Positions 1 to 64,000 of a DNA stretch of 64,000 nt are shown here, in pieces. This stretch comes from Halobacteriales archaeon YIM A00013 (lineage in GTDB: Archaea; Halobacteriota; Halobacteria; Halobacteriales; Haloarculaceae). The DNA lies in contig JAKCFM010000001.1 in assembly GCA_025041195.1 (NCBI GenBank), positions 2,232,001-2,296,000 of the forward strand. Direction: 5' to 3'. The notes below the pieces were generated by a model, which saw nothing but the letters and a program-made list of their open reading frames with translations, was not told where the DNA came from and made no database searches. Made by a program: the position numbers and the translations under genes. Within the stretch, counting starts at the first letter, position 1, and each line of letters opens with the position of its first letter.

Positions 1-849
1 GTTGACGAATTCAGCAAGCTCAACTTCCAGTTGGTGGTGTGGAACAGCGACCACGAGTAGTTGCCCGTGTGGTGAAAGCCCGCCGGTAACTGCTTCGATC
101 GCATCGCTGTTCGGAGCAGTTGCAAGGATGACATCGGCGCCGCCCAGGTCGCTGAGCTCTACCGCGGGGTCGGTCGCGTTCGAGTCAATATAATGGTGTG
201 CACCCATCTCGTGCGCAAGCGCTTTCTTTTCAGTCCCGCGAGAAACAGCAACCGTTTCGAATCCCATTTTCCGACTGAACTGGATTCCGGTGTGGCCCAC
301 ACCTCCGATTCCCTGTACTGCGACGAGATCACCTGGTTGTGCGATACTCCGTCGCAGCGCATTGTACGACGTTAATCCCGCGCAAACGAGCGGTCCCGCC
401 GTTACAGGATTGATACCGTCCGGAATCGCGGCGAGCGTCTCATGAGACGCAACCATATACTCAGCATACCCACCATCAGACGTAATTCCTGTTATTTCTT
501 TATGTTCACAGTTAGTAAAATTCCCGTCACGGCACGTATCACAGACAAAACAGTGGCCACCGTGCCAGCCAACACCAACACGCTGTCCTGTACTCCATTC
601 TGTTACGTCGGCGCCGACCGCATCGATCGTTCCTGCGACTTCGTGTCCAGGAATACGGGGATACTCGACATCAAATTCAGGCATGTCCCCGTCTTTCACG
701 GCTGCATCGCCGTGACACACGCCACAGGCTTCAACTTTGATACGTACTTGGTCTGGACCTGGATCGGGTATCTTACGCTCAACGATCTCAAAGGCCCCAC
801 CAGCAGAGCTGACTTGTGCAGCTTTCATCGTTCCATTTATGTTGCTCAT
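1..849 (-). CDS. Zinc-dependent alcohol dehydrogenase, partial (3' end outside window)
   Basis: Medium-chain, zinc-dependent alcohol/aldehyde dehydrogenase of the cytoplasm, oxidising alcohols with NAD(P). The first 283 residues are visible; the C-terminus lies beyond base 1. Catalytic zinc ligands are Cys42 (in CGVCHGD) and the GHE at 69-71. The structural-zinc lobe has Cys100, 103, 106 and 114. The Rossmann motif GIGGVG is at 180-185. Start at 849 is supported by a palindromic AT-rich TATA region about 25 nt upstream; a second in-frame ATG at 828 (MKAAQV) is the alternative and matches where many family members begin. The gene is AT-richer than the bulk of the window. The family is clear; the substrate cannot be read from the sequence. 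Confidence 0.9.
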   Translation of the reverse strand, partial: MSNINGTMKAAQVSSAGGAFEIVERKIPDPGPDQVRIKVEACGVCHGDAAVKDGDMPEFDVEYPRIPGHEVAGTIDAVGADVTEWSTGQRVGVGWHGGHCFVCDTCRDGNFTNCEHKEITGITSDGGYAEYMVASHETLAAIPDGINPVTAGPLVCAGLTSYNALRRSIAQPGDLVAVQGIGGVGHTGIQFSRKMGFETVAVSRGTEKKALAHEMGAHHYIDSNATDPAVELSDLGGADVILATAPNSDAIEAVTGGLSPHGQLLVVAVPHHQLEVELAEFVN

Positions 850-867
850 ATTGTATCTTTAGGTACT

Positions 868-879
868 ATATTATAATAT
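868..879 (-). promoter_or_regulatory. TATA region / palindrome upstream of alcohol dehydrogenase
   Basis: A perfect 12-bp palindrome, ATATTATAATAT, lies in a very AT-rich stretch 19-30 nt before the start codon at 849. Its place fits a TATA box for a leaderless transcript. Its symmetry could also make it an operator. Confidence 0.5.
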
Positions 880-955
880 TTATATCTATTCATACTGTCA
901 AAGGTAATCATTTAGTATCCAGACGGTTACTGCCTGTGAACATGGCACCACTGGC

Positions 956-1759
956 TCATGTGGCATACTTCATATCTGCTCCTGCGTGACCAGAGGAGTC
1001 TGATTTAGTCAAAAAATCCAGCACAGGATCAATAACGATGTCGTCAGTTATTGTCTCGTGGCCGATGTTGTGTAGAGACGTTATGTGGCTCTGTGATAAC
1101 GCTTTGTCGATCTTCTTTGTGGCATCGCGGAAGTACGCTGAGCTCTCTTCTGCGTCCAGCAATAACGTCGGAGCCGAGACTGGTAGATCCGAACCCACTG
1201 TAGAGCCTTCTGCTGCGGTAATCTCACGGGCGAGGGTTCGTGCCGGTGTTCGCCTGACTGGTTCAGGAAGCTTATCACCGGTGAACGGCACAGAACCAAC
1301 CATTTCTATAAAGAACTGTCGCTTTGCATGCTCTTCTTGACCGTTCTCAACATACTCCCACAGTTCCGGAGCAAAATCAGGCCCCTCATCGTGAGGAGGA
1401 ACCGGTATTCTTGGTTCGTATAACACCAATTTAGTGATGTGATCTGACCGTTTGGCCGCTTCAAGCGCACAGTTCGCACCAAACGAATGACCGAATACTG
1501 CAACTGGCTCACCAATTGTGTCAATTAAGGCCAGTATATCCTCTGTCTCACGTTCCAACGAGTAGGTCTCACTATCTCCACTCTTTCCCCGTCCCCGGCG
1601 ATCGAACAGATAGACAGTAAAGTTATCCACAAATCGAGACGTACATGACTCCCACAACACACGAGAGACACCACATCCGTGAATGAGAAGTAAAGGTGGG
1701 CCTTCTCCCATCCGTTCGTAAGCGATCTTTGTTCCATCTGCAGACGTGACAAATGACAT
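956..1759 (-). CDS. Alpha/beta hydrolase
   Basis: Soluble alpha/beta-hydrolase-fold enzyme of 267 residues. The oxyanion-hole HG is at 27-28, the nucleophile elbow GHSFG at 90-94 (Ser92), and a late GH near residue 240 supplies the probable catalytic His. The family includes esterases, haloperoxidase-like and lactone hydrolases; the substrate is not predictable. It is a close relative of the hydrolase at 62865-63647: both share the N-terminal SADGT.IAY stretch, DRRGRG.SGD and TYS.ERE.ED. It is transcribed alone on the minus strand, with base composition AT-richer than the core genes, suggesting a later acquisition or a faster-evolving copy. Confidence 0.88.
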   Translation of the reverse strand: MSFVTSADGTKIAYERMGEGPPLLLIHGCGVSRVLWESCTSRFVDNFTVYLFDRRGRGKSGDSETYSLERETEDILALIDTIGEPVAVFGHSFGANCALEAAKRSDHITKLVLYEPRIPVPPHDEGPDFAPELWEYVENGQEEHAKRQFFIEMVGSVPFTGDKLPEPVRRTPARTLAREITAAEGSTVGSDLPVSAPTLLLDAEESSAYFRDATKKIDKALSQSHITSLHNIGHETITDDIVIDPVLDFLTKSDSSGHAGADMKYAT

Positions 1760-1782
1760 GTGAATAAAACTGGGAGTGGGTA

Positions 1783-1795
1783 TAGTATATATCTA
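1783..1795 (-). promoter_or_regulatory. TATA box of the alpha/beta hydrolase
   Basis: Minus-strand AGATATATACTAT lies about 24-36 nt before the start codon at 1759, the spacing expected for an archaeal TATA box with a very short or absent leader. Confidence 0.5.
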
Positions 1796-1816
1796 ATCTA
1801 AATCACATGTAACTAG

Positions 1817-2050
1817 GGTGTATATACAGCATCAGGTGTACTTGAGGAAACAACAACTGAATATCTGTATTTCAATCTGATCACTGCCATTCTTGATGAA
1901 ATGAATCCCAAAATCATGCCGGAGTACAGTCGCCAAGTACAGAATGGCCGCGACTTCAAGGGCCTCGATCGCCCTTTCCAAATTCTTTGAGTGCGTTCGG
2001 GGGATGATCCTGTAACCTTCACTATGGAGAATGCTATAGCCCCGGATTAG
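1817..2050 (+). pseudogene. Decayed gene fragment, unrecognised
   Basis: No intact gene fits this 340-base gap. On the plus strand one frame reads a protein-like stretch of 57 codons from 1817 (an upstream TAG is at 1814) to a TGA at 1988. It includes EYLYFNLITAILDEM and MPEYSRQVQNGRDF. The same frame then continues with protein-like codons (SGDDPVTFTMENAIAPD) to a TAG at 2048. There is no convincing start codon. I read it as the C-terminal remnant of a gene broken by a stop. I do not recognise the family. The remaining bases to 2097 hold nothing I can identify. Confidence 0.35.
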
Positions 2051-2097
2051 CGAACCCCACGCCCGGACTTCTGCCAGTAGGGCATTTACGCAACTAT

Positions 2098-2715
2098 CTA
2101 TCTAGATGATGGTTTTTGAAAGATTGCCTCAGTCCCAGCGTGCCGATGTGGCTCGCCACCGGAGTCGTCATCGAAAACTACGTCATTAGTATAGAGACAG
2201 TCCCACTCCTCGTAGTAGGTACTGAGCTCGTCTTCATTGTAGAAATATTCATTGTCACCCCAGTCGGGAGCAAGTGGAATTCCGTCTTTGTCAACGAATG
2301 CGAAGAGCGCATGAATGCCACTGGGCCGAGTCTGCGATTTGAAGTGGCTGAACTGATCGTGTCTCTCATCGGGTTGGAGATACTGAATCGTTCCGATCGA
2401 ATAGAAAATATCGATCGGCGTCGTGAGTGTGAGCGTGTTGATATCGCCCTGCGCAACCTCGATACTGACGTCCTTCTCCTCGGCCAGTTGCTCAGCCTTT
2501 TCGAGTCCGTTTGGTGCGATGTCGATAGCCGTTACGGTGATCCCCTGCTCTGCGAGATAGACGGAATCACGGCCCTCTCCTGCACCAACATCAACTGCTG
2601 TGAGAGTGTCCTGATCGGGGGCGTGTTCGACGGCACGTTTGACGAGTTCGTTTGGGTCCGTTCCCCAGTAGTACTCGTCCTGTGCGTACATCTGCTGTAG
2701 TTCATCGTATTTCAT
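2098..2715 (-). CDS. Class I SAM-dependent methyltransferase, TehB-like
   Basis: Soluble S-adenosylmethionine-dependent methyltransferase of 205 residues. Motif I, VDVGAGEGRD, is at residues 41-50 and binds SAM; an acidic residue at the end of strand beta-2 follows in the AIDIAP stretch. The GEGRD form and the overall layout resemble the TehB/tellurite-resistance and small-molecule methyltransferase group. The N-terminal EYYWGTDPNE resembles the capping segment of these enzymes. The gene stands alone and its substrate is unknown. Its GC content is lower than in the genes from 3.3 kb onwards. Confidence 0.85.
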   Translation of the reverse strand: MKYDELQQMYAQDEYYWGTDPNELVKRAVEHAPDQDTLTAVDVGAGEGRDSVYLAEQGITVTAIDIAPNGLEKAEQLAEEKDVSIEVAQGDINTLTLTTPIDIFYSIGTIQYLQPDERHDQFSHFKSQTRPSGIHALFAFVDKDGIPLAPDWGDNEYFYNEDELSTYYEEWDCLYTNDVVFDDDSGGEPHRHAGTEAIFQKPSSR

Positions 2716-2913
2716 CTGACAATGACCTCACGACAGGCTACTACTCTGGTGAACAGCAGCCACAAAAACTCCGTCTATATCTCTACCTTATCGCCAGAAC
2801 CACTTAAAGGAAAGAGCACAATCAGACAGTGCCATAACTCCACAACTATCACCGCCTGCTATGCGAATCGGATCCAAAACCAGAATTCCGTTACGCAGGG
2901 TTATCTGGAGATA

Positions 2914-2981
2914 GGAGCTCAGACCCCGTCCTCAAGGAACGAGCCGTGTCTGCGGCGAGTGAGTAGGGCGGGGTAGTTCAC
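2914..2981 (-). repeat. Solo repeat, copy 1 (IS200/IS605-end-like)
   Basis: Read on the minus strand, 2981-2957 is identical over 25 nt to 53225-53249. After a variable middle, 2941-2914 again resembles 53259-53281 (TTGAGGA, then GGGG). The element starts with ACTACCCCG and ends with a GGGG block, so its ends can pair. It covers the stop codon of the small gene ending at 2978. Such CCCC...GGGG modules occur, in my memory, at the ends of haloarchaeal IS200/IS605-type elements; no transposase gene is present here. Confidence 0.5.
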
Positions 2982-3220
2982 CGACCGATCGCATACGCCG
3001 TATAGATCCCTGCCAGAAAAATGCCCCACCCGATGATCTGTGTCGGAATATCACCGACGGTCGAATAGATCATTCCCTGTGTCAGACTGACACCGGCTAA
3101 GGCGACGTAAATCCCGACCAACAATCCAACATGCACGATCCGAGACTGCGAATCCACCCACTCACGATAGCGGACCAACGACGAGACACCAGGTATCGAT
3201 GAGACCATTGCGTTCGCCAT
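2978..3220 (-). CDS. Small membrane protein of unknown function
   Basis: An 80-residue protein with two predicted membrane helices, roughly residues 30-52 (GLLVGIYVALAGVSL) and 60-78 (IGWGIFLAGIYTAYAIG), separated by a short polar loop. The N-terminal third is soluble and charged. I do not recognise a family. The stop codon sits inside the solo repeat, so the last codons may have been supplied or altered by that element. An AT-rich stretch before 3220 could hold its promoter. Confidence 0.6.
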   Translation of the reverse strand: MANAMVSSIPGVSSLVRYREWVDSQSRIVHVGLLVGIYVALAGVSLTQGMIYSTVGDIPTQIIGWGIFLAGIYTAYAIGR

Positions 3221-3343
3221 ATCAGCGTCCAGACATTCTTATGTAATACTCTTTTTGGTTCATCAATATCCCATCATGATAATTCGCTATCGAATCGCAG
3301 ACAGGGCAGAGCGACAGCCCCTGAAACAGCCACAAACAGGCGT

Positions 3344-3943
3344 CTACTCCCACGGATGCCCGTGTCCGTCGGGCCAGAGCGGATACCAGTGGTCGGTTTC
3401 ATCCTCCACATCGAGTTCGCCATCAAGCGTGCTCTGGAGTTTGAACTCGGTCGTCGAATCGCGTTCGTGACCGGATTGGGGTGCGAACGGATAGTACGAC
3501 CCCCGGCGGAACGAGTAGACCCAGTAAACCGGCGCATCCTTCTCGAAGGCAAAGACCGCAGCGAGCAGCCGACTACCGAACCCCTTCTCGACGAACGTAT
3601 CCGCGGCAAAATGCATGCTCGTGATCAGATCCTCGAACTCGGGGTCCTCCAGAATGACCCACTGATAGCCGTGCGAATCGGTGTTGAAGCTGGCCTCGGT
3701 GCCGGTCTCCTCGCGACCGGCCTCAAGAATCTCTTTGACCTCCTGTTCGGCCTGCTCGAACGAGGCGCTATCTACGTTCGAAAAACAGAGTGCTGCCGCT
3801 CCGGAGGGATCGAAGCCAAGATCGGCGGCCATCGTCAGATAGGCGGTGCTCATCCCGAACAGATCGTCAGGATCTGCCGCGCGAGTGGCGTCAGTTTCGG
3901 CACTGGTTCCGAGCATCGCACGAAGCGAATCAAGCAGTCCCAT
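3344..3943 (-). CDS. pspAB: PspAB-like protein linked to HtpX
   Basis: A soluble acidic protein of 199 residues. It has the length and opening (MGLLDSLRAMLG) of the PspA-associated protein PspAB, which in archaea and actinobacteria sits next to htpX. It lies 56 nt downstream of htpX on the same strand, so the two are probably cotranscribed. The assigned role, inferred from the family, is in envelope-stress responses with PspA and the membrane protease. No catalytic motif is visible. The name rests on memory of this neighbourhood plus the start motif; the exact biochemical role is unknown. Confidence 0.65.
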   Translation of the reverse strand: MGLLDSLRAMLGTSAETDATRAADPDDLFGMSTAYLTMAADLGFDPSGAAALCFSNVDSASFEQAEQEVKEILEAGREETGTEASFNTDSHGYQWVILEDPEFEDLITSMHFAADTFVEKGFGSRLLAAVFAFEKDAPVYWVYSFRRGSYYPFAPQSGHERDSTTEFKLQSTLDGELDVEDETDHWYPLWPDGHGHPWE

Positions 3944-3999
3944 GTGTCACTCACGGTGACGGGAGGGCTTGTGGGTTTCCCCCGAAAAAGGATGGCCGA

Positions 4000-4857
4000 T
4001 CAGGCGTACTGGAGCTCGCGTTCGAGATCCTGGAGCTTCTCGATCCGTTTTTCCGTGCGTGGATGCGTGCTGAACAGATTCGCGATGACGCCTTTCTTGA
4101 TCGGGACGATGAAGAAGGCGTTCATCTCCGATTGATCACGGAGATCCTGATCGGGCACCTTGTCCATCCGCCCGGAAATCTTCATCAGCGCAGAGGCGAG
4201 CGCGCCGGGATTGCCGGTGATGACGGCCGCACCACGATCGGCTGCGTACTCTCGATAGCGCGATAGCGCCCGGATCAGGAAGAACGAAATGATCCAGACG
4301 ACGAGCGAGGCGATCACGGCGATGAATCCGCTCGGGTTGTCATCATCGGCAAACAGCCAGCCCCAGCGGACGACCATGAACGCGATCGTCGAGAGGAACG
4401 ACGCGATCGTCATCACCATCACGTCGCGGTTTTTCACGTGCGCAAGCTCGTGGGCCATCACACCCTCAAGTTCGTCATCATCGAGCGTGTTCATGATCCC
4501 GGTGGTGACACAGACCGTGGCGTTCTTTTTCGACCGCCCGGTCGCAAACGCGTTCGGAACGCGCGAATCAGTGACGGCAACGGTTGGTTTTGGGAGATCA
4601 GCCTGCTGTGAAAGCCGGCCAATCATCGCGTGGAGCTCTGGATACTCGTCCTCGGAGACTTCTCGTGCACCCATCGTATAGAGCGCCAGCTTATCGCTGA
4701 AGAAGAACTGGGCGACCATGAAGATCCCCATGACAGCGAGAAACGGAAACATTCCTGCGTTCGCCATGTACGCACCGAACACGAGATAGAGGGCGAATAG
4801 CAGGAACATCGTGAAGACCATGCGTCCACGGAGGTTCCAATCCGGTTTCCACTCCAT
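4000..4857 (-). CDS. htpX: Zinc metalloprotease HtpX (M48 family)
   Basis: Membrane-bound M48 protease that degrades misfolded membrane proteins. Two N-terminal membrane helices span about residues 14-32 and 35-55, and another pair lies near 150-195. The catalytic HELAH is at 136-140, and the third zinc ligand is the Glu in REYAADRGA near 213. The 285-residue length is typical. I chose the start at 4857 (MEWKPDW) rather than a longer reading frame because a minus-strand TATA-like TGCTATATG lies at about 4880-4888, fitting a leaderless start. It is followed by the PspAB-like gene and is divergent from nmd3. Confidence 0.92.
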   Translation of the reverse strand: MEWKPDWNLRGRMVFTMFLLFALYLVFGAYMANAGMFPFLAVMGIFMVAQFFFSDKLALYTMGAREVSEDEYPELHAMIGRLSQQADLPKPTVAVTDSRVPNAFATGRSKKNATVCVTTGIMNTLDDDELEGVMAHELAHVKNRDVMVMTIASFLSTIAFMVVRWGWLFADDDNPSGFIAVIASLVVWIISFFLIRALSRYREYAADRGAAVITGNPGALASALMKISGRMDKVPDQDLRDQSEMNAFFIVPIKKGVIANLFSTHPRTEKRIEKLQDLERELQYA

Positions 4858-4877
4858 ACAGGGAATACAGGCGTAGA

Positions 4878-4888
4878 AACATATAGCA
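4878..4888 (-). promoter_or_regulatory. TATA box of htpX
   Basis: Minus-strand TGCTATATGTT is 21-31 nt before the htpX start codon at 4857. The position and sequence fit an archaeal TATA element with a leaderless mRNA. Confidence 0.5.
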
Positions 4889-4950
4889 CCACCGTTTCGG
4901 TCCCGTGATATCAAGGCACACGATTGCTCGCGACGGCGCCGAGCAGCGTC

Positions 4951-4957
4951 GTTTATA
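4951..4957 (+). promoter_or_regulatory. TATA box of the NMD3 gene
   Basis: GTTTATA lies 26-32 nt before the ATG at 4983. It fits a TATA element and supports that start over a longer upstream reading frame. Confidence 0.5.
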
Positions 4958-4982
4958 CGTCACGACGGAGTATCGAGTAGCA

Positions 4983-6098
4983 ATGAGTTCTGGGCAGTTC
5001 TGTCCACGGTGTGGAGAGCCGATCGAGCGGCCGGATCGATCGTTACCCGGTAATCCAACCGGTCAACAGGCGACCCTCTGCGATGCGTGTTACTTCGATT
5101 CGTTCGAGCTGGTGGCTGCACCCGACGAGCTTGTTGTCCACACCTGTGCCCAGTGTGGCGCCGTCGAGCGCGGCGCGGAGTGGGTGGATGTGGGTGCGGC
5201 CGATTATACTGACGTGGCCATCGAGGAAACGACCGAAGCCCTCTCTGTACACGTCCAGGCCGAGGAGATCGAATGGGGCGTCGAGCCCGAACAGATCGAT
5301 CAGAACACGATCAAAATGCACTGTCTGTTTCGAGGAATCGTCCGCGAGACGGTCCTCGAAGAGGAAACGACGGTCCAGGTGCGATTCAATCGCGGCACGT
5401 GCACCCGCTGTTCGCGCATCGCTGGCGATTACTACGCCAGCACCGTCCAGGTGCGGGCCACCGACCGAACGCCGACGGACGACGAACGCAAGCGCGCGAC
5501 CACGATTGCACAGGAGATCGTCGAAACGCGCGAGGAGACTGGCGACAGAAACGCGTTCATCACCGAAATTGCAGAGGACACGGACGGCACCGACATCCGG
5601 CTGTCGACGACACAACTCGGCCGTGCGATCGCAGACCACATCCAGCGAGCGCTCGGTGGAGAGATCACCGACTCACGAACGCTCATCACGGAAGACGAAG
5701 ATGGGAACGAAGTGTATCGCGTTACCTACGCCGTTCGGCTGCCGCCGTATCCGCCCGGGACGATCGTCGAACCGGCCGACGACGACCCCGTCCTCGTCCA
5801 GAGTGCGCACGGCAACCTCAAAGGGGTGCGACTCACCACGGGGAGTCGATACGAAGCCGACGCAGCCGACGGGATCGATCCCGATGTCGAACGACGGGGC
5901 ACACTCGATGATGCCGTCGAAACGACGGTCGTCACGATCGAGGACGAACACGCAGTGCAGGTGCTCGATCCCGACACGTTCGCAGCGAGAACAATTGCCC
6001 GACCGTCGTATCTCGATCCGGGTGCAGACACCGTTCACGTCGTTTCCGTCGGGAGTAACCTCTACGTGCTTCCGTCCGATGCGATCGAAACCGAATAA
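4983..6098 (+). CDS. NMD3-family ribosome-associated protein
   Basis: Archaeal homologue of eukaryotic NMD3, which binds the large ribosomal subunit; in archaea it probably acts in 50S maturation or quality control. The protein is 371 residues. The N-terminal zinc-binding part has CPRC (residues 9-12), CDAC near 35, CAQC near 54 and a later CTRC near 140, each a CxxC pair. The rest is a mixed alpha/beta region rich in Asp and Glu. The start at 4983 gives the cysteine cluster at the very N-terminus, as in the family, and agrees with the TATA box 26-32 nt upstream. Confidence 0.85.
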   Translation: MSSGQFCPRCGEPIERPDRSLPGNPTGQQATLCDACYFDSFELVAAPDELVVHTCAQCGAVERGAEWVDVGAADYTDVAIEETTEALSVHVQAEEIEWGVEPEQIDQNTIKMHCLFRGIVRETVLEEETTVQVRFNRGTCTRCSRIAGDYYASTVQVRATDRTPTDDERKRATTIAQEIVETREETGDRNAFITEIAEDTDGTDIRLSTTQLGRAIADHIQRALGGEITDSRTLITEDEDGNEVYRVTYAVRLPPYPPGTIVEPADDDPVLVQSAHGNLKGVRLTTGSRYEADAADGIDPDVERRGTLDDAVETTVVTIEDEHAVQVLDPDTFAARTIARPSYLDPGADTVHVVSVGSNLYVLPSDAIETE

Positions 6099-6102
6099 CG
6101 AG

Positions 6103-6363
6103 CTACTCCTGCTGATCTCGATACACCACCACGTCCTGGCCCGCCCGACGAACCGTCACTGCAACATCACCATCGAGTCGGCGACTGGCAGACCGAATCG
6201 TCGTCTCCAGAGAGGCGAGCTGGTCGGCGTCCGGATCGCGCTCGGCCAGATGCTGACACTGCTCGGCCAGCCGGGCCAGTCGCTCGCTGACCACCACGTT
6301 TTCGACCGTCTCACTCGCCTCCTCCAGTCGGATGCCTGCACGCCGGAGGGTCTCGCCGCTCAT
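6103..6363 (-). CDS. Small helical haloarchaeal protein of unknown function
   Basis: An 86-residue acidic protein read from the ATG at 6363 (MSGETLRRAGIRLEEA). It is mostly helical with heptad-like spacing (RLEEASETVENVVVSERLARL), then a short beta-rich tail containing VAVTVRRAG. Proteins of this size and opening are widespread in haloarchaea as an uncharacterised family. It converges on the NMD3 gene, with the two stop codons only 4 nt apart. No catalytic motif is visible; the helical part suggests oligomerisation. Confidence 0.65.
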   Translation of the reverse strand: MSGETLRRAGIRLEEASETVENVVVSERLARLAEQCQHLAERDPDADQLASLETTIRSASRRLDGDVAVTVRRAGQDVVVYRDQQE

Positions 6364-6488
6364 ACTATCTTCCACGAGGAATTCAAATATAATCATTCTG
6401 ATCTTCAGTTTGGGATCAAGGGAAACCACAGAGGAACGTGTCAGCACTCAAATCGGCTGACTACGAGCGCTTCATCTCGTGGGAGTGC

Positions 6489-8201
6489 TCACTGCCAGAC
6501 ATCATCCAGGGGATGAGAGACATCGGTATTCCTGGTGGTGGACCGTCGAGTCACACTGTCTGCCGAATCGACGGCGAGCGAGGGGTCGAACGCGGGGAGC
6601 TCTGGGGCTTGCATTCGATCGAGCTGTTGTTGGAACCACGGTGGAACGTCGGTGGCTGCTCGCTCGAACAGTTCGAGGAGGCTTGTGTCTGCAAGATACG
6701 TCGCGCCGTAATCCGTCGGCGAGCGGACGACACGACCGCACGCCTGAATGACGGTCCGGAGCGCCGTCCGGTAGTACCATCCCCACTGCCCATCCTCAAG
6801 CCGTCGGGCGACGCGTGAATCCCTGGTGTTTGGATAAGGCGCCTTGCAGAGGAGCTGCCAGCGCGCAAGATCATCCGCGAGATCGAGAGCCTCTTCCATT
6901 TTCACCGAGAGAAGCACACTCGTCTCATCACGCTTCCAGGAGGACAACACGGCATCGCGGTTCTCGGTGTCGTGGCTGCGGAGCCGGTCGCCAACCCCAA
7001 ACTCCGTCAGCTGTCGTTCGAGTTGCTCTGCGATCGCATACGAGTGACAGTGAACGATGCCCTTCTCGTCGGGATGGTGAGCCATGAGTCTGACCAACAG
7101 CCGCGCGATCTTCGGAATCGTCTCATCACGGGCGTCGTAGGTCATCTTTCCCTGGGTGACATCGAACAGTGGCCGGTTTTCGACGGGAAACGTGTGTTCG
7201 ACATCGACGAACGCGACGCGCTCTGGATCGAGGCCGGTCTGATAACAGAAGGCTTCGGCGTTGAGAATCGTGGCCGAGAGGAGGGCAAAGTTGTTTGCCC
7301 GATCCCAGACGGTGTGTGAAAGATAGCGCTCGGGGTTGACGGGTTTGATCGTCACTGGAGAGTGTTCACCGCCGTGCTGGTCTGTCACCCAGGTGGTTGC
7401 GCTCTCGTGGTCGCTTGCATCCTCAACGAACCAGTTGAGATCGCGCACGAGTGACGCCAGGGTGTCGCGCTTTTTCACTTCATCCGGCGTGAGCTCTGGC
7501 TCGCGCTGGAGTTCGTGTCGCTGTCGCTCACACACCGAAGCGAGCGTCTTGGCGTACTCGATCGCATCGTCGACGCCGTCAATCGCCGGTGGCGGCGTCC
7601 GTTCCCATATCGGAACGGTCTGTGGCCGGAGATCGATCGTGGCGTACATCTCCGCCCAGTCCGCCAGTCCGTGCGCTTCATCGACCACAAGGACGTCGCG
7701 CTTGCCGAACACCTCGGAGCCAGCCGTCTGCATGAAATATGCGAGCGTCATCGCGGCGATCTGCCGGGTTGCAGCCAGATCGCGGTCAGAAAAGTACGGA
7801 CAGCGGTGTTTTTGTGGGCAATTGAAGCCGGTCTCTCTCGCACACGGAGCCTGATCGACTGGTGTCGTCGTCTCTCCGGGGAGCACACAGGAGTAGTTGC
7901 CCTTCCCACGAATGACGCTCAGTGAATCCAGCAGGGAATCGGTGGCGACGTCGTCGAGCTGTGAGACCTGTGGCGTTGTGTAGTACGCGCCATAGGCCTC
8001 TTCTGAACCGGCTTCGTTCGCCCCCCTGGCTGCGCCCGCGATCGCGCGTGCCAACAAAGACTTGCCACTCCCGGTCGGTGCACGAACGAGGACGATGTCG
8101 TTGCCCGCCTCGAAGGCGGCCTGGATGTCACGAATCGCCTCTTTTTGGGCACCTCGGTAGCTGGCTGCGGGAAACTCTTCGGGTATTCGGTCTGGATTCA
8201 C
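6489..8201 (-). CDS. XPD/Rad3-like Fe-S DNA helicase
   Basis: Superfamily 2 ATP-dependent 5'-3' DNA helicase of 570 residues, related to XPD and DinG. Walker A is APTGSGKS at 41-48 and the DEAH box is at 174-177. Four cysteines at about 105, 120, 128 and 134 form the Fe-S cluster domain. The C-terminal helicase motif VI appears as QACGRVVRSP. XPD in archaea unwinds DNA in repair; the eukaryotic TFIIH role is absent. The protein is somewhat shorter than the larger haloarchaeal XPD paralogues, so it may be one of two or more copies in the genome. It is a single gene with no obvious operon partner. Confidence 0.9.
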   Translation of the reverse strand: MNPDRIPEEFPAASYRGAQKEAIRDIQAAFEAGNDIVLVRAPTGSGKSLLARAIAGAARGANEAGSEEAYGAYYTTPQVSQLDDVATDSLLDSLSVIRGKGNYSCVLPGETTTPVDQAPCARETGFNCPQKHRCPYFSDRDLAATRQIAAMTLAYFMQTAGSEVFGKRDVLVVDEAHGLADWAEMYATIDLRPQTVPIWERTPPPAIDGVDDAIEYAKTLASVCERQRHELQREPELTPDEVKKRDTLASLVRDLNWFVEDASDHESATTWVTDQHGGEHSPVTIKPVNPERYLSHTVWDRANNFALLSATILNAEAFCYQTGLDPERVAFVDVEHTFPVENRPLFDVTQGKMTYDARDETIPKIARLLVRLMAHHPDEKGIVHCHSYAIAEQLERQLTEFGVGDRLRSHDTENRDAVLSSWKRDETSVLLSVKMEEALDLADDLARWQLLCKAPYPNTRDSRVARRLEDGQWGWYYRTALRTVIQACGRVVRSPTDYGATYLADTSLLELFERAATDVPPWFQQQLDRMQAPELPAFDPSLAVDSADSVTRRSTTRNTDVSHPLDDVWQ

Positions 8202-8292
8202 GAGTGAATGTCACCACGCAAAGCAGCGGTTGGGCGACGGTACGCAGACGTTCGGTGCCCGGGTCGAAATATGGTGCGCTTTCTGTCTGCCG

Positions 8293-9798
8293 TTACCGCT
8301 CAAGCGACGCCCGAAATTGCTCACGCCAGCGCTCACTGTCAGTGCGTGCGTCCGCAAGCGAGATGTCGAACGCCGTCGCGTCGTTGCTAAACAGCACGGT
8401 CGAGCTCGCCGTGTCGGCCGTGAGATCGGCCAGCCCGAGTCGGCGCTGGAACACCGAGCGCTGGAGTCGGATCGTCTGGAGTCGGTGATACGGAACGATT
8501 CGGGTCGTCCGACGCCAGAACCCATCGCGGACGATGATGTGATCGTCTTCGATTCGATAGCCGCGGTTGGCCCATTTCGCGTGTGCGCCAATCGGCACCA
8601 GCACGAACAACAGGGCCGGCGCATACCAGAGTTCGAAGCCACCAACGACCGTCTTGACGAGATAGCTCGCGAGCGTTAGCAGCCCCACGATAATCGAATA
8701 CCGCGCAGCATACCGCCTGCGTGCGATCGTTGGGGGTCGATTCACCGCAGGCGATTCGAACGATTTGATCCCAGTCGCAATGCGGAGCGTTTGCGCACGC
8801 GGTGCAATCGGAACGACGTAATCCGTTCCGCCGCGGCCCTCACCGCCGGGCGCGTAGCCAGCGGTTTCGGCTTTCAGTCCGGCCCAGCCGATCAGGCGTG
8901 CAAGTACTGGCTCGGTGAGTGTGAGCGTCTGGATTTTTGATTGTGGGATCGACCCGGAAGAGCGGTTGAGCAATCCAAACTCGTACAGCAGATCCTCACC
9001 CGTACGGCCGAGTACGAAGCCAAACTGGCCGATGAACACGAGAACGGCGTTCACCAGCCAGATCCAGAGACAAGCCGACACCATCGAGACGATGCTCAGA
9101 ATGAGCGCGTTGTCTGGAGTCAGCGACGCGAGTGCCAGGGATGGTGGGCCTCCGAGCGGCTGGGCCAGAGAAAGCACCGCTCGCTCGGCAAGGGAGCGAA
9201 AACCAATCAGTGCGATCGCCGAAAGCATTGCCGAGCCGACCCGAACGTCCGTGAGCGCGAGAACGAGCAGCTTCGGCAGGGTAAGCTCGAACAGCGCAGT
9301 GGGCTGGGCCGACGACGGAGTGGTGTCGTCCGCCGTGGTAGAGCGGTCCCCACTCGTGGGATCTCGTTTGTGCTCGCGAATCGACGACTGGAGTCGGTCA
9401 GCCTCCGATCGACGCACAAAATTCAGCTTGATTTCGGTCTGTGAACCGCCGGCCGTCTCGACGGAGACAACAGCCATTTCGAAGAGTCGATGAAACAGGG
9501 ACTGATGCACGTCGACGTTCTGAATCCGGTGATACGGTACGTCGCGTTCCTGTCTGTTGATCACCCCGGATTCGACATCGAACGTATCGGGAGTGAGGTC
9601 GTAGCGGAACACTCGATAGTAAACGATTCCGTAGCCGACGCCAGCGACGAACCCGACCGGGAAGAGATACAGCCCGTACATAAACTCAATTTCGGTGATG
9701 AAATTCAGAAACATCACCACCGTGATCGGGACAGAAGCGATCTGAACCCCCAACCGGAGCGATGTCGACACCGCACTCAGTGGATGGAGTCGTTTCAT
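8293..9798 (-). CDS. Membrane protein with bacterial PH domains (YdbT-like)
   Basis: A 501-residue membrane protein built from repeats of a bacterial pleckstrin-homology (bPH2/DUF304) domain next to membrane helices. The first copy begins near residue 65 with the signature PYHRIQNVDV after a helix pair at 15-60. Later copies include IPQSKIQTLTLTEP and PYHRLQTIRLQRS near residues 285 and 440. The layout matches the YdbT family. Its ATG overlaps the stop codon of the upstream 152-residue PH-domain gene (ATGA), so the two are translationally coupled. The pair resembles the bacterial YdbS-YdbT couple; the function is unknown, probably envelope-related. Confidence 0.8.
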   Translation of the reverse strand: MKRLHPLSAVSTSLRLGVQIASVPITVVMFLNFITEIEFMYGLYLFPVGFVAGVGYGIVYYRVFRYDLTPDTFDVESGVINRQERDVPYHRIQNVDVHQSLFHRLFEMAVVSVETAGGSQTEIKLNFVRRSEADRLQSSIREHKRDPTSGDRSTTADDTTPSSAQPTALFELTLPKLLVLALTDVRVGSAMLSAIALIGFRSLAERAVLSLAQPLGGPPSLALASLTPDNALILSIVSMVSACLWIWLVNAVLVFIGQFGFVLGRTGEDLLYEFGLLNRSSGSIPQSKIQTLTLTEPVLARLIGWAGLKAETAGYAPGGEGRGGTDYVVPIAPRAQTLRIATGIKSFESPAVNRPPTIARRRYAARYSIIVGLLTLASYLVKTVVGGFELWYAPALLFVLVPIGAHAKWANRGYRIEDDHIIVRDGFWRRTTRIVPYHRLQTIRLQRSVFQRRLGLADLTADTASSTVLFSNDATAFDISLADARTDSERWREQFRASLER

Positions 9799-10253
9799 AC
9801 GGCGTCAATGTCGTCCGTGCTGGCGCGTTCGCGGAGCCGTTGCTGGATCGTTCGAGCTCGATCGGGGGAAACCCCGGGAATCGTCACATCACTTCCGCGC
9901 GTCCCCGCAGTGTAGACCACGACGCGTGCAAGACCGCTCACCCGATCGATGGCAGTTCGTTGGGTGTCGACGTGTTGGATTCGAACGTACGGCACGACAC
10001 TCTCGACAATCGTGACAACGCCGTACTCGAATTCGATGGCGTCATCGCTGAGCGCGAATCCCCATCGGCGGTACCGCAGAATGGAGTACGAGACACCAGC
10101 AACAGCAATCAACACCGCAACCACGACCGCCGGCCAGCTACCAACGGTCACCACCAGTCGATCGACGAACACCACGACGACGCCACAGACGAGGGCCAAC
10201 ACCAGAGAGAGGATCGACCACACGAATCGGATCCGTGGATGGAGGGTCTCCAT
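9795..10253 (-). CDS. PH-domain membrane protein (YdbS-like)
   Basis: A 152-residue protein with two membrane helices near residues 12-32 and 38-58 followed by one bPH2 domain (PYVRIQHVDTQRT near 90-102). It precedes and overlaps by 4 nt the larger YdbT-like gene. The short-plus-long arrangement is the same as in bacterial ydbS-ydbT. Both proteins are expected in the cytoplasmic membrane with PH domains on the inner face. The role is not established in archaea. Confidence 0.78.
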   Translation of the reverse strand: METLHPRIRFVWSILSLVLALVCGVVVVFVDRLVVTVGSWPAVVVAVLIAVAGVSYSILRYRRWGFALSDDAIEFEYGVVTIVESVVPYVRIQHVDTQRTAIDRVSGLARVVVYTAGTRGSDVTIPGVSPDRARTIQQRLRERASTDDIDAV

Positions 10254-10299
10254 GCTGTCACCTATCCGCCGTAACGTATTTTAATTCATGGATATAGTT

Positions 10300-10731
10300 T
10301 CAGTAGTCGAACGTCGTATCGATCTCTGCTGCGGTTTCGGTCAGCAGCTGAATGGCGGTTGCGTACTGGAGCACTTTCTGGATGTCACCATCGAGTTCGA
10401 ATATCTCTTCGCGTCGACCTTCGACGGGATCGAGATCACCCGTGAGCAGTTGCTTCCACTGTGTTGCTGGCCCGTAGAACCGAAACGCTGCGTTCTGTTC
10501 TCTGGGCGCATCGAGATGGCTGGCCCGAACACAGTTTCCATCGACTACGTCGATGAAAAACGAGAGCGTTGGGCCGTCATAGCTGTCGTCCGGGAGCACG
10601 TCAAAGCGAAATGAGCCATCGAAATCGACGCCCCAGCCCGCGGCTGCCGAGGCGAATGCGTCGCTCTCATTGAGCCGGGTGCGATACGCATCGATCCACT
10701 CTGTGGCTGCGGCTGGAAGCACGTACGTCAT
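10300..10731 (-). CDS. SCP2 sterol-transfer-domain-like haloarchaeal protein
   Basis: A soluble protein of 143 residues. The layout (a helix with Trp near the N-terminus, then FRFDVLPDD, then a long helix ending in QLLTETAAEI) resembles the SCP2 sterol/lipid-carrier fold seen in many haloarchaeal proteins of this length. I chose the ATG at 10731 (MTYVLPAAATEW) because the upstream in-frame extension to 10812 is basic and unlike the acidic body. It lies downstream of nothing on its strand, and its likely ligand is unknown. The fold call is by resemblance only. Confidence 0.5.
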   Translation of the reverse strand: MTYVLPAAATEWIDAYRTRLNESDAFASAAAGWGVDFDGSFRFDVLPDDSYDGPTLSFFIDVVDGNCVRASHLDAPREQNAAFRFYGPATQWKQLLTGDLDPVEGRREEIFELDGDIQKVLQYATAIQLLTETAAEIDTTFDY

Positions 10732-10860
10732 CGAACGATGATTTCTGCGATGTGTTCGTAGTCGTTCGCCCTCAGATAGGCGGGGCTTTTTCATCCCCGT
10801 CGTGGCTGGCAAACGGTTTTGGTGCTCGGGGGGGTCGTGATGTGTAGACAGTTATCACAC

Positions 10861-11751
10861 ATGCGTATACTCGTTACAGGAGCAACTGGTTTCATTGGGC
10901 GCCGACTCGTCGAGCGGTTGCTCGATGATGGACACGACGTGGTTGCGCTCTGTCGGAACGGAACCAATGAGCTTTCAGCCGGCGCGACGGTTCTCAGGGG
11001 CGATCTCCTCGACAGGGAGAGCTTTCAGACGGCGCTTTCTGATATCGATCTCGCCTACTATCTGGTCCATTCGATGAACAACTGCGCTTCGTTCGTTGAT
11101 TGCGATAGAACGGCAGCCCGAAATTTCGTTGCGGCGAGCAGAGATCACGATGTGGACCGCGTAATCTACCTCAGTGGACTCGGTGGCGGCCCCGAGAGCC
11201 CATCGTCACACCTTCGATCCCGACGAGAGGTCGAACGGATACTCGCCGATGGGCCGTACGACCTGACGGTCTGTCGATCAGCAATCGTGATCGGCGCAGA
11301 TAGCGCCGGCTTCGAGATCATCAAGCAGCTCGCCGAACGGCTGCGGATCATTCCGGTGCCACCGAAGATCACCACCCGGTGTCAGCCGATCGGTGTCGAC
11401 GATGCGATTGCGTATCTCACCGGCATTATCGACATCGACGACGCACGAAACGACACCTACGAAATCGGCGGGCCATCGGTGGTGAGCTACGCGGAACTGC
11501 TCGAACGCGTCGGCGCAGTTGTCCGTGCAACCCCACCGCGACTGATCACCGTTCCAGGCCTCTCGCCGACGATCGCTGGCTGGGCAGCTGCCCTGCTGAC
11601 GGACGTAGAACGACCAATCGCAACGGCGCTCGTCAACGGACTCGGCGATCCAGTGATCGCCACTGACGATCGGTTACACGAGCGGCTGTCCGTCGATCGT
11701 ACCCCGCTTGCGCTGGCAATCGAACGCGCCTGCCACACCACAGCCCAATGA
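10861..11751 (+). CDS. NAD(P)-dependent epimerase/dehydratase-like protein
   Basis: Extended-type short-chain dehydrogenase family member of 296 residues, soluble. The N-terminal Rossmann motif GATGFIG is at residues 7-13. It lacks the canonical YxxxK pair in an obvious place, as in the atypical NDUFA9/NmrA-like subgroup that binds NAD(P) without a clear reaction. The start at 10861 puts the beta-strand MRILVTG at the N-terminus. Its stop overlaps the start of the next gene by 4 nt (ATGA), so it is translationally coupled to the following membrane protein. A role in ubiquinone/menaquinone or lipid metabolism is possible but unproved. Confidence 0.8.
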   Translation: MRILVTGATGFIGRRLVERLLDDGHDVVALCRNGTNELSAGATVLRGDLLDRESFQTALSDIDLAYYLVHSMNNCASFVDCDRTAARNFVAASRDHDVDRVIYLSGLGGGPESPSSHLRSRREVERILADGPYDLTVCRSAIVIGADSAGFEIIKQLAERLRIIPVPPKITTRCQPIGVDDAIAYLTGIIDIDDARNDTYEIGGPSVVSYAELLERVGAVVRATPPRLITVPGLSPTIAGWAAALLTDVERPIATALVNGLGDPVIATDDRLHERLSVDRTPLALAIERACHTTAQ

Positions 11752-12470
11752 GCTCGTCGCCCGAATTCGGTGAGACGTGGGTGTACGAATCGATCGTGAT
11801 GGCACTCCCTGGAATCGAGGTCTCACCACCAGTGGCGATCACCATCCAAATCGGACTGTTCGAGTGTGGCGTTCTGCTCAGCGCCTGGTACTACGATCTC
11901 TGGAGTGCCGTAGGTGCCGGGACGATTGCCGTGCTGGTCGCTGCCGTCGGCAGCGTCGAAATGCTTCGGATATCGACGCTCGTCAGAGGCAATCGAATGC
12001 CCGAATCGTATCGACGACTCCTGTTTGGCTCAAGCATCGAAGTCGTCCTCGGGGTGTTGACGTTCGTCGCCGTCCTCACCCACCTGTTCGTCTTCGATCA
12101 GGGAACGCTGTTACACGAACTGCTCGGACCGAATCCACCGGTTCTCGTCGTCTATCTCCTGTTGTTGATTCTCTGGGACGTGAGCTACCGAATCGGAACG
12201 GGCTGGTGGACCTCCGTCACCGCCCTGTGGCGAACGCTCTACTTCCGGGGAACGTTCGACGCCGAAACCGCACGGGCACTTCGGCGTGCAGACATCGAAA
12301 ACATCTCATTTGGCGCCTTACAGCTGGTATTGCTCCCGTTCTTGCCGAATCACACCGTCCTCGCAACGGCACTGATTGCACACGTCTGTGCGGTCAGTGT
12401 CGTCACTGGGCTCTCAGTTGTGCTGCTCAGTAAACAGATCGCTGCTGCAGGACCACCTACTGCGACTTGA
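11748..12470 (+). CDS. Polytopic membrane protein, unknown family
   Basis: A 240-residue protein with about five or six membrane helices, for example near residues 28-48, 55-75, 100-120, 130-150 and 195-235. It is translationally coupled to the upstream NAD(P)-binding gene. A conserved-looking WDVSYRIGTGWW stretch sits between helices. Its 3' end overlaps the convergent DUF5786 gene by 14 nt. I do not recognise a transporter signature. Coupling suggests it works with the dehydrogenase-like protein, for example on a membrane lipid or quinone. Confidence 0.7.
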   Translation: MSSSPEFGETWVYESIVMALPGIEVSPPVAITIQIGLFECGVLLSAWYYDLWSAVGAGTIAVLVAAVGSVEMLRISTLVRGNRMPESYRRLLFGSSIEVVLGVLTFVAVLTHLFVFDQGTLLHELLGPNPPVLVVYLLLLILWDVSYRIGTGWWTSVTALWRTLYFRGTFDAETARALRRADIENISFGALQLVLLPFLPNHTVLATALIAHVCAVSVVTGLSVVLLSKQIAAAGPPTAT

Positions 12471-12630
12471 TCTGCTTGAACTGATCAAGCAGTACCTCCG
12501 TCGAGTCACCGGAGTCGTACGTGAGTGTCCCGTGATACTCCACCCGTTCGTCGTCGAAGTCAGCATCGACCACCCCGTTTTTGGCTTCACGACGTTCGTA
12601 CTCGTCCTCGTCAAAGGCACCCATTGACAT
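12457..12630 (-). CDS. DUF5786-type small haloarchaeal protein
   Basis: A 57-residue very acidic protein that opens MSMGAFDEDEYERRE, a start typical of the haloarchaeal DUF5786 family. It ends in a short helix (DQFKQIKSQ). The function is unknown. The start at 12630 gives the MSMGAF opening; a minus-strand TATA-like TTGATAAGC at 12657-12665 lies 27-35 nt upstream and supports it. The gene is convergent with and overlaps the preceding membrane-protein gene. Confidence 0.7.
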   Translation of the reverse strand: MSMGAFDEDEYERREAKNGVVDADFDDERVEYHGTLTYDSGDSTEVLLDQFKQIKSQ

Positions 12631-12656
12631 GGTATGAATAATCCTTACGAATTGAA

Positions 12657-12665
12657 GCTTATCAA
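12657..12665 (-). promoter_or_regulatory. TATA box of the DUF5786-type gene
   Basis: Minus-strand TTGATAAGC is 27-35 nt before the start codon at 12630, in an AT-rich gap between divergent genes. Confidence 0.4.
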
Positions 12666-12790
12666 TGTAACGGTGGCACACATTAAAAATGAAGACTGTT
12701 AATTGATCTATGGCAAATTGCGTACGAGTTATACACCGACTTCGTACGGAAGAGCACAATCGCTTTACTCGCCGGCCAGCTAATGCAGGT

Positions 12791-13801
12791 GTGGCTGGAC
12801 CGCTTCGGTTTCGTGTGGCGAACGATTCGTGGTCTCGCGAACGCGTTCGCCGGGAGCTTCTCGCACCACTCGACGACTCATTCGGGGCGACGATGAGCGA
12901 CTGTGTCGTTCCCGGTGCGTTCGAGGGGTGTCGTATCGATATGGGCAACGGTGACATTGCGTTATTCTGCTGGCGAAGGGAGCCAGGAACACCCCATGTA
13001 GCCTACTGGCTGGGCAATACGGTGACACCCGAGCCGCTCTGGCGGACCGAAAAAGTGGGATTCGAGGGCGCTCCAGATTCACTCGTTGAGTGGGCAACGG
13101 AGCTGTTACTCGCGGAGCTGTACGAGCAGACGCCGTGGCTCGAATCGTACGAGCATCTCAGCTGGTTTTTCCTCCCGGTGTTGCTCTCAAAAGACGGCCG
13201 CGAGAGCACACGATCGTTTTTTAGCGACTACGCGGCCGGCTTTCCAGACGCCAAGCAAACGGCTGCGCTTTCGTTTTACAATGGAATTCTCGAAACCGGT
13301 ATTCTCGATCCGTATCGGGAAACGATGGCTGGCAAGGTCGGCACCAGCTCACACGTTGATCTCGTTCGGATGAGCGCCGCGATGAGCGAGTTCACGGTTG
13401 CAAAACTGCTGAACGATGCCGAATACGCCTTCGTTCCGGAAGTCGAGCTCGACAGCGGCTACGCACTCGACTTTCGGGTGCCGGCAACTGACACGCTGGT
13501 GGAGGTTACCCGGCCGTTGCGGCCTGAAGATCGGTCGGTCGATACCCCAATTGGCGCGTTGAAACAGACCGCCGGCGCAAAAACCGACGATCAACTGGCT
13601 GCACATCCTGATGCGCTGTTGTTCGTCGACTGCTCGTCATTCCGTGATGACGAGTGGAACACGATTCGTGCCGAACGACCGGCCGTAGCCCACCAACCCG
13701 CAGTCATCTTCCGGGCACGTCCAAACGGCGCAATCGAGGGCTATCCCGTGGGAAAGCTCCCACTGAATCTCGATCAAGCGCTGTTGTGGCTCACCGAGTA
13801 A
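12791..13801 (+). CDS. DUF5784-type protein with nuclease-like core
   Basis: Soluble haloarchaeal protein of 336 residues from a GTG at 12791 (opening MAGPLRFRV, as in the DUF5784 family as I remember it). A longer frame from an ATG at 12710 adds 27 basic residues that look non-coding. The C-terminal half contains FVPEVELDSGYALDF, then LVEVTRP about 16 residues on. An acidic residue in a strand followed by a buried ExT resembles the PD-(D/E)XK nuclease core with Lys replaced by Thr. The function is unknown; a nucleic-acid role is an inference from this pattern only. Confidence 0.6.
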   Translation: MAGPLRFRVANDSWSRERVRRELLAPLDDSFGATMSDCVVPGAFEGCRIDMGNGDIALFCWRREPGTPHVAYWLGNTVTPEPLWRTEKVGFEGAPDSLVEWATELLLAELYEQTPWLESYEHLSWFFLPVLLSKDGRESTRSFFSDYAAGFPDAKQTAALSFYNGILETGILDPYRETMAGKVGTSSHVDLVRMSAAMSEFTVAKLLNDAEYAFVPEVELDSGYALDFRVPATDTLVEVTRPLRPEDRSVDTPIGALKQTAGAKTDDQLAAHPDALLFVDCSSFRDDEWNTIRAERPAVAHQPAVIFRARPNGAIEGYPVGKLPLNLDQALLWLTE

Positions 13802-13843
13802 GAATCACAGAAATACAATGTTTTGTAACTGGACGAACTGTTG

Positions 13844-13859
13844 ATACTCGCGGGAGTAT
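13844..13859. promoter_or_regulatory. Inverted repeat upstream of ABC exporter operon
   Basis: ATACTC and GAGTAT face each other across 4 nt, 122 nt before the permease start. It is a possible operator. The half-sites resemble those of the TrmB-type sites at 25936 and 29197, but the spacer is 2 nt shorter, so I do not assign a regulator. The rest of the 180-base gap shows no gene. Confidence 0.3.
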
Positions 13860-13980
13860 ATCTGCTTTGTGGCCGTCATTCTCCGGGTAAGACGTGTGTT
13901 GTACCCCTTTAACCTGTAGCAGGAGCTGATAGCATCCAGATATGAACAGGCTTATTACCGCTTTCTGAGATCGATCAGGC

Positions 13981-14895
13981 ATGCGATGGATGCCACTCGC
14001 CAAAAAGGAGTTTCGGGGCGTCGTCCGATACAAAGCGACGTGGCTGTTGGTCCCGCTGTTGCTGCTCTGGGGCTATCAGCCCAACTACCTGGCCTACGAC
14101 GTGTTAGGAAGCGACATCACGCTGGTCTACCTCCAGCATATGACGGGGCCAATTCTCGTCCTTGGAACGCTGTTGTTGAGCTATCAGACCATCCTCAAAG
14201 AACGATCCTCCGGGAGTTTGAAATTCCCGCTTGGATTGCCACTCTCCAGAACCGACGTCCTGCTCGGAAAGATCGTCGGGCGCACGGCCGGTGTCGGCGC
14301 GATCGTGCTGGTTGCGGACCTGCTGATGGCCGGGATTGGCCTCTATCACTACGGACTGTTTTCCCCGTTGGTGTTCGTCGGGATGGTGGTGCTGTCGCTG
14401 GTGTTCGTCGGCATCATCGTGTCGATTGCAACAGCAATCTCGACGATCTTTGATCGAACGATCACCGCAACCGCCGGCACCTTCCTGCTGTATCTCCCGC
14501 TCTTTGTGCTCTGGGACAATCTCCTGGTAACAGAGATCAGAACCCGTCTGCTCCCGATCTCGAACGGGCAAGGAGGTGGCGCAGAAACTGAACTCTCGGG
14601 AAACCAGGAGACGATGTTTTATCTCATCGATCGATTCGAACCGATGGGGAACTTCCAGGTGGTGACAAACTGGATTCTCGACGCTGGAAACGCATCGACC
14701 GGTGCGGTCAGCGCACTTGCATCGACGAATCCCGAGCAGACCGTATTTGGCGGCGGCGGTGACGTCGTTGCAACTGCGTTCGACTCCGTGCCGTTCGTGC
14801 TCCACGAAGGATTCAGCGTCGTCTGGCTCGTGCTATGGGCAGTGATTCCGTTCGCAATTTCGTGGGTGGCGTTCACCCGAGGTGATGTACTATGA
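13981..14895 (+). CDS. ABC transporter permease (ABC-2 type)
   Basis: Membrane subunit of an exporter-type ABC transporter, 304 residues. There are about six helices: near residues 20-35, 55-75, 105-130, 135-160, 165-185 and 275-295. A long extracytoplasmic loop lies between helices five and six. The family (ABC-2/NosY-like) exports lipids, antibiotics or peptides, or helps maturation of secreted copper proteins. It is the first gene of a three-gene operon: it overlaps the ATPase gene by 4 nt (ATGA), which in turn overlaps a lipoprotein gene. Confidence 0.85.
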   Translation: MRWMPLAKKEFRGVVRYKATWLLVPLLLLWGYQPNYLAYDVLGSDITLVYLQHMTGPILVLGTLLLSYQTILKERSSGSLKFPLGLPLSRTDVLLGKIVGRTAGVGAIVLVADLLMAGIGLYHYGLFSPLVFVGMVVLSLVFVGIIVSIATAISTIFDRTITATAGTFLLYLPLFVLWDNLLVTEIRTRLLPISNGQGGGAETELSGNQETMFYLIDRFEPMGNFQVVTNWILDAGNASTGAVSALASTNPEQTVFGGGGDVVATAFDSVPFVLHEGFSVVWLVLWAVIPFAISWVAFTRGDVL

Positions 14896-15647
14896 GTGTT
14901 CCTGCAATCGACATCCAGAATCTCACAAAACGGTTCGACGACACCACTGCGGTCGAGAACCTCTCGTTGACGGTAGAACAGGGCGAAACGTACGGCTTTC
15001 TCGGACCGAACGGCGCCGGTAAGTCCACGACGATCAGCATGCTGTTCGATTATCTCCGACCAACTGAGGGAGCCATCAGACTGTTCGGAGATGACCCACA
15101 AACGGATGGGGTTGCCGTCCGAGAGCGGATGGGCCATCTCCCGGATCCGTACAGCCTCTACGATGACATTACGGCACGTGAGCATCTGGAGTTCGTGATC
15201 GATACCAAGCGAGCAGACGATGAGCCGGCCGAACTCTTAGAACGCGTCGCGCTTTCGGATGCGATCGACAAAAAGGCAGGCGAGTTCTCACAGGGGATGC
15301 AGCAACGACTTGCGCTCGCGATGGCGCTCGTCGATGCACCAGATCTGCTCGTTCTCGATGAGCCGTTCTCCGGGCTCGACCCCCACGGCGTCAGAACGGT
15401 TCGCAACATCGTCGAAGCCGAACGCGAACGCGGCGCAGCCGTCTTTTTCTCAAGCCACGTCCTCGGCCAGGTAGAGCTGGTCTGTGACACGATCGGCATC
15501 CTACACAAGGGATCGCTCATCACCGAGGGGACGCTCCAGGACCTCAGAGACGGTATCGATGCCGACGAGGACGATTCGATTGAGGAGATATTTGTCGAGT
15601 ACACCGACGACTCAGTTCGAGCGGTCAAAGAGGAGGTGGTACAATGA
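14892..15647 (+). CDS. ABC transporter ATP-binding protein
   Basis: ATPase subunit of the exporter, 251 residues, cytoplasmic. Walker A is GPNGAGKST at 38-46. The signature sequence is FSQGMQQRLALA (non-canonical FSQGM in place of LSGGQ), and Walker B is LLVLDEPFSGLDP. The D-loop and the switch His (FFSSHVL) follow. It overlaps the permease start codon by 4 nt and the lipoprotein gene at its own end by 4 nt. These couplings indicate one polycistronic transcript. The CcmA/NatA-like group to which it belongs includes exporters of unknown substrates. Confidence 0.92.
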   Translation: MSVPAIDIQNLTKRFDDTTAVENLSLTVEQGETYGFLGPNGAGKSTTISMLFDYLRPTEGAIRLFGDDPQTDGVAVRERMGHLPDPYSLYDDITAREHLEFVIDTKRADDEPAELLERVALSDAIDKKAGEFSQGMQQRLALAMALVDAPDLLVLDEPFSGLDPHGVRTVRNIVEAERERGAAVFFSSHVLGQVELVCDTIGILHKGSLITEGTLQDLRDGIDADEDDSIEEIFVEYTDDSVRAVKEEVVQ

Positions 15648-16273
15648 GACGGCGCGCGTTCCTCGGTGCGGTTGGGGCGTCGATGGCCGGTTTGGCCGGC
15701 TGTATGGGCCAGCCGGAGTACAATCTCTCGAATTTTAGCGCGAAAGGCGCGAGCGGACCGTTCGAATTCGACGCGTCGCTTGATGGCGGCGGGATCACGG
15801 TTGACAGCTCCGGAACACTAACGCTAACGCTGACGAACACCCAGTCCGATCCCATCACAATCAAAAGCCGAACGTTCTGGCCGTTCGGCGTGCCAAGACT
15901 CTCGCTCGCGGAGGAGGAACGACAACATGATTTCCAGAATACCAACACAACCCGCGACAATGGATTCGACTCGTTGTACGACGTGTTACCTGTCAGAGAC
16001 AAATACGAGCAATCGGAAGCGATCAACGTCTCGGCAATCAACGAGCCCAGATCAATTGAGCTCGAACTCGCTGAGAAAGCGATCCAGCCGGATAAAACCA
16101 TCACCAGGGAGTATGAGATCGGTGGCCGTGGGATCTCGTTCGATGGAACGTACGAGCTCTATGGCTTCGACGGCAAACCGCTGTTTGAATACGACGCTGG
16201 AAACGGCTTCGAGCCGTTCGAACCGTCAGTAACGCTCAAAATCGAACGAAAGCAGCTCATCCCGTTCATCTAG
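15644..16273 (+). CDS. Tat-secreted lipoprotein of the ABC operon
   Basis: A 209-residue exported protein. The N-terminus has a twin-arginine signal (MRRRAFLGAVGAS) and a lipobox LAGC with Cys20 as the lipid-anchored residue. The mature part is predicted all-beta (LTLTLTNTQSDPITIKS), suggesting an immunoglobulin-like fold. It overlaps the ATPase gene by 4 nt. Position in the operon suggests a surface partner or substrate of the exporter. I do not recognise a family. Confidence 0.8.
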   Translation: MRRRAFLGAVGASMAGLAGCMGQPEYNLSNFSAKGASGPFEFDASLDGGGITVDSSGTLTLTLTNTQSDPITIKSRTFWPFGVPRLSLAEEERQHDFQNTNTTRDNGFDSLYDVLPVRDKYEQSEAINVSAINEPRSIELELAEKAIQPDKTITREYEIGGRGISFDGTYELYGFDGKPLFEYDAGNGFEPFEPSVTLKIERKQLIPFI

Positions 16274-16276
16274 CGC

Positions 16277-16564
16277 TCAGAACGAGACCTGCTGGTAGCC
16301 CCGTTCGCCGGTCGCCACGGGATCGCGATCGGAGTAGTATTTGCGACCAATTGCCTTATCGCTGACTGCACCGTACACCGCGAGCCGTGCGGCCTCTGCG
16401 TTCGGATACGTTTCCTTGCCGAGCCGCGAGAGCGCCGTCCCAATCGTTTCCGAGCCGTTTGGCAACGAGATCTCAACGTCACCGTATGCCTCGATCAACT
16501 CACGCTTTGTCGCCGGGAAGCTGTGCGTCTCGATTCGCTCGTTGGCCTCGGTGAACAGCTGCAT
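16277..16564 (-). CDS. DUF5789-type haloarchaeal protein
   Basis: A 95-residue protein that I read from the ATG at 16564 (MQLFTEANERIETHSFP), the usual opening of the haloarchaeal DUF5789 family. A longer start at 16591 adds nine residues. The body is a helical domain with SETIGTALSRLGKETYPNAE and a conserved-looking AVSDKAIGRKYYSDRDP. The role is unknown. It converges on the lipoprotein gene, with 3 nt between the stops. Confidence 0.65.
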   Translation of the reverse strand: MQLFTEANERIETHSFPATKRELIEAYGDVEISLPNGSETIGTALSRLGKETYPNAEAARLAVYGAVSDKAIGRKYYSDRDPVATGERGYQQVSF

Positions 16565-16718
16565 GATTTTACATAGCTGACAATCCTTCATAAACTTTCA
16601 GTATGGATTCCCCCGTATAGATTACAAACCATTAATGATCATTAAGGATGGTGTCAATTTCAATCGCCGTCCACCGTCTGGCCCAATCAGCTAACTCGCC
16701 GGACTGCGAACGCCAGCT

Positions 16719-17504
16719 ATGACCGTCGCGGATCTGCACGTTCACACAACGAGATCGGACGGCGAGCTTGCGCCCGAAGCCGTCGCAAAAACGGCACGCG
16801 CAGCGGGAGTATCGTGTGTGGCCATCACTGACCACGACTGCGTGGCAAGCTTTCTCGACGAGCCTGTCGTCGAACGCGAGGGGCTCACCCTGCTGTCCGG
16901 GATCGAGCTCCGCGTCGAAACTGAAACACAGCAGCTCGATCTCCTCGGCTATGTAGTCCAGCCGACGGACGCACTGACTACAGAGCTCGAACGGATCCAG
17001 GCGGATCGAATCGAACGCGCGCGAGCGATCGTCGAGCGCGTCGAGGCCAAAACCGGCGTCGAACTCGATTTCGAGGCGAAACCGGGGGTTGGTCGGCCAC
17101 ACATCGCGCGGGCGATCGCAGCGAGCCCGATCGAGCTGGATTTCGCGGGCGCCTTCAAGGAGCTGATCGGGAACAACGGACCGTGTTTTGTTCCACGGGA
17201 CGTCCCATCGTTCGATCGGGGTCGATCGCTGCTTGCCGAATCGTCTGCGTTCGTGAGTCTGGCGCACCCACTGCGATATGCAGATCCAGAGCGCGCACTC
17301 GACCATGCAGCGTCGCTCGACGGCGTTGAGTACCGATATCCGTATTCGAAACCGGTGGATCTTGCCCCCCTCGTGCGGGCGATCGAGCGCTACGAGCTGC
17401 TCCCAACGGGGGGTAGCGACGCACACGATCGAAATTTGGGGGTTGCAGGCCTCAATCAGGACGAATTCGAACAATTCGCCGAAGCGATCGGGCTGACCGT
17501 GTGA
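16719..17504 (+). CDS. PHP-domain metal-dependent phosphoesterase
   Basis: Soluble PHP-family enzyme of 261 residues that hydrolyses a phosphoester, perhaps a nucleoside 3',5'-bisphosphate as in the RNase AM/YciV group. PHP motifs are visible in order: DLHVHTTRSDG at 5-15, TDHD at 36-39, GIE near 61-63, SLAHP near 179 and SDAHD near 233. These supply the metal ligands. No polymerase domain is attached. It sits just upstream of an aminotransferase on the same strand, separated by 46 nt that hold a TATA box, so it is probably transcribed separately. Confidence 0.85.
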   Translation: MTVADLHVHTTRSDGELAPEAVAKTARAAGVSCVAITDHDCVASFLDEPVVEREGLTLLSGIELRVETETQQLDLLGYVVQPTDALTTELERIQADRIERARAIVERVEAKTGVELDFEAKPGVGRPHIARAIAASPIELDFAGAFKELIGNNGPCFVPRDVPSFDRGRSLLAESSAFVSLAHPLRYADPERALDHAASLDGVEYRYPYSKPVDLAPLVRAIERYELLPTGGSDAHDRNLGVAGLNQDEFEQFAEAIGLTV

Positions 17505-17519
17505 ACGACAACCACCAAC

Positions 17520-17527
17520 ACATATAT
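17520..17527 (+). promoter_or_regulatory. TATA box of the aminotransferase gene
   Basis: ACATATAT lies 24-31 nt before the ATG at 17551, the usual distance for a leaderless haloarchaeal transcript. Confidence 0.5.
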
Positions 17528-17550
17528 CCACTCGGCGTTGGTGTCCAGCT

Positions 17551-18669
17551 ATGGCAGGCTTTTCATCGCGGGTCGAGGCCGTCTCGATCAGTGGCATTCG
17601 CGAGGTGTTCGAGGCCGCAAGCGAGGACGCAATCAATCTGGGTCTCGGTCAGCCCGACTTTCCGACGCCCGAACACGCCAGGGCGGCTGCAATCAACGCC
17701 ATCGAGGACGGGGCGGTCGATGGCTACACCTCCAATAAAGGAACGAAAGCACTGCGCGAAGCAATCGCCACAAAACACGAGCGTGACAACGGCTTCACGG
17801 TCGATCCTTCGAACGTCATCGCCACAGCTGGAGGAAGCGAGGCGCTTCATCTGGCGATCGAAGCCCACGTCGATCCGGGCGAGGAGGTTCTCATCCCCGA
17901 TCCAGGGTTCGTCTCGTATGAGGCACTCACGCGACTCGCCGACGGCACACCCCAACCGATCGAGCTCCGCGATGATCTGACGATGGATCCAGCCGCAGTC
18001 GAAGCGGCGATCACCGAGGACACCGCCGCATTTGTCGTCTGTAGCCCGGCAAATCCAACGGGTGCGGTCCAGTCGAAAGCGGACATGGAGGCGTTTGCCC
18101 GCATTGCTGACGAACACGACGTGGTCTGTCTCTCCGATGAGGTGTACGAACGGATCGTTTTCGACGGAGCCCACTACTCACCCGCACAGTTTGCCGAAAC
18201 TGATAGCGTCATCGTCATCAACGCCTGTTCGAAGGCCTACTCGATGACCGGCTGGCGGCTGGGCTGGGTGACGGCCAGCCACGAGCGGATCGAGCAAATG
18301 CTGTGCGTCCATCAGTACGCACAGGCATGTGCCAGCGCACCGGCGCAGTACGCTGCCCAGGCCGCGCTTTCTGGCCCACAGGACGTGGTCACGGAGATGG
18401 TTTCGGCGTTCGAACGGCGGCGTGACGTCCTCCTCGATGGACTCGAAGCAATCGGCCTGGAGACGCCAACGCCCAGTGGCGCGTTCTACGCCATGCCACG
18501 AGTTCCGGACGGATGGACCGATGCCGTCATCGAGCGGGATGTGGTCGTCGTCCCCGGCGAGACGTTCGGAGCCAACGGGGCCGGCCACGCGCGGATTTCG
18601 TATGCAACGGACGTTGAGACGATCAAGGAAGCGCTCGAACGAATGGGCCGGGCAACCCAGCACGCCTGA
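17551..18669 (+). CDS. Class I/II pyridoxal-phosphate aminotransferase
   Basis: Cytoplasmic PLP enzyme of 372 residues in the aspartate-aminotransferase fold. SPANPTG is at 165-171, DEVYE (PLP-binding Asp) at 196-200, and Lys228 in NACSKAYSMTGWRLG is the Schiff-base lysine. The N-terminal part carries the family feature GLGQPDFPTP at 31-40. Members act as aspartate, aromatic or branched-chain aminotransferases; the substrate is not clear from sequence. The start is fixed by the TATA box 24-31 nt upstream. Confidence 0.9.
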   Translation: MAGFSSRVEAVSISGIREVFEAASEDAINLGLGQPDFPTPEHARAAAINAIEDGAVDGYTSNKGTKALREAIATKHERDNGFTVDPSNVIATAGGSEALHLAIEAHVDPGEEVLIPDPGFVSYEALTRLADGTPQPIELRDDLTMDPAAVEAAITEDTAAFVVCSPANPTGAVQSKADMEAFARIADEHDVVCLSDEVYERIVFDGAHYSPAQFAETDSVIVINACSKAYSMTGWRLGWVTASHERIEQMLCVHQYAQACASAPAQYAAQAALSGPQDVVTEMVSAFERRRDVLLDGLEAIGLETPTPSGAFYAMPRVPDGWTDAVIERDVVVVPGETFGANGAGHARISYATDVETIKEALERMGRATQHA

Positions 18670-18728
18670 ATCCGACGGATGGGTTGCGATCGATCGATCG
18701 TTCCGGTGGCTGAGAGGGGCCTGGCGTC

Positions 18729-19085
18729 GTGACTCCGCCTGCAGAGCAGCCGTCGGTCCGAGCGATCGGGGCGCTCCTCGAAGACGAATACGCACATGCG
18801 ATTCTCGTTCACACCAGCACCGAACCGATGTCCGCGGGCGAGCTGAGCGACGCCTGTGGGGCGTCGGATTCGACGATCTATCGCCGGCTTGAACGGCTTC
18901 AGGAGTACGATCTGCTCGCTGAACAGCTTCAGCTAGATCGATCGGGACACCACTACACCACCTATCGAGCTCGGCTCGACCGCATCGAAATCGAGCTTGA
19001 GGATGGGACGTTCGAGGTCACGATCGACTACCAGCCAGACGATGCCGTCGATCGGTTTACCGACCTGTTCGAGGGGTTGCGATAA
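18729..19085 (+). CDS. Winged-helix transcriptional regulator
   Basis: A 118-residue DNA-binding protein read from a GTG start at 18729. The winged HTH is at about residues 30-75: STEPMSAGELSDACGASDS followed by TIYRRLERLQEY, the recognition helix. The C-terminal ~30 residues are acidic and beta-rich. It is followed after 1 nt by two overlapping small membrane-protein genes. The same three-gene set is common in haloarchaea (HTH plus DUF7521-type proteins). It may sense or control these membrane partners. Confidence 0.75.
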   Translation: MTPPAEQPSVRAIGALLEDEYAHAILVHTSTEPMSAGELSDACGASDSTIYRRLERLQEYDLLAEQLQLDRSGHHYTTYRARLDRIEIELEDGTFEVTIDYQPDDAVDRFTDLFEGLR

Positions 19086-19086
19086 C

Positions 19087-19416
19087 ATGATTGGACCGCT
19101 CCAGACGGCCGTTGGTGGTGATCCAGCTGTCGTCATGGCGACGATTATCCTGCTGGTTGTCACCGCTGTGAGCTCGCTCGCCGTCGCCTGGCTGATCGTG
19201 CAGGGCTATCGCCAGAACAGGGATTCTGCACGGCTGTTTCTGGCGATTGGGCTGGTGTTACTTACTGCCGGCCCGATCGTGAGTCAGCTCGTGCTTACGA
19301 ACGCCACGGCAGTGTCGTCGCTCGGACGCGCTGCGGTGGCGAACACCAGCAAGCTCTGTGGGCTGGCCGCAATGGTATATGCAATCTACGTCGTCCCACG
19401 GAGGGCTGATCGATGA
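19087..19416 (+). CDS. Small three-helix membrane protein (DUF7521-like), copy 1
   Basis: A 109-residue protein with three membrane helices near residues 15-37 (IILLVVTAVSSLAVAWLIV), 47-66 (LFLAIGLVLLTAGPI) and 85-103. It follows the winged-helix gene after 1 nt and overlaps the next gene by 4 nt (ATGA). It is similar in pattern to its downstream neighbour (AWLIVQGYRQNRDS versus AWLAYRGYRRNDS), so the two are paralogues from a tandem duplication. The start at 19087 follows directly from the coupling. Confidence 0.75.
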   Translation: MIGPLQTAVGGDPAVVMATIILLVVTAVSSLAVAWLIVQGYRQNRDSARLFLAIGLVLLTAGPIVSQLVLTNATAVSSLGRAAVANTSKLCGLAAMVYAIYVVPRRADR

Positions 19417-19697
19417 ATGGATCGACTGAAACCCTGCTGATGGCGGCCTACGCCGCAGTGGTCGGGATCGTCGGCCTCTACGTCGCCTGGCTGGCCTATC
19501 GAGGCTATCGACGGAACGATAGCCGACCGATGGGTGTGCTTTCGCTCGCCATTGCGCTGTTGACGGCCGTTCCGGTCGGCATCCAGTACGGGCTCGACTG
19601 GCTCACGGCAGCCACCCCAGCGGTCATCTTGCTGGCGGTCACGCTCGCACATCTGGGGGGCGTGCTGGCGATACTGTATGCGCTCACGCGCGCGTAA
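19413..19697 (+). CDS. Small three-helix membrane protein (DUF7521-like), copy 2
   Basis: A 94-residue protein with three helices near residues 8-28, 38-55 and 68-90. It is a tandem paralogue of the preceding gene. Both have a YRG-YRR/YRQ-type loop after helix one. It is translationally coupled to copy 1. Its last 14 nt overlap the convergent sensor-like membrane gene. The function is unknown; the link with a winged-helix regulator suggests a membrane-responsive regulatory module. Confidence 0.75.
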   Translation: MNGSTETLLMAAYAAVVGIVGLYVAWLAYRGYRRNDSRPMGVLSLAIALLTAVPVGIQYGLDWLTAATPAVILLAVTLAHLGGVLAILYALTRA

Positions 19698-20442
19698 GCC
19701 GTGCGCGGAGTGGCTCCCAGTGGCGCTCAATCGAAAGGAGCCGTCGTGCAACCCGCATCCAGAGCCTCGTGAGCACCGAGGCCAGTTCAAGGGACACCAG
19801 AAGAATCAGTATCCCACCGAGTGAGACGGCGACTGCAGCCCACAGCGAATCCACCCGAAACGAGCCGAGCGTCAGCGTCGTCTGCAATCCAACCAGCAGC
19901 GTATCCCATCCGAACAGCAACTCGACCGGAATCGGTGACCGTGGAATCGGCCCATACGCCAGGATCGGCGAATGCTGGTAGTAGAGTGGCGCACCGAGAA
20001 AACTCACCGCGGTCCGCAACAACGCCCCGAGTACGCCGACTGACAGCGACGCAAGCCAGAACGCACCGAACAGATAGACCGCCACTCCCCAGGTTTGACG
20101 ATCGGTTAGCAGTCGCAGGTACCGTTGCCAGTACGAACCGGAAGCGTCCACTGAGGTCGAAGGGTGAATATCAACACCGACGATCAGCCGGATAACCAGC
20201 CGCTCGATGGCCGCTATCCAGTGCAACAGCGGCGGAATGATCCCCAGCACGACAATTCCAACCAGATACACCAGCAACGAGAGCCCCACCACAACAATGG
20301 TCGACAGCAAGGCGGTGTACACCGTGACCAGCACAAACAACACCCCAAGATAACAGAGGTTGCGGTACGACTGCACTCGAAACGGCGAGCGCAAACGGTG
20401 GCTGACCCACTGTCGACCGGACGAACGGGGAGGGGACTCCAT
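19684..20442 (-). CDS. Membrane sensor-domain protein (PF13796-like)
   Basis: A 252-residue protein with four or five helices: near residues 25-45 and 45-70, then 115-140 and 205-230. The pattern (YRNLCYLGVLFV, then two closely spaced helices, then a long soluble loop) resembles the putative sensor domain family found in archaea and actinobacteria. No kinase or DNA-binding domain is attached. I read it from the ATG at 20442 (MESPPRSSGRQW); a longer frame upstream looks non-coding. It is convergent with the DUF7521-like pair. Confidence 0.65.
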   Translation of the reverse strand: MESPPRSSGRQWVSHRLRSPFRVQSYRNLCYLGVLFVLVTVYTALLSTIVVVGLSLLVYLVGIVVLGIIPPLLHWIAAIERLVIRLIVGVDIHPSTSVDASGSYWQRYLRLLTDRQTWGVAVYLFGAFWLASLSVGVLGALLRTAVSFLGAPLYYQHSPILAYGPIPRSPIPVELLFGWDTLLVGLQTTLTLGSFRVDSLWAAVAVSLGGILILLVSLELASVLTRLWMRVARRLLSIERHWEPLRARLTRA

Positions 20443-20589
20443 TGACTCAGTTCGTATCGTCTGGCGGGGCCCGCTTAAGCCGTGTGGATGAGCTTTTCGA
20501 CCACTTATAAGTGTTTCGCCGGACTGCACGGGCGCGAGCTCTGCTTCGTGGGTTATCTTCGAGCCACCATTACGAACAGTCACAGAACA

Positions 20590-21072
20590 ATGACAGAAAA
20601 CCAGACCACACAGACTGACCACCAGAGAACGCGCCGTGCCGTGCTCGGATCGATCGGCACTACACTGCTCGCGAGTACGCTTGCAGGCTGTCTATCAGGC
20701 AATGAGCAATCCGAGGAGCCCGAAAGCATCGACGCATGGCTGTCGGACACTGATTCGTTCGATGGCGTTGAAGATCGGACGGGAGCGTCGTCGGTGACCG
20801 TTGACGTTGGAGTGAGCGGAAACAACGGTTCGAACGGGTTCGCTCCCGTGGCGATTGCGATCAGTCCAGACACAACGGTCCAGTGGAACTGGGTCGATGG
20901 CTACCACAACGTTGTCGACACGGCCGACGCGTTCAACAGCGGCGACCCCGAATCGGACACGACCTTCGAGCACACGTTCACGGAGTCAGGAACCTACACC
21001 TACTACTGTAGTCCACACCGCCAGATGGGAATGAAAGGCGCGGTAGTCGTGCGATCGGAGGGGTCACAGTGA
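20590..21072 (+). CDS. Halocyanin-type blue copper lipoprotein
   Basis: Secreted, membrane-anchored cupredoxin of 160 residues that carries electrons at the cell surface. It has a Tat signal (RTRRAVLGSIGTT near 13-25) and lipobox LAGC with Cys34. Copper ligands are visible as His in DGYHNVVD and the C-terminal CSPHRQMGM set (Cys, His, Met). Upstream leader sequence was excluded by starting at 20590. It overlaps the next membrane gene by a GTGA junction, so the three genes here (halocyanin and two membrane proteins) form an operon, perhaps an electron-transfer or copper-handling unit. Confidence 0.9.
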   Translation: MTENQTTQTDHQRTRRAVLGSIGTTLLASTLAGCLSGNEQSEEPESIDAWLSDTDSFDGVEDRTGASSVTVDVGVSGNNGSNGFAPVAIAISPDTTVQWNWVDGYHNVVDTADAFNSGDPESDTTFEHTFTESGTYTYYCSPHRQMGMKGAVVVRSEGSQ

Positions 21073-21620
21073 GTTGGTCGTGGCTTACTCCCCGACGGGT
21101 TGGCGCTGCTGGGATCGCCGGTGGAATGCTTGGAATAGTCAGTCCCATCGTGTTTGCAACCGCTGGCGGCGAGCTGGCTGGATCCGTTGCGCCGGTGTCA
21201 CACGCACTGCAGTTTGCGTTGCTCGCAGTGGGTGCGGTCGGCGCGTCAGTGACGATGGTCCAGTCCGACAGCGCTGACACCGCCGTGGCACTCCTGGGAC
21301 TGGGGCTGCTCGGGTATGCCACCAGCACGATAGTGGTGATGCTGGCTCCATCATGGGAGTTTATGCTCGCCCTCGGTGGCCTTGCTGGGACCGCGTATCT
21401 GCTCGTCTGGATCGTCGCCAGTGGATATGGGGTCTTGCTCTGGAACGAACCCGGCGTTTCACGGGTGACCGCCGGACTGTTCATCGTCTGTGCGCCAGCG
21501 CTGTTCGGACTCGGCGTGCTGATTCAGAGTGGCGTTCCGCCACTGGCGATCGAAGCACCGCTCTCGATCGCGTTCGTTGCGCTGGGCTACGAGCTCGTTA
21601 CACAGGAGGTGCCCACATGA
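21069..21620 (+). CDS. DUF998-like membrane protein
   Basis: A 183-residue protein with six likely helices (residues about 10-32, 40-60, 68-90, 93-115, 125-145, 150-172). It starts with GTG at 21069, overlapping the halocyanin stop (GTGA). A pattern of small residues in the helices (GIAGGMLGIVSP) suggests tight packing as in DUF998 proteins. No enzymatic motif is visible. It overlaps the next gene by 4 nt. The role is unknown; coupling to halocyanin suggests an electron-transfer partner or a maturation factor. Confidence 0.65.
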   Translation: MSWSWLTPRRVGAAGIAGGMLGIVSPIVFATAGGELAGSVAPVSHALQFALLAVGAVGASVTMVQSDSADTAVALLGLGLLGYATSTIVVMLAPSWEFMLALGGLAGTAYLLVWIVASGYGVLLWNEPGVSRVTAGLFIVCAPALFGLGVLIQSGVPPLAIEAPLSIAFVALGYELVTQEVPT

Positions 21621-22114
21621 ACCGGCGCCGACTCGCGTTCGGCGCGACGTCAGTCGCGCTCTGGATCGTCATGATTCATCTCGGCGCACTGCTGTTCGAA
21701 ACCGTCGTCGTCTATCCGAACATCTTCCACGACGTTCCAGCGTCACTGGAACTGTCGATGGAGTGGATGGCGGCTACCGCGCCACACGACTTTTTCGCAC
21801 CCGTGGGTGCACTCTCGATTGTGGCCATCGGCACTGCCATTGCAGCGAGCTGGCGGTTCACAACGGTCCGAAACTGGCTACTCATTGGGCTAGTCGTGGC
21901 GATCCTGGGAGAGTTCGTGCTCTCGGCCACCGTTTTCTGGCCGCGAAACACGATCATGTTCTCCGAAGGACTCACAGTCCACTCCGCTGAGACGCTCAAA
22001 ACGACGGCAAAAACGTTCCAGCGACTCCACTGGCTCAGAGTCGGTGCAACGGTTGTCAACGCGGCGGCCGTCTTTCGGGCAACGGTGACACTCGCTCAGA
22101 AAACCCCCTCGTAA
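21617..22114 (+). CDS. DUF1772-like membrane protein next to the TnpB element
   Basis: A 165-residue membrane protein with helices near residues 12-34, 62-82, 88-108 and 140-160. It is the third gene of the halocyanin operon (ATGA overlap at 21617). The TnpB element's structured right end begins only 3 nt after the stop codon, so the last codons may have been trimmed or altered by the insertion. The C-terminus (LAQKTPS) is short and polar. The family call is by resemblance (a conserved WHHxxx region is not obvious), so treat it as a putative label. Confidence 0.6.
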   Translation: MNRRRLAFGATSVALWIVMIHLGALLFETVVVYPNIFHDVPASLELSMEWMAATAPHDFFAPVGALSIVAIGTAIAASWRFTTVRNWLLIGLVVAILGEFVLSATVFWPRNTIMFSEGLTVHSAETLKTTAKTFQRLHWLRVGATVVNAAAVFRATVTLAQKTPS

Positions 22115-22117
22115 ACT

Positions 22118-22195
22118 GCCTCGGGGTCAAGTCAAGGGAAATCGAAGTTTTCCCGTATCCAGCAAATCGCTTCGCGATTTGCGAGACCCCGAGGC
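22118..22195 (-). ncRNA. Candidate omega-RNA 3' scaffold of the TnpB element
   Basis: Immediately downstream of tnpB (the stop is at 22217-22215 on the minus strand) the sequence can fold into a three-way junction. The outer stem is 11 bp, 22118-22128 with 22185-22195. Two hairpins lie inside it: a 6-bp stem 22136-22141/22149-22154, and a 9-bp stem 22162-22170/22174-22182 with a 3-nt loop. All pairs in these stems are Watson-Crick. TnpB nucleases use an RNA made from the 3' part of the gene and the right end, with the flank as guide; position and structure fit this. The exact 5' and 3' ends of the RNA are not known, and the flanking guide would be minus-strand sequence below 22118. Confidence 0.55.
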
Positions 22196-22214
22196 TTTCG
22201 CGTGGACTCCCGTT

Positions 22215-23426
22215 CTATGCCTCAACCGAGGCGGGGGGGACGTACTCCCCACTCACGTTCACCGTCCCGCGATTCAAGCGCACGTCTACAGGTGCGCCTC
22301 CGTCGCCTGCGTTTTGCCGGCGGCGGAGATACTGTAAGCCGATGTTTTTCGCTGCGTTGTAGTCCGCATGGTTTTCGTACCCGCACTTCTGGCATGCAAA
22401 CGTCCCACGGTGGCGGTTGTCATCATGGGTAAACCCGCACGTCGAACAGCGCTTTGAGGTGTTGCGCGGGTCGACCTGGACGGCTTCGACGCAGTGTTCT
22501 GCTGCTTTGTATTCGACGTACTGGTACAACCGTCGAAACGCCCAGACGTGTTGCCACGTCGCCTGCGGGATGTTCTCTCGGATATGCGTCAAATCCTCAA
22601 ACACGATGTGCGAACAGCCGTATTCGACGGCTTCCTCGATGAGTTCGTTCGCTACGCCATGGAGGTATATCTCGAAGCGTCCGTACTCCTTGCGACCGAC
22701 CCCTTCGATGGCTTCGTGCGCGGCTCGTGTCCCGGTCTGTTGAAGCGATCCACGGCGCTTCTCGTACTCACGACGCCAATGGTTGAACTCATCGGCGGAC
22801 CAAAACGTGCCGGTGGACGAAACAGCGATGTTGTTCACTCCGAGGTCAACACCGAGGACTGTTCTGTGCTCGGTGTCGGGTTCGGGGTCGTCAGCTTCGA
22901 TCTTCCGCATTGAGGCATGGAGATACCAGTCGTCGCCGTCGCGCTGGAGATGTCCCATACGGAACTCGTAGTCGTCATCACCGACGTACTTCAGCGGCGG
23001 TTTCTCCGGGTCGTCAGGGAGGATATAGTCGCATTCTATCCGCCCGTCGACGGTCGACAGGGAGACGTGGTCGCGGTGGAAGGTCGCACTCCGCTTGTCG
23101 TACACCACGCTATCGGCAGAAAAGTGTGGCTTTGACGTTTTTTCACCGCGCTTGAGCCGTTCGACGCCGGATTTGACTGCTTCGACCGCCCGGCGAATCC
23201 CCTTCTGAACAAGATTCGCGGTGAGGTCGGTTTCGTCTTTCAGCGACTCGTACAATGCGCGTTCGGCTTTTGCTTTCGACGTTACATGGAATCCGTCGTC
23301 GCCGTGCCAGCACCACTCCGAAGCGATGTTGGCACAGTGTCTGAATTGCTCGACGGTCTCACGGAGTGTCGGATCGGCGTTTTTCGGCGTGTCGAGCTTG
23401 ATGATGGCGGTCCGACGGTATTCCAC
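22215..23426 (-). CDS. tnpB: TnpB RNA-guided nuclease (IS200/IS605 OrfB)
   Basis: A 403-residue RNA-guided DNA endonuclease of the TnpB family, ancestor of Cas12. The RuvC catalytic residues are Asp194 (GVDLGVNN), Glu277 (FEDLTH) and Asp355 (HADYNAAKN). The zinc-finger cysteines are C327, C330, C345 and C348. The frame is intact over the full family length, so the nuclease may be active. No tnpA lies beside it. The family promotes retention of the element by cutting empty donor sites. The predicted guide RNA is encoded at its 3' end. Confidence 0.95.
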   Translation of the reverse strand: MEYRRTAIIKLDTPKNADPTLRETVEQFRHCANIASEWCWHGDDGFHVTSKAKAERALYESLKDETDLTANLVQKGIRRAVEAVKSGVERLKRGEKTSKPHFSADSVVYDKRSATFHRDHVSLSTVDGRIECDYILPDDPEKPPLKYVGDDDYEFRMGHLQRDGDDWYLHASMRKIEADDPEPDTEHRTVLGVDLGVNNIAVSSTGTFWSADEFNHWRREYEKRRGSLQQTGTRAAHEAIEGVGRKEYGRFEIYLHGVANELIEEAVEYGCSHIVFEDLTHIRENIPQATWQHVWAFRRLYQYVEYKAAEHCVEAVQVDPRNTSKRCSTCGFTHDDNRHRGTFACQKCGYENHADYNAAKNIGLQYLRRRQNAGDGGAPVDVRLNRGTVNVSGEYVPPASVEA

Positions 23427-23516
23427 GATGTTTCACATTATAGTGAGTACTTACTTAAGCATTCGGGAGTAGGTCGGCTATCGCCCGGCGGTTGTTTCCA
23501 GCCATGTCGGCTTCCT

Positions 23517-23537
23517 CCCCGAGGGCAAGCCTCGGGG
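23517..23537 (-). repeat. Left-end hairpin of the TnpB element
   Basis: CCCCGAGG and CCTCGGGG pair over 8 bp across the loop GCAAG, 91 nt upstream of the tnpB start. The stem repeats the CCCCGAGG motif of the right-end outer stem. Subterminal hairpins are the transposase recognition sites of IS200/IS605 elements. The rest of the 368-base gap 23427-23794 contains only AT-rich sequence and the inverted repeat described next. Confidence 0.5.
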
Positions 23538-23726
23538 CATCCGCCTTGCTGTTCTGTGAAAGCCAGCCACGATAGCTATTCTCACCGCTGTGAACGGCCC
23601 CCATCCCGATCGACTATTATATCTAAATATAGATAGAAAACTAGCAGTAGAACTATAATTATACTCATTCATCACCACAGACCGGTCGAACATGCTAAAT
23701 CATGGGAGTGTAGGGATTACCATGGG

Positions 23727-23812
23727 TATTGGTATCATTTCTCTAAACATCTCTAAAATGTGAAGTTTTTAGTACCTGGGTCGTATACGTACGAATGAGA
23801 ATGATACCAATA
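23727..23812. repeat. 13-bp perfect inverted repeat spanning a start codon
   Basis: TATTGGTATCATT at 23727-23739 is the exact reverse complement of AATGATACCAATA at 23800-23812. The spacer is 60 nt. The right arm covers codons 2-6 of the small membrane protein that starts at 23795. Beyond the arms, GGG and CCC could extend pairing after a one-base offset. The spacer contains a direct repeat TCTCTAAA. It could be an RNA stem, an operator pair, or a small mobile element. Confidence 0.6.
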
Positions 23813-24091
23813 GCCCCCCCAACACAGTCCGAACGGACGCCCGTCGAGCCGCTTCATTCGAGCCCGGAGTCGCTGCTGGTGATGCTAGGATTTATCCTCG
23901 GAACGCCGATCGCCCTGTGGGCCATCGAACAGCCGGTACTCGCAGCCCAGATTGGGCTCGTCCTCCTCGCAGTCATTCAGCTCGGACGGCTTGCGCTCGC
24001 CTACGCCCGCTCGCTCGCAGAAGCAGAGACCACGTTCTCGGTACCGGGCACGGGTGTCGCGGTCGAGCTGCGAACCGCCCACCGATCCTGA
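23795..24091 (+). CDS. Small two-helix membrane protein
   Basis: A 98-residue protein with two predicted helices, near residues 28-45 (LVMLGFILGTPIALWAI) and 48-68 (LAAQIGLVLLAVIQLGRLAL). The N-terminal 25 residues are polar. I do not recognise a family. The ATG at 23795 lies at the edge of the 13-bp inverted repeat; an in-frame ATG at 23801 is inside it. Regulation by a leader hairpin is possible. It is followed 42 nt downstream by a UbiA-type gene in the same direction. Confidence 0.6.
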   Translation: MRMIPIAPPTQSERTPVEPLHSSPESLLVMLGFILGTPIALWAIEQPVLAAQIGLVLLAVIQLGRLALAYARSLAEAETTFSVPGTGVAVELRTAHRS

Positions 24092-24133
24092 ACTGTCACC
24101 CCTCTTTATTGTAGCGTAGGTTCTCGCTGATCT

Positions 24134-24976
24134 ATGGCACTCGCCCACCGTCGGGGGATCTCCGGCGTGGTTCGTGCGTATCGCTCGCAGATTCATCCGG
24201 TGTTCATGCTGCCGGCGCTGACAGCGAGTCTGTTCGGTGCGTTATTGGCCGAATCAGTCACCGTATCACTGGCCCTGTTTCACGCAGTCGTCGTTTGTGC
24301 CCAGCTCTACACTGCCCATCTCAAAGACGGCTACGTTGATCGATATCTCCGTGATGAGGACGATCACAATCCGTTGACGCCGCGTGGCTGTCGGGTGGGC
24401 CTCCTCGGATGCTCGCTCGTCGTCGCCGTCACGAGTGGGCTGCTCGCCGTGCTCGTCGATCCGTTCGTCATCGTCCTTCTGTTGCCGGGCTGGATCGTGG
24501 CCTACTTTCACGCTCCGCAGTTCGATACCCATCCGCTGTCCGCTACCGGTGGCTACCCGTTCGGGATTGGGATTTCGCTCTGTGGTGGGTATTACGTCCA
24601 GACGACGACGCTCGCCACGCCAGTACTCGTGTACGCGCTCGTAATCGGGATCGTCCTGATTGGGATCAAGCTGATTGACGACTGTACAGACGTCGAGTAC
24701 GATCGCTCAATTCAGAAACGAACCGTGGCCGTGGTGCTCGGCATCCAACAGACACGACAGCTCGGCACCGCAATTCTCGCGCTGGGAATGGTCGTGCTCG
24801 CAGTCAGTGGCCACACTGGAGTGCTACCAATCGAGAGCCTCCTGGCCATTGCAGTGCTCACACCGATTGTGCTGATCGCACACCGCCGATCTGCAGCTGT
24901 TGCAACGATGCTGTTGATCCGCGGAACCTACCTCTTTTTTGCTGTGTTGCTCGTGACTGCCTGGCTGTTCGGCTAA
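24134..24976 (+). CDS. UbiA-family prenyltransferase
   Basis: Membrane prenyltransferase of 280 residues with about eight helices. The family transfers polyprenyl diphosphates to aromatic or glycerol acceptors. The two Asp-rich motifs are visible: an Asp-rich segment near residues 62-76 (LKDGYVDRYLRDEDDHN) and DDCTDVEYD near 181-189, which bind Mg-diphosphate. In archaea such enzymes act in menaquinone or membrane lipid synthesis (for example DGGGP synthase or a heme O-like enzyme); the acceptor is not clear here. Its stop overlaps by 4 nt the stop of a convergent polyprenyl synthase gene, a supplier of the prenyl substrate. Confidence 0.75.
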   Translation: MALAHRRGISGVVRAYRSQIHPVFMLPALTASLFGALLAESVTVSLALFHAVVVCAQLYTAHLKDGYVDRYLRDEDDHNPLTPRGCRVGLLGCSLVVAVTSGLLAVLVDPFVIVLLLPGWIVAYFHAPQFDTHPLSATGGYPFGIGISLCGGYYVQTTTLATPVLVYALVIGIVLIGIKLIDDCTDVEYDRSIQKRTVAVVLGIQQTRQLGTAILALGMVVLAVSGHTGVLPIESLLAIAVLTPIVLIAHRRSAAVATMLLIRGTYLFFAVLLVTAWLFG

Positions 24977-25833
24977 CGGTTTCGTGAGACGACGAATTCG
25001 GCGAGTTCCTCAAGACAGCCGATCGCCTCCTCGCTCTGGCCGTGGGGATTCGTCTCGATTGTGGCCGTTTCGAGTGCGTCGAGCGCGCCATCAGCCTTCT
25101 CCCGGGCTCGCTGGTTGGCCTCTTCTGGCGTGAGATCTGCCACCTGGACCAGCGATGGCCGCTCCATCTGGGCGTCCTGGCCGGCGGGTTTGCCAAGCGC
25201 CTCCGTCTGTCCGGTGGCATCGAGCACGTCATCCCGGATCTGAAAGGCAATCCCCACACGCTCTGCGTACTGACCGAACGCTTCGATCGTGTACGGATCC
25301 GCAGCGGCCCCAATCGCGCCGAGTTCTGCTGCTGCCCGAAACAGTGCGCCGGTTTTGCGCCGCGCCAGCACCATATACTCCGCTTCTGATTCTGGCTGGC
25401 TAACGAGCTCTGAGGCCTCACCCTCACCGAGTTCTACCATCGCCTCTGCGACCACTTGCATGGCAGTATCGTCGCCAGAAAACAGTCCGAACGCCTCACC
25501 AAGCAGCCCGTCGCTGGCGATGATTGCCGGCCCAAAACCAAACGCCGACCAGGCGCTGGCCACGCCTCTCCGAAGCTCTGCGTCGTCGATGATATCATCG
25601 ACCACCAGCGACGCGTTGTGAACCAGTTCGATACCGACCGCAAAATCGAGTGCCGACTCGACGGTTCCACCGGCTGCTTCGCACGCGAGAACGGTGATGG
25701 TTGGCCGAACCCGTTTTCCACCAGCCAGCGAGATGTGGCGAAGCTCCGAGCCAAGCGACTCCGGAGCAACGTCGTCGAGGACCGATTCCATCCGTCGCTC
25801 GACGCGGTCCCGCCGAGTCTGCAGATACTCCAT
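24973..25833 (-). CDS. Polyprenyl diphosphate synthase
   Basis: Cytoplasmic trans-isoprenyl diphosphate synthase of 286 residues, making long prenyl chains from IPP and an allylic primer. The first Asp-rich motif DDIIDD is at 79-84, and the second appears as IRDDVLD near 197-203. The RxxxxR-type opening (GGKRVRPT at 38-45) binds IPP. Residues before the first Asp-rich motif, which set chain length, include His72 and Ser75. The product could be geranylgeranyl diphosphate for archaeal lipids. It is convergent with the UbiA-type gene. Confidence 0.9.
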   Translation of the reverse strand: MEYLQTRRDRVERRMESVLDDVAPESLGSELRHISLAGGKRVRPTITVLACEAAGGTVESALDFAVGIELVHNASLVVDDIIDDAELRRGVASAWSAFGFGPAIIASDGLLGEAFGLFSGDDTAMQVVAEAMVELGEGEASELVSQPESEAEYMVLARRKTGALFRAAAELGAIGAAADPYTIEAFGQYAERVGIAFQIRDDVLDATGQTEALGKPAGQDAQMERPSLVQVADLTPEEANQRAREKADGALDALETATIETNPHGQSEEAIGCLEELAEFVVSRNR

Positions 25834-25935
25834 CGTTTTATATCATTCGTGTGGGGAGGTTTGTAGGTGACGAAAGCAACACTCGCCAGCGTCACGAACG
25901 GGCGTTATAGATCGATATGCGTGACTGTGCGCTTC

Positions 25936-25953
25936 TCACTCACGTTCGAGTGA
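25936..25953. promoter_or_regulatory. TrmB-like inverted repeat upstream of the ROK kinase
   Basis: TCACTC and GAGTGA are perfect inverted repeats across 6 nt (ACGTTC), 40 nt before the ATG at 25994. The geometry, CACT-N7-GAGTG, is a one-base-per-arm variant of the TrmB consensus TACT-N7-GAGTA. A site upstream of the TATA region would fit an activating position. Confidence 0.45.
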
Positions 25954-25993
25954 ATCTATGCAATTAAGTAACGTCGGACCGGTTCTGTAACCG

Positions 25994-26998
25994 ATGGCGT
26001 ATTACGCGGGCGTCGACCTGGGCGCCACGAACACGCGGGCTGCGATCGCAGACGCGACCGCTACGGTTGTGGGCTCGGCAAAACAACCGACTCCCGAAGG
26101 ACCGAGCGGCATTGCAGTGACCGAAACAGTGCTCGACGTGATTCGTGGTGCGTGTGACGATGCCGGAATCGAACCGGCTGATATTCTCGTCGCCGGAATT
26201 GGTTCAATCGGCCCGCTCGATCTGGCGGCAGGACGGATCGAAAATCCTGCCAATCTTCCGGACTCAATCGACATCATTCCGCTCGAAGGGCCGGTAAAAT
26301 CGCTCATCGGCGGCGAGCAAGTCGTGTTGACGAACGACGCGGACGCCGGATTGCTCGGCGAGCGATTCTATGGGGAGTACTCGCCCGACGATATGATCTA
26401 TGTCACCATCTCGAGTGGCATCGGCGCGGGCGTGGCCGTTGATGGCACCGTGCTCTCTGGCTGGGACGGCAATGCCGGAGAAATCGGCCACATTCTCGTC
26501 GATCCCGAGGGGGAGATGACCTGTGGCTGTGGAAACGGTGGCCACTGGGAGGCTTACTGTTCAGGGAACAACATTCCGCGCTACGCACAGCAGCTTTATG
26601 CGTCGAATCCTATGGACACAAAACTCCCAGTCCATGAACACGATCCCGGTGAGCCGGTCGCATTTGACGCCGCAGATCTGTTCGGATTGGCCGGGTCGGA
26701 TGCGTTCGTCGATCATGTCATCGATCGCATCGCCGAGTGGAACACGATCGGGATGGCCAATCTCGTCCACACGTATGCACCGCTCGTGATCAATATTGGT
26801 GGTGCGGTCGCACTGAACAATCCGGAACTGATTCTTGATCCGATCAATGAACGCCTTCCCGAGATGGTCCTGACGAACGTCCCCGACGTCCAGCTCACCT
26901 CGCTTTCCGGTGAGGTTGTCGTTCACGGCGCACTCGCCAGCGCGTTGCTCGCAGATGGCCACTCCAGACCGGACAATCCGGCGAAGTTCAGAAAGTGA
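25994..26998 (+). CDS. ROK-family sugar kinase
   Basis: Cytoplasmic ROK kinase of 334 residues, which phosphorylates hexoses such as glucose with ATP. The ATP-binding phosphate-1 motif DLGATNTRAA is at 8-17. The zinc-binding cluster is CGCGNGGHWEAYCSG near 176-190, and GHI near 163 gives the first zinc ligand His. The general-base Asp lies in NDADAGLLGE near 115. It is near the Entner-Doudoroff cluster, separated only by the intergenic bases to 27058, and carries a TrmB-like repeat upstream. Glucokinase is the likely function but the substrate is not proved. Confidence 0.85.
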   Translation: MAYYAGVDLGATNTRAAIADATATVVGSAKQPTPEGPSGIAVTETVLDVIRGACDDAGIEPADILVAGIGSIGPLDLAAGRIENPANLPDSIDIIPLEGPVKSLIGGEQVVLTNDADAGLLGERFYGEYSPDDMIYVTISSGIGAGVAVDGTVLSGWDGNAGEIGHILVDPEGEMTCGCGNGGHWEAYCSGNNIPRYAQQLYASNPMDTKLPVHEHDPGEPVAFDAADLFGLAGSDAFVDHVIDRIAEWNTIGMANLVHTYAPLVINIGGAVALNNPELILDPINERLPEMVLTNVPDVQLTSLSGEVVVHGALASALLADGHSRPDNPAKFRK

Positions 26999-27058
26999 TC
27001 ACGAGATCCACCATCGACAACCACATGCGAGTGGCAGACGCGAAGGGGAGCGAACTGC

Positions 27059-28123
27059 TCAGGGCGTCTCGAATTCGATTGCGGTTTTGATCGTCTCGTC
27101 GGTATCGACGAACGCGTCCGCGAACGACTCGACCGGAGCGACAGTCGTCACGAGCGCATCGAACAGCCATTCGGGAAGCGACGACTGCGTTTCGATTGCG
27201 CGCTCGAAATGGTGGCGCCCGGAGTTCACCGACCCGACCAGCGCCTTATTCTCCATCACCAGTGCCCGATGCAGGGCACCACCATCGATCTCGAAGGCGT
27301 GATCACCGGGAACACCAACCAACGCGCCGACACCGTTGGGCGCGAGTGCCTCAATCGTTTCGAACGCGTGCGGGGCGTACCCGGTCGCCTCATACACCAG
27401 ATCCATCGGCTCGTGCGCACTCGGAATCTCTCCCAGTGCTGTCTCCCGGGAATCAATGTACGTTGCACCCAACCGCTCGATAATATCGATCGTCGGATCC
27501 GGGCGATCCCGCCGACCAAGACAGTAGACGCGGTCACAGCGCTGGGCAATCATTGCCGTGCTCAACAGCCCGAGCGAACCGTTCCCGAGGACGAGCGCGG
27601 ATTCAGGCTCCCATTCGAACGCTGATCGCGTTGTGAGCGCGTGTTCGAGGGCTTTCTCCGTGATTGAGGCCGGCTCAACGAGAAATCCGTATTCGGCCAG
27701 CGATTCGGGGAGTTCGACGAGGTACTCAGCAGGACTGGTGAAATACGACGAACAGTAGCCATGTGCCCCCACGATCCCGCGTTCGACGTACGCGCCAGAC
27801 GGTGCCATATCCGGTTCACCCCGTTCGAAGAACTGATTCGATCCTGATGGCGGAGGGCGGCGCACCATGGGCACCACCAGGGTCCCGGGCGTGAGCCCCG
27901 GCGCGTTTGCGTCTTCAACGACGCCAACCGCTTCGTGACCGAGCACGAGACGATCGGCACCCGCCGGTGGCGCACCGTGCTCTCCGGCGAGAATCTCGTG
28001 ATCAGTGCCGTCAATGCCAACGCGCAATACGCGGACCAGTGCTTCTTCCGGACCCGGTGTTGGACGCTCCATCGTGGTCACTGCAGGTGACCCACCGCCT
28101 GCAGGGACCGCGATGGCGTCCAT
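27059..28123 (-). CDS. gdh: Glucose 1-dehydrogenase
   Basis: Zinc-dependent NAD(P)-glucose dehydrogenase of the medium-chain family, which makes gluconate, the first step of the semi-phosphorylative Entner-Doudoroff route. It aligns along its length with the Haloferax enzyme from the opening AIAV; VGIDGTDHE contains the Asp that replaces the usual Cys zinc ligand in haloarchaeal enzymes. GHEAVG supplies the His-Glu pair. The Rossmann stretch VLGNGSLG and the YCLGRRDRPDPTID nucleotide motif follow. I chose MDAIAV at 28123 as start because it matches the family start and an AT-rich TATA-like region at 28148-28155 is 25-32 nt upstream; an in-frame ATG at 28138 adds five residues. It is divergent from kdgA. 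Confidence 0.93.
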   Translation of the reverse strand: MDAIAVPAGGGSPAVTTMERPTPGPEEALVRVLRVGIDGTDHEILAGEHGAPPAGADRLVLGHEAVGVVEDANAPGLTPGTLVVPMVRRPPPSGSNQFFERGEPDMAPSGAYVERGIVGAHGYCSSYFTSPAEYLVELPESLAEYGFLVEPASITEKALEHALTTRSAFEWEPESALVLGNGSLGLLSTAMIAQRCDRVYCLGRRDRPDPTIDIIERLGATYIDSRETALGEIPSAHEPMDLVYEATGYAPHAFETIEALAPNGVGALVGVPGDHAFEIDGGALHRALVMENKALVGSVNSGRHHFERAIETQSSLPEWLFDALVTTVAPVESFADAFVDTDETIKTAIEFETP

Positions 28124-28220
28124 GGTCGATGGTTGCATGCCAAAATAGTTATTCTATCCCGAGTTAAATCTTTGTGAGGCTGAAAACGAGGGCTTACGTT
28201 GTCGGCCTCGGACGCTCAAA

Positions 28221-29141
28221 ATGATGGACGGACACACACCAACCCCAGGAGCTGCGGACCCGCTGGAACTCTCTGGCGTCATTCCGCCGACGATCACGGC
28301 GTTTTCGGCGGACGAATCGCTCGATGAAACGACGACGGCTGCCCACGCTCGATACGTGGTCGACGGTGGCGCGAATGCTGTGTTTCCGCTCGGTACGAAC
28401 GGTGAGTTCGCGCTGTTGACCCCAGACGAACGGGTACGTGCGATCGAAGCAGTCGTGGAGGAGGTCGGCTCTGCTGTGCCGGTGATCGCTGGTGTTGGCG
28501 CACCGAGCACACGGGAAACGATCGAGCACGCACAGCGCGCCACGGCCGCCGGTGCTGACGGCCTCGTGGTCGTGACGCCGTACTACTATCCAGTCGATTC
28601 GACCGGTGCGGTTTCACATTATCAGCAGGTGACCGACGCAGTCGATATCCCGGTGTACGTCTACCACATCCCGAGTAAAACCGGAAACGCGCTCTCAAGA
28701 GAGACGCTAATCGAGCTCACGGAACTCGATGGGATCGCCGGACTGAAGGATTCCAGCAAGGACGTTCCCCTGTTCGGCCAGGTAATCGCCGACGGTGCGG
28801 ACGTAAGCTACTTCTCCGGATCGGATTCGTTACTCGTTCCGGGACTCGATCTTGGCTGTGTTGGGCTCGTGAGCGCGGTCGCAAACGTCGTTCCCGAGCT
28901 CGTCGTCGAGCTGTACGACAGCTACGTCGCCGGCGAACGAGAACGGGCACAGCAACTGCAGGAGACGGTTTTCGAGGTCCGACGGGCGCTCAAGCGTGGG
29001 CCGTATATGGCAGGCGTTAAAACTGCCCTCGAACTCCGTGGCTTCGAGAGCGGACCACTTCGCTCGCCGTTGCGCCGTATGAACTCCGAGCAAGAACGGG
29101 CGCTCGAATCAGCACTCGCAGAGCTCGATTTTCTCGCATAG
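28221..29141 (+). CDS. 2-keto-3-deoxygluconate aldolase (DapA family)
   Basis: Class I aldolase of the dihydrodipicolinate synthase fold, 306 residues, cleaving 2-keto-3-deoxy-gluconate or its 6-phosphate to pyruvate and glyceraldehyde(-3-phosphate). The Schiff-base lysine is in AGLKDSS near residue 174, and the catalytic Tyr in YVYHIPSKTG near 148. GTNGEFALL (near 58-66) forms the pyruvate carboxylate pocket. The N-terminal ~20 residues are a polar extension. The genes beside it, glucose dehydrogenase and gluconate dehydratase, mark it as the KDG aldolase of the Entner-Doudoroff cluster rather than DHDPS. Confidence 0.87.
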   Translation: MMDGHTPTPGAADPLELSGVIPPTITAFSADESLDETTTAAHARYVVDGGANAVFPLGTNGEFALLTPDERVRAIEAVVEEVGSAVPVIAGVGAPSTRETIEHAQRATAAGADGLVVVTPYYYPVDSTGAVSHYQQVTDAVDIPVYVYHIPSKTGNALSRETLIELTELDGIAGLKDSSKDVPLFGQVIADGADVSYFSGSDSLLVPGLDLGCVGLVSAVANVVPELVVELYDSYVAGERERAQQLQETVFEVRRALKRGPYMAGVKTALELRGFESGPLRSPLRRMNSEQERALESALAELDFLA

Positions 29142-29196
29142 TGGTGATCGTTCACACATATCGAGGTGTACGGTAGCACACTCGTTCCGATAATCA

Positions 29197-29216
29197 TTTA
29201 CTCCGTGTTGAGTAAA
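29197..29216. promoter_or_regulatory. TrmB-type operator before the gluconate dehydratase gene
   Basis: TTTACTC and GAGTAAA are perfect 7-bp inverted repeats across CGTGTT. They contain exactly TACT-N7-GAGTA (29199-29214), the consensus I remember for the haloarchaeal sugar-sensing regulator TrmB. The site ends 7 nt before the ATG at 29224, so it overlaps or follows the promoter, a position suited to repression. Confidence 0.6.
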
Positions 29217-29223
29217 CACTAAT

Positions 29224-30462
29224 ATGGGAATTGACTACGGCCAGCTTCACGATCCGAACGCAGATTACACGATGCGTGAGCTCTCAGAAGAGACGATGGA
29301 GCTGACACGATCACGGGGTGAGACGCGCGACGTGTCCATCACCGACGTCCAGACGACGATGATCGACGGGAACTTTCCCTGGACGCTCGTTCGTGTCTAC
29401 ACCGATGCGGGCGTAACTGGGACGGGCGAAGCGTACTGGGGGGCTGGCGTACCGGAGTTGATCGAGCGGATGCGGCCGTTTTTGATCGGTGAAAATCCTC
29501 TCGACATCGATCGACTGTACGAACACCTGGTCCAAAAAATGTCCGGTGAGGGCTCGATAGCCGGCGTCACCGTCACGGCGATCTCCGGCATCGAGATCGC
29601 GCTGCACGACGTTGCGGGGAAGATTCTTGACGTGCCAGCCTATCAACTGCTCGGTGGCAAATACCGAGACGCCGTTCGGGTGTACTGTGACTGTCACACT
29701 GAGGACGAAGCGGATCCCGAAGCCTGTGCTACTGAGGCAGAGCGCGTGATCGAAGAGCTTGGCTACTCCGCACTGAAGTTTGATCTTGACGTGCCCGGTG
29801 GACGCGAAACCGATCGGGCGAATCGACACCTCACCGACTCACAGATCGATCACAAGGCGGAAATCGTCCGGACCGTCACCGAGCGCGTCGGCGATCGTGC
29901 AGACGTTGCGTTCGACTGTCACTGGTCGTTCTCCGTTGGGAGCGCCAAACGGTTGGCCAGGGCCGTCGAGGAGTGTGACATCTGGTGGCTCGAAGATCCT
30001 GTGCCTCCAGAGAATATTGACGTTCAGCGCGAGGTATCTCGGGTGACGACAACGCCGATCGCCGCCGGTGAGAACGTCTATCGTAAACACGGTCAGCGAC
30101 GGCTCATTGAAGACCAGGCCATCGACATTGTCGCCCCCGATCTTCCAAAGGTGGGCGGCATGCGCGAGACCCGAAAAATAGCCGATCTGGCCGATAGCTT
30201 CTACATTCCGGTGGCGATGCACAACGTTGCCTCCCCCGTCGCGACAATGGCCGGTGCGCACGTCGGCGCGGCAATTCCGAACGTGCTCGCCGTCGAATAT
30301 CACTCCTACGAGCTTGGCTGGTGGGAGGACCTCGTTGAAGAGACCGTCATCGACAACGGCATGATCGAGATGAATGAGCGGGCTGGCCTCGGAATCACGC
30401 TTGATCTGGACACCGTCGCTGAACACATGGTGACGGGCGAGACGCTGTTCGATCCCGCCTGA
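29224..30462 (+). CDS. Gluconate/xylonate dehydratase (enolase superfamily)
   Basis: Cytoplasmic Mg-dependent dehydratase of 412 residues in the mandelate racemase/muconate-lactonising enolase superfamily. It removes water from gluconate (or xylonate) to give the 2-keto-3-deoxy acid. The opening MGIDYGQLHDPNADYT matches haloarchaeal sugar-acid dehydratases. Metal ligands are in the barrel: VAFDCHW near 219, WLEDP near 250 and IAAGENVY near 275. The KxK-type lysine is in ALKFDLD near 184. It follows kdgA by 82 nt that carry the TrmB-type operator, so the dehydratase may be independently controlled within the cluster. Confidence 0.85.
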   Translation: MGIDYGQLHDPNADYTMRELSEETMELTRSRGETRDVSITDVQTTMIDGNFPWTLVRVYTDAGVTGTGEAYWGAGVPELIERMRPFLIGENPLDIDRLYEHLVQKMSGEGSIAGVTVTAISGIEIALHDVAGKILDVPAYQLLGGKYRDAVRVYCDCHTEDEADPEACATEAERVIEELGYSALKFDLDVPGGRETDRANRHLTDSQIDHKAEIVRTVTERVGDRADVAFDCHWSFSVGSAKRLARAVEECDIWWLEDPVPPENIDVQREVSRVTTTPIAAGENVYRKHGQRRLIEDQAIDIVAPDLPKVGGMRETRKIADLADSFYIPVAMHNVASPVATMAGAHVGAAIPNVLAVEYHSYELGWWEDLVEETVIDNGMIEMNERAGLGITLDLDTVAEHMVTGETLFDPA

Positions 30463-30508
30463 TCAACCGAGCCCAAAAGCGTTTGTAGTAAACCACCCAC
30501 CATCGGGT

Positions 30509-31753
30509 ATGAATAACGACCCAATGATGGTACAACACCGCTCACGGATCGCGTGGTGGGCGCTCACGCTGGTTCTTGGTGCGGTTCTCGCCGTCGTCAT
30601 CTACGCCTTTCTCGGATCGTTCGTTCTGGGCGTGTTCATCTACTACGCCACTCGGCCGATCTATGAGCGCTTTGGCGATCGGGTTCCGTCACCGAACATT
30701 GGTGCCGCAGTTGCGCTGTTAACGATTTCGTTGCCGGTACTGTTGTTGATCGGCTATACGGTCGCGATTGCCGTTTCTGCCGTTGGCGGCCAACTCGGCT
30801 CTTTGGGACCGTTTCAGAACGCGCTCGCAGAGTACGTTGACAGCGGCATGGTTCATTCTCCAGAGGATCTTCTCACGCTCATCACGACGGATCCGGGAGC
30901 GCTCACCTCAATCGTCACGCCAGATACGATTCAAAACGTCGCCGGGTCGCTCGGTGCGTATCTCGGCATGGTTGCCTCCGGTGCGCTCAAGGCCTTTATC
31001 GCGCTCATTGTCGCGTTCTATCTGCTCCGCGACGATCACAAACTCGCCCACTGGGCGCGCCATGCCATTGGTCGCAACGACGATACGCTAATCGCGTACG
31101 GAACTGCCGTCGACACCGACCTGAAAACGATCTTCTTTGGAAATATTCTCAATGCGTTCGTCGTTGCACTCACCTCCGTCTTTGCGTACAATGCGTTGAA
31201 TCTGATCGCGCCGACTGGTGGCGCGATTCCCACACCCACCCTCCTCGGACTGCTCGCTGGAGCCGCCAGCCTGATACCGGTTGTGGGGATGAAAATCGTC
31301 TACGTCCCGGTCGGAATCTACATGCTCGTGACTGGCGGCCTGACGAACATCGATCAGCTCTGGTTTCCGATCGCATTTTTGCTCGTTTCAGTCCTCCTCA
31401 TCGATGGTCTCACCGAGCTGATTCTCCGGCCGTACATTTCGGGTCGGAATCTCCACGTTGGGCTCGTGCTGTTCGCCTATATGCTCGGCCCCCTGTTGTT
31501 TGGCTGGTATGGGCTGTTTCTTGGCCCACTCCTGCTCGTGTTGATCGTTCACCTCGCGCGAATCGTCGTTCCCGAACTCATTCACGGCGATCCGCTGACG
31601 CCCGGCGCAATCGGAGCCGACCCGATCCCCGACCCGATATCCAGCGACGCTCCACAGGAGCACGACGACAGTGACGGCGTGCAAGAAGGCACAACTGATG
31701 ATCACCCATCCAGCGGCGCTGATGACCACACCGACGAGGCGGACGACGCCTAG
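30509..31753 (+). CDS. AI-2E family transporter
   Basis: Polytopic membrane protein of 414 residues with about eight helices (near 16-36, 38-52, 70-95, 155-180, 215-240, 250-280, 290-320, 330-350). The family is often labelled autoinducer-2 exporter but includes sodium/proton antiporters and permeases of unknown substrate. The C-terminal ~60 residues are a very acidic tail (rich in Asp and Glu), as often seen in haloarchaeal cytoplasmic tails. It follows gluconate dehydratase after 46 nt in the same direction, so it may be cotranscribed, but no sugar-acid role is shown. Confidence 0.8.
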   Translation: MNNDPMMVQHRSRIAWWALTLVLGAVLAVVIYAFLGSFVLGVFIYYATRPIYERFGDRVPSPNIGAAVALLTISLPVLLLIGYTVAIAVSAVGGQLGSLGPFQNALAEYVDSGMVHSPEDLLTLITTDPGALTSIVTPDTIQNVAGSLGAYLGMVASGALKAFIALIVAFYLLRDDHKLAHWARHAIGRNDDTLIAYGTAVDTDLKTIFFGNILNAFVVALTSVFAYNALNLIAPTGGAIPTPTLLGLLAGAASLIPVVGMKIVYVPVGIYMLVTGGLTNIDQLWFPIAFLLVSVLLIDGLTELILRPYISGRNLHVGLVLFAYMLGPLLFGWYGLFLGPLLLVLIVHLARIVVPELIHGDPLTPGAIGADPIPDPISSDAPQEHDDSDGVQEGTTDDHPSSGADDHTDEADDA

Positions 31754-31833
31754 ACACAAACCGATCGGTCAGTTGCTACTAGAATAGCGTTGTGTTTCGT
31801 ACAATTTTTGAAAGGCCACGGAGTGGTCCGGGT

Positions 31834-33048
31834 ATGCCCGAGGTGACACTCGCGGACGTACAGGCCGCCCGCGACCGTTGCAGTGATGAATCAGTCGTTC
31901 GAATGACGCCACTCGAACAGAGTCGGTCGTTGAGCAACTTTGCAGGGGGAGACGTCTGGTTGAAGATGGAGCATCTCCAGCGGACAGGCTCGTTCAAGAC
32001 CCGCGGTGCGTACAACAAGCTGGTACAGATCGCAGACGAATTCGACCAGGTGGTCGCCGCGAGTGCTGGCAATCACGCCCAGGGGGTCGCGCTCGCGGCG
32101 ACGAAAGTTGGTGTTGAATCGACGATTGTCATGCCTGAAAACGCTCCGCAGGCGAAAATAGACGCCACGCGTGGCTACGGCGCGACGGTCGTGCTCGAAG
32201 GACACGACTTTCAGGCGGCACTTGAGCACGCGCAGTCGCTGGCAGCCGACGATGATATAGCGTTCATTCACGCCTACGACGATCCGGCGATCGTTGCTGG
32301 ACAGGGAACGCTAGGGGTTGAAATCCACGAGGCTGGCCCAGCCATCGACACGGTTGTCGTTCCGATTGGTGGTGGTGGGCTAATCGGCGGCGTGGCGACC
32401 GCGCTCAAAGCGCTTGATTCCTCGATTCGTGTCGTTGGGGTGCAGGCCAAAGCTGCTGCTACCGTTCCCGATAGCCTTGATAAAGGCGTTCCCGTCGGGA
32501 TCGACGATCCTCGAACGATTGCGGACGGCATTGCGACCGGTGGGATCTCCACGCTCACGTTCGAGCTGATCGAGGAGTATGTTGACGACGTGGTGTTGGT
32601 CAGCGATGAGCAGATCGCGAACGCCACGTTGCTCCTGTTAGAGCGAGCCAAACAGCTGGTTGAGGGTGCAGCGGCCGCCTCCGTAGGCGCCCTGCTCTCG
32701 GACGAGTTGGACGTAGCTGATGAGACCGTTGTGGCAGTGCTTGGCGGCGGAAACATCGACATATCGATGCTGCAGACCGTGTTAACACACGCACTCAGCG
32801 ACCGTGATCAGCTCATTCGCTTCCGAGTGCGGATTGACGACCAGCCCGGAACGATGGGTGAGCTCTCTTCGGTGATCGGGGATCTCGGTGCGAATATCCG
32901 GTCGGTGCGCCACGATCGTGCGGTCGAGGATCTCCACGTTGGAGAGGCATATCTCGTTTTCGAGGTGACGACCAGCGGTGCAGGCCACGTAAGAAACATC
33001 ATCGACGCCATCGAATCGCGGGGCTACACCGTCGATCGGCTGGTCTGA
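31834..33048 (+). CDS. ilvA: Threonine ammonia-lyase (threonine dehydratase)
   Basis: PLP enzyme of 404 residues that deaminates threonine to 2-oxobutanoate, the first step of isoleucine synthesis. The PLP lysine lies in GSFKTRGAYNK near residue 56. The glycine-rich phosphate loop is GGGGLIGG near 185-192. An ACT regulatory domain covers about 330-404 (RIDDQPGTMGELSSVI), the expected site for isoleucine feedback. I start at 31834 (MPEVTLADV), where the family begins, rather than a GTG at 31792. It ends flush with the convergent msrA gene with no base between. Confidence 0.92.
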   Translation: MPEVTLADVQAARDRCSDESVVRMTPLEQSRSLSNFAGGDVWLKMEHLQRTGSFKTRGAYNKLVQIADEFDQVVAASAGNHAQGVALAATKVGVESTIVMPENAPQAKIDATRGYGATVVLEGHDFQAALEHAQSLAADDDIAFIHAYDDPAIVAGQGTLGVEIHEAGPAIDTVVVPIGGGGLIGGVATALKALDSSIRVVGVQAKAAATVPDSLDKGVPVGIDDPRTIADGIATGGISTLTFELIEEYVDDVVLVSDEQIANATLLLLERAKQLVEGAAAASVGALLSDELDVADETVVAVLGGGNIDISMLQTVLTHALSDRDQLIRFRVRIDDQPGTMGELSSVIGDLGANIRSVRHDRAVEDLHVGEAYLVFEVTTSGAGHVRNIIDAIESRGYTVDRLV

Positions 33049-33585
33049 TCAGCGATTCGTCTCCCCGACAAGCGCTTCGAACCGCTCGCGAACTTTCTCG
33101 ATCTTTGGCTGGGCGTGCATCTGACAGTAGGCGTCAGAGGGATTTTTCTCGAAATAATCCTGGTGGTACGATTCCGCTCGCCAGAACGTCTCCAGTGGTT
33201 CGAGCTCTGTCACCACGTCCGCCTCGTATTCGGCGTCGAGCGCGTCGATATACGACGTTGCGAGTTTCCGCTGGTGGTCGTCGTGATAGAGCACAATCGA
33301 TCGGTACTGCGTGCCGATATCTGGGCCCTGTCGGTTTAGCTGAGTCGGATTGTGAGTCGCAAAGAAGACTTCCAGGAGTTCGTCGTAGCCGATCTCGTCC
33401 GGATCGTACGTGACCTGGACGACTTCTGCGTGGCCGGTCTCACCCCGACAGACCGCTTCATATGAGGGATTCTCCGTGTCACCACCGGCGTAGCCCGACG
33501 TGACGGATTCGACGCCCACAAGGGGCTTCATCGCCGCCTCCGTACACCAGAAACAGCCACCACCGAACGTCGCTTTCTCAGTCAT
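33049..33585 (-). CDS. msrA: Peptide methionine sulfoxide reductase MsrA
   Basis: Repairs methionine-S-sulfoxide in proteins, 178 residues, cytoplasmic. The catalytic motif GGGCFWC is near residues 8-14, with the nucleophile Cys at 11 or so and the resolving partners downstream. The N-terminus MTEKATFGGG is the usual start. It is convergent with threonine dehydratase, with the two stop codons adjacent. It is followed on the same strand by no partner; MsrB is not seen in this window. Confidence 0.95.
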   Translation of the reverse strand: MTEKATFGGGCFWCTEAAMKPLVGVESVTSGYAGGDTENPSYEAVCRGETGHAEVVQVTYDPDEIGYDELLEVFFATHNPTQLNRQGPDIGTQYRSIVLYHDDHQRKLATSYIDALDAEYEADVVTELEPLETFWRAESYHQDYFEKNPSDAYCQMHAQPKIEKVRERFEALVGETNR

Positions 33586-33625
33586 ACGACGGTGTAGGCC
33601 GTCTGTCGGTTTGTATGTGACGTGC

Positions 33626-34462
33626 TCAGTCTGTCAGTTCGGCATACTCCGCATCTGTGAGTTCAATTTCCCGGGCGGCGACGTTTTCCTCCAGGTGCTC
33701 AACGCTCGACGTGCCTGGAATCGGCAACAGGACGGGCGAGTGATGGAGCAACCAGGCAAGCCCAATCTGATACGGCGTTGCGTCGTGATTTGCAGCAATC
33801 GTTTCGACGGTGGGATCCGCCAGCGTGCCAGCGTCGATCGGTGCCCACGGAATGAAGCCGATGTTGGCGTCCTCACACGCATTGAGCACGCGTTCGTCGC
33901 CACGCGATGCGACGTTGTAGCGATTTTGCACCGTTGCGATGTCGGCAAGCGAGCGGGCTTCATCGAGCTGTTCGACCGTGACGTTGCTCACACCAAGCTG
34001 GTCAATGACGCCATCGTCCTGTAGTTCTGCCAGCGCTGTGATCGAATCGGCGTACGGAACCTCAGGGTCTGGCCGGTGGAACTGATACAGATCAATGGTC
34101 TCGACACCGAGACGGTCGAGACTCGAAAGCACCGCATCGCGGAGATAGTCGGGGTCGCCACACGGCAGCCACTCGCCCGATCGGTTGCGCAACAGTCCGC
34201 CTTTGGTCGCAACAACGAGTTCGTCCGGATACGGCGCGAGCGACTCTCGAATCAGTCGCTCGCTCACGCCCGGACCGTAGGAATCTGCCGTGTCGATGAA
34301 CGTCACTCCCAGCTCAACGGCGCGCTGGAGGACGGTGCGAGCAGTCGGTTCGTCGGGTGGAGTGCCAATGATTTGCTCGCCCGTCAGCCGCATTGCACCG
34401 AATCCGAGTCTGTTAACAGTGAATTCGCCGCCGATCGAAAATTCGGATGGGACGGTTGCCAT
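33626..34462 (-). CDS. Aldo/keto reductase
   Basis: NADP-dependent oxidoreductase in the AKR (beta/alpha)8 fold, 278 residues. The catalytic tetrad is visible: Asp and Tyr in FIDTADSYGPG near 56-66, Lys in VATKGG near 84, and His in YQFHRPD near 122. The coenzyme-binding C-terminus is IPGTSSVEHLEEN. The likely substrates are aldehydes or ketoses; the exact one is unknown. It is upstream of msrA on the same strand (40 nt), which fits a shared role in oxidative or carbonyl stress. Confidence 0.9.
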   Translation of the reverse strand: MATVPSEFSIGGEFTVNRLGFGAMRLTGEQIIGTPPDEPTARTVLQRAVELGVTFIDTADSYGPGVSERLIRESLAPYPDELVVATKGGLLRNRSGEWLPCGDPDYLRDAVLSSLDRLGVETIDLYQFHRPDPEVPYADSITALAELQDDGVIDQLGVSNVTVEQLDEARSLADIATVQNRYNVASRGDERVLNACEDANIGFIPWAPIDAGTLADPTVETIAANHDATPYQIGLAWLLHHSPVLLPIPGTSSVEHLEENVAAREIELTDAEYAELTD

Positions 34463-34497
34463 GGGAACTACTCAGAACGGACGGAGAAAAAGTGTGG

Positions 34498-35283
34498 CTA
34501 CCGCCAGTTGTGCAGCCGTGATCGAATCCCGAGTCCGGTGACTGAGCCGTTGGCACCGGTGGTGATCCGTCGGAGGCGCTCGCGACGGCCGCCGAGTTTG
34601 GCAACCGCCTCGGCTGTCAGTCGCTCGCCGCGCTGGCGGCTGTAGCTGCCGACCCACGCTTTCTGGTCGATCGCGGTCTCATCCGTGACGTGCTCGTAAT
34701 CCAGCGCCACGATCGACCCCGAGCGCGCGATACCGATCTGTCCCTCGTCGTCGATCCCCAGCCCGAGTCCAGCCGCACTGAGTTCTCGTTCAAATTCCGC
34801 CACCCGGCGTTCATACTCCTGCTGGTCCATTGATTCGGGCTGGGCATCGTCGGGGTAGTCGTAGCCGATCGTCTCGACTTCCTCCATAACGAGCCACTGA
34901 TAATCGGCTGCGTGATCCACAACTGGAGCAAATCGGTGTGCAATCCCACGATCTCTGGCCTGTTCATAAATTATCGCCTCCACCCAGTTGCTCATCGCCG
35001 TTCGAGGCGTGGCCGGATCGACGCCGAATTCGATTTTCAACACGTAGTCGTGTGGACCGGCAACGATCCGGTCGCCATCAAGCATGGACGGCAACCGACC
35101 GGCAACCCGATTGCCCGAGCCCACGCTCCACCCGAAACCGTACAGGGCAGTGAGCTGCTTCCATGTCTCGTACGGCGACGAATCCGAGTTATCATACAGA
35201 TGTGCGGTCAGATGGGTACACAGTTGCCTCCCACGTTCGGTCAGTCGAGTCGTCCCGTCGGCGTGAGTAACAGTTCCAGACAC
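34498..35283 (-). CDS. Uncharacterised protein with kinase-like sequence pattern
   Basis: A 261-residue protein from a GTG at 35283 (a TTG at 35316 would add 11 residues). No database-type family comes to mind. The pattern follows a protein kinase fold: a Gly-rich stretch GWSVGSGNRVAG (51-62), then VLKIE with Lys83, a helix with Glu (NWVEAIIYEQ, 99-108), a hinge-like LVMEEV (131-136), and a DYE (195-197) where kinases have DFG. A catalytic HRD loop is not obvious. It may be a pseudokinase or a kinase-fold phosphotransferase. The neighbour aldo/keto reductase is 36 nt away on the same strand. Confidence 0.5.
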   Translation of the reverse strand: MSGTVTHADGTTRLTERGRQLCTHLTAHLYDNSDSSPYETWKQLTALYGFGWSVGSGNRVAGRLPSMLDGDRIVAGPHDYVLKIEFGVDPATPRTAMSNWVEAIIYEQARDRGIAHRFAPVVDHAADYQWLVMEEVETIGYDYPDDAQPESMDQQEYERRVAEFERELSAAGLGLGIDDEGQIGIARSGSIVALDYEHVTDETAIDQKAWVGSYSRQRGERLTAEAVAKLGGRRERLRRITTGANGSVTGLGIRSRLHNWR

Positions 35284-35443
35284 CCTATGCTGGTTGTTCG
35301 CCAACGGTCGTATCAATCAATCGGTTTGCAGTTCATTCACACAACCCAACCGACCGACAGAAAGCTTATATCCGTATGGACATGATATGTAATTATTATA
35401 CGTGGGCATGTTTTTGATCGAACTGGCTCACAGTCGATGAACA

Positions 35444-35632
35444 ATGAGCGTGATCGATCGACTCAGCGAAGTGTTTTTCGCCCGCGACACGGAGCGTGAG
35501 CCGTATGAATGTCGGCGATGTGGCGAGCAATTTTCGTTTCAGTATCAGGTCTGTCCCGACTGTGGCGGCTACGCGATCGAGCGCTTTGACTGGTCTGCAC
35601 AACTCGATGACTCGCGTCGGTACGATGAATGA
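35444..35632 (+). CDS. Small zinc-ribbon protein, first of a pair
   Basis: A 62-residue protein with one zinc ribbon. CRRC at residues 23-26 and CPDC at 37-40 are the two CxxC halves, 10 residues apart. It overlaps the following zinc-ribbon gene by 4 nt (ATGA), which implies translational coupling. Haloarchaea are rich in such micro-proteins, of which several affect growth or regulation; this one has no assigned role. Confidence 0.65.
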   Translation: MSVIDRLSEVFFARDTEREPYECRRCGEQFSFQYQVCPDCGGYAIERFDWSAQLDDSRRYDE

Positions 35633-35841
35633 CAGTACTGTTGGAAACGATTATGCCGTTTCACACGGTATTGAAAGGCATGGTAGATGGAGACATGCTT
35701 TCGAGTGTGCCGCGGTGTTTGAACTGTGGATTCGAGGCTCCGCACGATGGTGGTGACTGGAACTCCGCTCCAGTTCCGCCGCTCGGTGACCTGATGCGCT
35801 GTCCGGAGTGTGGAAGCACGAACATTCTCGGGAGAACCTGA
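35629..35841 (+). CDS. Small zinc-ribbon protein, second of a pair
   Basis: A 70-residue protein with a CLNC pair (residues 30-33) and a CPEC pair (58-61), a wider zinc ribbon than its upstream partner. The start overlaps that gene's stop. A long loop between the pairs includes WNSAPVPPLGDL. The two proteins may form a hetero-complex, since they are made from coupled genes and both carry a single metal site. Function unknown. Confidence 0.6.
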   Translation: MTVLLETIMPFHTVLKGMVDGDMLSSVPRCLNCGFEAPHDGGDWNSAPVPPLGDLMRCPECGSTNILGRT

Positions 35842-35909
35842 CTGTTCGGTGGCCGTACACACCGAAACCGCATGGTGAGTGGACCGACGCGCGAGCGTCG
35901 ATCAGGCAG

Positions 35910-36653
35910 TTACTTACCCTGAATGCGAGGGGCAAGCACGTACGTGACCGAGCCATTGCCCTCCGCGATTTCGAACTGCAGGTTGACGGGGAACTCATCG
36001 CCCAGATCGACCGTCACCTCAGCGTCCTTGGGGATTGCTTTGTTCATCTCTTTGAGGTAATCGAGGCTGAACAACGAGTGGGCATCGCCGGCCGTTAGCG
36101 AGATGAGTTCATCGCGGTCGAGCTCGAAATGCACGTCGTCAGTGTCGCCCTCCGCATCGACGTAGAAGAACTCCTCAGTGTCGTTCACACCGAGCGCGAT
36201 GTGATCGGACACCATATCGGCGGCCGTCACCGCACGGTCGATATCTCGACCTTCGATGGCGATCGTCGCTGGGAGGTCAAGATCGGGGAGGTCTGGTTCC
36301 TGCCGGATTGAATCCGGATCGATGAGCGCAAGCGTATACTCCAGGCCGTCGATCTGGATCTGGAGCTTGCGAGTCTTCTCCTCAAGCGTCAGGTTGATCA
36401 GGTCATCCGCGTTCGCCATCCCTGCAATGTCTTCGAGGCGCGTGAGATTGACGCCGATCGTTTCACCGTCAGTCTTGTACGATTCAAACGCGTCAGCTTC
36501 CAGTCTGAGATCGACCATGCCCGCGCTTGCTGGATCGATGGCCCGGATCGTGGCACCTTCCTCATCGAGACGGATCTTGCACTCATCGACCAACACACTC
36601 ACCGAGTCGAGCGCAGCCAACAGCGTCCCCGAACTCACGATAGCCGTGAACAT
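35910..36653 (-). CDS. pcn: DNA polymerase sliding clamp (PCNA)
   Basis: Ring-forming trimeric clamp that tethers replicative polymerase and other factors to DNA, 247 residues. The N-terminal [18 protein letters not shown] matches family starts, so I take the ATG at 36653. The interdomain connector loop lies around residues 118-132 (acidic, [11 protein letters not shown]). The C-terminus [10 protein letters not shown] is conserved. Surface acidity is high, as expected for a haloarchaeal clamp, in which divalent cations help DNA binding. It is a single gene. Confidence 0.96.
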
Positions 36654-36723
36654 GGATGGCGATTCACTTCGACGGGTTAAAAAACGATTCATACAGCTTC
36701 AACTGTGTTTCATCCCGGGGAGC

Positions 36724-37701
36724 TCACCCCGTGAGTGACTCGATAACGGATTTGGTTTTGGAGTAATCCGGTCCGACATCGCGATCGATGCCAGTGGCTG
36801 TGACGTGTGCCACGGTCTCTGCGACGGCATCTGCCGGTGACGTCGCGTTCCAGCCAAGTGATTCGAGTTTGGCCGTCGAGAGGACGTGTGGACGAGCTCG
36901 GTAGAGCGGAAATGCATCGGGGGCAAGCCCAGCCGCAGCGAGCCGGTGGTGATCGACGAAGATGGATGACACTGACGTATCAGCGGCCGTTGCGATCAGT
37001 TCGAGCCACTCGTCGAGCGTCGGTATCGTGTGCGTTCCAACGTTGTAGGCGTTGCCAGCGTCGCCGGACTCGGCGATCGTGCGGATTGCGCTCGCAACAT
37101 CGCGGACGTAGACAAGCTGTCGCAGTTTCGTGTGGGGGACGAGCAGCTCGTCAAACCGAGTGACGCGATCGATCCAGTAATCGAATCGGCCGGTGTAATC
37201 GTGCGGACCAAACACGATCGGTGGGCGGACGCTCATCGCGCGAACGCCGTCAGCGGCCGCCTCGAACACCGCTCGATCGCCCGCTGCTTTCCGGTTGCCG
37301 TAGGTGTCCCCCGTCTCATCGCGGGCCTGTGCCGGTGTACACGGACAGAGCGGCGTCTCGTCCTCCCGTTTGGGAACCACTTCCTTGCCGTATGCCGCGC
37401 CACTGGAAATGTAGACGTACGCCGCCGCCTCATCGAAGATCGACGTCGCCTGCTCGACATCGTGAGGATGGTACGCGGTGCAATCAACAACCACGTCAGG
37501 GTTGACGGCTGTCTGTGCACGAGTGAGTGCGCTGTCGTCCGTTCGATCACCCTTGATGTGATCGACCGCCGAATCCGCAGCGAAGGGGTTCTCGTGATGG
37601 CCACGGTTGAAAATCGACACCGAATAGCCATGCTCACGGAACTCGGAGACCGTGTGCCGACCGATGAATCGCGTGCCACCGATAATCAGTACGGAGTCCA
37701 T
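36724..37701 (-). CDS. NAD-dependent epimerase/dehydratase
   Basis: Extended SDR enzyme of 325 residues. The Rossmann motif GGTRFIG is at 8-14, and a YGNRK segment near residues 142-146 supplies the YxxxK catalytic Tyr and Lys. The active-site Ser-rich stretch SSGAAYGK precedes it. The family converts nucleotide sugars, though members like this one are often reductases of unknown substrate. I start at 37701 (MDSVLIIGG); a 447-residue frame upstream is not coding. It lies between PCNA and the cobalamin genes, and no sugar genes are near. Confidence 0.85.
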   Translation of the reverse strand: MDSVLIIGGTRFIGRHTVSEFREHGYSVSIFNRGHHENPFAADSAVDHIKGDRTDDSALTRAQTAVNPDVVVDCTAYHPHDVEQATSIFDEAAAYVYISSGAAYGKEVVPKREDETPLCPCTPAQARDETGDTYGNRKAAGDRAVFEAAADGVRAMSVRPPIVFGPHDYTGRFDYWIDRVTRFDELLVPHTKLRQLVYVRDVASAIRTIAESGDAGNAYNVGTHTIPTLDEWLELIATAADTSVSSIFVDHHRLAAAGLAPDAFPLYRARPHVLSTAKLESLGWNATSPADAVAETVAHVTATGIDRDVGPDYSKTKSVIESLTG

Positions 37702-37779
37702 AGTATAGCCAGGCGATCTGGTGGCAAGTGCGTGCTGAAACTGCGCTACACCTATTTCAATGGAGTAACAACTGACGGT

Positions 37780-38442
37780 ATGAAGAGTGACACACCCGGT
37801 GGCGGGGACAGACCAACGTCGCAACCAATTACGCCAGCAGCGCCGGCGTCGTTCGGACTCGTACAGGCCTGGTGGGGTGATGGGAAAGGAAAGACCACCG
37901 CCGCACTCGGGATGGGGCTGCGCGCCGTTGGTCACGGCTATCGTGTCCATCTCCTCCAGTTTATGAAAGGCGGTGCTGACAGCGTGGAAGCGGTCCGTGG
38001 CGAATACAACGCTATCGCTGCGCTCGATGGATTCAGCTACGAAAATCTCGGTCACTACGGCTGGCACGCGCTCAACGACGGCTCAGACGATGCCAACCAT
38101 GAACGCCAGGCACAGGCCGGTCTCGAACGCACTCGCGAGCTGTTCGATGCGATCGATGAGGTCGCGCTTGAGCGCGCACTCGAACCGGATGGTCCACCGG
38201 AAGACGGTGTGCACATGCTGATTCTCGACGAGCTGCTGTATGTGGCAGAGCGAGGACTGCTTGATACGCAAACGGTGATCGAGCTCATCGACGACAAACC
38301 GGACTCACTCGAATTGGTGCTCACCGGTGGCCACGAACGGCCGACGTTTCTGGAAGGGCATGTAGATCTCCTTAGCAATGTCGCAAAAAACACACACCCG
38401 TTCGATGACGGACGAAGAGCACGACGCGGAACTGAATACTGA
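37780..38442 (+). CDS. cobO: Cob(I)yrinic acid a,c-diamide adenosyltransferase
   Basis: CobA/CobO-type adenosyltransferase of 220 residues that attaches the adenosyl group to the cobalt of cobalamin precursors using ATP. The P-loop variant GDGKGKTTAALG is near residues 36-47. A second motif MLILDELLY near 148 is the nucleotide-Mg Asp/Glu. The first ~30 residues are a Pro/Thr-rich extension. Transcription is divergent from the epimerase. It is the first of two cobalamin genes here; the next, cobyric acid synthase, begins 164 nt downstream. Confidence 0.9.
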   Translation: MKSDTPGGGDRPTSQPITPAAPASFGLVQAWWGDGKGKTTAALGMGLRAVGHGYRVHLLQFMKGGADSVEAVRGEYNAIAALDGFSYENLGHYGWHALNDGSDDANHERQAQAGLERTRELFDAIDEVALERALEPDGPPEDGVHMLILDELLYVAERGLLDTQTVIELIDDKPDSLELVLTGGHERPTFLEGHVDLLSNVAKNTHPFDDGRRARRGTEY

Positions 38443-38606
38443 ATTTACTGACAGTTGAAACGACACAGTACTAGCGAACGAGGCGGCGGAAAACGAAACG
38501 TTGAATATGGCTCCGTTATCGAATTGCGGTGGAGGACAGGGCGGCGCACGCACCCGCTGGTCCTCTCGCGTCCGGCCAGCGTATCGGAGCGACGCACCCA
38601 CACCCC

Positions 38607-40103
38607 ATGACTCACACGCTCCTCGTCGCCGGGACGAAAAGCCATGTTGGGAAATCAACCGTTGTGGCAGGGCTTTGCCGCCTGGTATCGTCCCGCGGCG
38701 TTTCCGTCGCTCCGTTCAAGGCCCAGAACATGTCGAACAACGCTCGCGCAGTGGTGACGCCGGACGGTGATACCGGCGAAATCGGTGTATCACAGCACAC
38801 GCAGGCCAGAGCCGCCGATGTGGTGCCCACAACTGACCACAATCCGGTGTTGCTCAAACCACGCGGCAACGCCGAGAGTCAGCTCATCGTTGAGGGACAG
38901 CCCATCGCCCATCTTGCTGCCAGTTCGTACTACGACGATCACTGGACGCAAGCAAATCGGGCGGCGTTCGAAGCCTTCGATCGACTCGCAGAGAATCATG
39001 ACTACATCATCGCAGAGGGAGCCGGTTCGATCGCCGAGATCAACCTCCATGATCGTGATCTGGCAAACATCGAGACGGCCCGCCAAACGGATGCCGACAT
39101 TTTACTCGTGGGAGATATCGAGCGCGGTGGCGTATTTGCGTCGTTGTATGGCACCCTCGAATTGCTACCGGACGACTGCAGATCGCGGGTTATCGGCTGT
39201 CTGATCTCGAAATTCCGTGGAGATCGATCCTTACTAGAGCCAGGGATCGAATCGTTCGAAGAACGGACTGGCGTTCCGATTCTCGGCGTTTTGCCGTACG
39301 AACAGGTGGGGCTCCCCCCAGAAGACAGCCTCTCACTCCCATCCACAGCGGCGATTCTCGGCGACGATGATGGCATCAGTCCCGAACACGCGGTCACGAT
39401 CGGTGTGGTTCGGCTGCCACGGATTTCGAACTTCACGGATCTCACTCCCCTGGGACAGACGCCAGGCGTTCGCCTCCAGTTTTGTGGTCTCGATGACGGT
39501 CACCAGCTTGCATCGGCCGATGCGATCGTTGTCCCGGGGACGAAAAACACGGTTGATGATCTGCTTGCGCTGAAAGACGCCGGGCTCGATCGCATTCTCC
39601 AGTCGTTCTCGGGCCCTATTATCGGGATCTGTGGCGGCTATCAACTGCTCGGCGAGCAGATTGTCGACGCCCATCTCGAAGGCACCGGCGACACCCAACG
39701 GGTCACAGGCGTCCGGCTGTTGCCCGTCGAAACGCGCTTTTCGAGCGGAAAACGCGTTGTGCCAATTGAGCGGAGCCTCGACGGCTGTGGCCCGCTCGAC
39801 GGTGCGAGTGGGCAGGTGACTGGCTATGAGATTCACATGGGAGAGACGACGGCGTGTGAGCCGATCGATCGACCGTTCGATGAGAGTGGGGCCGCCACGG
39901 ATCAGGTGCTCGGAACGTATCTCCACGGGCTGTTCGACAACGCGTGCGCTCGTGATGCGTTTCTCACGGCCGTCTACAACCACGCTGGGAAAACGCCCCC
40001 TGCCGGCGGTCACACGACGCGGACGGACGTCACCAGTGCAGCCGATCGACTGGCCACGCTGTTCGAGCGACACGTCGATATCGACGCGCTGTTCGAACCG
40101 TGA
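38607..40103 (+). CDS. cbiP: Cobyric acid synthase
   Basis: Glutamine-dependent amidotransferase of 498 residues, converting adenosylcobyrinic diamide to cobyric acid by four amidations. The N-terminal ATP domain opens [16 protein letters not shown], and [10 protein letters not shown] (near 36-45) is the family signature. The C-terminal glutaminase domain has the nucleophile Cys in [10 protein letters not shown] near 340-349 and a His/Glu in GYEIHMGET near 408-416. I start at 38607 (MTHTLLV). It follows cobO in the same direction. It ends flush against the SAH hydrolase stop on the other strand. Confidence 0.93.
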
Positions 40104-41465
40104 TCACGTGCCGTGGCGCCAGCTGTTCGCGTACTCTTCTTGTTTGTCCGACATATCATCGATAGCAATCTCCTCGGCGTCGAGTTTGATGCGTGCGACT
40201 TCCCGGTCGAGCACGTCCGGCACCGGATGGAGTCCCGGCTGGTAGCTGTGATTGGCGACGGCGCTGTGGCCCGATCCCCCACCGAATCGGTCGCGGATTG
40301 CGCCGAGGAGTCGGTCTGGAAGCCCGGTCTGGGCGGCACCAACAAGTTCGCGGACGCAGACGGCCTGGACACCGAACGACTGATCCATGACTTCGACCGG
40401 GTGACCGAGTGAGAGCGGTCCGGCGAGATTGACAAGCCGTCCCTCTGCGAGGACGTTCAGCCGGCGACCATCCGGGAGCTCGTACGCCTGGACCCCGTCT
40501 CTGACTTCGGTGACCGATTCGGCGAGTGTAGACAGATCGTCGAGATTCACTTCGATGTCGAAATGGCCAGCGTTGGCGAGCACCGCGCCGTCTTGCATCC
40601 GCTCGAAATGATCCTCGGTGATCACATCACGATTGCCGGTTGCGGTGATGAACACGTCACCGCGCGGCGCTGCTTCGCGCATCGAGCAGACCTCATAGCC
40701 CTCCATGTGTGCTTCGAGCGCCCGGCGGGGATCAACCTCCGTGACGATCACGTGGGCGTTCTGACCGGCCGCTTTTTTCGCCAGTCCGCGCCCACAGTCA
40801 CCATAGCCCGCAACGACGACGGTTTTGCCGGCGAACGAGAGGTTTGTCGTCATCGCAATGTTTGCAAGCGACGACTCGCCCGTTCCGTGGACGTTGTCAA
40901 ACAGCCGTTTCATCGGCGTGTCGTTCACTGCGAACACCGGGTAGTCGAGTTCGCCGTCCTCATCCATGGCGCGCAACCGGTTGACGCCGGTGGTCGTCTC
41001 CTCACAGCCACCGATGATGTCGTCAATCAGCTCCGGGTGCTGTTCATTGATTCTGAAGACGAGATCCGCGCCATCGTCGACCGTGATCGTCGGTTCGGCC
41101 GCAATCACGGCCTCCAGCGCGTCGTAATACTCGTCTTCGTCCACTCCGCGGCGCGCGACCGAGGTGATGTTCTCCTGGGCGTCGAGCGCCGCGCTCACGT
41201 CATCGTGCGTCGAGAGCGGATTGCAGCCAGTGATGGTGATCTCGGCCCCACCGGCGGCGAGCGTTTCGACAAGCACGGCAGTTTTGGCCTCGACGTGCAT
41301 CGCCATCCCGATTCGCTGGCCAGCGAACGGTTCGGTGTCGGCAAATTCGGTTTCCAGAGTTGTGCAGATGGGCATATGCTGGCGTGCCCAGTCGATCTTC
41401 TGTCGGCCGGACTCGACCTGTGATTCGGGATCGTCGAGCAGGTCGGTGATCGGTGACGCACTCAT
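40104..41465 (-). CDS. ahcY: Adenosylhomocysteinase with an insertion near the C-terminus
   Basis: Converts S-adenosyl-homocysteine to homocysteine and adenosine, NAD-dependent, 453 residues. NAD motif GYGDCGRG is at 220-227. Catalytic Lys and Asp are in NDTPMKRLFDN at 181-191. The C-terminal tail that normally ends in NSW...HGT is present. The protein is about 25 residues longer than haloarchaeal homologues I remember (about 425-430). The extra segment falls at roughly residues 376-408 (bases 40242-40342), between the conserved VCVREL and HPVPDVLD, and includes a Gly/Ser/His-rich part GGGSGHSAVANHS. The reading frame is intact through it. The neighbouring deaminase at 41523 handles similar purine nucleosides. 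Confidence 0.9.
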   Translation of the reverse strand: MSASPITDLLDDPESQVESGRQKIDWARQHMPICTTLETEFADTEPFAGQRIGMAMHVEAKTAVLVETLAAGGAEITITGCNPLSTHDDVSAALDAQENITSVARRGVDEDEYYDALEAVIAAEPTITVDDGADLVFRINEQHPELIDDIIGGCEETTTGVNRLRAMDEDGELDYPVFAVNDTPMKRLFDNVHGTGESSLANIAMTTNLSFAGKTVVVAGYGDCGRGLAKKAAGQNAHVIVTEVDPRRALEAHMEGYEVCSMREAAPRGDVFITATGNRDVITEDHFERMQDGAVLANAGHFDIEVNLDDLSTLAESVTEVRDGVQAYELPDGRRLNVLAEGRLVNLAGPLSLGHPVEVMDQSFGVQAVCVRELVGAAQTGLPDRLLGAIRDRFGGGSGHSAVANHSYQPGLHPVPDVLDREVARIKLDAEEIAIDDMSDKQEEYANSWRHGT

Positions 41466-41522
41466 TGGCGTATGATTGCGTTACCCGGCAGAAAACGGTA
41501 TCGAACGAACGTGTTCGGTTGA

Positions 41523-42809
41523 TCAGGCGACTCGCTCGAACAGATCGCGTGCGTGCTGATTGGCCGCGGCTCTAATGGCCGCTTCATCAAGCGTCAGCAG
41601 TTCGCGGTCTTCCATGAGCACCTGGCCGTCAGAGATCGTGTGGCGAACGTCAGCACCTGTGGTGGCGTAGACGAGATGGCTGATGAGATCCGTCTGTGGC
41701 GTCAGATGCAACGCTGAGAGATCGACGACTGCGAGATCGGCTGGCGCGTTGGGCTCAATTCGACCGCTGTCAAAGCCACAACAGGCGGCGCTCCCCTCCG
41801 TTGCCATCCGGAGGACGGTCGAGGCTGGCACTGCGCTCGCATCATCCGCCTGTAGCTTGCCGAGCATCGCCGCATCGCGCATCTCGTCGAACATGTCGAG
41901 ATCGTTGTTCGACGCAGCGCCGTCCGTTCCAAGACCGACGGTTACGCCGGTATCGAGCATCGACTGAACGGGCGCCATTCCGCTCGCGAGTTTCATGTTC
42001 GAGGCCGGACAGTGAACCACACCAGTTCCCGTTTCGGCCAGCGTTTCGATCTCGGAATTGTCGAGATGGACGCCGTGAGCGACGTAATCCGTCGATTCGA
42101 GCAGTCCGTGTTCGCGGGCGAACGTTGCCGGAGAGACGCTGTGGTTCTCGACGATCGGCCCCACTTCCGCGGTCGTTTCGCTCATGTGGAAGTGGACGGG
42201 ACAGTCGAGCTGGCGGGCATGAGCACTGAGGCGTTCGATCGAATCGGGCGCCACCGTCGTCAGACTGTGGGGCATGATCGCCGTCGAAATCCGATCGCTA
42301 CCAACCGATTCGGCGACTTCGATGCCAGTCGTGACATCAGCGTCACGTTCGGCCTCGGATTTTCCGACCGTGACGACGCCGTGGCCAAGGCGCGCACGAA
42401 GTCCCGCCGTCTCGACGACATCCGCGATCGTCGGCACCTCGAAATACATATCACAGAACGCTGTCGTGCCCGAGCGAATCATTTCTGCGACGCCCAGTTT
42501 GGCTCCAGTGGCCACATCTGACGGCGTCATAGCGCCCTCTGCCGGCCAGATATCCTCACGAAGCCAGGACTCCAGGGGCTTATCGTCGGCGTAGCCGCGC
42601 AACAACGCCATTGCGACGTGCGAGTGGGCGTTGATCAGCCCCGGAATCACGAGCGAGTCGGATGCATCAAGCGTCTCATCCGCGCGCTCGCCGGCAGCTG
42701 GTTCGATGGTGATGATCGTTCCGTCGTCCTGGTCGATGCACACGTCTGCGCGTTCGATCGAGTGATCCGATCGCAACACCTGCCCGCCAGTGAGCCCGAG
42801 CGTCGTCAT
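41523..42809 (-). CDS. Amidohydrolase: 5'-deoxyadenosine/MTA/SAH deaminase
   Basis: Metal-dependent deaminase of the amidohydrolase superfamily, 428 residues. Family members deaminate 5-methylthioadenosine, SAH or 5'-deoxyadenosine to inosine forms. Zinc ligands: HSH in NAHSHVAM near 61-68, a second His in HFHMSE near 201 and HGVHLDN near 233, and Asp in [12 protein letters not shown] near 285. I start at 42809 ([11 protein letters not shown]), consistent with the family N-terminal beta-sandwich. It lies next to ahcY, which fits a joint role in recycling the by-products of SAM. Confidence 0.88.
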
Positions 42810-42899
42810 TACAGTCGATTCCTGTCGGTTCGCCCTCAATCCATCGGATCCGACCCAGAATGCAAACACCAATGGGTCACGGCCGTGCACCCTCCAACG

Positions 42900-43745
42900 A
42901 TGCGCGTAGCCGTGCCCAACAAGGGACGATTGCACGATCCGACCGTCGAGCTGCTCGAACGGGCGGGGCTCCAGCTGGTCGACGGTGCAGACCGCAAACT
43001 GTACGCCGATACAGTCGATCCGGAGATCACCGTCTTGCTCGCTCGTGCGGCCGACATCCCCGCCTACGTCGAAGACGGTGCAGCGGCGGTTGGCATTACT
43101 GGTCTCGATCAAGCGCGAGAAGCAGACGCCGATCTCGTCGAACTGCTTGAGCTGGGCTATGGACAGTGTGAGCTCGTGCTTGCTGCCCCCGAAGCAAGCG
43201 CACTCTCGACGGTGGCCGACCTCGAAGAAAAGACGGTGGCCACCGAGTTCCCACGCGTCACTCGGCGGTTTTTCACCGAGCGAGGCGTCGAGCCCACTAT
43301 TGTCGAGGTGTCGGGAGCGACCGAACTCACCCCACACGTCGACATTGCCGACGCGATTGTTGACATCACCTCGACCGGGACGACGCTTCGGATGAACAAG
43401 CTCGAAATCGTCGAACCCGTCCTTGAGAGCTCCGTCAGGCTGTTCGGGCGGGCAGACGCGGCCAACAAACCGAAGGTGCAACAGCTCCGCACTGCCCTGC
43501 AGTCAGTGCTCGCCGCGGCTGATAAGCGGTATCTCATGATGAACGTCCCCGAAACCGAACTTGAGACGATCCGGGAGATGATCCCTGGAATGGGTGGGCC
43601 GACTGTGATGAACATCGCTGGCGAGGATGATGTTGCCGTCCACGCCGTTGTCGATGAAGCGCAGGTGTTCGAAACAATAGCCAAACTCCGGAGTCACGGC
43701 GCACACGACATTCTCGTCACCGAAATCGAACGGCTGGTGGAGTGA
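42900..43745 (+). CDS. hisG: ATP phosphoribosyltransferase
   Basis: First enzyme of histidine synthesis, making phosphoribosyl-ATP from PRPP and ATP, 281 residues. It is the long form with an ACT-like regulatory C-terminal domain (about residues 205-281) that gives histidine feedback control. The start [11 protein letters not shown] is the family's opening, and the ATG at 42900 is chosen for it. The PRPP loop is in [14 protein letters not shown] near residues 157-170. It is divergent from the deaminase by 90 nt. No other his gene is in the window. Confidence 0.95.
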
Positions 43746-43747
43746 GC

Positions 43748-44263
43748 TCAGTTCAGTATCGATCGGAGCCATGCGCCAATCCCGAACAACGTGCCAACGA
43801 GAATGACCAAGCGGACCACCGGAATGGCGCCAACGATGACGGTCACTACAGCTCCAGCGATCGCTGTCGAGATGTCGGACGGCTCACCTGACGTGAGTGC
43901 CGTACCCACAAGCAGGGCAAAGAGCGCAATCCCCGGGAGGAGGATGAAAAGCAGATACGCGAGTCCCAACGGAAACACAAGTGGTCCGAGCACAATCGAA
44001 AACATGAGCACAAAGGCAGCCGGTACCACCACGCCGGCCACAACACCCCACAGCAACTGGTGAAACGGGCGAGTTCTGATCGCTTCTAGCGACTGCTCCG
44101 TCCGAGACGGAAACCCGGCCCTGAGCAGTACCATGACGAGAAGGAGAATGATTCCCTGACCGATAAGCCACAGCGGGGAGATAACACCCATCGCGGACGG
44201 TACCGATTGAAGCTGCACTCCGACAGTACTCAAGAGGGAGCTCGCAGTGACTGCAAGGACCAT
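43748..44263 (-). CDS. Polytopic membrane protein, unknown
   Basis: A 171-residue protein with about five helices (near residues 28-48, 68-95, 95-115, 117-133, 137-160) and hardly any soluble loops. It is convergent with hisG (2 nt between the stops). No family or transporter motif is recognised. A basic loop sits near 50-65. It is followed upstream at 44325 by a second small membrane-protein gene on the same strand and then tbp, so these may be cotranscribed, though spacing of about 60 nt suggests separate starts. Confidence 0.65.
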   Translation of the reverse strand: MVLAVTASSLLSTVGVQLQSVPSAMGVISPLWLIGQGIILLLVMVLLRAGFPSRTEQSLEAIRTRPFHQLLWGVVAGVVVPAAFVLMFSIVLGPLVFPLGLAYLLFILLPGIALFALLVGTALTSGEPSDISTAIAGAVVTVIVGAIPVVRLVILVGTLFGIGAWLRSILN

Positions 44264-44324
44264 GCCAGCAGATGGAGTTTAATTGGTAAGAATGTGTGGG
44301 ACGGTAACCTGTTTGTGAGGGACC

Positions 44325-44687
44325 TCAGAGTCCAGCGAGCGAACTGAGATTGAACAGGGCCACGCCGAGAATCGTGGCGACGGTGAAATGTGCAACCAGG
44401 AGCACTGCGGTTCCGCGTCGCTCTAGTCGATACACCATGTGGATTGCCACGGTATCGCCGATGAGAACAGCGAGAATGATGAGCGGCGATCGAACGACAG
44501 AAAACAGCATTGAGATCGCTGCCGGGACGAACCCAACGGCAGCCGCTCTCTGGTGTGGGGTCTCGCCGAGTACATAGCGCGCGCCGAGATGCAACGTGAT
44601 CGCGTAGTAGCCCCACCCGAGCAGAAATGTCACCAGATACGCTATGAGGCTACCACCGGGTGGCGCGGCCTGGACCACGATAGTCAT
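44325..44687 (-). CDS. Small three- to four-helix membrane protein
   Basis: A 120-residue protein read from the ATG at 44687 (MTIVVQAAPPGG). Helices are near residues 15-35, 44-72 (two), and 90-115. A longer upstream frame would run into the tbp promoter side and looks non-coding. Function unknown. It lies between tbp and the previous membrane gene on the same strand, 44 nt after the tbp stop. Confidence 0.65.
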   Translation of the reverse strand: MTIVVQAAPPGGSLIAYLVTFLLGWGYYAITLHLGARYVLGETPHQRAAAVGFVPAAISMLFSVVRSPLIILAVLIGDTVAIHMVYRLERRGTAVLLVAHFTVATILGVALFNLSSLAGL

Positions 44688-44730
44688 AGATCGGATTCGT
44701 GTCGACGCTATTTTTCCTCTGCGACTTCCG

Positions 44731-45291
44731 TCAGTCGAGAAGGCCGAGTTCCGAGAGACGAGAGACGATCTTATCGACCGCTTCCTCGGCATCCTTGGGC
44801 TGTTTGCCACCCGTGATGACGAGCTTGCCCGAACCGAACAACAGCGCAACCACGTCTGGATCATCGAGCCGGTAGACCAGTCCCGGGAACTGCTCGGGTT
44901 CGTACTCGATGTTCTCAAGCCCAAGCCCGATCGCAATCGCGTTCAGATTCAGCGTCCGGCCGAGATCGGCGCTCGTAACGATGTTCTGCACGACGATCTC
45001 TGGGTCGTCGTCGACCTGAATGTTGAGATCTCGAAGCTTATCGAAGACAATGCGGAGGCTTTCGTGAACGTCGTCGGTGGATTTCGCACCAGTGCAAACG
45101 ATTTTCCCAGAACGGAAGATCAGCGCCGCAGACTTTGGACTCTGCGTCCGGTACACCAGCCCAGGGAACTGCTCGGGGTCGTAATCTGCACCCTCCAGAT
45201 CCATTGCCACGCTCTGGAGGTCGAGTTCCTGACCGATGCCCGTAGACGCCACGACGTTCTCGATATTGATGGTTTCCTTTGGATCTGTCAT
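44731..45291 (-). CDS. tbp: TATA-box-binding protein
   Basis: General transcription factor of 186 residues that binds TATA elements. Two direct repeats of the saddle fold are visible: EQFPGLVYRTQSPKSAALIF and EQFPGLVYRLDDPDVVALLF, followed in each case by a GKIVCTGAK or GKLVITGGK strand. The N-terminal residues are acidic. Haloarchaea carry several tbp genes; this one has the repeats of a canonical TBP. A TATA box lies 27-35 nt before its start, so it may be autoregulated. The TFB gene at 53363 is its partner. Confidence 0.97.
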   Translation of the reverse strand: MTDPKETINIENVVASTGIGQELDLQSVAMDLEGADYDPEQFPGLVYRTQSPKSAALIFRSGKIVCTGAKSTDDVHESLRIVFDKLRDLNIQVDDDPEIVVQNIVTSADLGRTLNLNAIAIGLGLENIEYEPEQFPGLVYRLDDPDVVALLFGSGKLVITGGKQPKDAEEAVDKIVSRLSELGLLD

Positions 45292-45317
45292 CGCTCGACT
45301 TAAAGAACGTATTTAAG

Positions 45318-45326
45318 GTTTATAAA
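45318..45326 (-). promoter_or_regulatory. TATA box of tbp
   Basis: Minus-strand CTTTATAAA is 27-35 nt before the tbp start, a near-ideal haloarchaeal TATA box for a leaderless transcript. Confidence 0.6.
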
Positions 45327-45393
45327 GGTACGGGGGTTGGATCGATCACTCCATTCTGCGAGGGATCGGTGTACTCATTGGGAGTGGGCGGCG

Positions 45394-46380
45394 ATGGGGG
45401 GTGTGTACGTCCTGGAACTGGCGGGTGAAGACGATGCGTTTGCCGCGTACGAGGCCCAGAGTCACGGGCGTGACGTGACGGTCGTTGCGCCGGGCATTGG
45501 GATGGCGTCAGCGATCGATCGTGTGGAGACGCTCGCGTACACGCGACGCGTGAGCGAGCTGGTCGGCCAGACAACGGCATCGATCGACGCAGCCGAATCG
45601 GTGCTCGCTGCAGAGCAGATCGACCGACAGGGAACGGTCGCCGTCCGCGCCCGCGACGTGCGATCGACCGCGGGAGTTGACACCCAACGGGCTGAGCGAC
45701 AGCTCGGTGCGGTCCTCGTCGATCGAGGATTCCCCATCGATCTGGACGGCCCTGATCACGAACTCCGGGTGTTGTTTTCGGACGACAGCTGTCTGCTGGG
45801 CTGGTTCGATTGCTCCAGCGTTCGTGATTATGGCGATCGAATGCCGACGGATCGGCCATTCTTCCAGCCCGGAAGCATGGAACCGTTGCTCGCGCGGGCA
45901 CTCGTCAACATCGCTGGGGCAGCTCCCGACCGGCGCATTCTCGATCCAATGTGTGGCACAGGTGGCCTGCTCATCGAAGGCGCTCTCTGTGGGGCTTCAG
46001 TTGTTGGGCTGGACGTTCAGCACGCAATGGCCGCCGGGACGCGACAAAACGTGGAATGGGCAGCCGATCTGAACGCTACCACCATCAGAGGATCGGCGAG
46101 CGATCTCCCGTTCGACGACGACGCATTCGATGGCGTCGTGTTCGATGCGCCGTATGGTCGTCAATCGAAGATCGTCGATGACGAGCGATCGGCCAACAGA
46201 GACCTCGAACGGCTCGTTAGCCAGACACTCACCGAAGCCCGGCGAATTGCCCACCGGGCCGTCATCGTTGCCGATCGGCGGTGGAACGAGCAGGCGACTG
46301 ACGCCGGCTGGTCGATCGAACAAACGTTCACGCGGCGGGTGCACGCCTCACTGGACCGGCATATTCTCGTTCTGGAATGA
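45394..46380 (+). CDS. tRNA (guanine-N2)-dimethyltransferase family, THUMP-like N-terminus
   Basis: SAM-dependent RNA methyltransferase of 328 residues, like archaeal Trm-G10 enzymes. The N-terminal half is a THUMP-related RNA-binding region. The C-terminal Rossmann domain has motif I in DPMCGTGGLLIEG near 198-210 and motif IV as DAPYG near 262-266 where the family typically has D/NPPY. The first Pro is replaced by Ala. The start at 45394 (MGGVYVLEL) was taken because it follows the upstream coding pattern. The substrate is likely G10 (or nearby G) of tRNA. Confidence 0.82.
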   Translation: MGGVYVLELAGEDDAFAAYEAQSHGRDVTVVAPGIGMASAIDRVETLAYTRRVSELVGQTTASIDAAESVLAAEQIDRQGTVAVRARDVRSTAGVDTQRAERQLGAVLVDRGFPIDLDGPDHELRVLFSDDSCLLGWFDCSSVRDYGDRMPTDRPFFQPGSMEPLLARALVNIAGAAPDRRILDPMCGTGGLLIEGALCGASVVGLDVQHAMAAGTRQNVEWAADLNATTIRGSASDLPFDDDAFDGVVFDAPYGRQSKIVDDERSANRDLERLVSQTLTEARRIAHRAVIVADRRWNEQATDAGWSIEQTFTRRVHASLDRHILVLE

Positions 46381-46441
46381 ACAACCCGGAGTAGCGTGGG
46401 TCGTGGTAACACTTATATGTGTAGATGTACTGTTATGAATC

Positions 46442-46585
46442 ATGCCACACGATCCCGCCCCATCGGGGAGTCCGTACTACGAATGTATCGACTGTGGACG
46501 CCGTGAGCACCAGCAACCGGACGGTCGGCTCTGTTCGCGCTGTGGTGGGTATCTCCAGAACATAGGGGTTCCACGCCAGCAGTAG
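46442..46585 (+). CDS. Rubrerythrin-type zinc-ribbon micro-protein
   Basis: A 47-residue peptide (ATG at 46442). CIDC at 15-18 and CSRC at 31-34 form the two halves of a zinc ribbon, followed by GGYLQNIG. Short proteins with this rubrerythrin-like ribbon are common in haloarchaea. The cysteine layout, together with correct codon bias for such a peptide, is the evidence. Function unknown. A second ATG at 46435 is out of frame. Confidence 0.65.
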   Translation: MPHDPAPSGSPYYECIDCGRREHQQPDGRLCSRCGGYLQNIGVPRQQ

Positions 46586-46665
46586 CCCCGCGTCTGTGGA
46601 TCGTGGGCACCGTCGTGGCTTTTCGTTTCGAAGCGGTTTAGTTCGGTGGTCGGGTGCGGGGGCAT

Positions 46666-47373
46666 ATGCAGCCGTGGAACGGGTGGGATCACGTCGTAAA
46701 GATCGATCCCGACAAGACGCTTCTTGGCGGCGAGTCAGTCGAAGATGTCGCCAAAACAGGCACTGACGCCGTCATGGTCGGGGGGACGATGGGGATGACA
46801 GAAACGAAGATGGAGAAGGTGATCGACGCGTGCAGCGACCTCTCGGTGCCGGTGTATATCGAGCCGAGCGGTGCTGGCGTCGTCGTTCACTCCGATGTGT
46901 TAGACGGCTACACCATTCCGATCGTGATGAACGCCGGTGACGTTTCCTGGCTGACCGGCATGCACAAAGAGTGGGTGCGCCTCGATCCGGCAATCGACTG
47001 GGACCGAACCGTCACTGAGGCGTACATCGTGTTGAATCCGGACGCCTCTGTCGCGACCCTGACGGAGGCAGACTGCACGCTTGATGCCGACGAGGTCGGA
47101 GCCTACGCAACAGTTGCCGAGCAGCTGTACAACCAGGAGATCGTCTACGTCGAATACTCCGGCACGCTCGGTGATCCAGAGCTCGTGGCGGCTGCCCACG
47201 ACGCGCTGGACGAGGCCACGCTGTTCTACGGCGGCGGGATCCACGATTACGACTCCGCATTCACGATGGGACAGCACGCTGATACGATCATCGTTGGCGA
47301 TCTGATTCACGATGCGGGGATCGAGGCGGTGGCTGAGACCGTCCGTGGCGTAAAAGACGCACATTCTGACTGA
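46666..47373 (+). CDS. Geranylgeranylglyceryl phosphate synthase
   Basis: First enzyme of archaeal ether-lipid synthesis; it joins geranylgeranyl diphosphate to sn-glycerol-1-phosphate. The protein is 235 residues in a TIM-barrel-like fold. The opening [16 protein letters not shown], then [11 protein letters not shown] near 39-49, the phosphate-binding [11 protein letters not shown] near 161-171, and FYGGGIHDY near 188-196 are the conserved blocks. The ATG at 46666 matches the family start. It precedes aspS in the same direction after 81 nt. Confidence 0.92.
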
Positions 47374-47454
47374 GTGGATCGATCGTTCGACGCCGACCAG
47401 TGTCGGGCGGGAGAAAAGAACCGAGTTTAAGACGACCGACCGTGCAGTGTCGGT

Positions 47455-48759
47455 ATGGACGATCGAACACACACAGCAGACGCCGAACCGGGCGAGCGTG
47501 TCACCGTTGCAGGATGGGTGCACGAGGTCCGCGATCTCGGTGGTATCGCATTTTTGATTCTTCGCGATCGCACTGGGAAGATCCAGGTTAAGTTCGCGAC
47601 CGACGAGATGGACGACGAACTCGTCGATGCGGGGACGAACGCCTCCCGCGAGAGCGTTCTCAGCGTGACTGGTACCGTTGAAGAGGAGCCACGGGCACCA
47701 ACGGGTGTCGAGGTCGTTCCCGAATCAGTCGAGCTGTTGGCCCCAGCAGAACCGGAGCTGCCGCTCGATCCGTCGGGGAAAGTCGATGCAGATCTCTCAA
47801 CGCGGCTGGACAACCGGACGCTCGACGTGCGGGCGGGCGAGAGCAAGGCTATCTTTGAGATCCGGGCGGAGATTCTGCGTGCCGTTCGGGAGTATTTCCG
47901 TTCGGTCGGGTGTACGGAGATCAACACGCCGAAAATCGTTGCGACGGGCACGGAAGGCGGAACTGAGCTGTTCCCGTTGACCTACTTCGGCCAGGAGGCG
48001 TTCATGAACCAGTCGCCACAGCTGTTCAAGCAGCTGATGGTCGGCTCCGGACTTGAGCGGGTGTTCGAGGTCGGCCCAATCTTCCGGGCTGAAGAGCACA
48101 ACACGCCGCGCCATCTCAACGAGGCGACAATGATCGACTTCGAGAGCGCCTTTATCGACCACAACGAGGCGATGGACGTCTGTGAGGGCACACTGCTCGC
48201 AGCGTACGACGCGGTCGCCGAGAACTGCCAGGAGCAGCTTGAAGTGCTCGGCTATGGCGACTCGTTTGTCGTGCCGGACGCCGGGTTCCCACGGCTCACC
48301 TACGAGGAGGCGATCGAACGGATCAACGCAACCGGCGAGCTCGAAGAGCAGCTCCTCTGGGGCGACGATCTCCCGACCGAGGGCGAGAAGGCGCTCGGTG
48401 CGGACGTTGGTGGCCACTACTTCATCACCGACTGGCCAAGCGAGATCAAGCCGTTCTACATCCAGGATCGCGACGACGATCCACAGCTTTCGAAAGGATT
48501 CGATCTCATGCATCCCGAAATGGAGCTCGTCTCCGGTGGACAGCGTGAGCATCGCTACGATGCGCTCGTGGAAGGCTTCGAACAGCAGGGTCTCGATCCT
48601 GAGGCGTTCGAGTACTACACCAAGATGTTCAAATACGGCATGCCACCGCACGCCGGCTGGGCGTACGGCGTCGAGCGGCTCGTGATGACGATGCTCGGGC
48701 TGGGCAACATCCGCGAGGCCGTGTTGTTCCCACGGGATCGACAGCGGCTCTCGCCCTGA
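47455..48759 (+). CDS. aspS: Aspartate--tRNA ligase (archaeal, possibly non-discriminating)
   Basis: Class II aminoacyl-tRNA synthetase, 434 residues, charging tRNA-Asp (and perhaps tRNA-Asn in organisms that use the transamidation route). The N-terminal OB-fold anticodon-binding domain is about residues 15-100 ([15 protein letters not shown]). Motif 2 is [14 protein letters not shown] near 206-219, and motif 3 is [14 protein letters not shown] near 396-409. The length and arrangement are archaeal. Discrimination cannot be decided from sequence by eye. The 3' end is followed by a hairpin-rich relic. Confidence 0.94.
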
Positions 48760-48786
48760 TTGCCTCTCTCACACATAAAGACCCAC

Positions 48787-48957
48787 CCAGAACTGCGTAG
48801 GAGTTCTGGTTGGCGGACAAGAGCTTCGCTCTCATCAACACGGGAATCCCACGGCACCGCACCGTTGAGTTGGGATAGTGTTGGATTCATCCCGGCCCTA
48901 AAGTGGCAAGAACGCTGTGCATTCTTGCCGATCAGCCAGAAGCCTACGGCTTCTGGC
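48787..48957. repeat. Hairpin-rich region, possible IS200/IS605 relic
   Basis: Between aspS and the orphan antitoxin gene, four simple hairpins and one compound one occur in 170 nt. Perfect stems: 48787-48794/48802-48809 (8 bp), 48820-48824/48828-48832 (5 bp), 48905-48912/48922-48929 (8 bp), and 48935-48944/48948-48957 (10 bp, loop TAC). A compound stem pairs 48836-48841 with 48878-48883 and 48847-48851 with 48871-48875. No open reading frame fits. Density of hairpins resembles the RNA-coding ends of TnpB elements, but no tnpB is nearby. Confidence 0.45.
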
Positions 48958-48995
48958 GAAGGGGAAGGCACTCACTTCGAATTTTGTATAAATAT

Positions 48996-49298
48996 TCATA
49001 GATCCCGAGCAGCTTCAACATCAGATTCCAGCTCTTCGGGAGAAAGCTGGCTTGTGAGATTATTCTCGCGTGCGATCGAGAGCCACTTTCCCAGACTGAC
49101 ATCGGCAATCTCGGCCGCCTGTTTTACGGAAATCTCTCCAGATTGATACCGCTCGATTGCTACATGAACCCGAAGATTGGTGAGTCCCTCTGAAAGGGCT
49201 TTCCGGATCGTCGTGCTCCGGTCTTCATCAAGGAGCACGGCAACTTCATCAAGTGCCTCTTTTTCACTGTCAGAGAGCCGAGCACTTATTGTTGCCAT
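48996..49298 (-). CDS. UPF0175-type antitoxin-like HTH protein, orphan
   Basis: A 100-residue protein read from the ATG at 49298 (MATISARLSDSEKEALDEV). The N-terminal RHH-like segment (to about 50) has the pattern of an antitoxin, and a C-terminal HTH segment (SGEISVKQAAEIADVSLGKW, about 60-80) matches the UPF0175 family. A neighbouring PIN toxin gene is absent on both sides, so it is an orphan, unlike the intact pair at 56791-57620. It lies next to the hairpin-rich relic, suggesting an acquired or eroded module. AT-rich DNA upstream likely holds its promoter. Confidence 0.65.
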   Translation of the reverse strand: MATISARLSDSEKEALDEVAVLLDEDRSTTIRKALSEGLTNLRVHVAIERYQSGEISVKQAAEIADVSLGKWLSIARENNLTSQLSPEELESDVEAARDL

Positions 49299-49460
49299 GT
49301 GTACGATGTAATACGGCGTAGACGTTATTATAGCTGTAGCCAGATTGGCCAGGATCCAAAACAACACAATTGACACCGTTGAAACAATTAACAAAATGAA
49401 CTCGTGATGGCCCACAACCAGATTCAGACGGGGTGATCGGTGCGAGTCGATCGAAGCCAG

Positions 49461-49601
49461 TCAGTCGGTGTCCCGATCGTTTCGGAGTACTCTGTAGGTT
49501 TCGAACAGTTTGTATGGGATGTAGACGATCGCAATCAAAAGCACTGCATACAGGAGCACGATGAGCATCTCTGGACCACCAGGGACTTGCAACGAGACCA
49601 T
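49461..49601 (-). CDS. Small single-helix membrane peptide, TatA-like start
   Basis: A 46-residue peptide with one helix at about residues 12-30 (MLIVLLYAVLLIAIVYIPYK) and a charged tail. Its opening VPGGPEMLIVLL resembles the start of haloarchaeal TatA/TatE subunits, but the tail lacks a proper amphipathic helix, and Gly/Phe hinge residues are missing. It may be a TatA-derived remnant or an independent micro-protein. It is divergent from the pantoate kinase gene. The gap between it and the orphan antitoxin gene (49299-49460) has no other gene. Confidence 0.45.
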   Translation of the reverse strand: MVSLQVPGGPEMLIVLLYAVLLIAIVYIPYKLFETYRVLRNDRDTD

Positions 49602-49704
49602 GTTCGTGGTAATTCTTTCCAGAAAATTACGTTTTTCCCCACCCCAAAGGGCGATGATCCCCAAACGGTCAGGTTCAAGGCGAGGACTCACCGAGTGAGA
49701 CTCG

Positions 49705-50529
49705 ATGGCGAGGGGACCAGAGGCGTTCGTGCCGGGCCACGTAACGGGATTTTTCAGCACACACCCGGCCGACGACGCCGTTCGTGCCGGCTCACGCGGC
49801 GCGGGGGTTGCACTGTCCGATGGCGTCACCGTCAGTGCGAGCGACAGAGAGCAACGCTCGCTCACGCTAAACGGCCAAACCGTCTCAATGGCGGCCGTTG
49901 ATGGCGTGCTGGACCGGCTCGGGATAGACGCACGGATCGCGGCCGAAACGTCGCTGCCGATCAGCGCCGGCTTTGGCGTCTCCGGTGCGTGTGCGCTCGG
50001 AACGGCACTCACGGCGAGCGCGTTCACCGAGACGAACCGAACGGAGCGCGAGCTGGTGGCGATTGCCCACGCAGCGGAGGTCGACGCTGGCACCGGACTG
50101 GGTGATGTGGTGGGCCAGGCCTACGGCGGCGTTCCGATCCGACTCGAACCCGGTGGCCCACCGCACGGAACGATCGATGGGCTCATCGAACGCCGCCGGA
50201 TCGAGTACGTCTCCTTTGGTGAGCTCGACACCGCCGAAATCATCACTGGCGACACGGACGTGCTCTCACGGGCCGGCGAGCAAGCACTCGAACGACTCCG
50301 TGAAAACCCCACGATCGAGCGGTTCATGGACCAGTCCCGGCAGTTCGCACGCGAGGCCGAACTGCTCACCGCACAGATCGACAGCGTGATCGAGCGCGTC
50401 GAAGACGCTGGTGGCACGGCTACGATGGCGATGCTCGGCGAATCCGTCTTCGCGCTCGACGACGGGCTGACGGCTGCCGGGGTTGACGCCAGACACTGCT
50501 CGATCGCGACCGGCGCCCACCGACGATAA
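49705..50529 (+). CDS. Pantoate kinase (GHMP family)
   Basis: Archaeal CoA-pathway enzyme of 274 residues that phosphorylates pantoate to 4-phosphopantoate with ATP; archaea use it in place of bacterial PanC/PanK order. The GHMP motif is LPISAGFGVSGACALG near 85-100, forming the ATP phosphate loop. The opening FVPGHVTGFF is typical of pantoate kinases. It is followed by phosphopantothenate synthetase after 36 nt in the same direction, and the two genes together carry out the archaeal route from pantoate to phosphopantothenate. Confidence 0.9.
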   Translation: MARGPEAFVPGHVTGFFSTHPADDAVRAGSRGAGVALSDGVTVSASDREQRSLTLNGQTVSMAAVDGVLDRLGIDARIAAETSLPISAGFGVSGACALGTALTASAFTETNRTERELVAIAHAAEVDAGTGLGDVVGQAYGGVPIRLEPGGPPHGTIDGLIERRRIEYVSFGELDTAEIITGDTDVLSRAGEQALERLRENPTIERFMDQSRQFAREAELLTAQIDSVIERVEDAGGTATMAMLGESVFALDDGLTAAGVDARHCSIATGAHRR

Positions 50530-50565
50530 CGCAAGGCTTTTTTGAATCTCCGATAACCACGACGC

Positions 50566-51309
50566 ATGACCGAGATCGACGTGCCGGAAAGCCACCCGCG
50601 CTACGAATCGTTGCTCATCCGGCACCGAATCGAGCAAGGGGTCGAGGCGGGGATCGCCAGCCCCCAGGGGCTGATTGCACACGGTCGCGGCGAGGCGTTT
50701 GATTACTTGCTTGGAGAAGAAACGATTCAATCCGCTGACGAGGCTGCCCGAGCCGCTGGCGCACAGCTGTTGCTCGCTCGACATCCGGTGCTGTCGGTCA
50801 ACGGCAACGTGGCATCGATCGTCCCGGAGGAGTTCATCAAACTCGCCTCCGTCACTGGTGCTGATCTCGAAGCGAATCTGTTCAACCGGACGGACGAACG
50901 AATCCAACGGATCGTCGACCATCTCAAAGCACACGGTGCAGAGACCGTCAAAGGAACGGCTGCCGACGAGCGGATTCCTGGACTGGACCACGAACGCGCG
51001 AAGGTGGACGCCGACGGCATCTACGACGCCGATGTGGTGCTCGTCCCGCTCGAAGACGGCGATCGGGCAGGCGCACTCGCCGAGATGGGAAAAACGGAGA
51101 TCGTCATCGATCTGAACCCACTTTCGCGATCGCCACAGGCCGCAGCCATTCCGATCGTCGACAACGTCATCCGAGCCGTCCCCAACATCACCAACCACGC
51201 ACGTGCACTCGCCGACGCCGATGAGTCAGAGCTGCAGGCGATCGTCGAATCGTTCGATCCGGACAACGCACTCAAAGACGCTGAAACGAAGATTCGGACC
51301 GAAACCTGA
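50566..51309 (+). CDS. 4-phosphopantoate--beta-alanine ligase (phosphopantothenate synthetase)
   Basis: Archaea-specific enzyme of 247 residues that joins 4-phosphopantoate and beta-alanine using ATP. The N-terminal HPRYESLLIRHRIEQGV near 10-26 and ISPQGLIAHGRGEAFDYLLGE-like region near 28-46 are conserved. A central IPGLDHERAKVDADG near 137-151 and a C-terminal IPIVDNVIRAVPNI are further family features. It acts right after pantoate kinase in the pathway, and the pair is in operon order with 36 nt between them. Confidence 0.92.
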   Translation: MTEIDVPESHPRYESLLIRHRIEQGVEAGIASPQGLIAHGRGEAFDYLLGEETIQSADEAARAAGAQLLLARHPVLSVNGNVASIVPEEFIKLASVTGADLEANLFNRTDERIQRIVDHLKAHGAETVKGTAADERIPGLDHERAKVDADGIYDADVVLVPLEDGDRAGALAEMGKTEIVIDLNPLSRSPQAAAIPIVDNVIRAVPNITNHARALADADESELQAIVESFDPDNALKDAETKIRTET

Positions 51310-51415
51310 CGCAACGATTCTCTCGGTGTGCGAAGGGTGCAGACAGTATTGTTATTTACGAATATATACAGACTATTAGCAACTTTATTGTATTTTTATT
51401 CAACAGATAAACTCG

Positions 51416-53152
51416 ATGGAGCGTCGTGAGGACAGCGCCACCGAGTCATCGAATCGACCAATAAACCGTCGTGCCTTTCTCCAGGGGGCAGCTTCGTCGG
51501 CACTCGTTGGGGGTCTGGTAGACGCGTTGAGCCAGCGCGCGATCGCACAGCCGACCGGAACGATCCCCAGAGACGAGCCATTCGACACGACTGGAGATAC
51601 TGGGGCAGCTGTTTTTCCCCAGTCGATCGCCAGTGGTGGTCCCACGCCGTCGGGGGTGTTGTTGTGGACACGGCTCTCGCCGTCGATCGCCGAAAAGGGC
51701 CATTCGCTTGGTGTCGAAGTTGCGACCGACGAATCGTTCGATGAGGACGCTCTGGTGTATCGTGGCGTCGTGGACGAGCCGGTGGGGCCTGCGAGTGACC
51801 ACACCGTCACGGTAGATCTCGACGGCGTACTCGAATCCGATCGATTCTACCACTACCGATTCGTCTACGACGGCGTTGCAAGCGAGACTGGTCGCTGTCG
51901 GACGCTTCCAGAGTATGACGCGAGCCCCGATCGGCTCACACTGGCCGTGTTGACCTGTCAGGACTACCAGAACGGCTACTACCCCGCGTACCACCACCTT
52001 GCTACCACTGACGTCGACTATCTGCTGCATCTCGGTGATTTCATCTACGAGTCAGCCGACGGGCGGTATCGATCGCCATCAACTCCTGCATTCGAAGACC
52101 GACAGCTGTCGTTGCCCAGCGGAAACTCACTTGCCACCACGCTGGAAGATTTCCGGTATTTGCACCGAACGTACCGGAGCGATCAGCACCTACAAAGCGC
52201 CCTGGAACGACACACGCTCATCGCCGGCTGGGACGACCATGAGATAGCAAACAACCGCTACTGGGACGACCAGACGGGAGCACCGGTGTTGCCACCGCAC
52301 GAAAATGGCGACGATCCAGCGTTCGCCACGGAGGTGACCGTCAATGGGATTCAGGCCTGGGTGGAGTTCATGCCAGAGCGGGTGGAGTACGATCCGTCTG
52401 CGAACGAACTCCACGAACGACTCCAGCTCTGGCGACGGTTCGAATTCGGCGACCTCGCCGAGTGGATGATCACTGACGAACGGCTGTACCGAGACGCCCA
52501 GCCGTGTCCGGATGCAACCATTACCTGCCGGACAGAGGAGCGAGCCGACCGAACAATGCTCGGAGCTGCGCAAAAAGCCTGGTTCAAAACGATCCTCGAA
52601 GAATCCGATGCCCGCTGGACAGTGTGGGCCAATGAAGTGCTAACAATGCCGTTAACGGTCGGTGATGGCCCAAACCAGATCGAGTTTCTCCACGATTCGT
52701 GGGACGGCTATCAGGCAGAGCGCGCGGAACTGTTAGGTCACGTCGAAGACAGCGACGTTCGGAACTTCATCTCTGTGACCGGTGATCTCCACGCGGCAAT
52801 GGCTGGCTATCAGCAGGCCGGATACGGCGAGGTGTCGTGGGATTTCGATCGGGTGGGTGTCGAGCTGATGGCACCGCCGGTGACGAGCGCCAACGCCGCC
52901 GATGTCATCGATTTCCCCAGTGACTGGGATCAAGCATTGCTCGAAGAACTCGCCAAAGACCATAATGAGCATCTGGCGTATCTCGACTGGTACGCCCACG
53001 GCTACGCAATCCTCGACCTCGAACGCGACCGAGCGACCTGGTCGGTTTACGGCGTCGAGAAGAACACCAACAACACCGAAGACCCACCCGAGCTGCTCGC
53101 GCGCTACGAGATCCCCGACGGAGCGATCGAACTGCACCGGCAAGACGGGTGA
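51416..53152 (+). CDS. phoD: Tat-exported PhoD-type alkaline phosphatase
   Basis: Secreted metal-dependent phosphodiesterase/monoesterase of 578 residues, scavenging phosphate outside the cell. The Tat signal is NRRAFLQGAASSAL near 18-31, followed by a hydrophobic segment to about 44. Metal ligands appear in LHLGDFIYE near 204, GWDDHEIANN near 273 (WDDHE), and VTGDLHAA near 454. PhoD enzymes use Ca and Fe. Several AT-rich TATA-like stretches lie upstream (51355-51410), including TATTTTTATTC about 25 nt before the start. It is followed by the solo repeat copy 2, beyond which tfb starts. Confidence 0.93.
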   Translation: MERREDSATESSNRPINRRAFLQGAASSALVGGLVDALSQRAIAQPTGTIPRDEPFDTTGDTGAAVFPQSIASGGPTPSGVLLWTRLSPSIAEKGHSLGVEVATDESFDEDALVYRGVVDEPVGPASDHTVTVDLDGVLESDRFYHYRFVYDGVASETGRCRTLPEYDASPDRLTLAVLTCQDYQNGYYPAYHHLATTDVDYLLHLGDFIYESADGRYRSPSTPAFEDRQLSLPSGNSLATTLEDFRYLHRTYRSDQHLQSALERHTLIAGWDDHEIANNRYWDDQTGAPVLPPHENGDDPAFATEVTVNGIQAWVEFMPERVEYDPSANELHERLQLWRRFEFGDLAEWMITDERLYRDAQPCPDATITCRTEERADRTMLGAAQKAWFKTILEESDARWTVWANEVLTMPLTVGDGPNQIEFLHDSWDGYQAERAELLGHVEDSDVRNFISVTGDLHAAMAGYQQAGYGEVSWDFDRVGVELMAPPVTSANAADVIDFPSDWDQALLEELAKDHNEHLAYLDWYAHGYAILDLERDRATWSVYGVEKNTNNTEDPPELLARYEIPDGAIELHRQDG

Positions 53153-53224
53153 TTCGGTCGACACTGGGCCACACGCCGACCACCAAACGATGGTGTCTAT
53201 CGATCCAGGCCAGTCAATTGCCCA

Positions 53225-53281
53225 GTGAACTACCCCGCCCTACTCACTCCGATCAGTCGTTGAGGAAGGGGTTTTAGTTCC
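53225..53281 (+). repeat. Solo repeat, copy 2 (IS200/IS605-end-like)
   Basis: Identical over its first 25 nt (53225-53249) to the minus-strand copy at 2981-2957, followed by a variable middle and a matching TTGAGGA then GGGG block (53259-53281). GAACTACCCC at the start pairs imperfectly with GGGGTTTTAGTTC at the end. It lies between phoD and tfb with no transposase beside it. The remainder of this 210-base gap is AT-rich promoter sequence. Confidence 0.5.
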
Positions 53282-53362
53282 TATCTTCTGATAATTGCTG
53301 GAATTGTTAAAAATTGCTAGGGAATGCTTTTGTGAGATAGGAATGTAGACTGTCTAAATCAG

Positions 53363-54271
53363 ATGAGTGGTATCACAACTCGTTCGACGTGTCCACAGTG
53401 TGAGGGGCGAGTAACCGAAGACCCAAAACGCGGCGAATACGCCTGTACAGACTGTGGAACAATCGTACAGGAGGACGTGGTCGATCGCGGTCCGGAGTGG
53501 AAGGCGTATAGTGTCGAAGAAAATGATCGTCGATCCAGAGTCGGCGCACCAACCACACAGATCAGACATGACAAAGGATTATCAACAAAGATAGGCCATC
53601 AAAGATTTGATGCGAAAGGGAACGCGCTGTCATCGAAAAAGCGCTCTCAGATAGCACGCTTGCGCACGTGGAACAACCGCTGTCAGGCGTACAACGGCGC
53701 CGAACGCACGCTCAAACAGGGACTGGTTGAAATCAACCGGATGGCCAGCGCGCTTGGGCTTCCAAAATCCACGAGAGAGACGGCCAGTGTGATCTACCGT
53801 CGAGCGCTGTCGTGTGACGTTGTTCGTGGGCGATCAATCGAAGGTGTTGCCACCGGAGCGTTGTACGCTGCCACCCGACAGGAGGGAATCCCCCGAACGC
53901 TGGACGAAATGGCGGGCGTCTCCCGGGTCGAATACGGACGGATTGGCCGTGATTACCGAGAGATTACCAGTCAATTGGGTCTCTCGTTCGAACCAACCGA
54001 TCCAACGGCCTACATCCCTCGATTCGCGTCCAAGCTGGACTGTGACGACGGGGTCCGCCGTCGGGCGACGGCGATGTGCGAACTCGTCGCCGGAACCGCG
54101 TTCACCTCAGGAAAGAGTCCGGTCGGCGTCGCAGCCGCTGCGCTGTATGCCGCCGGCCAGCACACCGGACGCAGAATCACCCAGCGTGAAGTCTCCAACG
54201 TAGCTGACGTATCGTGTATGACCATTCGGTGTCAGTACCAGGAGATCATCGACCGCTTTGACGATCAATGA
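53363..54271 (+). CDS. tfb: Transcription initiation factor B
   Basis: General factor of 302 residues that bridges TBP and RNA polymerase. The N-terminal zinc ribbon has CPQC (10-13) and CTDC (28-31). The B-reader/linker follows at about 40-95, and two cyclin-like repeats cover about 100-195 and 205-300. Haloarchaea carry several tfb genes that pair with different TBPs and control different regulons. This one has the normal length and an intact ribbon. Conservation around PEWKAY (residues 45-50) fits the B-reader. Confidence 0.97.
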   Translation: MSGITTRSTCPQCEGRVTEDPKRGEYACTDCGTIVQEDVVDRGPEWKAYSVEENDRRSRVGAPTTQIRHDKGLSTKIGHQRFDAKGNALSSKKRSQIARLRTWNNRCQAYNGAERTLKQGLVEINRMASALGLPKSTRETASVIYRRALSCDVVRGRSIEGVATGALYAATRQEGIPRTLDEMAGVSRVEYGRIGRDYREITSQLGLSFEPTDPTAYIPRFASKLDCDDGVRRRATAMCELVAGTAFTSGKSPVGVAAAALYAAGQHTGRRITQREVSNVADVSCMTIRCQYQEIIDRFDDQ

Positions 54272-54376
54272 GTGTCTTCGTATTGGGAAGCAGTCTGTCA
54301 TTGTTTTTTATGGTGTCGTTTCCTCTGTATGAAAAATCGAAACATCCATCACCACCCGGCAATACCACCGAGTTGT

Positions 54377-55309
54377 ATGTCCGATTCAGAGTTCGGCTCA
54401 TTCAGTGATGTTGGCGAAGCAGACGTGACGCGGGCAATCGGTCAGGAGTGGACCGAAGAGTTCATGGACTTTTCCGATAGCGACGTGATCATCATCGGTG
54501 GGGGTCCATCGGGATTGATGGCGGCGACGGAGCTCGCTTCGCGCGGTGTAAAGACGATGATCGTCGAGAAGAACAACTACCTGGGTGGTGGATTCTGGCT
54601 CGGTGGCTTTTTGATGAACAAGGTGACTGTTCGATCGCCCGCCGAGGCCGTGTTCGACGAGTTCGACGTGGATTACAAACCGGCCGCAGAAAGCGACGGG
54701 CTCTACGTGGCCAACGGGCCACACGCCTGTTCTGCGATGATCAAGGCTGCGTGTGACGCTGGCGCAAAGATCCAGAACATGACGGAGTTCACTGATATTG
54801 TCATTCGAGAAGATCACCGGATCGGCGGGATCGTGATGAACTGGACGCCAGTCCACGCGTTGCCGCGCGAGCTCACCTGTGTTGATCCAATTGCAGTCGA
54901 ATCGAAGCTCGTCATCGATGCGACCGGTCACGACGCGATGGCCATCAAGAAGCTCGACCAGCGCGGCGTGCTAAACGCGCCGGGAATCGAGAGTGCGAAA
55001 TCCAACTCCGGAATGGACCAGACCGAGGACGGTCAGTACGGCGCACCGGGACACGATTCGCCAGGCCACGACTCGATGTGGGTTGGCAAGAGCGAGGACG
55101 CCGTTGTCGAGCACACCGGCCTCGCCCACGACGGTCTCATCGTGACGGGGATGGCCGTTGCGACCACGTACGGTCTGCCACGCATGGGCCCGACGTTCGG
55201 TGCCATGTTGCTCTCGGGCAAGCGCGCAGCGCAGGTTGCACTCGACGAGCTCGGCGTTGACGCCGAACCCGTCGAGCTCGAAACAACGCCGGTCCCTGCT
55301 GACGACTAG
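54377..55309 (+). CDS. thi4: Thiazole synthase Thi4 (Cys-donor type)
   Basis: NAD-using enzyme of 310 residues that makes the ADP-thiazole precursor of thiamine. The dinucleotide-binding GGGPSG is at 41-46. Cys168, in LTCVDP, is where the sulfur-donor Cys of yeast Thi4 lies (SCMDP) and where a conserved Cys was shown to be needed in Haloferax. So the enzyme is likely a single-turnover type and not the sulfide-using type found in methanogens. I start at 54377 (MSDSEFGSF). The next gene follows 8 nt after the stop and is probably cotranscribed. I saw no TPP riboswitch upstream. Confidence 0.9.
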
Positions 55310-55317
55310 GTCCACCA

Positions 55318-56085
55318 ATGGTGACTGCACTGTCGCTGTATCGAGCACCCACGACCGTCGCAGACAGCGACGCCATCGCCGACTGGCTCGCGCCACGAAT
55401 TGCCCCCAGCGTCAGTGTCCGTGACCGGTTTTGCAAAACCCACGGTGACGATGCACTGGCGCGGGCGTTCGCCAGGGCACGAGTAAACGGTCCGTACGAT
55501 CGCTCCACCGGCTCGGAGATGGTCGGTATCATCCGCTACGAAGAGCGCGCGCTCGAATCCCCCGAACGAGCGGGCGGTGTGCTCTACGACGGGCGAGCGA
55601 TCCAGGACGCGCTCCGAAAACGGTTACCGGGCGGTGAACGCGGACTGTCCAACTCCCATATCATTCTCACCGATCGCGTGCTCGGAACGTGGGGCGACCA
55701 CGACGGGCGCTGGCACAAGCGCGTCTCGATCCTCGGCCAGCCGACGCTCATCTCCGTTCCCGGACTGTACGAAGCGCCCGCCAAGCCCGAACAGTACTAC
55801 AAAGCACAACAGCGCCACGCGCTCATCTCCGGCGACACACCCCCTCGCGAGGTGCTCGAAACCGAAATCGACGGCGAGTTCCTGATCGAAGACGACCCGC
55901 GGACGACCGACGCACTCTGTGGGTACGTGTTGAGTGCGTTTCACTTCCTCAACACCGGGGCGACGTTTTGTGACGTCGAGCACTGTCGGCTGGCCGATCG
56001 ACACCGTCATCCAGGCGTGATCGAAGCACAGCTCCGTGAGCCCGAGTTCTGTGTGGAGCACGCTGAGCTGTACGCCATCGATTGA
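55318..56085 (+). CDS. Uncharacterised archaeal protein linked to thi4 (possible DUF6775-type metallopeptidase)
   Basis: A 255-residue soluble protein 8 nt after thi4, so likely in its operon. The C-terminal segment FCDVEHCRLADRHRHPGV (about 221-238) is rich in Cys and His and could bind zinc, and another Cys is in EFCVEHA near 247. A further Cys-His element, RFCKTHGDD, is near 38-45. From memory, families labelled DUF6775 putative metallopeptidases have this neighbour. I see no HExxH, so a peptidase role is unproved. It may process or supply a cofactor to the thiazole pathway. Confidence 0.55.
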   Translation: MVTALSLYRAPTTVADSDAIADWLAPRIAPSVSVRDRFCKTHGDDALARAFARARVNGPYDRSTGSEMVGIIRYEERALESPERAGGVLYDGRAIQDALRKRLPGGERGLSNSHIILTDRVLGTWGDHDGRWHKRVSILGQPTLISVPGLYEAPAKPEQYYKAQQRHALISGDTPPREVLETEIDGEFLIEDDPRTTDALCGYVLSAFHFLNTGATFCDVEHCRLADRHRHPGVIEAQLREPEFCVEHAELYAID

Positions 56086-56172
56086 TTTCCGACGGCAGTT
56101 TTCTGTTCAGTTATACAACATATATCAAAACCAGAGTGATCTTATAGATATTTCCAGAGAGATACCAATAGA

Positions 56173-56656
56173 ATGTCTGATGAGATGGGAGACGCGGGAG
56201 GTATTAATCGGCGGTCGATGCTACGATCACTGGCGATAGCCGGAGCCAGTACGGGTGCAGTGAGTTCGATGGCGAGTTCCAGTACCCAACGCGAATTTCG
56301 TCATCTTCGACGGTGAGGGCGGTGGACTCAACTGGATTGAATCGAACGTGGGTACGTATGCTGGCGGACGATCGATAGCACGGTTGAGTGAGAAGTACGT
56401 CCCATTTGCAGCAGATTCGTACGGCGATCGCTCCGGTCTCGTTGAGGGACTTCACGAGATCGGCCACAATCTGATCGTCGGTGAACCCACACACCACGAT
56501 CTGGCAGGGCTGCACGAGCGGCCTGAAGGGACCATGAAAACGGTGATGGGGTCTTCGGGAAGCGAAAACTACTGTGGCGATCCAGCGCCTACAGAGGCCG
56601 ATGGTCGGGAACTGACCTACTCACGCTGTGCTGTGAGTCACTTCAAAGACGTGTAG
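56173..56656 (+). pseudogene. Frameshifted Tat-exported metalloprotease
   Basis: An ATG at 56173 opens a 47-codon frame with a twin-arginine signal (INRRSMLRSLAIAGAS) and then a stop at 56314. A second frame, shifted by one base, reads on as VPVPNANFVIFDGEGG and continues into a soluble part up to 56656 with HEIGHNLIVGEPTHHD. HEIGH is the zinc-protease motif HExxH; the following Gly and His suggest a third ligand. Joining the two frames would give about 160 residues. A single indel near 56250-56280 explains the break. The zinc-protease family is certain only at the motif level. Confidence 0.6.
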
Positions 56657-56790
56657 GTGGACTCGGCCCCCTGCTATCTGAATTTCTAAAACAACCATCT
56701 GACTCAGCATCTTTCCATTCAGATGTTTATCAATTTTCTGCCTCCGCCAAAATTCATATAATGTATGAAACCCATAGCTTGAGTGAAGGC

Positions 56791-57117
56791 ATGTCCCGAA
56801 CCACTGCTACCATTCCGGATGATCTCACCGATCTAATGGAGGGGGCTGTTAGAGCGGGAATCTTCGAAAACAAAAGCGACGCGATCCGTCACGTTCTCCG
56901 TGAGTATTTCACCGAGAACCAGAACGCACGGGTTGCAGCTGCGGTGTCGCTGTATTCCGCGGGAGACAGTACTCTCGGCACGGCGGCACGGCTTGCCGGC
57001 GTCAATCGATTCGAGATGCGGGACATACTCCGAGAAGAAGGTGTGGAACTGCGTTTCGGTCCCGAAGATATGGATACAGCTAGAGATGAGATTGAGTCAG
57101 CCCGCAACATCGAGTAA
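56791..57117 (+). CDS. UPF0175-family antitoxin
   Basis: A 108-residue antitoxin component read from the ATG at 56791 (MSRTTATIPDDL). An N-terminal RHH DNA-binding segment covers about 1-45, and a C-terminal HTH-like segment (STLGTAARLAGVNRFEMRDILRE) covers about 65-88. An upstream ATG at 56761 adds 10 residues; I prefer 56791 because the TATA-like TCATATAA at 56752-56759 then lies about 32-39 nt upstream. Its stop overlaps the toxin start by 1 nt (TAATG), so the two are coupled. UPF0175 proteins bind and neutralise PIN-type toxins. Confidence 0.85.
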   Translation: MSRTTATIPDDLTDLMEGAVRAGIFENKSDAIRHVLREYFTENQNARVAAAVSLYSAGDSTLGTAARLAGVNRFEMRDILREEGVELRFGPEDMDTARDEIESARNIE

Positions 57118-57620
57118 TGGCCCTACCAACAAACGCGACGGTTCTCAACACCACAGTTCTTTCAAATTTTGCTCACGTGGCTACTGTCGAGTTACTGTTG
57201 GATTTGCCACGGGTCGTGACTGTGGATGCCGTCAAAGAAGAACTGAAAGCAGGAGTCGAAACTCACGAATATCTGGATCACTCGCTTGCTGTTCTTGGGG
57301 AGAGTATTCCCGTCATCACTCCCTCTGCGTCGGCAGAGAAACGTGAAGAACAGCTTCTCGAATTGCTTGATCCAGGAGAAGCCCAGGCACTGGCTGTGGC
57401 AGAACACGCAAATGGCATAGTCGTCACTGACGACGGTGATGCGCGTACAACTGCAAAACAGAGAGGAGTGGACGTTACTGGGTCAATTGGTCTTTTGGTG
57501 CGGTTCGTCGAAGATGGCACCATCTCGGCTACGTTGGCCGACCAATATCTTAAACGCTGGATCGATGACGCTGGATTTCGTTCCCCCGCCCGCGACATTG
57601 ACGAATTTCTCGAAGATTGA
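57117..57620 (+). CDS. PIN-domain toxin (DUF3368)
   Basis: A 167-residue ribonuclease toxin of the VapC-like DUF3368 group. The PIN core opens with NTTVLSNFAHV (about 11-21) in place of the usual DxSxL start; the acidic Asp appears as DAVKEELKAG near 37-46, then the C-terminal VVTDDGDARTTA near 101-112 provides the metal-binding acid pair. It is translationally coupled to the UPF0175 antitoxin (TAATG). The pair should be a type II toxin-antitoxin module. Its activity depends on the catalytic acids, which seem present. Confidence 0.85.
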   Translation: MALPTNATVLNTTVLSNFAHVATVELLLDLPRVVTVDAVKEELKAGVETHEYLDHSLAVLGESIPVITPSASAEKREEQLLELLDPGEAQALAVAEHANGIVVTDDGDARTTAKQRGVDVTGSIGLLVRFVEDGTISATLADQYLKRWIDDAGFRSPARDIDEFLED

Positions 57621-57637
57621 CGTCGGGATCGTTCCCC

Positions 57638-57787
57638 ATTAGCGCAAGAACATGGCCGTACTACAATACAAATGAGATCAATAATGGCTTCGTAGTTGTC
57701 CAGCTCTCATTTTCTGGACTGGAAAACCAAGGAGAGACCATTCGAAGAACCGCCATTGTCGAACGGTCATTCCGTATTGACCTATAA
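57638..57787 (+). pseudogene. Protein-like remnant between the toxin and hmgA
   Basis: One plus-strand frame reads 49 codons with no start, from 57638 to a TAA at 57785. It includes ARTWPYYNTNEINNGF and IRRTAIVERSFRIDL, which look like real protein. The base composition is AT-richer than the flanking hmgA. It could be the C-terminal end of a pilin or other surface protein lost by deletion. I do not recognise it firmly. The rest of this 180-base gap has nothing else. Confidence 0.3.
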
Positions 57788-57800
57788 GACAAGTCAGTGA

Positions 57801-59012
57801 CTACCGCCCGAGTTCTTCGTGCGCCGACGCAAGATTGTCCGAAGCGAGCGCACCGAGTAACGAGAGTTCGCCCGCAAGCACGCCCGTGGCGATGACTTCT
57901 GCGAGCGCGTCCGCGTTGGCACCCGCGGGATCGCCACCACCGGCCACACCGAGCAGTTCCAGCCCTTCGGACTGCGTCGGGAGCTTCGTTCCGCCGCCGA
58001 CCGTTCCCACATCGAGACTGGCAATCGTCACGCTGGCGTAGAGATCGCCGTCGCGAACGTCGACGCTGGTGATTGTGTTCGCGCCTTCGACAACCTGCGC
58101 GGGATCCTGGCCTGTGGCGAGAAAGACCGCGGCGATCACGTTTGCCGCATGCGCATTGAAGCCGAGACTGCCGGCGCGTGCGCTGCCGAGCAGGTTCTTT
58201 CTGGTGTTTGCCTCCTCGATCGCCCCTGGAGTCGTATCGAAGCGGTCGGCGACCTGCGATGCCGTGAGCTGAACGTCTGCTGCCACAGTTCGCCCGCGTC
58301 CCTCGATGAGATTGATCGCCGCGGGTTTCTTATCCGAACAGAGATTGCCACTGAGTGCGACGAGATCAGCCGTGGTTTCGGCCTCGATCAGTTCACAGGC
58401 GGCCTGTGTGGCGATCGTCGCCATGTTCATCCCCATGGCGTCTTTCGTGTCGTAAGCAAACCGCAAGTAGACCGAATCGCCGACGACGTACGGACGAATG
58501 TCGAGGAGTTTTCCGTGGTTCGTCGTCGTCTCGGCGGCGTCGGCTAACGCATCAAAATTCTCCGCTACCCACTCGGTAAGCGCGCTCGCCGCATGGACGT
58601 TTTCCACCCGAAAGACAGGGGCTCGGGTCATCTTCGAATCGAGCACGTGTGCGTTTGCTCCACCCGCCGTCTGGATTGCCGAACAGCCACGGTTGATCGA
58701 AGCGACGAGCGCGCCCTCGGTCGTCGCGAGTGGGAGATAGCTGGTCCCTGACGCGCTCGAACCGTCGACCTCCACTGGTCCAGCAACGCCGACCGGAATC
58801 TGGATGGCTCCAACCATGTTTTCGATCGCCGACTGGGCCAACTCGGCGTCGAAAGTGAACGAACCGATTGCGGACAGATCGGCATCGGTTGTCGATTCGA
58901 GCAGCTCCCGCCGGGCAGCGGCGGCGGTGTCGGGATCGGTCTGCGCTTCGAGTTCGTGCAGGGCGAGCTCACCCGCAGAAACACGTTCGGCGAGTGCCGA
59001 TGGCGTGGTCAT
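57801..59012 (-). CDS. hmgA: HMG-CoA reductase (class I)
   Basis: Reduces HMG-CoA to mevalonate with NADPH, the committed step of archaeal isoprenoid lipid synthesis; soluble, 403 residues. Catalytic motifs are ENMVGAIQIPVGVAGP near 65-80 (Glu), DAMGMNMAT near 188-196 (NADPH-binding), and a late GTVGGGTKLPTQ near 337-348. The ATG at 59012 (MTTPSALAERV) gives the exact length of the Haloferax enzyme (403); a TTG at 59021 would add three residues. In haloarchaea this enzyme is the target of statins. It is divergent from the amidohydrolase gene. Confidence 0.95.
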   Translation of the reverse strand: MTTPSALAERVSAGELALHELEAQTDPDTAAAARRELLESTTDADLSAIGSFTFDAELAQSAIENMVGAIQIPVGVAGPVEVDGSSASGTSYLPLATTEGALVASINRGCSAIQTAGGANAHVLDSKMTRAPVFRVENVHAASALTEWVAENFDALADAAETTTNHGKLLDIRPYVVGDSVYLRFAYDTKDAMGMNMATIATQAACELIEAETTADLVALSGNLCSDKKPAAINLIEGRGRTVAADVQLTASQVADRFDTTPGAIEEANTRKNLLGSARAGSLGFNAHAANVIAAVFLATGQDPAQVVEGANTITSVDVRDGDLYASVTIASLDVGTVGGGTKLPTQSEGLELLGVAGGGDPAGANADALAEVIATGVLAGELSLLGALASDNLASAHEELGR

Positions 59013-59112
59013 GCCATCCAATCGGCAGTCGATCGACTAAGACCCGTTGGTAACAAGGCGAGTCACCAAGGCGTCCAGTCGATATTTTGCGTTGGAGGCG
59101 TTGGCTACGGTC

Positions 59113-60648
59113 ATGACCGATCCCGCAGGGCTGGTGCTGACCAATGGACGCATTCACAGCCTGACAGAGCCGGATGAAATCCACGGAGCCGTCGCGATTC
59201 GTGACGGCGAAATCATCAGAGTCGGATCGAGCTACGAGATCGACTTTCTCCGTGGCGCGAGGACGAACGTGCTGGATCTCGACGGTGCGGTCGTACTGCC
59301 GGGATTTATCGATGCACACACGCATCTCGAACAGCTCGGTCGACGGCTTGTCCAGGCTGATCTCTCCGGGACTGACGACATTGCCGACGCAATCGACCGG
59401 CTCACCGAAGAACGCGAGCGGACGGATGCTGGCTGGATCTGTGGCTATGGCTACGACGAGACCGAGTGGGACGAACGACGACGCCTCACGATGGCGGATC
59501 TGGATCAGGTGAGTGCGGACCGGCCCGTGGTCGCATTCCGAGAGGACCTGCACACAGGGTCGCTGAACTCGGTCGCGTTTGATCAGTTTGCCGCCGAATT
59601 CCCCGAGCACGACGTTCACCGCGAGAACGGTGACCCGACGGGTGTCGTCGTTGAAGAAGCACTGAACGTGATTCACGAGGCGACGACACCGAACGCGACG
59701 GCAATGCGCCCGCTGATCGAGGCCGCCCGCGATCGCGCCCACGAACTCGGTATCACCGGCGTTCATGATTTTGTCAGGAATTCGACCGCTCCGCAGGTGT
59801 ATCGGGCGCTCGATCTCGCGGACGACCTGGGGCTCCGGGTGCGGATCAACTACTGGAGCGACCATCTCGATGCGCTGATGGAACTCGGCGAGCGCACGAA
59901 TTACGGCTCGGAATTCGTGCAGACGGGAGCAATCAAATCCTTCGCCGACGGCAGTTTCGGAGGGCGAACTGCCAAACTATCCGAACCGTACGAGGATGGT
60001 GACACCGGACAGTGGGTCACCGCTCCCAGCGAACTTGCTGGACTGATCGAACGCGCCGACGCAAATGGCTTCCAGTACGCCGTGCATGCGATTGGCGATG
60101 TGGCCATCGAAACCGTGCTCGAACGGTTCGAGGGAACTGATGATCCTGCGGTCGCGCGCCACCGGATCGAACACGGTGAATTGCTCACGGCGGAGCTGCT
60201 CGATGCGATCGCACAGAGCGGCGTGGTCGTCTCTGCTCAACCCAACTTCCTGAAATGGGCCCGCGAGGGCGGCCTGTACGAGGACTGTCTCGGTGTCGAT
60301 CGCACGGGACGAACGAACCAGTTCCGTCGGCTACTCGATGCGGGCGTCGTGCTCGCCTTTGGGAGCGATTGCATGCCGATGGATCCGCTGTTTGGCGTCC
60401 AGCAGGCTGTCACCGCGCCACATGAACGTCAGCGACTCACCGTCACGGAAGCGCTGCGGGCGTACACAACTGGTGGAGCCTACGCTGGCTTTGCAGAGGA
60501 TCGTTTGGGAACGATCAAGGCGGGAAAGCGGGCAGATCTTGTCGTTCTCGATGAATCACCGTGGGCTGTGCCAGAGGCGGCGATCGCCGATATTGCTGTG
60601 ACGCACACGATCGTGGATGGAACCGTCGTGTTTGAGCAAGAACGGTAA
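59113..60648 (+). CDS. Amidohydrolase, YtcJ-like
   Basis: Metal-dependent hydrolase of the amidohydrolase superfamily, 511 residues. The HxH metal pair is DAHTHLE near 74-80, a Lys or Glu is expected in the middle, and a His in AVHAIGDVAIE near 326 and Asp in GSDCMPMDP near 417 complete the site. The YtcJ/N-substituted-formamide-deformylase group hydrolyses amides and acts on varied substrates. I start at 59113 (MTDPAGLVL). It lies next to hmgA and is divergently arranged; no pathway link is evident. Confidence 0.85.
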   Translation: MTDPAGLVLTNGRIHSLTEPDEIHGAVAIRDGEIIRVGSSYEIDFLRGARTNVLDLDGAVVLPGFIDAHTHLEQLGRRLVQADLSGTDDIADAIDRLTEERERTDAGWICGYGYDETEWDERRRLTMADLDQVSADRPVVAFREDLHTGSLNSVAFDQFAAEFPEHDVHRENGDPTGVVVEEALNVIHEATTPNATAMRPLIEAARDRAHELGITGVHDFVRNSTAPQVYRALDLADDLGLRVRINYWSDHLDALMELGERTNYGSEFVQTGAIKSFADGSFGGRTAKLSEPYEDGDTGQWVTAPSELAGLIERADANGFQYAVHAIGDVAIETVLERFEGTDDPAVARHRIEHGELLTAELLDAIAQSGVVVSAQPNFLKWAREGGLYEDCLGVDRTGRTNQFRRLLDAGVVLAFGSDCMPMDPLFGVQQAVTAPHERQRLTVTEALRAYTTGGAYAGFAEDRLGTIKAGKRADLVVLDESPWAVPEAAIADIAVTHTIVDGTVVFEQER

Positions 60649-60682
60649 CCGCCGAGGAGCTCTTCGACGGCGGTATGGCCGG

Positions 60683-61240
60683 CTATGTCGTGTTACCATC
60701 GGTGTCAGCCTGTGCACGAATAGCAGCCGCTGCGACCGCGTCGGCCTGTCGGACGATCGTCGCTTCTAGTGTCGCCGGCTCGATATTCGTTCGGTGCGTG
60801 TGTGAGAGGACGATATGTGCGAGTTCGACCGGCAATCCAGCTGCCGCGATCACGGACACCCCATAGTACGGATGTCCGAGCAGCGTACCAACGGTGGTCG
60901 CTTCCATTCCGTCGAACTCGTAGAGCTTGCTGACGTCGTGGAGCAGCGCGCCAGCGATCACGGTATCGACCGAGAGCGTTACTGACCGGCGTTTTTTGAG
61001 CGACTCAACGAGAGCGAGCGCCCCCTGTGTCACGTCTCGAATGTGAGGGACGAGTCGTTCGTCGGGCAGATTGAGCGATCGTTGAACCGGCGGGAACCAG
61101 GGGACGGCTTCGATCTCGGTGATCGCATTGTCAGCCATCGCAATGGCCCACGCCTCGCGAACCGTATCGCGAAAGTCGCTGTTTTCGATGGATTCCAGTT
61201 CGGGGAACGCTTGTTCGATCGCTTCGTAGTGCTGGTCCAT
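60683..61240 (-). CDS. HD-domain phosphohydrolase
   Basis: Soluble HD-family metal phosphohydrolase of 185 residues. Metal ligands follow the HD order: His in PHIRDVTQGAL near 65, HD in LLHDVSKLYE near 100-101, His in GHPYYGV near 122, and a His pair in LSHTHRT near 147-149. These enzymes hydrolyse nucleotides or phosphate esters, but the substrate is unknown. It converges on the amidohydrolase gene with about 35 nt between the stops. Confidence 0.85.
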   Translation of the reverse strand: MDQHYEAIEQAFPELESIENSDFRDTVREAWAIAMADNAITEIEAVPWFPPVQRSLNLPDERLVPHIRDVTQGALALVESLKKRRSVTLSVDTVIAGALLHDVSKLYEFDGMEATTVGTLLGHPYYGVSVIAAAGLPVELAHIVLSHTHRTNIEPATLEATIVRQADAVAAAAIRAQADTDGNTT

Positions 61241-61402
61241 GGTTTATTGCTATTGTCGAACGACTGTATTTGTTCGTTCTGCGTGTGTTTTTACCACAGA
61301 TCGGTGGAAAAACACCGAATACGCGAGAGCGTGATCGAACGGCCATTTCGACCGCGTGAGCGCATGGGAATACGTTCTGCGAATATGATACACAAGTGGG
61401 AA

Positions 61403-61410
61403 AACTTATC
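61403..61410 (+). promoter_or_regulatory. TATA box of the LURP-one-like gene
   Basis: AACTTATC is 25-32 nt before the ATG at 61435, fitting an archaeal TATA box and a leaderless start. Confidence 0.45.
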
Positions 61411-61434
61411 ATCATACGTGTATGACCGGTTCCT

Positions 61435-62028
61435 ATGTCTACGATCGAATCGTCGATGGGAGAGTATGAGATTTCCACAATCGATCTCACCGACGATCGA
61501 TACGAGGTAAAGCAATCGATTATCCGGAACAAGTACGCCGTTAGCGACAGCACCGACACGGTCGTTCTGCGTGGGAAACAGAAGATGTTCAAGATGAAAG
61601 AGGAGTTCCCATTCGTAACCGGTGACGGCGAGGAGGCGTTCACGGTGAAAGCCGGCGGCATTTTGGATGTCGCTGGAAACTATGCGATCACGGACGCAGG
61701 AACGGGAGAGGAAGTCGTTGTCCTCGACGAGGATTTCTCACTATTCGTCGAAAACTGGACGATCCGCGACCCCGACACTGGCGCCGCGCTCGCAACGATT
61801 CGATCGAAAAGTAAACTCAACTCGGTGCTCAGACATCTCTCGACCATTGCGAACCTGATCCCGAACAAATACGAAATCTTCGACGCGAACGACCAGCACG
61901 TTGGTGACATTAGAGGACAGTTCTCGCTTCGGGACACGTATACGGTCACTATCGACGATGCCAGCTCTGTGCCCAGAGAAGCCGTGATCGCCGCTGCGTG
62001 CGTCCTCGATGCGCTCGAAAATCACTAA
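61435..62028 (+). CDS. LURP-one-related / scramblase-like protein
   Basis: A soluble 197-residue beta-barrel protein of the LURP-one/YxjI group (tubby-like fold). Blocks seen: RYEVKQSIIRNKYAV near 22-36, GKQKMFKMKEEF near 47-58, and the repeated VFDANDQHVGDIRGQ-like (here EIFDANDQHVGDI) near 148-160. Tubby-fold proteins bind phosphoinositides or act as scramblase-like or stress factors, but no prokaryotic function is established. It stands alone with its own TATA box. Confidence 0.8.
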   Translation: MSTIESSMGEYEISTIDLTDDRYEVKQSIIRNKYAVSDSTDTVVLRGKQKMFKMKEEFPFVTGDGEEAFTVKAGGILDVAGNYAITDAGTGEEVVVLDEDFSLFVENWTIRDPDTGAALATIRSKSKLNSVLRHLSTIANLIPNKYEIFDANDQHVGDIRGQFSLRDTYTVTIDDASSVPREAVIAAACVLDALENH

Positions 62029-62120
62029 CCTGCACGGCGATTCTACAGGGAGTCGACCTCCCGGCAGTCCTTCCTCCGTTCGAACGGAGAATGGATTCGT
62101 GTTGCAGTCATGGTGATGGT

Positions 62121-62807
62121 ATGACGCTGTTTGCCGAGATCGACATTCGCTGTGGAGCGTTACCACTGAGAGATGTCGCAGCAGCGATCCCGCAGGCTAC
62201 AATATTACTCCGGATGCAGTACAACCACGGCCGGCGTCCGCCGTTCGTGGTGACGGTTACCCACGACGACCAGCCAGCGGTCGAGCGGGCGTTCGAGAAC
62301 AGTGAGTTCGTCGACCAGAACGTGCTTCTGGGAATCGCGGGGACAACCCGACGGTACAAAATCGAACCCGCTCGGAGCGAAGCCGAACAGCTGAGCCGTG
62401 AATTGGACGATCTCGATGGACTGAGAGCACTTGCGACCGCCGATGCAACGATCGAACGCATCGAGGTGACACCCACGGGCTGGCGTCAATCCGGCTGGTT
62501 CGCCGATCGTTCAACCATCAAGGAGTTCGTCTCGTTCTGGAATCGCGAGGCTGCGATCAGCGTCCAACGACTCACTCCAATTGCGGAGGCCGCCACGGCC
62601 GGTAATGGCCTGACCGATCCCCAGCACGAAGCATTGCGAGTCGCCTACGAACGTGGCTACTTTGCGGTGCCACGGGAGACGACGCTCGAAGCGATCGCCG
62701 CAGAACTGGATATTGCACCATCGTCGTGCTCCGAGCGACTCCGTCGTGCACAAAAACATCTGCTCGAAACGACCATCGGAACGAGCTGGCCGCCACTCGC
62801 CCGGTAA
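62121..62807 (+). CDS. Bat-type helix-turn-helix regulator
   Basis: A 228-residue haloarchaeal transcription regulator of the bacterio-opsin activator (HTH_10) group. The N-terminal ~150 residues form an input domain. The C-terminal HTH is LTDPQHEALRVAYERGYF (about 164-181), then TTLEAIAAELDIAPSSCSER (about 187-206), the recognition helix. The ATG at 62121 is chosen as the family start. An alpha/beta hydrolase gene follows after 57 nt in the same direction and may be its target. Confidence 0.87.
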   Translation: MTLFAEIDIRCGALPLRDVAAAIPQATILLRMQYNHGRRPPFVVTVTHDDQPAVERAFENSEFVDQNVLLGIAGTTRRYKIEPARSEAEQLSRELDDLDGLRALATADATIERIEVTPTGWRQSGWFADRSTIKEFVSFWNREAAISVQRLTPIAEAATAGNGLTDPQHEALRVAYERGYFAVPRETTLEAIAAELDIAPSSCSERLRRAQKHLLETTIGTSWPPLAR

Positions 62808-62864
62808 AAAAGCCCGTCACACTGCGAGAAAGCCACTTCCGGCGGCCAGAACAAAGACGACTCC

Positions 62865-63647
62865 ATGCAAACAGTTGCATCAGCAGATGGAACGACGATC
62901 GCGTACGACAGCCAGGGCGACGGGCCACCGCTCTGTTGTCTCCACGGCGGTGGAACCCGCCGATTTTGGGAGCCACTGACCGACGCGCTCGCCGACGCCC
63001 ACTGCGTGATCCGCCCGGATCGACGCGGCCGTGGGGACAGCGGAGATGGACCCACCTACAGCATCGAACGAGAGATCGAAGATTGCTGTGCGGTCATTGA
63101 AGCGATCGATGGAACACCAACACTCATCGGTCACTCATTCGGCGGATTGCTCGCGCTAGAGGTTGCCCAGCGCCGTGCCGTCCAATCGGTTGTGGCGTAC
63201 GAACCGGCGTATCTTGTCGGAGAATACCGGAACGAAGCGTCGCTCTCTGAAACGATGCAACGGCTGCTCGATGATGGTCGACCGCGCGCGGCTGCAAAGG
63301 CGCACCTCCGGGAGGTAATTCATGGCGGCGACGCTCCACAGTTCGAGGCGTGGCTTGAGGAGTGGCCAGGATGGCCAGCCAGCGTCGCGTTCGTCGAAAA
63401 CAATCTCAGAATGGATCGGGCACTCGAATCGTTCGAACTCGACGACTCGCTCGAGATCGATGCGCCAGCACTGTTGCTCTCGGGGAACGATGGCCCACAA
63501 CACCTCAGAGACTCCATCCGTGTCGTCGACGAGCGTCTGCCGGACAGCGAATTCATCGAATTCGATGGTGTCGGCCACCTTGGACCAATTACCGCGCCGA
63601 ATCGGTTTCTCGACGCAGTCGGTCACCACCTTGAGACAGTCATGTGA
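62865..63647 (+). CDS. Alpha/beta hydrolase
   Basis: Soluble hydrolase of 260 residues, paralogue of the enzyme at 956-1759. The nucleophile elbow is GHSFG at 88-92 (Ser90), the oxyanion HGGG is near 27-30, and a final His is in DGVGHLGPI near 236-244. Shared blocks with the other copy are ADGT.IAY, DRRGRG.SGD and TYS.ERE.ED. It follows the Bat-type regulator and is probably regulated by it. The substrate is unknown. Confidence 0.9.
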   Translation: MQTVASADGTTIAYDSQGDGPPLCCLHGGGTRRFWEPLTDALADAHCVIRPDRRGRGDSGDGPTYSIEREIEDCCAVIEAIDGTPTLIGHSFGGLLALEVAQRRAVQSVVAYEPAYLVGEYRNEASLSETMQRLLDDGRPRAAAKAHLREVIHGGDAPQFEAWLEEWPGWPASVAFVENNLRMDRALESFELDDSLEIDAPALLLSGNDGPQHLRDSIRVVDERLPDSEFIEFDGVGHLGPITAPNRFLDAVGHHLETVM

Positions 63648-63710
63648 CCACAGACCGTATCGAACGCTGTTATCACGAAATATTGCCCACGGTTTCGGTT
63701 ATTGAAGAAA

Positions 63711-63722
63711 AAAGTTTATCAA
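63711..63722 (+). promoter_or_regulatory. TATA region before nadA
   Basis: AAAGTTTATCAATA is about 40-50 nt before the nadA ATG at 63762, so the transcript would have a leader of roughly 15-25 nt if this is the TATA box. No other gene lies in the interval. Confidence 0.35.
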
Positions 63723-63761
63723 TATAAGCGATCCATGAATGAGTAACTTCGGTGCCGACCA

Positions 63762-64000
63762 ATGGCAGAAATGGAAACCACGGGGTTCGAGACGGAACTC
63801 AGCTTGTTCAAATACGATACGCTCGAACGCCTCCCACCGGCGTACCGCGATCTGTCGGCCGACGAGCGGACTGATCGCATCGAAACGGCCAAAGAACTCC
63901 TGGGTGATGACGTCATCATCCTGGGACACAACTATCAGCGCCGAGAGATCGTCGAGCACGCCGATTTCATCGGTGACTCCTATGAGCTATCGAAACGCGC
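63762..64000 (+). CDS. nadA: Quinolinate synthase NadA, partial (3' end outside window)
   Basis: The first 79 codons of a Fe-S quinolinate synthase, which makes quinolinate from iminoaspartate and dihydroxyacetone phosphate in NAD synthesis. The signature LGHNYQRREIVEHADF is at 53-68, and GDSYELSK follows near 71-78. The frame is open to the end of the window. The ATG at 63762 is taken; an in-frame ATG at 63771 would remove three residues. Its partners nadB/nadC are not visible. Confidence 0.92.
   Translation, partial: MAEMETTGFETELSLFKYDTLERLPPAYRDLSADERTDRIETAKELLGDDVIILGHNYQRREIVEHADFIGDSYELSKR

Follow-up and report, generated by a model that had tools for sequence, protein, structure and literature searches.

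A twin-hairpin mobile repeat of 55 bp probably turns the right-end hairpin of a haloarchaeal TnpB omega-RNA into a three-way junction

Very probably, the 78 nt at positions 22118-22195 of the window (the whole 64,000-nt stretch of the Halobacteriales archaeon YIM A00013 genome that we analysed) are the right-end hairpin of a TnpB omega-RNA, made into a three-way junction by a 55-bp twin-hairpin mobile repeat in its loop. The features on which this reading draws are as follows, each with its basis.

22091-22110, minus strand: predicted guide GAGGGGGTTTTCTGAGCGAG, flanking DNA that adjoins the mapped right end (from TnpB biology)
22111-22117, minus strand: right-end tail AGTTTAC, the element terminus with its transposon-encoded motif and the final scaffold bases before the guide (relatives and empty site)
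22118-22195, minus strand: right-end (guide-proximal) hairpin of the omega-RNA, expanded by an insert to a three-way junction (fold z -6.4; stem covariation)
22118-22126, minus strand: 3' arm of the ancestral right-end stem, CCCCGAGGC (71 right ends compared)
22127-22131, minus strand: ancestral apical loop CTTGA, now 3' of the insert (right ends of relatives)
22132-22186, minus strand: 55-bp twin-hairpin mobile repeat, family M1, TCTC-H1(9 bp)-TGGATAC-H2(8 bp, one mismatch)-TTGA (its ends recur in copies whose flanks are unrelated)
22136-22154, minus strand: H2, hairpin GGGAAAAC-TTC-GATTTCCC (fold and copies)
22162-22182, minus strand: H1, 9-bp hairpin with a 3-nt loop (fold and copies)
22187-22195, minus strand: 5' arm of the ancestral 9-bp right-end stem, GCCTCGGGG (same position beside a 5-nt loop in 30 of 71)
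22215-23426, minus strand: tnpB, 403 aa, with RuvC and TNB domains (Pfam and alignment to solved chains)
22251-22262, minus strand: GTGAACGTGAGT in tnpB, candidate pseudoknot partner of GTTTAC (pairing potential)
22111-23555, minus strand: IS1341-type (tnpB-only) element of the IS200/IS605 family, 1,445 bp (ends from the alignment of relatives and the empty site)
23517-23537, minus strand: left-end palindrome CCCCGAGG-GCAAG-CCTCGGGG (sequence; matching region in relatives)
23556-23560, minus strand: target-adjacent motif TTCAC in the DNA flanking the left end (present at 46 of 61 parsed left ends of relatives)

The preliminary description of this DNA had placed the fold downstream of an intact tnpB, and the gene is indeed whole: it matches PF07282 (E 9.5e-22) as well as PF01385, and its catalytic motifs GVD, FED and DYN are all present when the protein is aligned to solved Cas12f/TnpB chains. 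Both ends of the element were located with a set of 80 named haloarchaeal relatives, whose right ends have in common GAACGGGAGTCCACGCGAAA, the stem and [AG][AG]TTTAC, followed by unrelated DNA, such that the alignment sets the right terminus at ...AGTTTAC| and the left at TTCAC|AG.... Because the relatives share these boundaries, the window element is placed at 22111-23555, and a sister species (G039) holds the precise empty site, ...CCCTC|GTGA..., with both flanks 93-94% identical; element ends and empty site are thus shown by comparison of related loci. The RuvC and TNB zinc domains of the protein, the subterminal palindromes, and the insertion 3' to a short motif without target duplication identify the element as IS1341-type. 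Beside the element, we observed that a plus-strand gene takes its TAA stop from the insertion (window 22104-22115; also 23556-23560), while the empty site would give TGA at that codon, so that the protein is unaltered by the insertion. Further along, a 16-nt inverted repeat (GGGTATTGGTATCATT / AATGATACCAATAGCC, 23724-23739 and 23800-23815) flanks the start of a small gene at 23795 and is possibly an operator.

On the minus strand, positions 22118-22195 fold into an 11-bp outer stem (22195-22185 with 22128-22118) that encloses two hairpins, one of 9 bp capped by a 3-nt loop (22182-22162) and one of 6 bp (22154-22136), exactly the pairing and coordinates first reported. The predicted energy is -41.8 kcal/mol (z -6.4), and none of 200 dinucleotide shuffles was equally stable. 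The shorter inner hairpin is what slight decay has left of an 8-bp hairpin, with a single A:A mismatch in the window and the intact form GGGAAATC-NNN-GATTTCCC in other copies. The fold lies on the tnpB sense strand and stops 7 nt short of the right end of the element. Since the plus strand gives the same fold at equal quality, and the hairpin comes right after the stop codon of the plus-strand gene ending at 22114, it might be read as a terminator or 3'-end protector of that gene; that reading is highly improbable, as the stop codon itself is inside the element, the plus strand has no T-run after the stem and the gene is present without the element in the sister species, and on this last ground we rejected it. 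Searches of the window against Rfam 15 (up to E = 1) and against phage and plasmid collections returned no match.

To evaluate the outer stem, we compared 71 right ends, the window included, each admitted only if 7 of the 9 stem positions paired. The 9-bp stem pairs in 93.6% of cells with 26 distinct arm pairs, a percentage inflated by the use of pairing for admission; double changes are the better measure, and here 57 cells were changed on both sides compared with at most 35 in any of 1000 column shuffles, which ignore relatedness. The compensatory change that had been proposed as a check across haloarchaeal tnpB 3' ends is therefore shown for the outer stem. The proposal that the fold lies where omega-RNA scaffolds lie was borne out too, with the stem positionally conserved in all 71 parsed right ends and ending 7 nt before the mapped element end. 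In the relatives, a conserved core (GGGAGTCCACGCGAAA), the stem and TTTAC together overlap tnpB and end at the right end, as an omega-RNA does. Judged from these alignments, the outer stem is the guide-proximal hairpin of a TnpB omega-RNA and the AGTTTAC tail its 3' terminus. From its position we infer that the hairpin corresponds to stem 4 of the ISDra2 omega-RNA, whose natural tetraloop is disordered and links the crRNA-like part to the tracrRNA-like part (PMC10097598).

The shape of such RNAs in haloarchaea had been called poorly described, which is true in part. The sotRNAs (RF02656, RF02657) are on record, and the right-end hairpin and a pseudoknot are known for Halobacterium omega-RNAs (PMC12558985), whereas the present subfamily escapes Rfam, neither of the two sotRNA models matching the window up to E 1. 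The window shares with the sotRNAs and ISDra2 the overlap with the tnpB 3' end, the right-end hairpin, the guide-adjoining tail and a possible pseudoknot; it differs from them in its right-end loop of 60 nt with two hairpins. Elsewhere in the same genome, a tnpB locus (L009, 1332-1500) matches RF02656 (sot0042) below threshold at E 1e-13, and CRISPR repeats (RF01337; L007 394-489, C2) lie near a tnpB of another type.

That loop is where the window departs from many relatives. Across the 71 right ends, loop length is 5 nt (mostly CTTGA) in 30, 26-38 nt in 30, 58-61 nt in 8 (60 in the window) and 83-113 nt in 3. The preliminary description took the three-way junction to be the haloarchaeal omega-RNA shape, a native and selected architecture, and both the strong fold and ten other elements with long hairpin-forming insertions in this loop speak for it. 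We nonetheless regard a native junction as improbable and largely refuted by the plain-hairpin relatives: the closest of these (81-85% TnpB identity) mostly have the 5-nt loop, the inner hairpins of the other elements are unrelated in sequence, and copies of the 55 nt are also met in antisense and away from any tnpB. The inner hairpins belong instead to a separate mobile repeat.

This repeat has sharp edges. The window reads GCCTCGGGG, then the 55-nt unit TCTCGCAAATCGCGAAGCGATTTGCTGGATACGGGAAAACTTCGATTTCCCTTGA, then CTTGACCCCGAGGC, and 20 full-length copies have a mean pairwise identity of 0.86 inside the unit and 0.31 in the flanks, which shows it to be discrete. The M1 hairpins are paired in 95.4% of cells across the same copies, and 10 cells are changed on both sides compared with at most 7 in 1000 shuffles, a covariation that is modest because the copies are so alike. 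A covariance model of the unit (R1), on which the window unit scores 83.7 bits, found matches at E <= 0.1 in every one of the seven genus genomes, 73 of them in G044 and 16 in the own genome; weak hits and self matches on the opposite strand count toward these totals, and about two dozen matches exceed 60 bits, all in G044, G000 and G043. Within the own genome (G000), two tnpB genes from another family carry a reversed copy at the right end (C1:1250444, C2:74503), a further copy lies in a solo PATE-like element (C1:1544507) and another upstream of that C2 tnpB (C2:76133), so that copies are found both without tnpB nearby and antisense. A strict twin-hairpin scan found no other unit in the window and none in ten Markov controls, and it also misses the window unit because of the H2 mismatch. 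As a separate observation, the solo PATE with a 55-bp unit is just downstream of a gene whose product, by eye, looks like a type III CRISPR RAMP (Csm5-like) protein, with a nucleotidyltransferase-like gene after the PATE (region C1:1543042-1544584; L004 45-1361, 1501-1587).

The insertion site of these copies is just as exact. CTT follows the unit in 20 of 20 full-length copies, and GGG precedes it in 13 of them and GAG in 4, giving the target GGG^CTT, or AAG^CCC on the opposite strand. Since CTT is already in the host before insertion, no target is duplicated. The copies occupy at least four host contexts in both orientations, among them the loop of the right-end palindrome (CCTCGGGG^CTTGACCCCGAGG), the right-end stem base of another tnpB family (GAGGNCGGGG^CTTCCTGTTTC) and the stem base of a tnpB type related to that of the window (GAGGGTAGGG^CTTTGATGTGGACTCCCG). 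The other-family right end also exists uninserted, as GAAACAGGAAG|CCCC in L090, and similar host palindromes form filled and empty pairs (L213/L271, L220/L272, L176/L269-L270), the empty members L269-L272 being PATE palindromes that resemble the filled L176, L213 and L220. In each case the filled and the empty form come from different copies or species; we found no two strains that differ at one site by the 55 bp alone.

Placing the unit among known mobile repeats, we found it closest to the SMR-A kind. The SMR-A of Haloquadratum walsbyi (HqIRS42, HqIRS43, HqIRS55) are transposase-free, leave no target duplication and have a mobilisation described as "enigmatic"; they insert in near-terminal palindromes of IS605-type transposons and PATEs, measure about 110 bp (the shortest SMR of any type being 80 bp) and have prominent terminal inverted repeats (PMC3119063). 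Our unit likewise enters the near-terminal palindromes of IS605-type elements and PATEs without target duplication, but, set against the description of SMR-A, it is 55 bp long, ends in TCTC and TTGA, contains two internal hairpins and has no inverted terminal repeat. Because size and ends differ, we rejected identity with SMR-A, and a Haloquadratum genome gave R1 no significant match (best E 0.03). The unit appears akin to SMR-A and set apart by its size and twin hairpins. PATEs host several of its copies (solo, terminal-only elements L176, L212 and L216), whereas the 55-bp unit itself lacks IS605-type ends and is not a PATE. No connection between the palindrome and a guide RNA was drawn in the 2011 SMR paper (PMC3119063). 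As far as we searched the literature, three points are new: the tie to the right-end hairpin of the omega-RNA, the exact target, and the existence of empty and filled forms.

A different identity for the insert, which would leave its place in the omega-RNA as it is, is an archaeal doublet of the REPIN kind moved by a RAYT-like Y1 transposase. Like a REPIN, the unit is miniature and has two palindromes that fold as short hairpins in single strand; it carries inverted TC tags at both ends (TCNC...TTGA), its hairpins share AAATC-GATTT cores, its copies are dispersed without target duplication, and 4 of the 7 genus genomes have Y1 genes. Yet REPINs are symmetric inverted doublets of REP palindromes with a RAYT nearby (PMC3116915), whereas here H1 and H2 differ and are predicted to fold as two separate hairpins rather than as paired inverted palindromes, insertion is strongly and precisely targeted to IS605-type palindromes, and neither a RAYT nor any other transposase tied to the repeat was identified. 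We therefore hold the REPIN kind to be rather unlikely.

As to how it spreads, the M1 repeat would move as single-stranded DNA through a Y1 transposase acting in trans, and would enter AAG^CCC at the junction of a loop or linker with a stem. The invariant 5' AAG on the strand opposite to the unit, the lack of target duplication and the hairpin ends resemble Y1 single-strand transposition, a likeness that is suggestive. Of the two Y1 genes in the own genome, one is intact and one broken. The three genus species without Y1 have 5, 4 and 1 matches as opposed to 16, 14, 17 and 73 in the others, a relation confounded by the possibility that Y1-bearing genomes hold more target palindromes, and Y1 gene counts follow copy number only loosely across the seven genomes. 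One Y1 gene (G044 C1:2536093) lies 46 bp from a copy, which itself sits in a host palindrome.

M1 has counterparts of the same build. Seven loci (L052, L055, L057, L061, L062, L084, L094) have units of 53-56 nt and other sequence in the right-end loop, laid out as TCGT-H1-TGATGA-H2-AACCA; in L064 and L116 a TCGT unit in the right-end loop has a second unit nested inside it, and the TCGT unit is also found in the left-end palindrome of L053 and a 5' stem of L120. Units of a further type (L282-L286, in genomes G228, G367 and G210) are nested in TCGT...AACCA units, whose linker they split at GTGA^TGA. A genome of another family (G277) has five identical 52-nt units (L273-L277) of yet another sequence, with different flanks, at the corresponding loop position, CCTCGG(G/A)G^CTTGACCCCGAGG, of PATEs, which looks like recent spread. 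Weaker R1 matches, inspected in part, turn up in 106 of 146 family genomes at E <= 0.01, and across the phylum in 25 of 295 genomes at E <= 1e-5, mostly of the same order and again inspected in part. We also noted two-hairpin inserts elsewhere in the ends of tnpB elements (L049, L053, L054, L103, L110, L118, L119, L125, L126), some of which fall in the tnpB-coding 3' end. Four copies of another unit in G044 (TGTCGC...CTGCTAACCAGAAATC..., L237-L240) have conserved flanks and probably lie inside a larger repeated gene.

For the guide RNA, the M1 repeat would have inserted between GGGG and CTTGA of the right-end loop, which would convert the hairpin into a three-way junction and lengthen the scaffold by 55 nt. 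That a conserved hairpin is so precisely interrupted with the rest undisturbed, together with the circular omega-RNAs of haloarchaea (PMC12558985), could also suggest an RNA-level intron removed from the omega-RNA. We rejected this reading, extremely improbable in our estimate, since the predicted fold has no bulge-helix-bulge motif; none is found for the circles either (PMC12558985), and the unit is also present antisense and in hosts without tnpB nearby. Taking the insert as a mobile repeat kept in the RNA, we folded the scaffold (22111-22281) both as it stands and with the 55 nt deleted, and obtained identical structures outside the right-end stem. Because the fold of the scaffold, the tail and the guide boundary are predicted to be unchanged, TnpB probably still uses the RNA, which would be made with its insert and work. 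The tnpB gene is open in 9 of 11 expanded elements and in 25 of 30 plain ones, which gives no sign of expansion killing the system. In the candidate pseudoknot, GUGAAC (22257-22262) can pair with GUUUAC in six pairs, one of them G-U, with too little variation for covariation; with the 55 nt taken out, GUGAAC would lie at about -92 to -97, close to the ISDra2 partner at -102 to -106 (PMC10097598).

More broadly, and with doubt outweighing belief, twin-hairpin single-strand transposons of 50-57 bp without coding capacity may form a large, so far unrecognised class in haloarchaea, which would comprise many sequence families of one architecture, each with a fixed short target, landing safely in TnpB guide-RNA hairpins and nesting in each other, so that scaffolds grow by parasitism with their function kept. 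The finding itself helps account for the wide length variation of omega-RNA right-end hairpins, and it cautions that an inserted mobile repeat can be misread as a guide-RNA motif. The right-end loop is a natural site of 50-110 extra bases, which is useful for the engineering of TnpB guides, and the 55-bp unit, with its exact ends and target, offers a far smaller model for the movement of haloarchaeal small mobile repeats.
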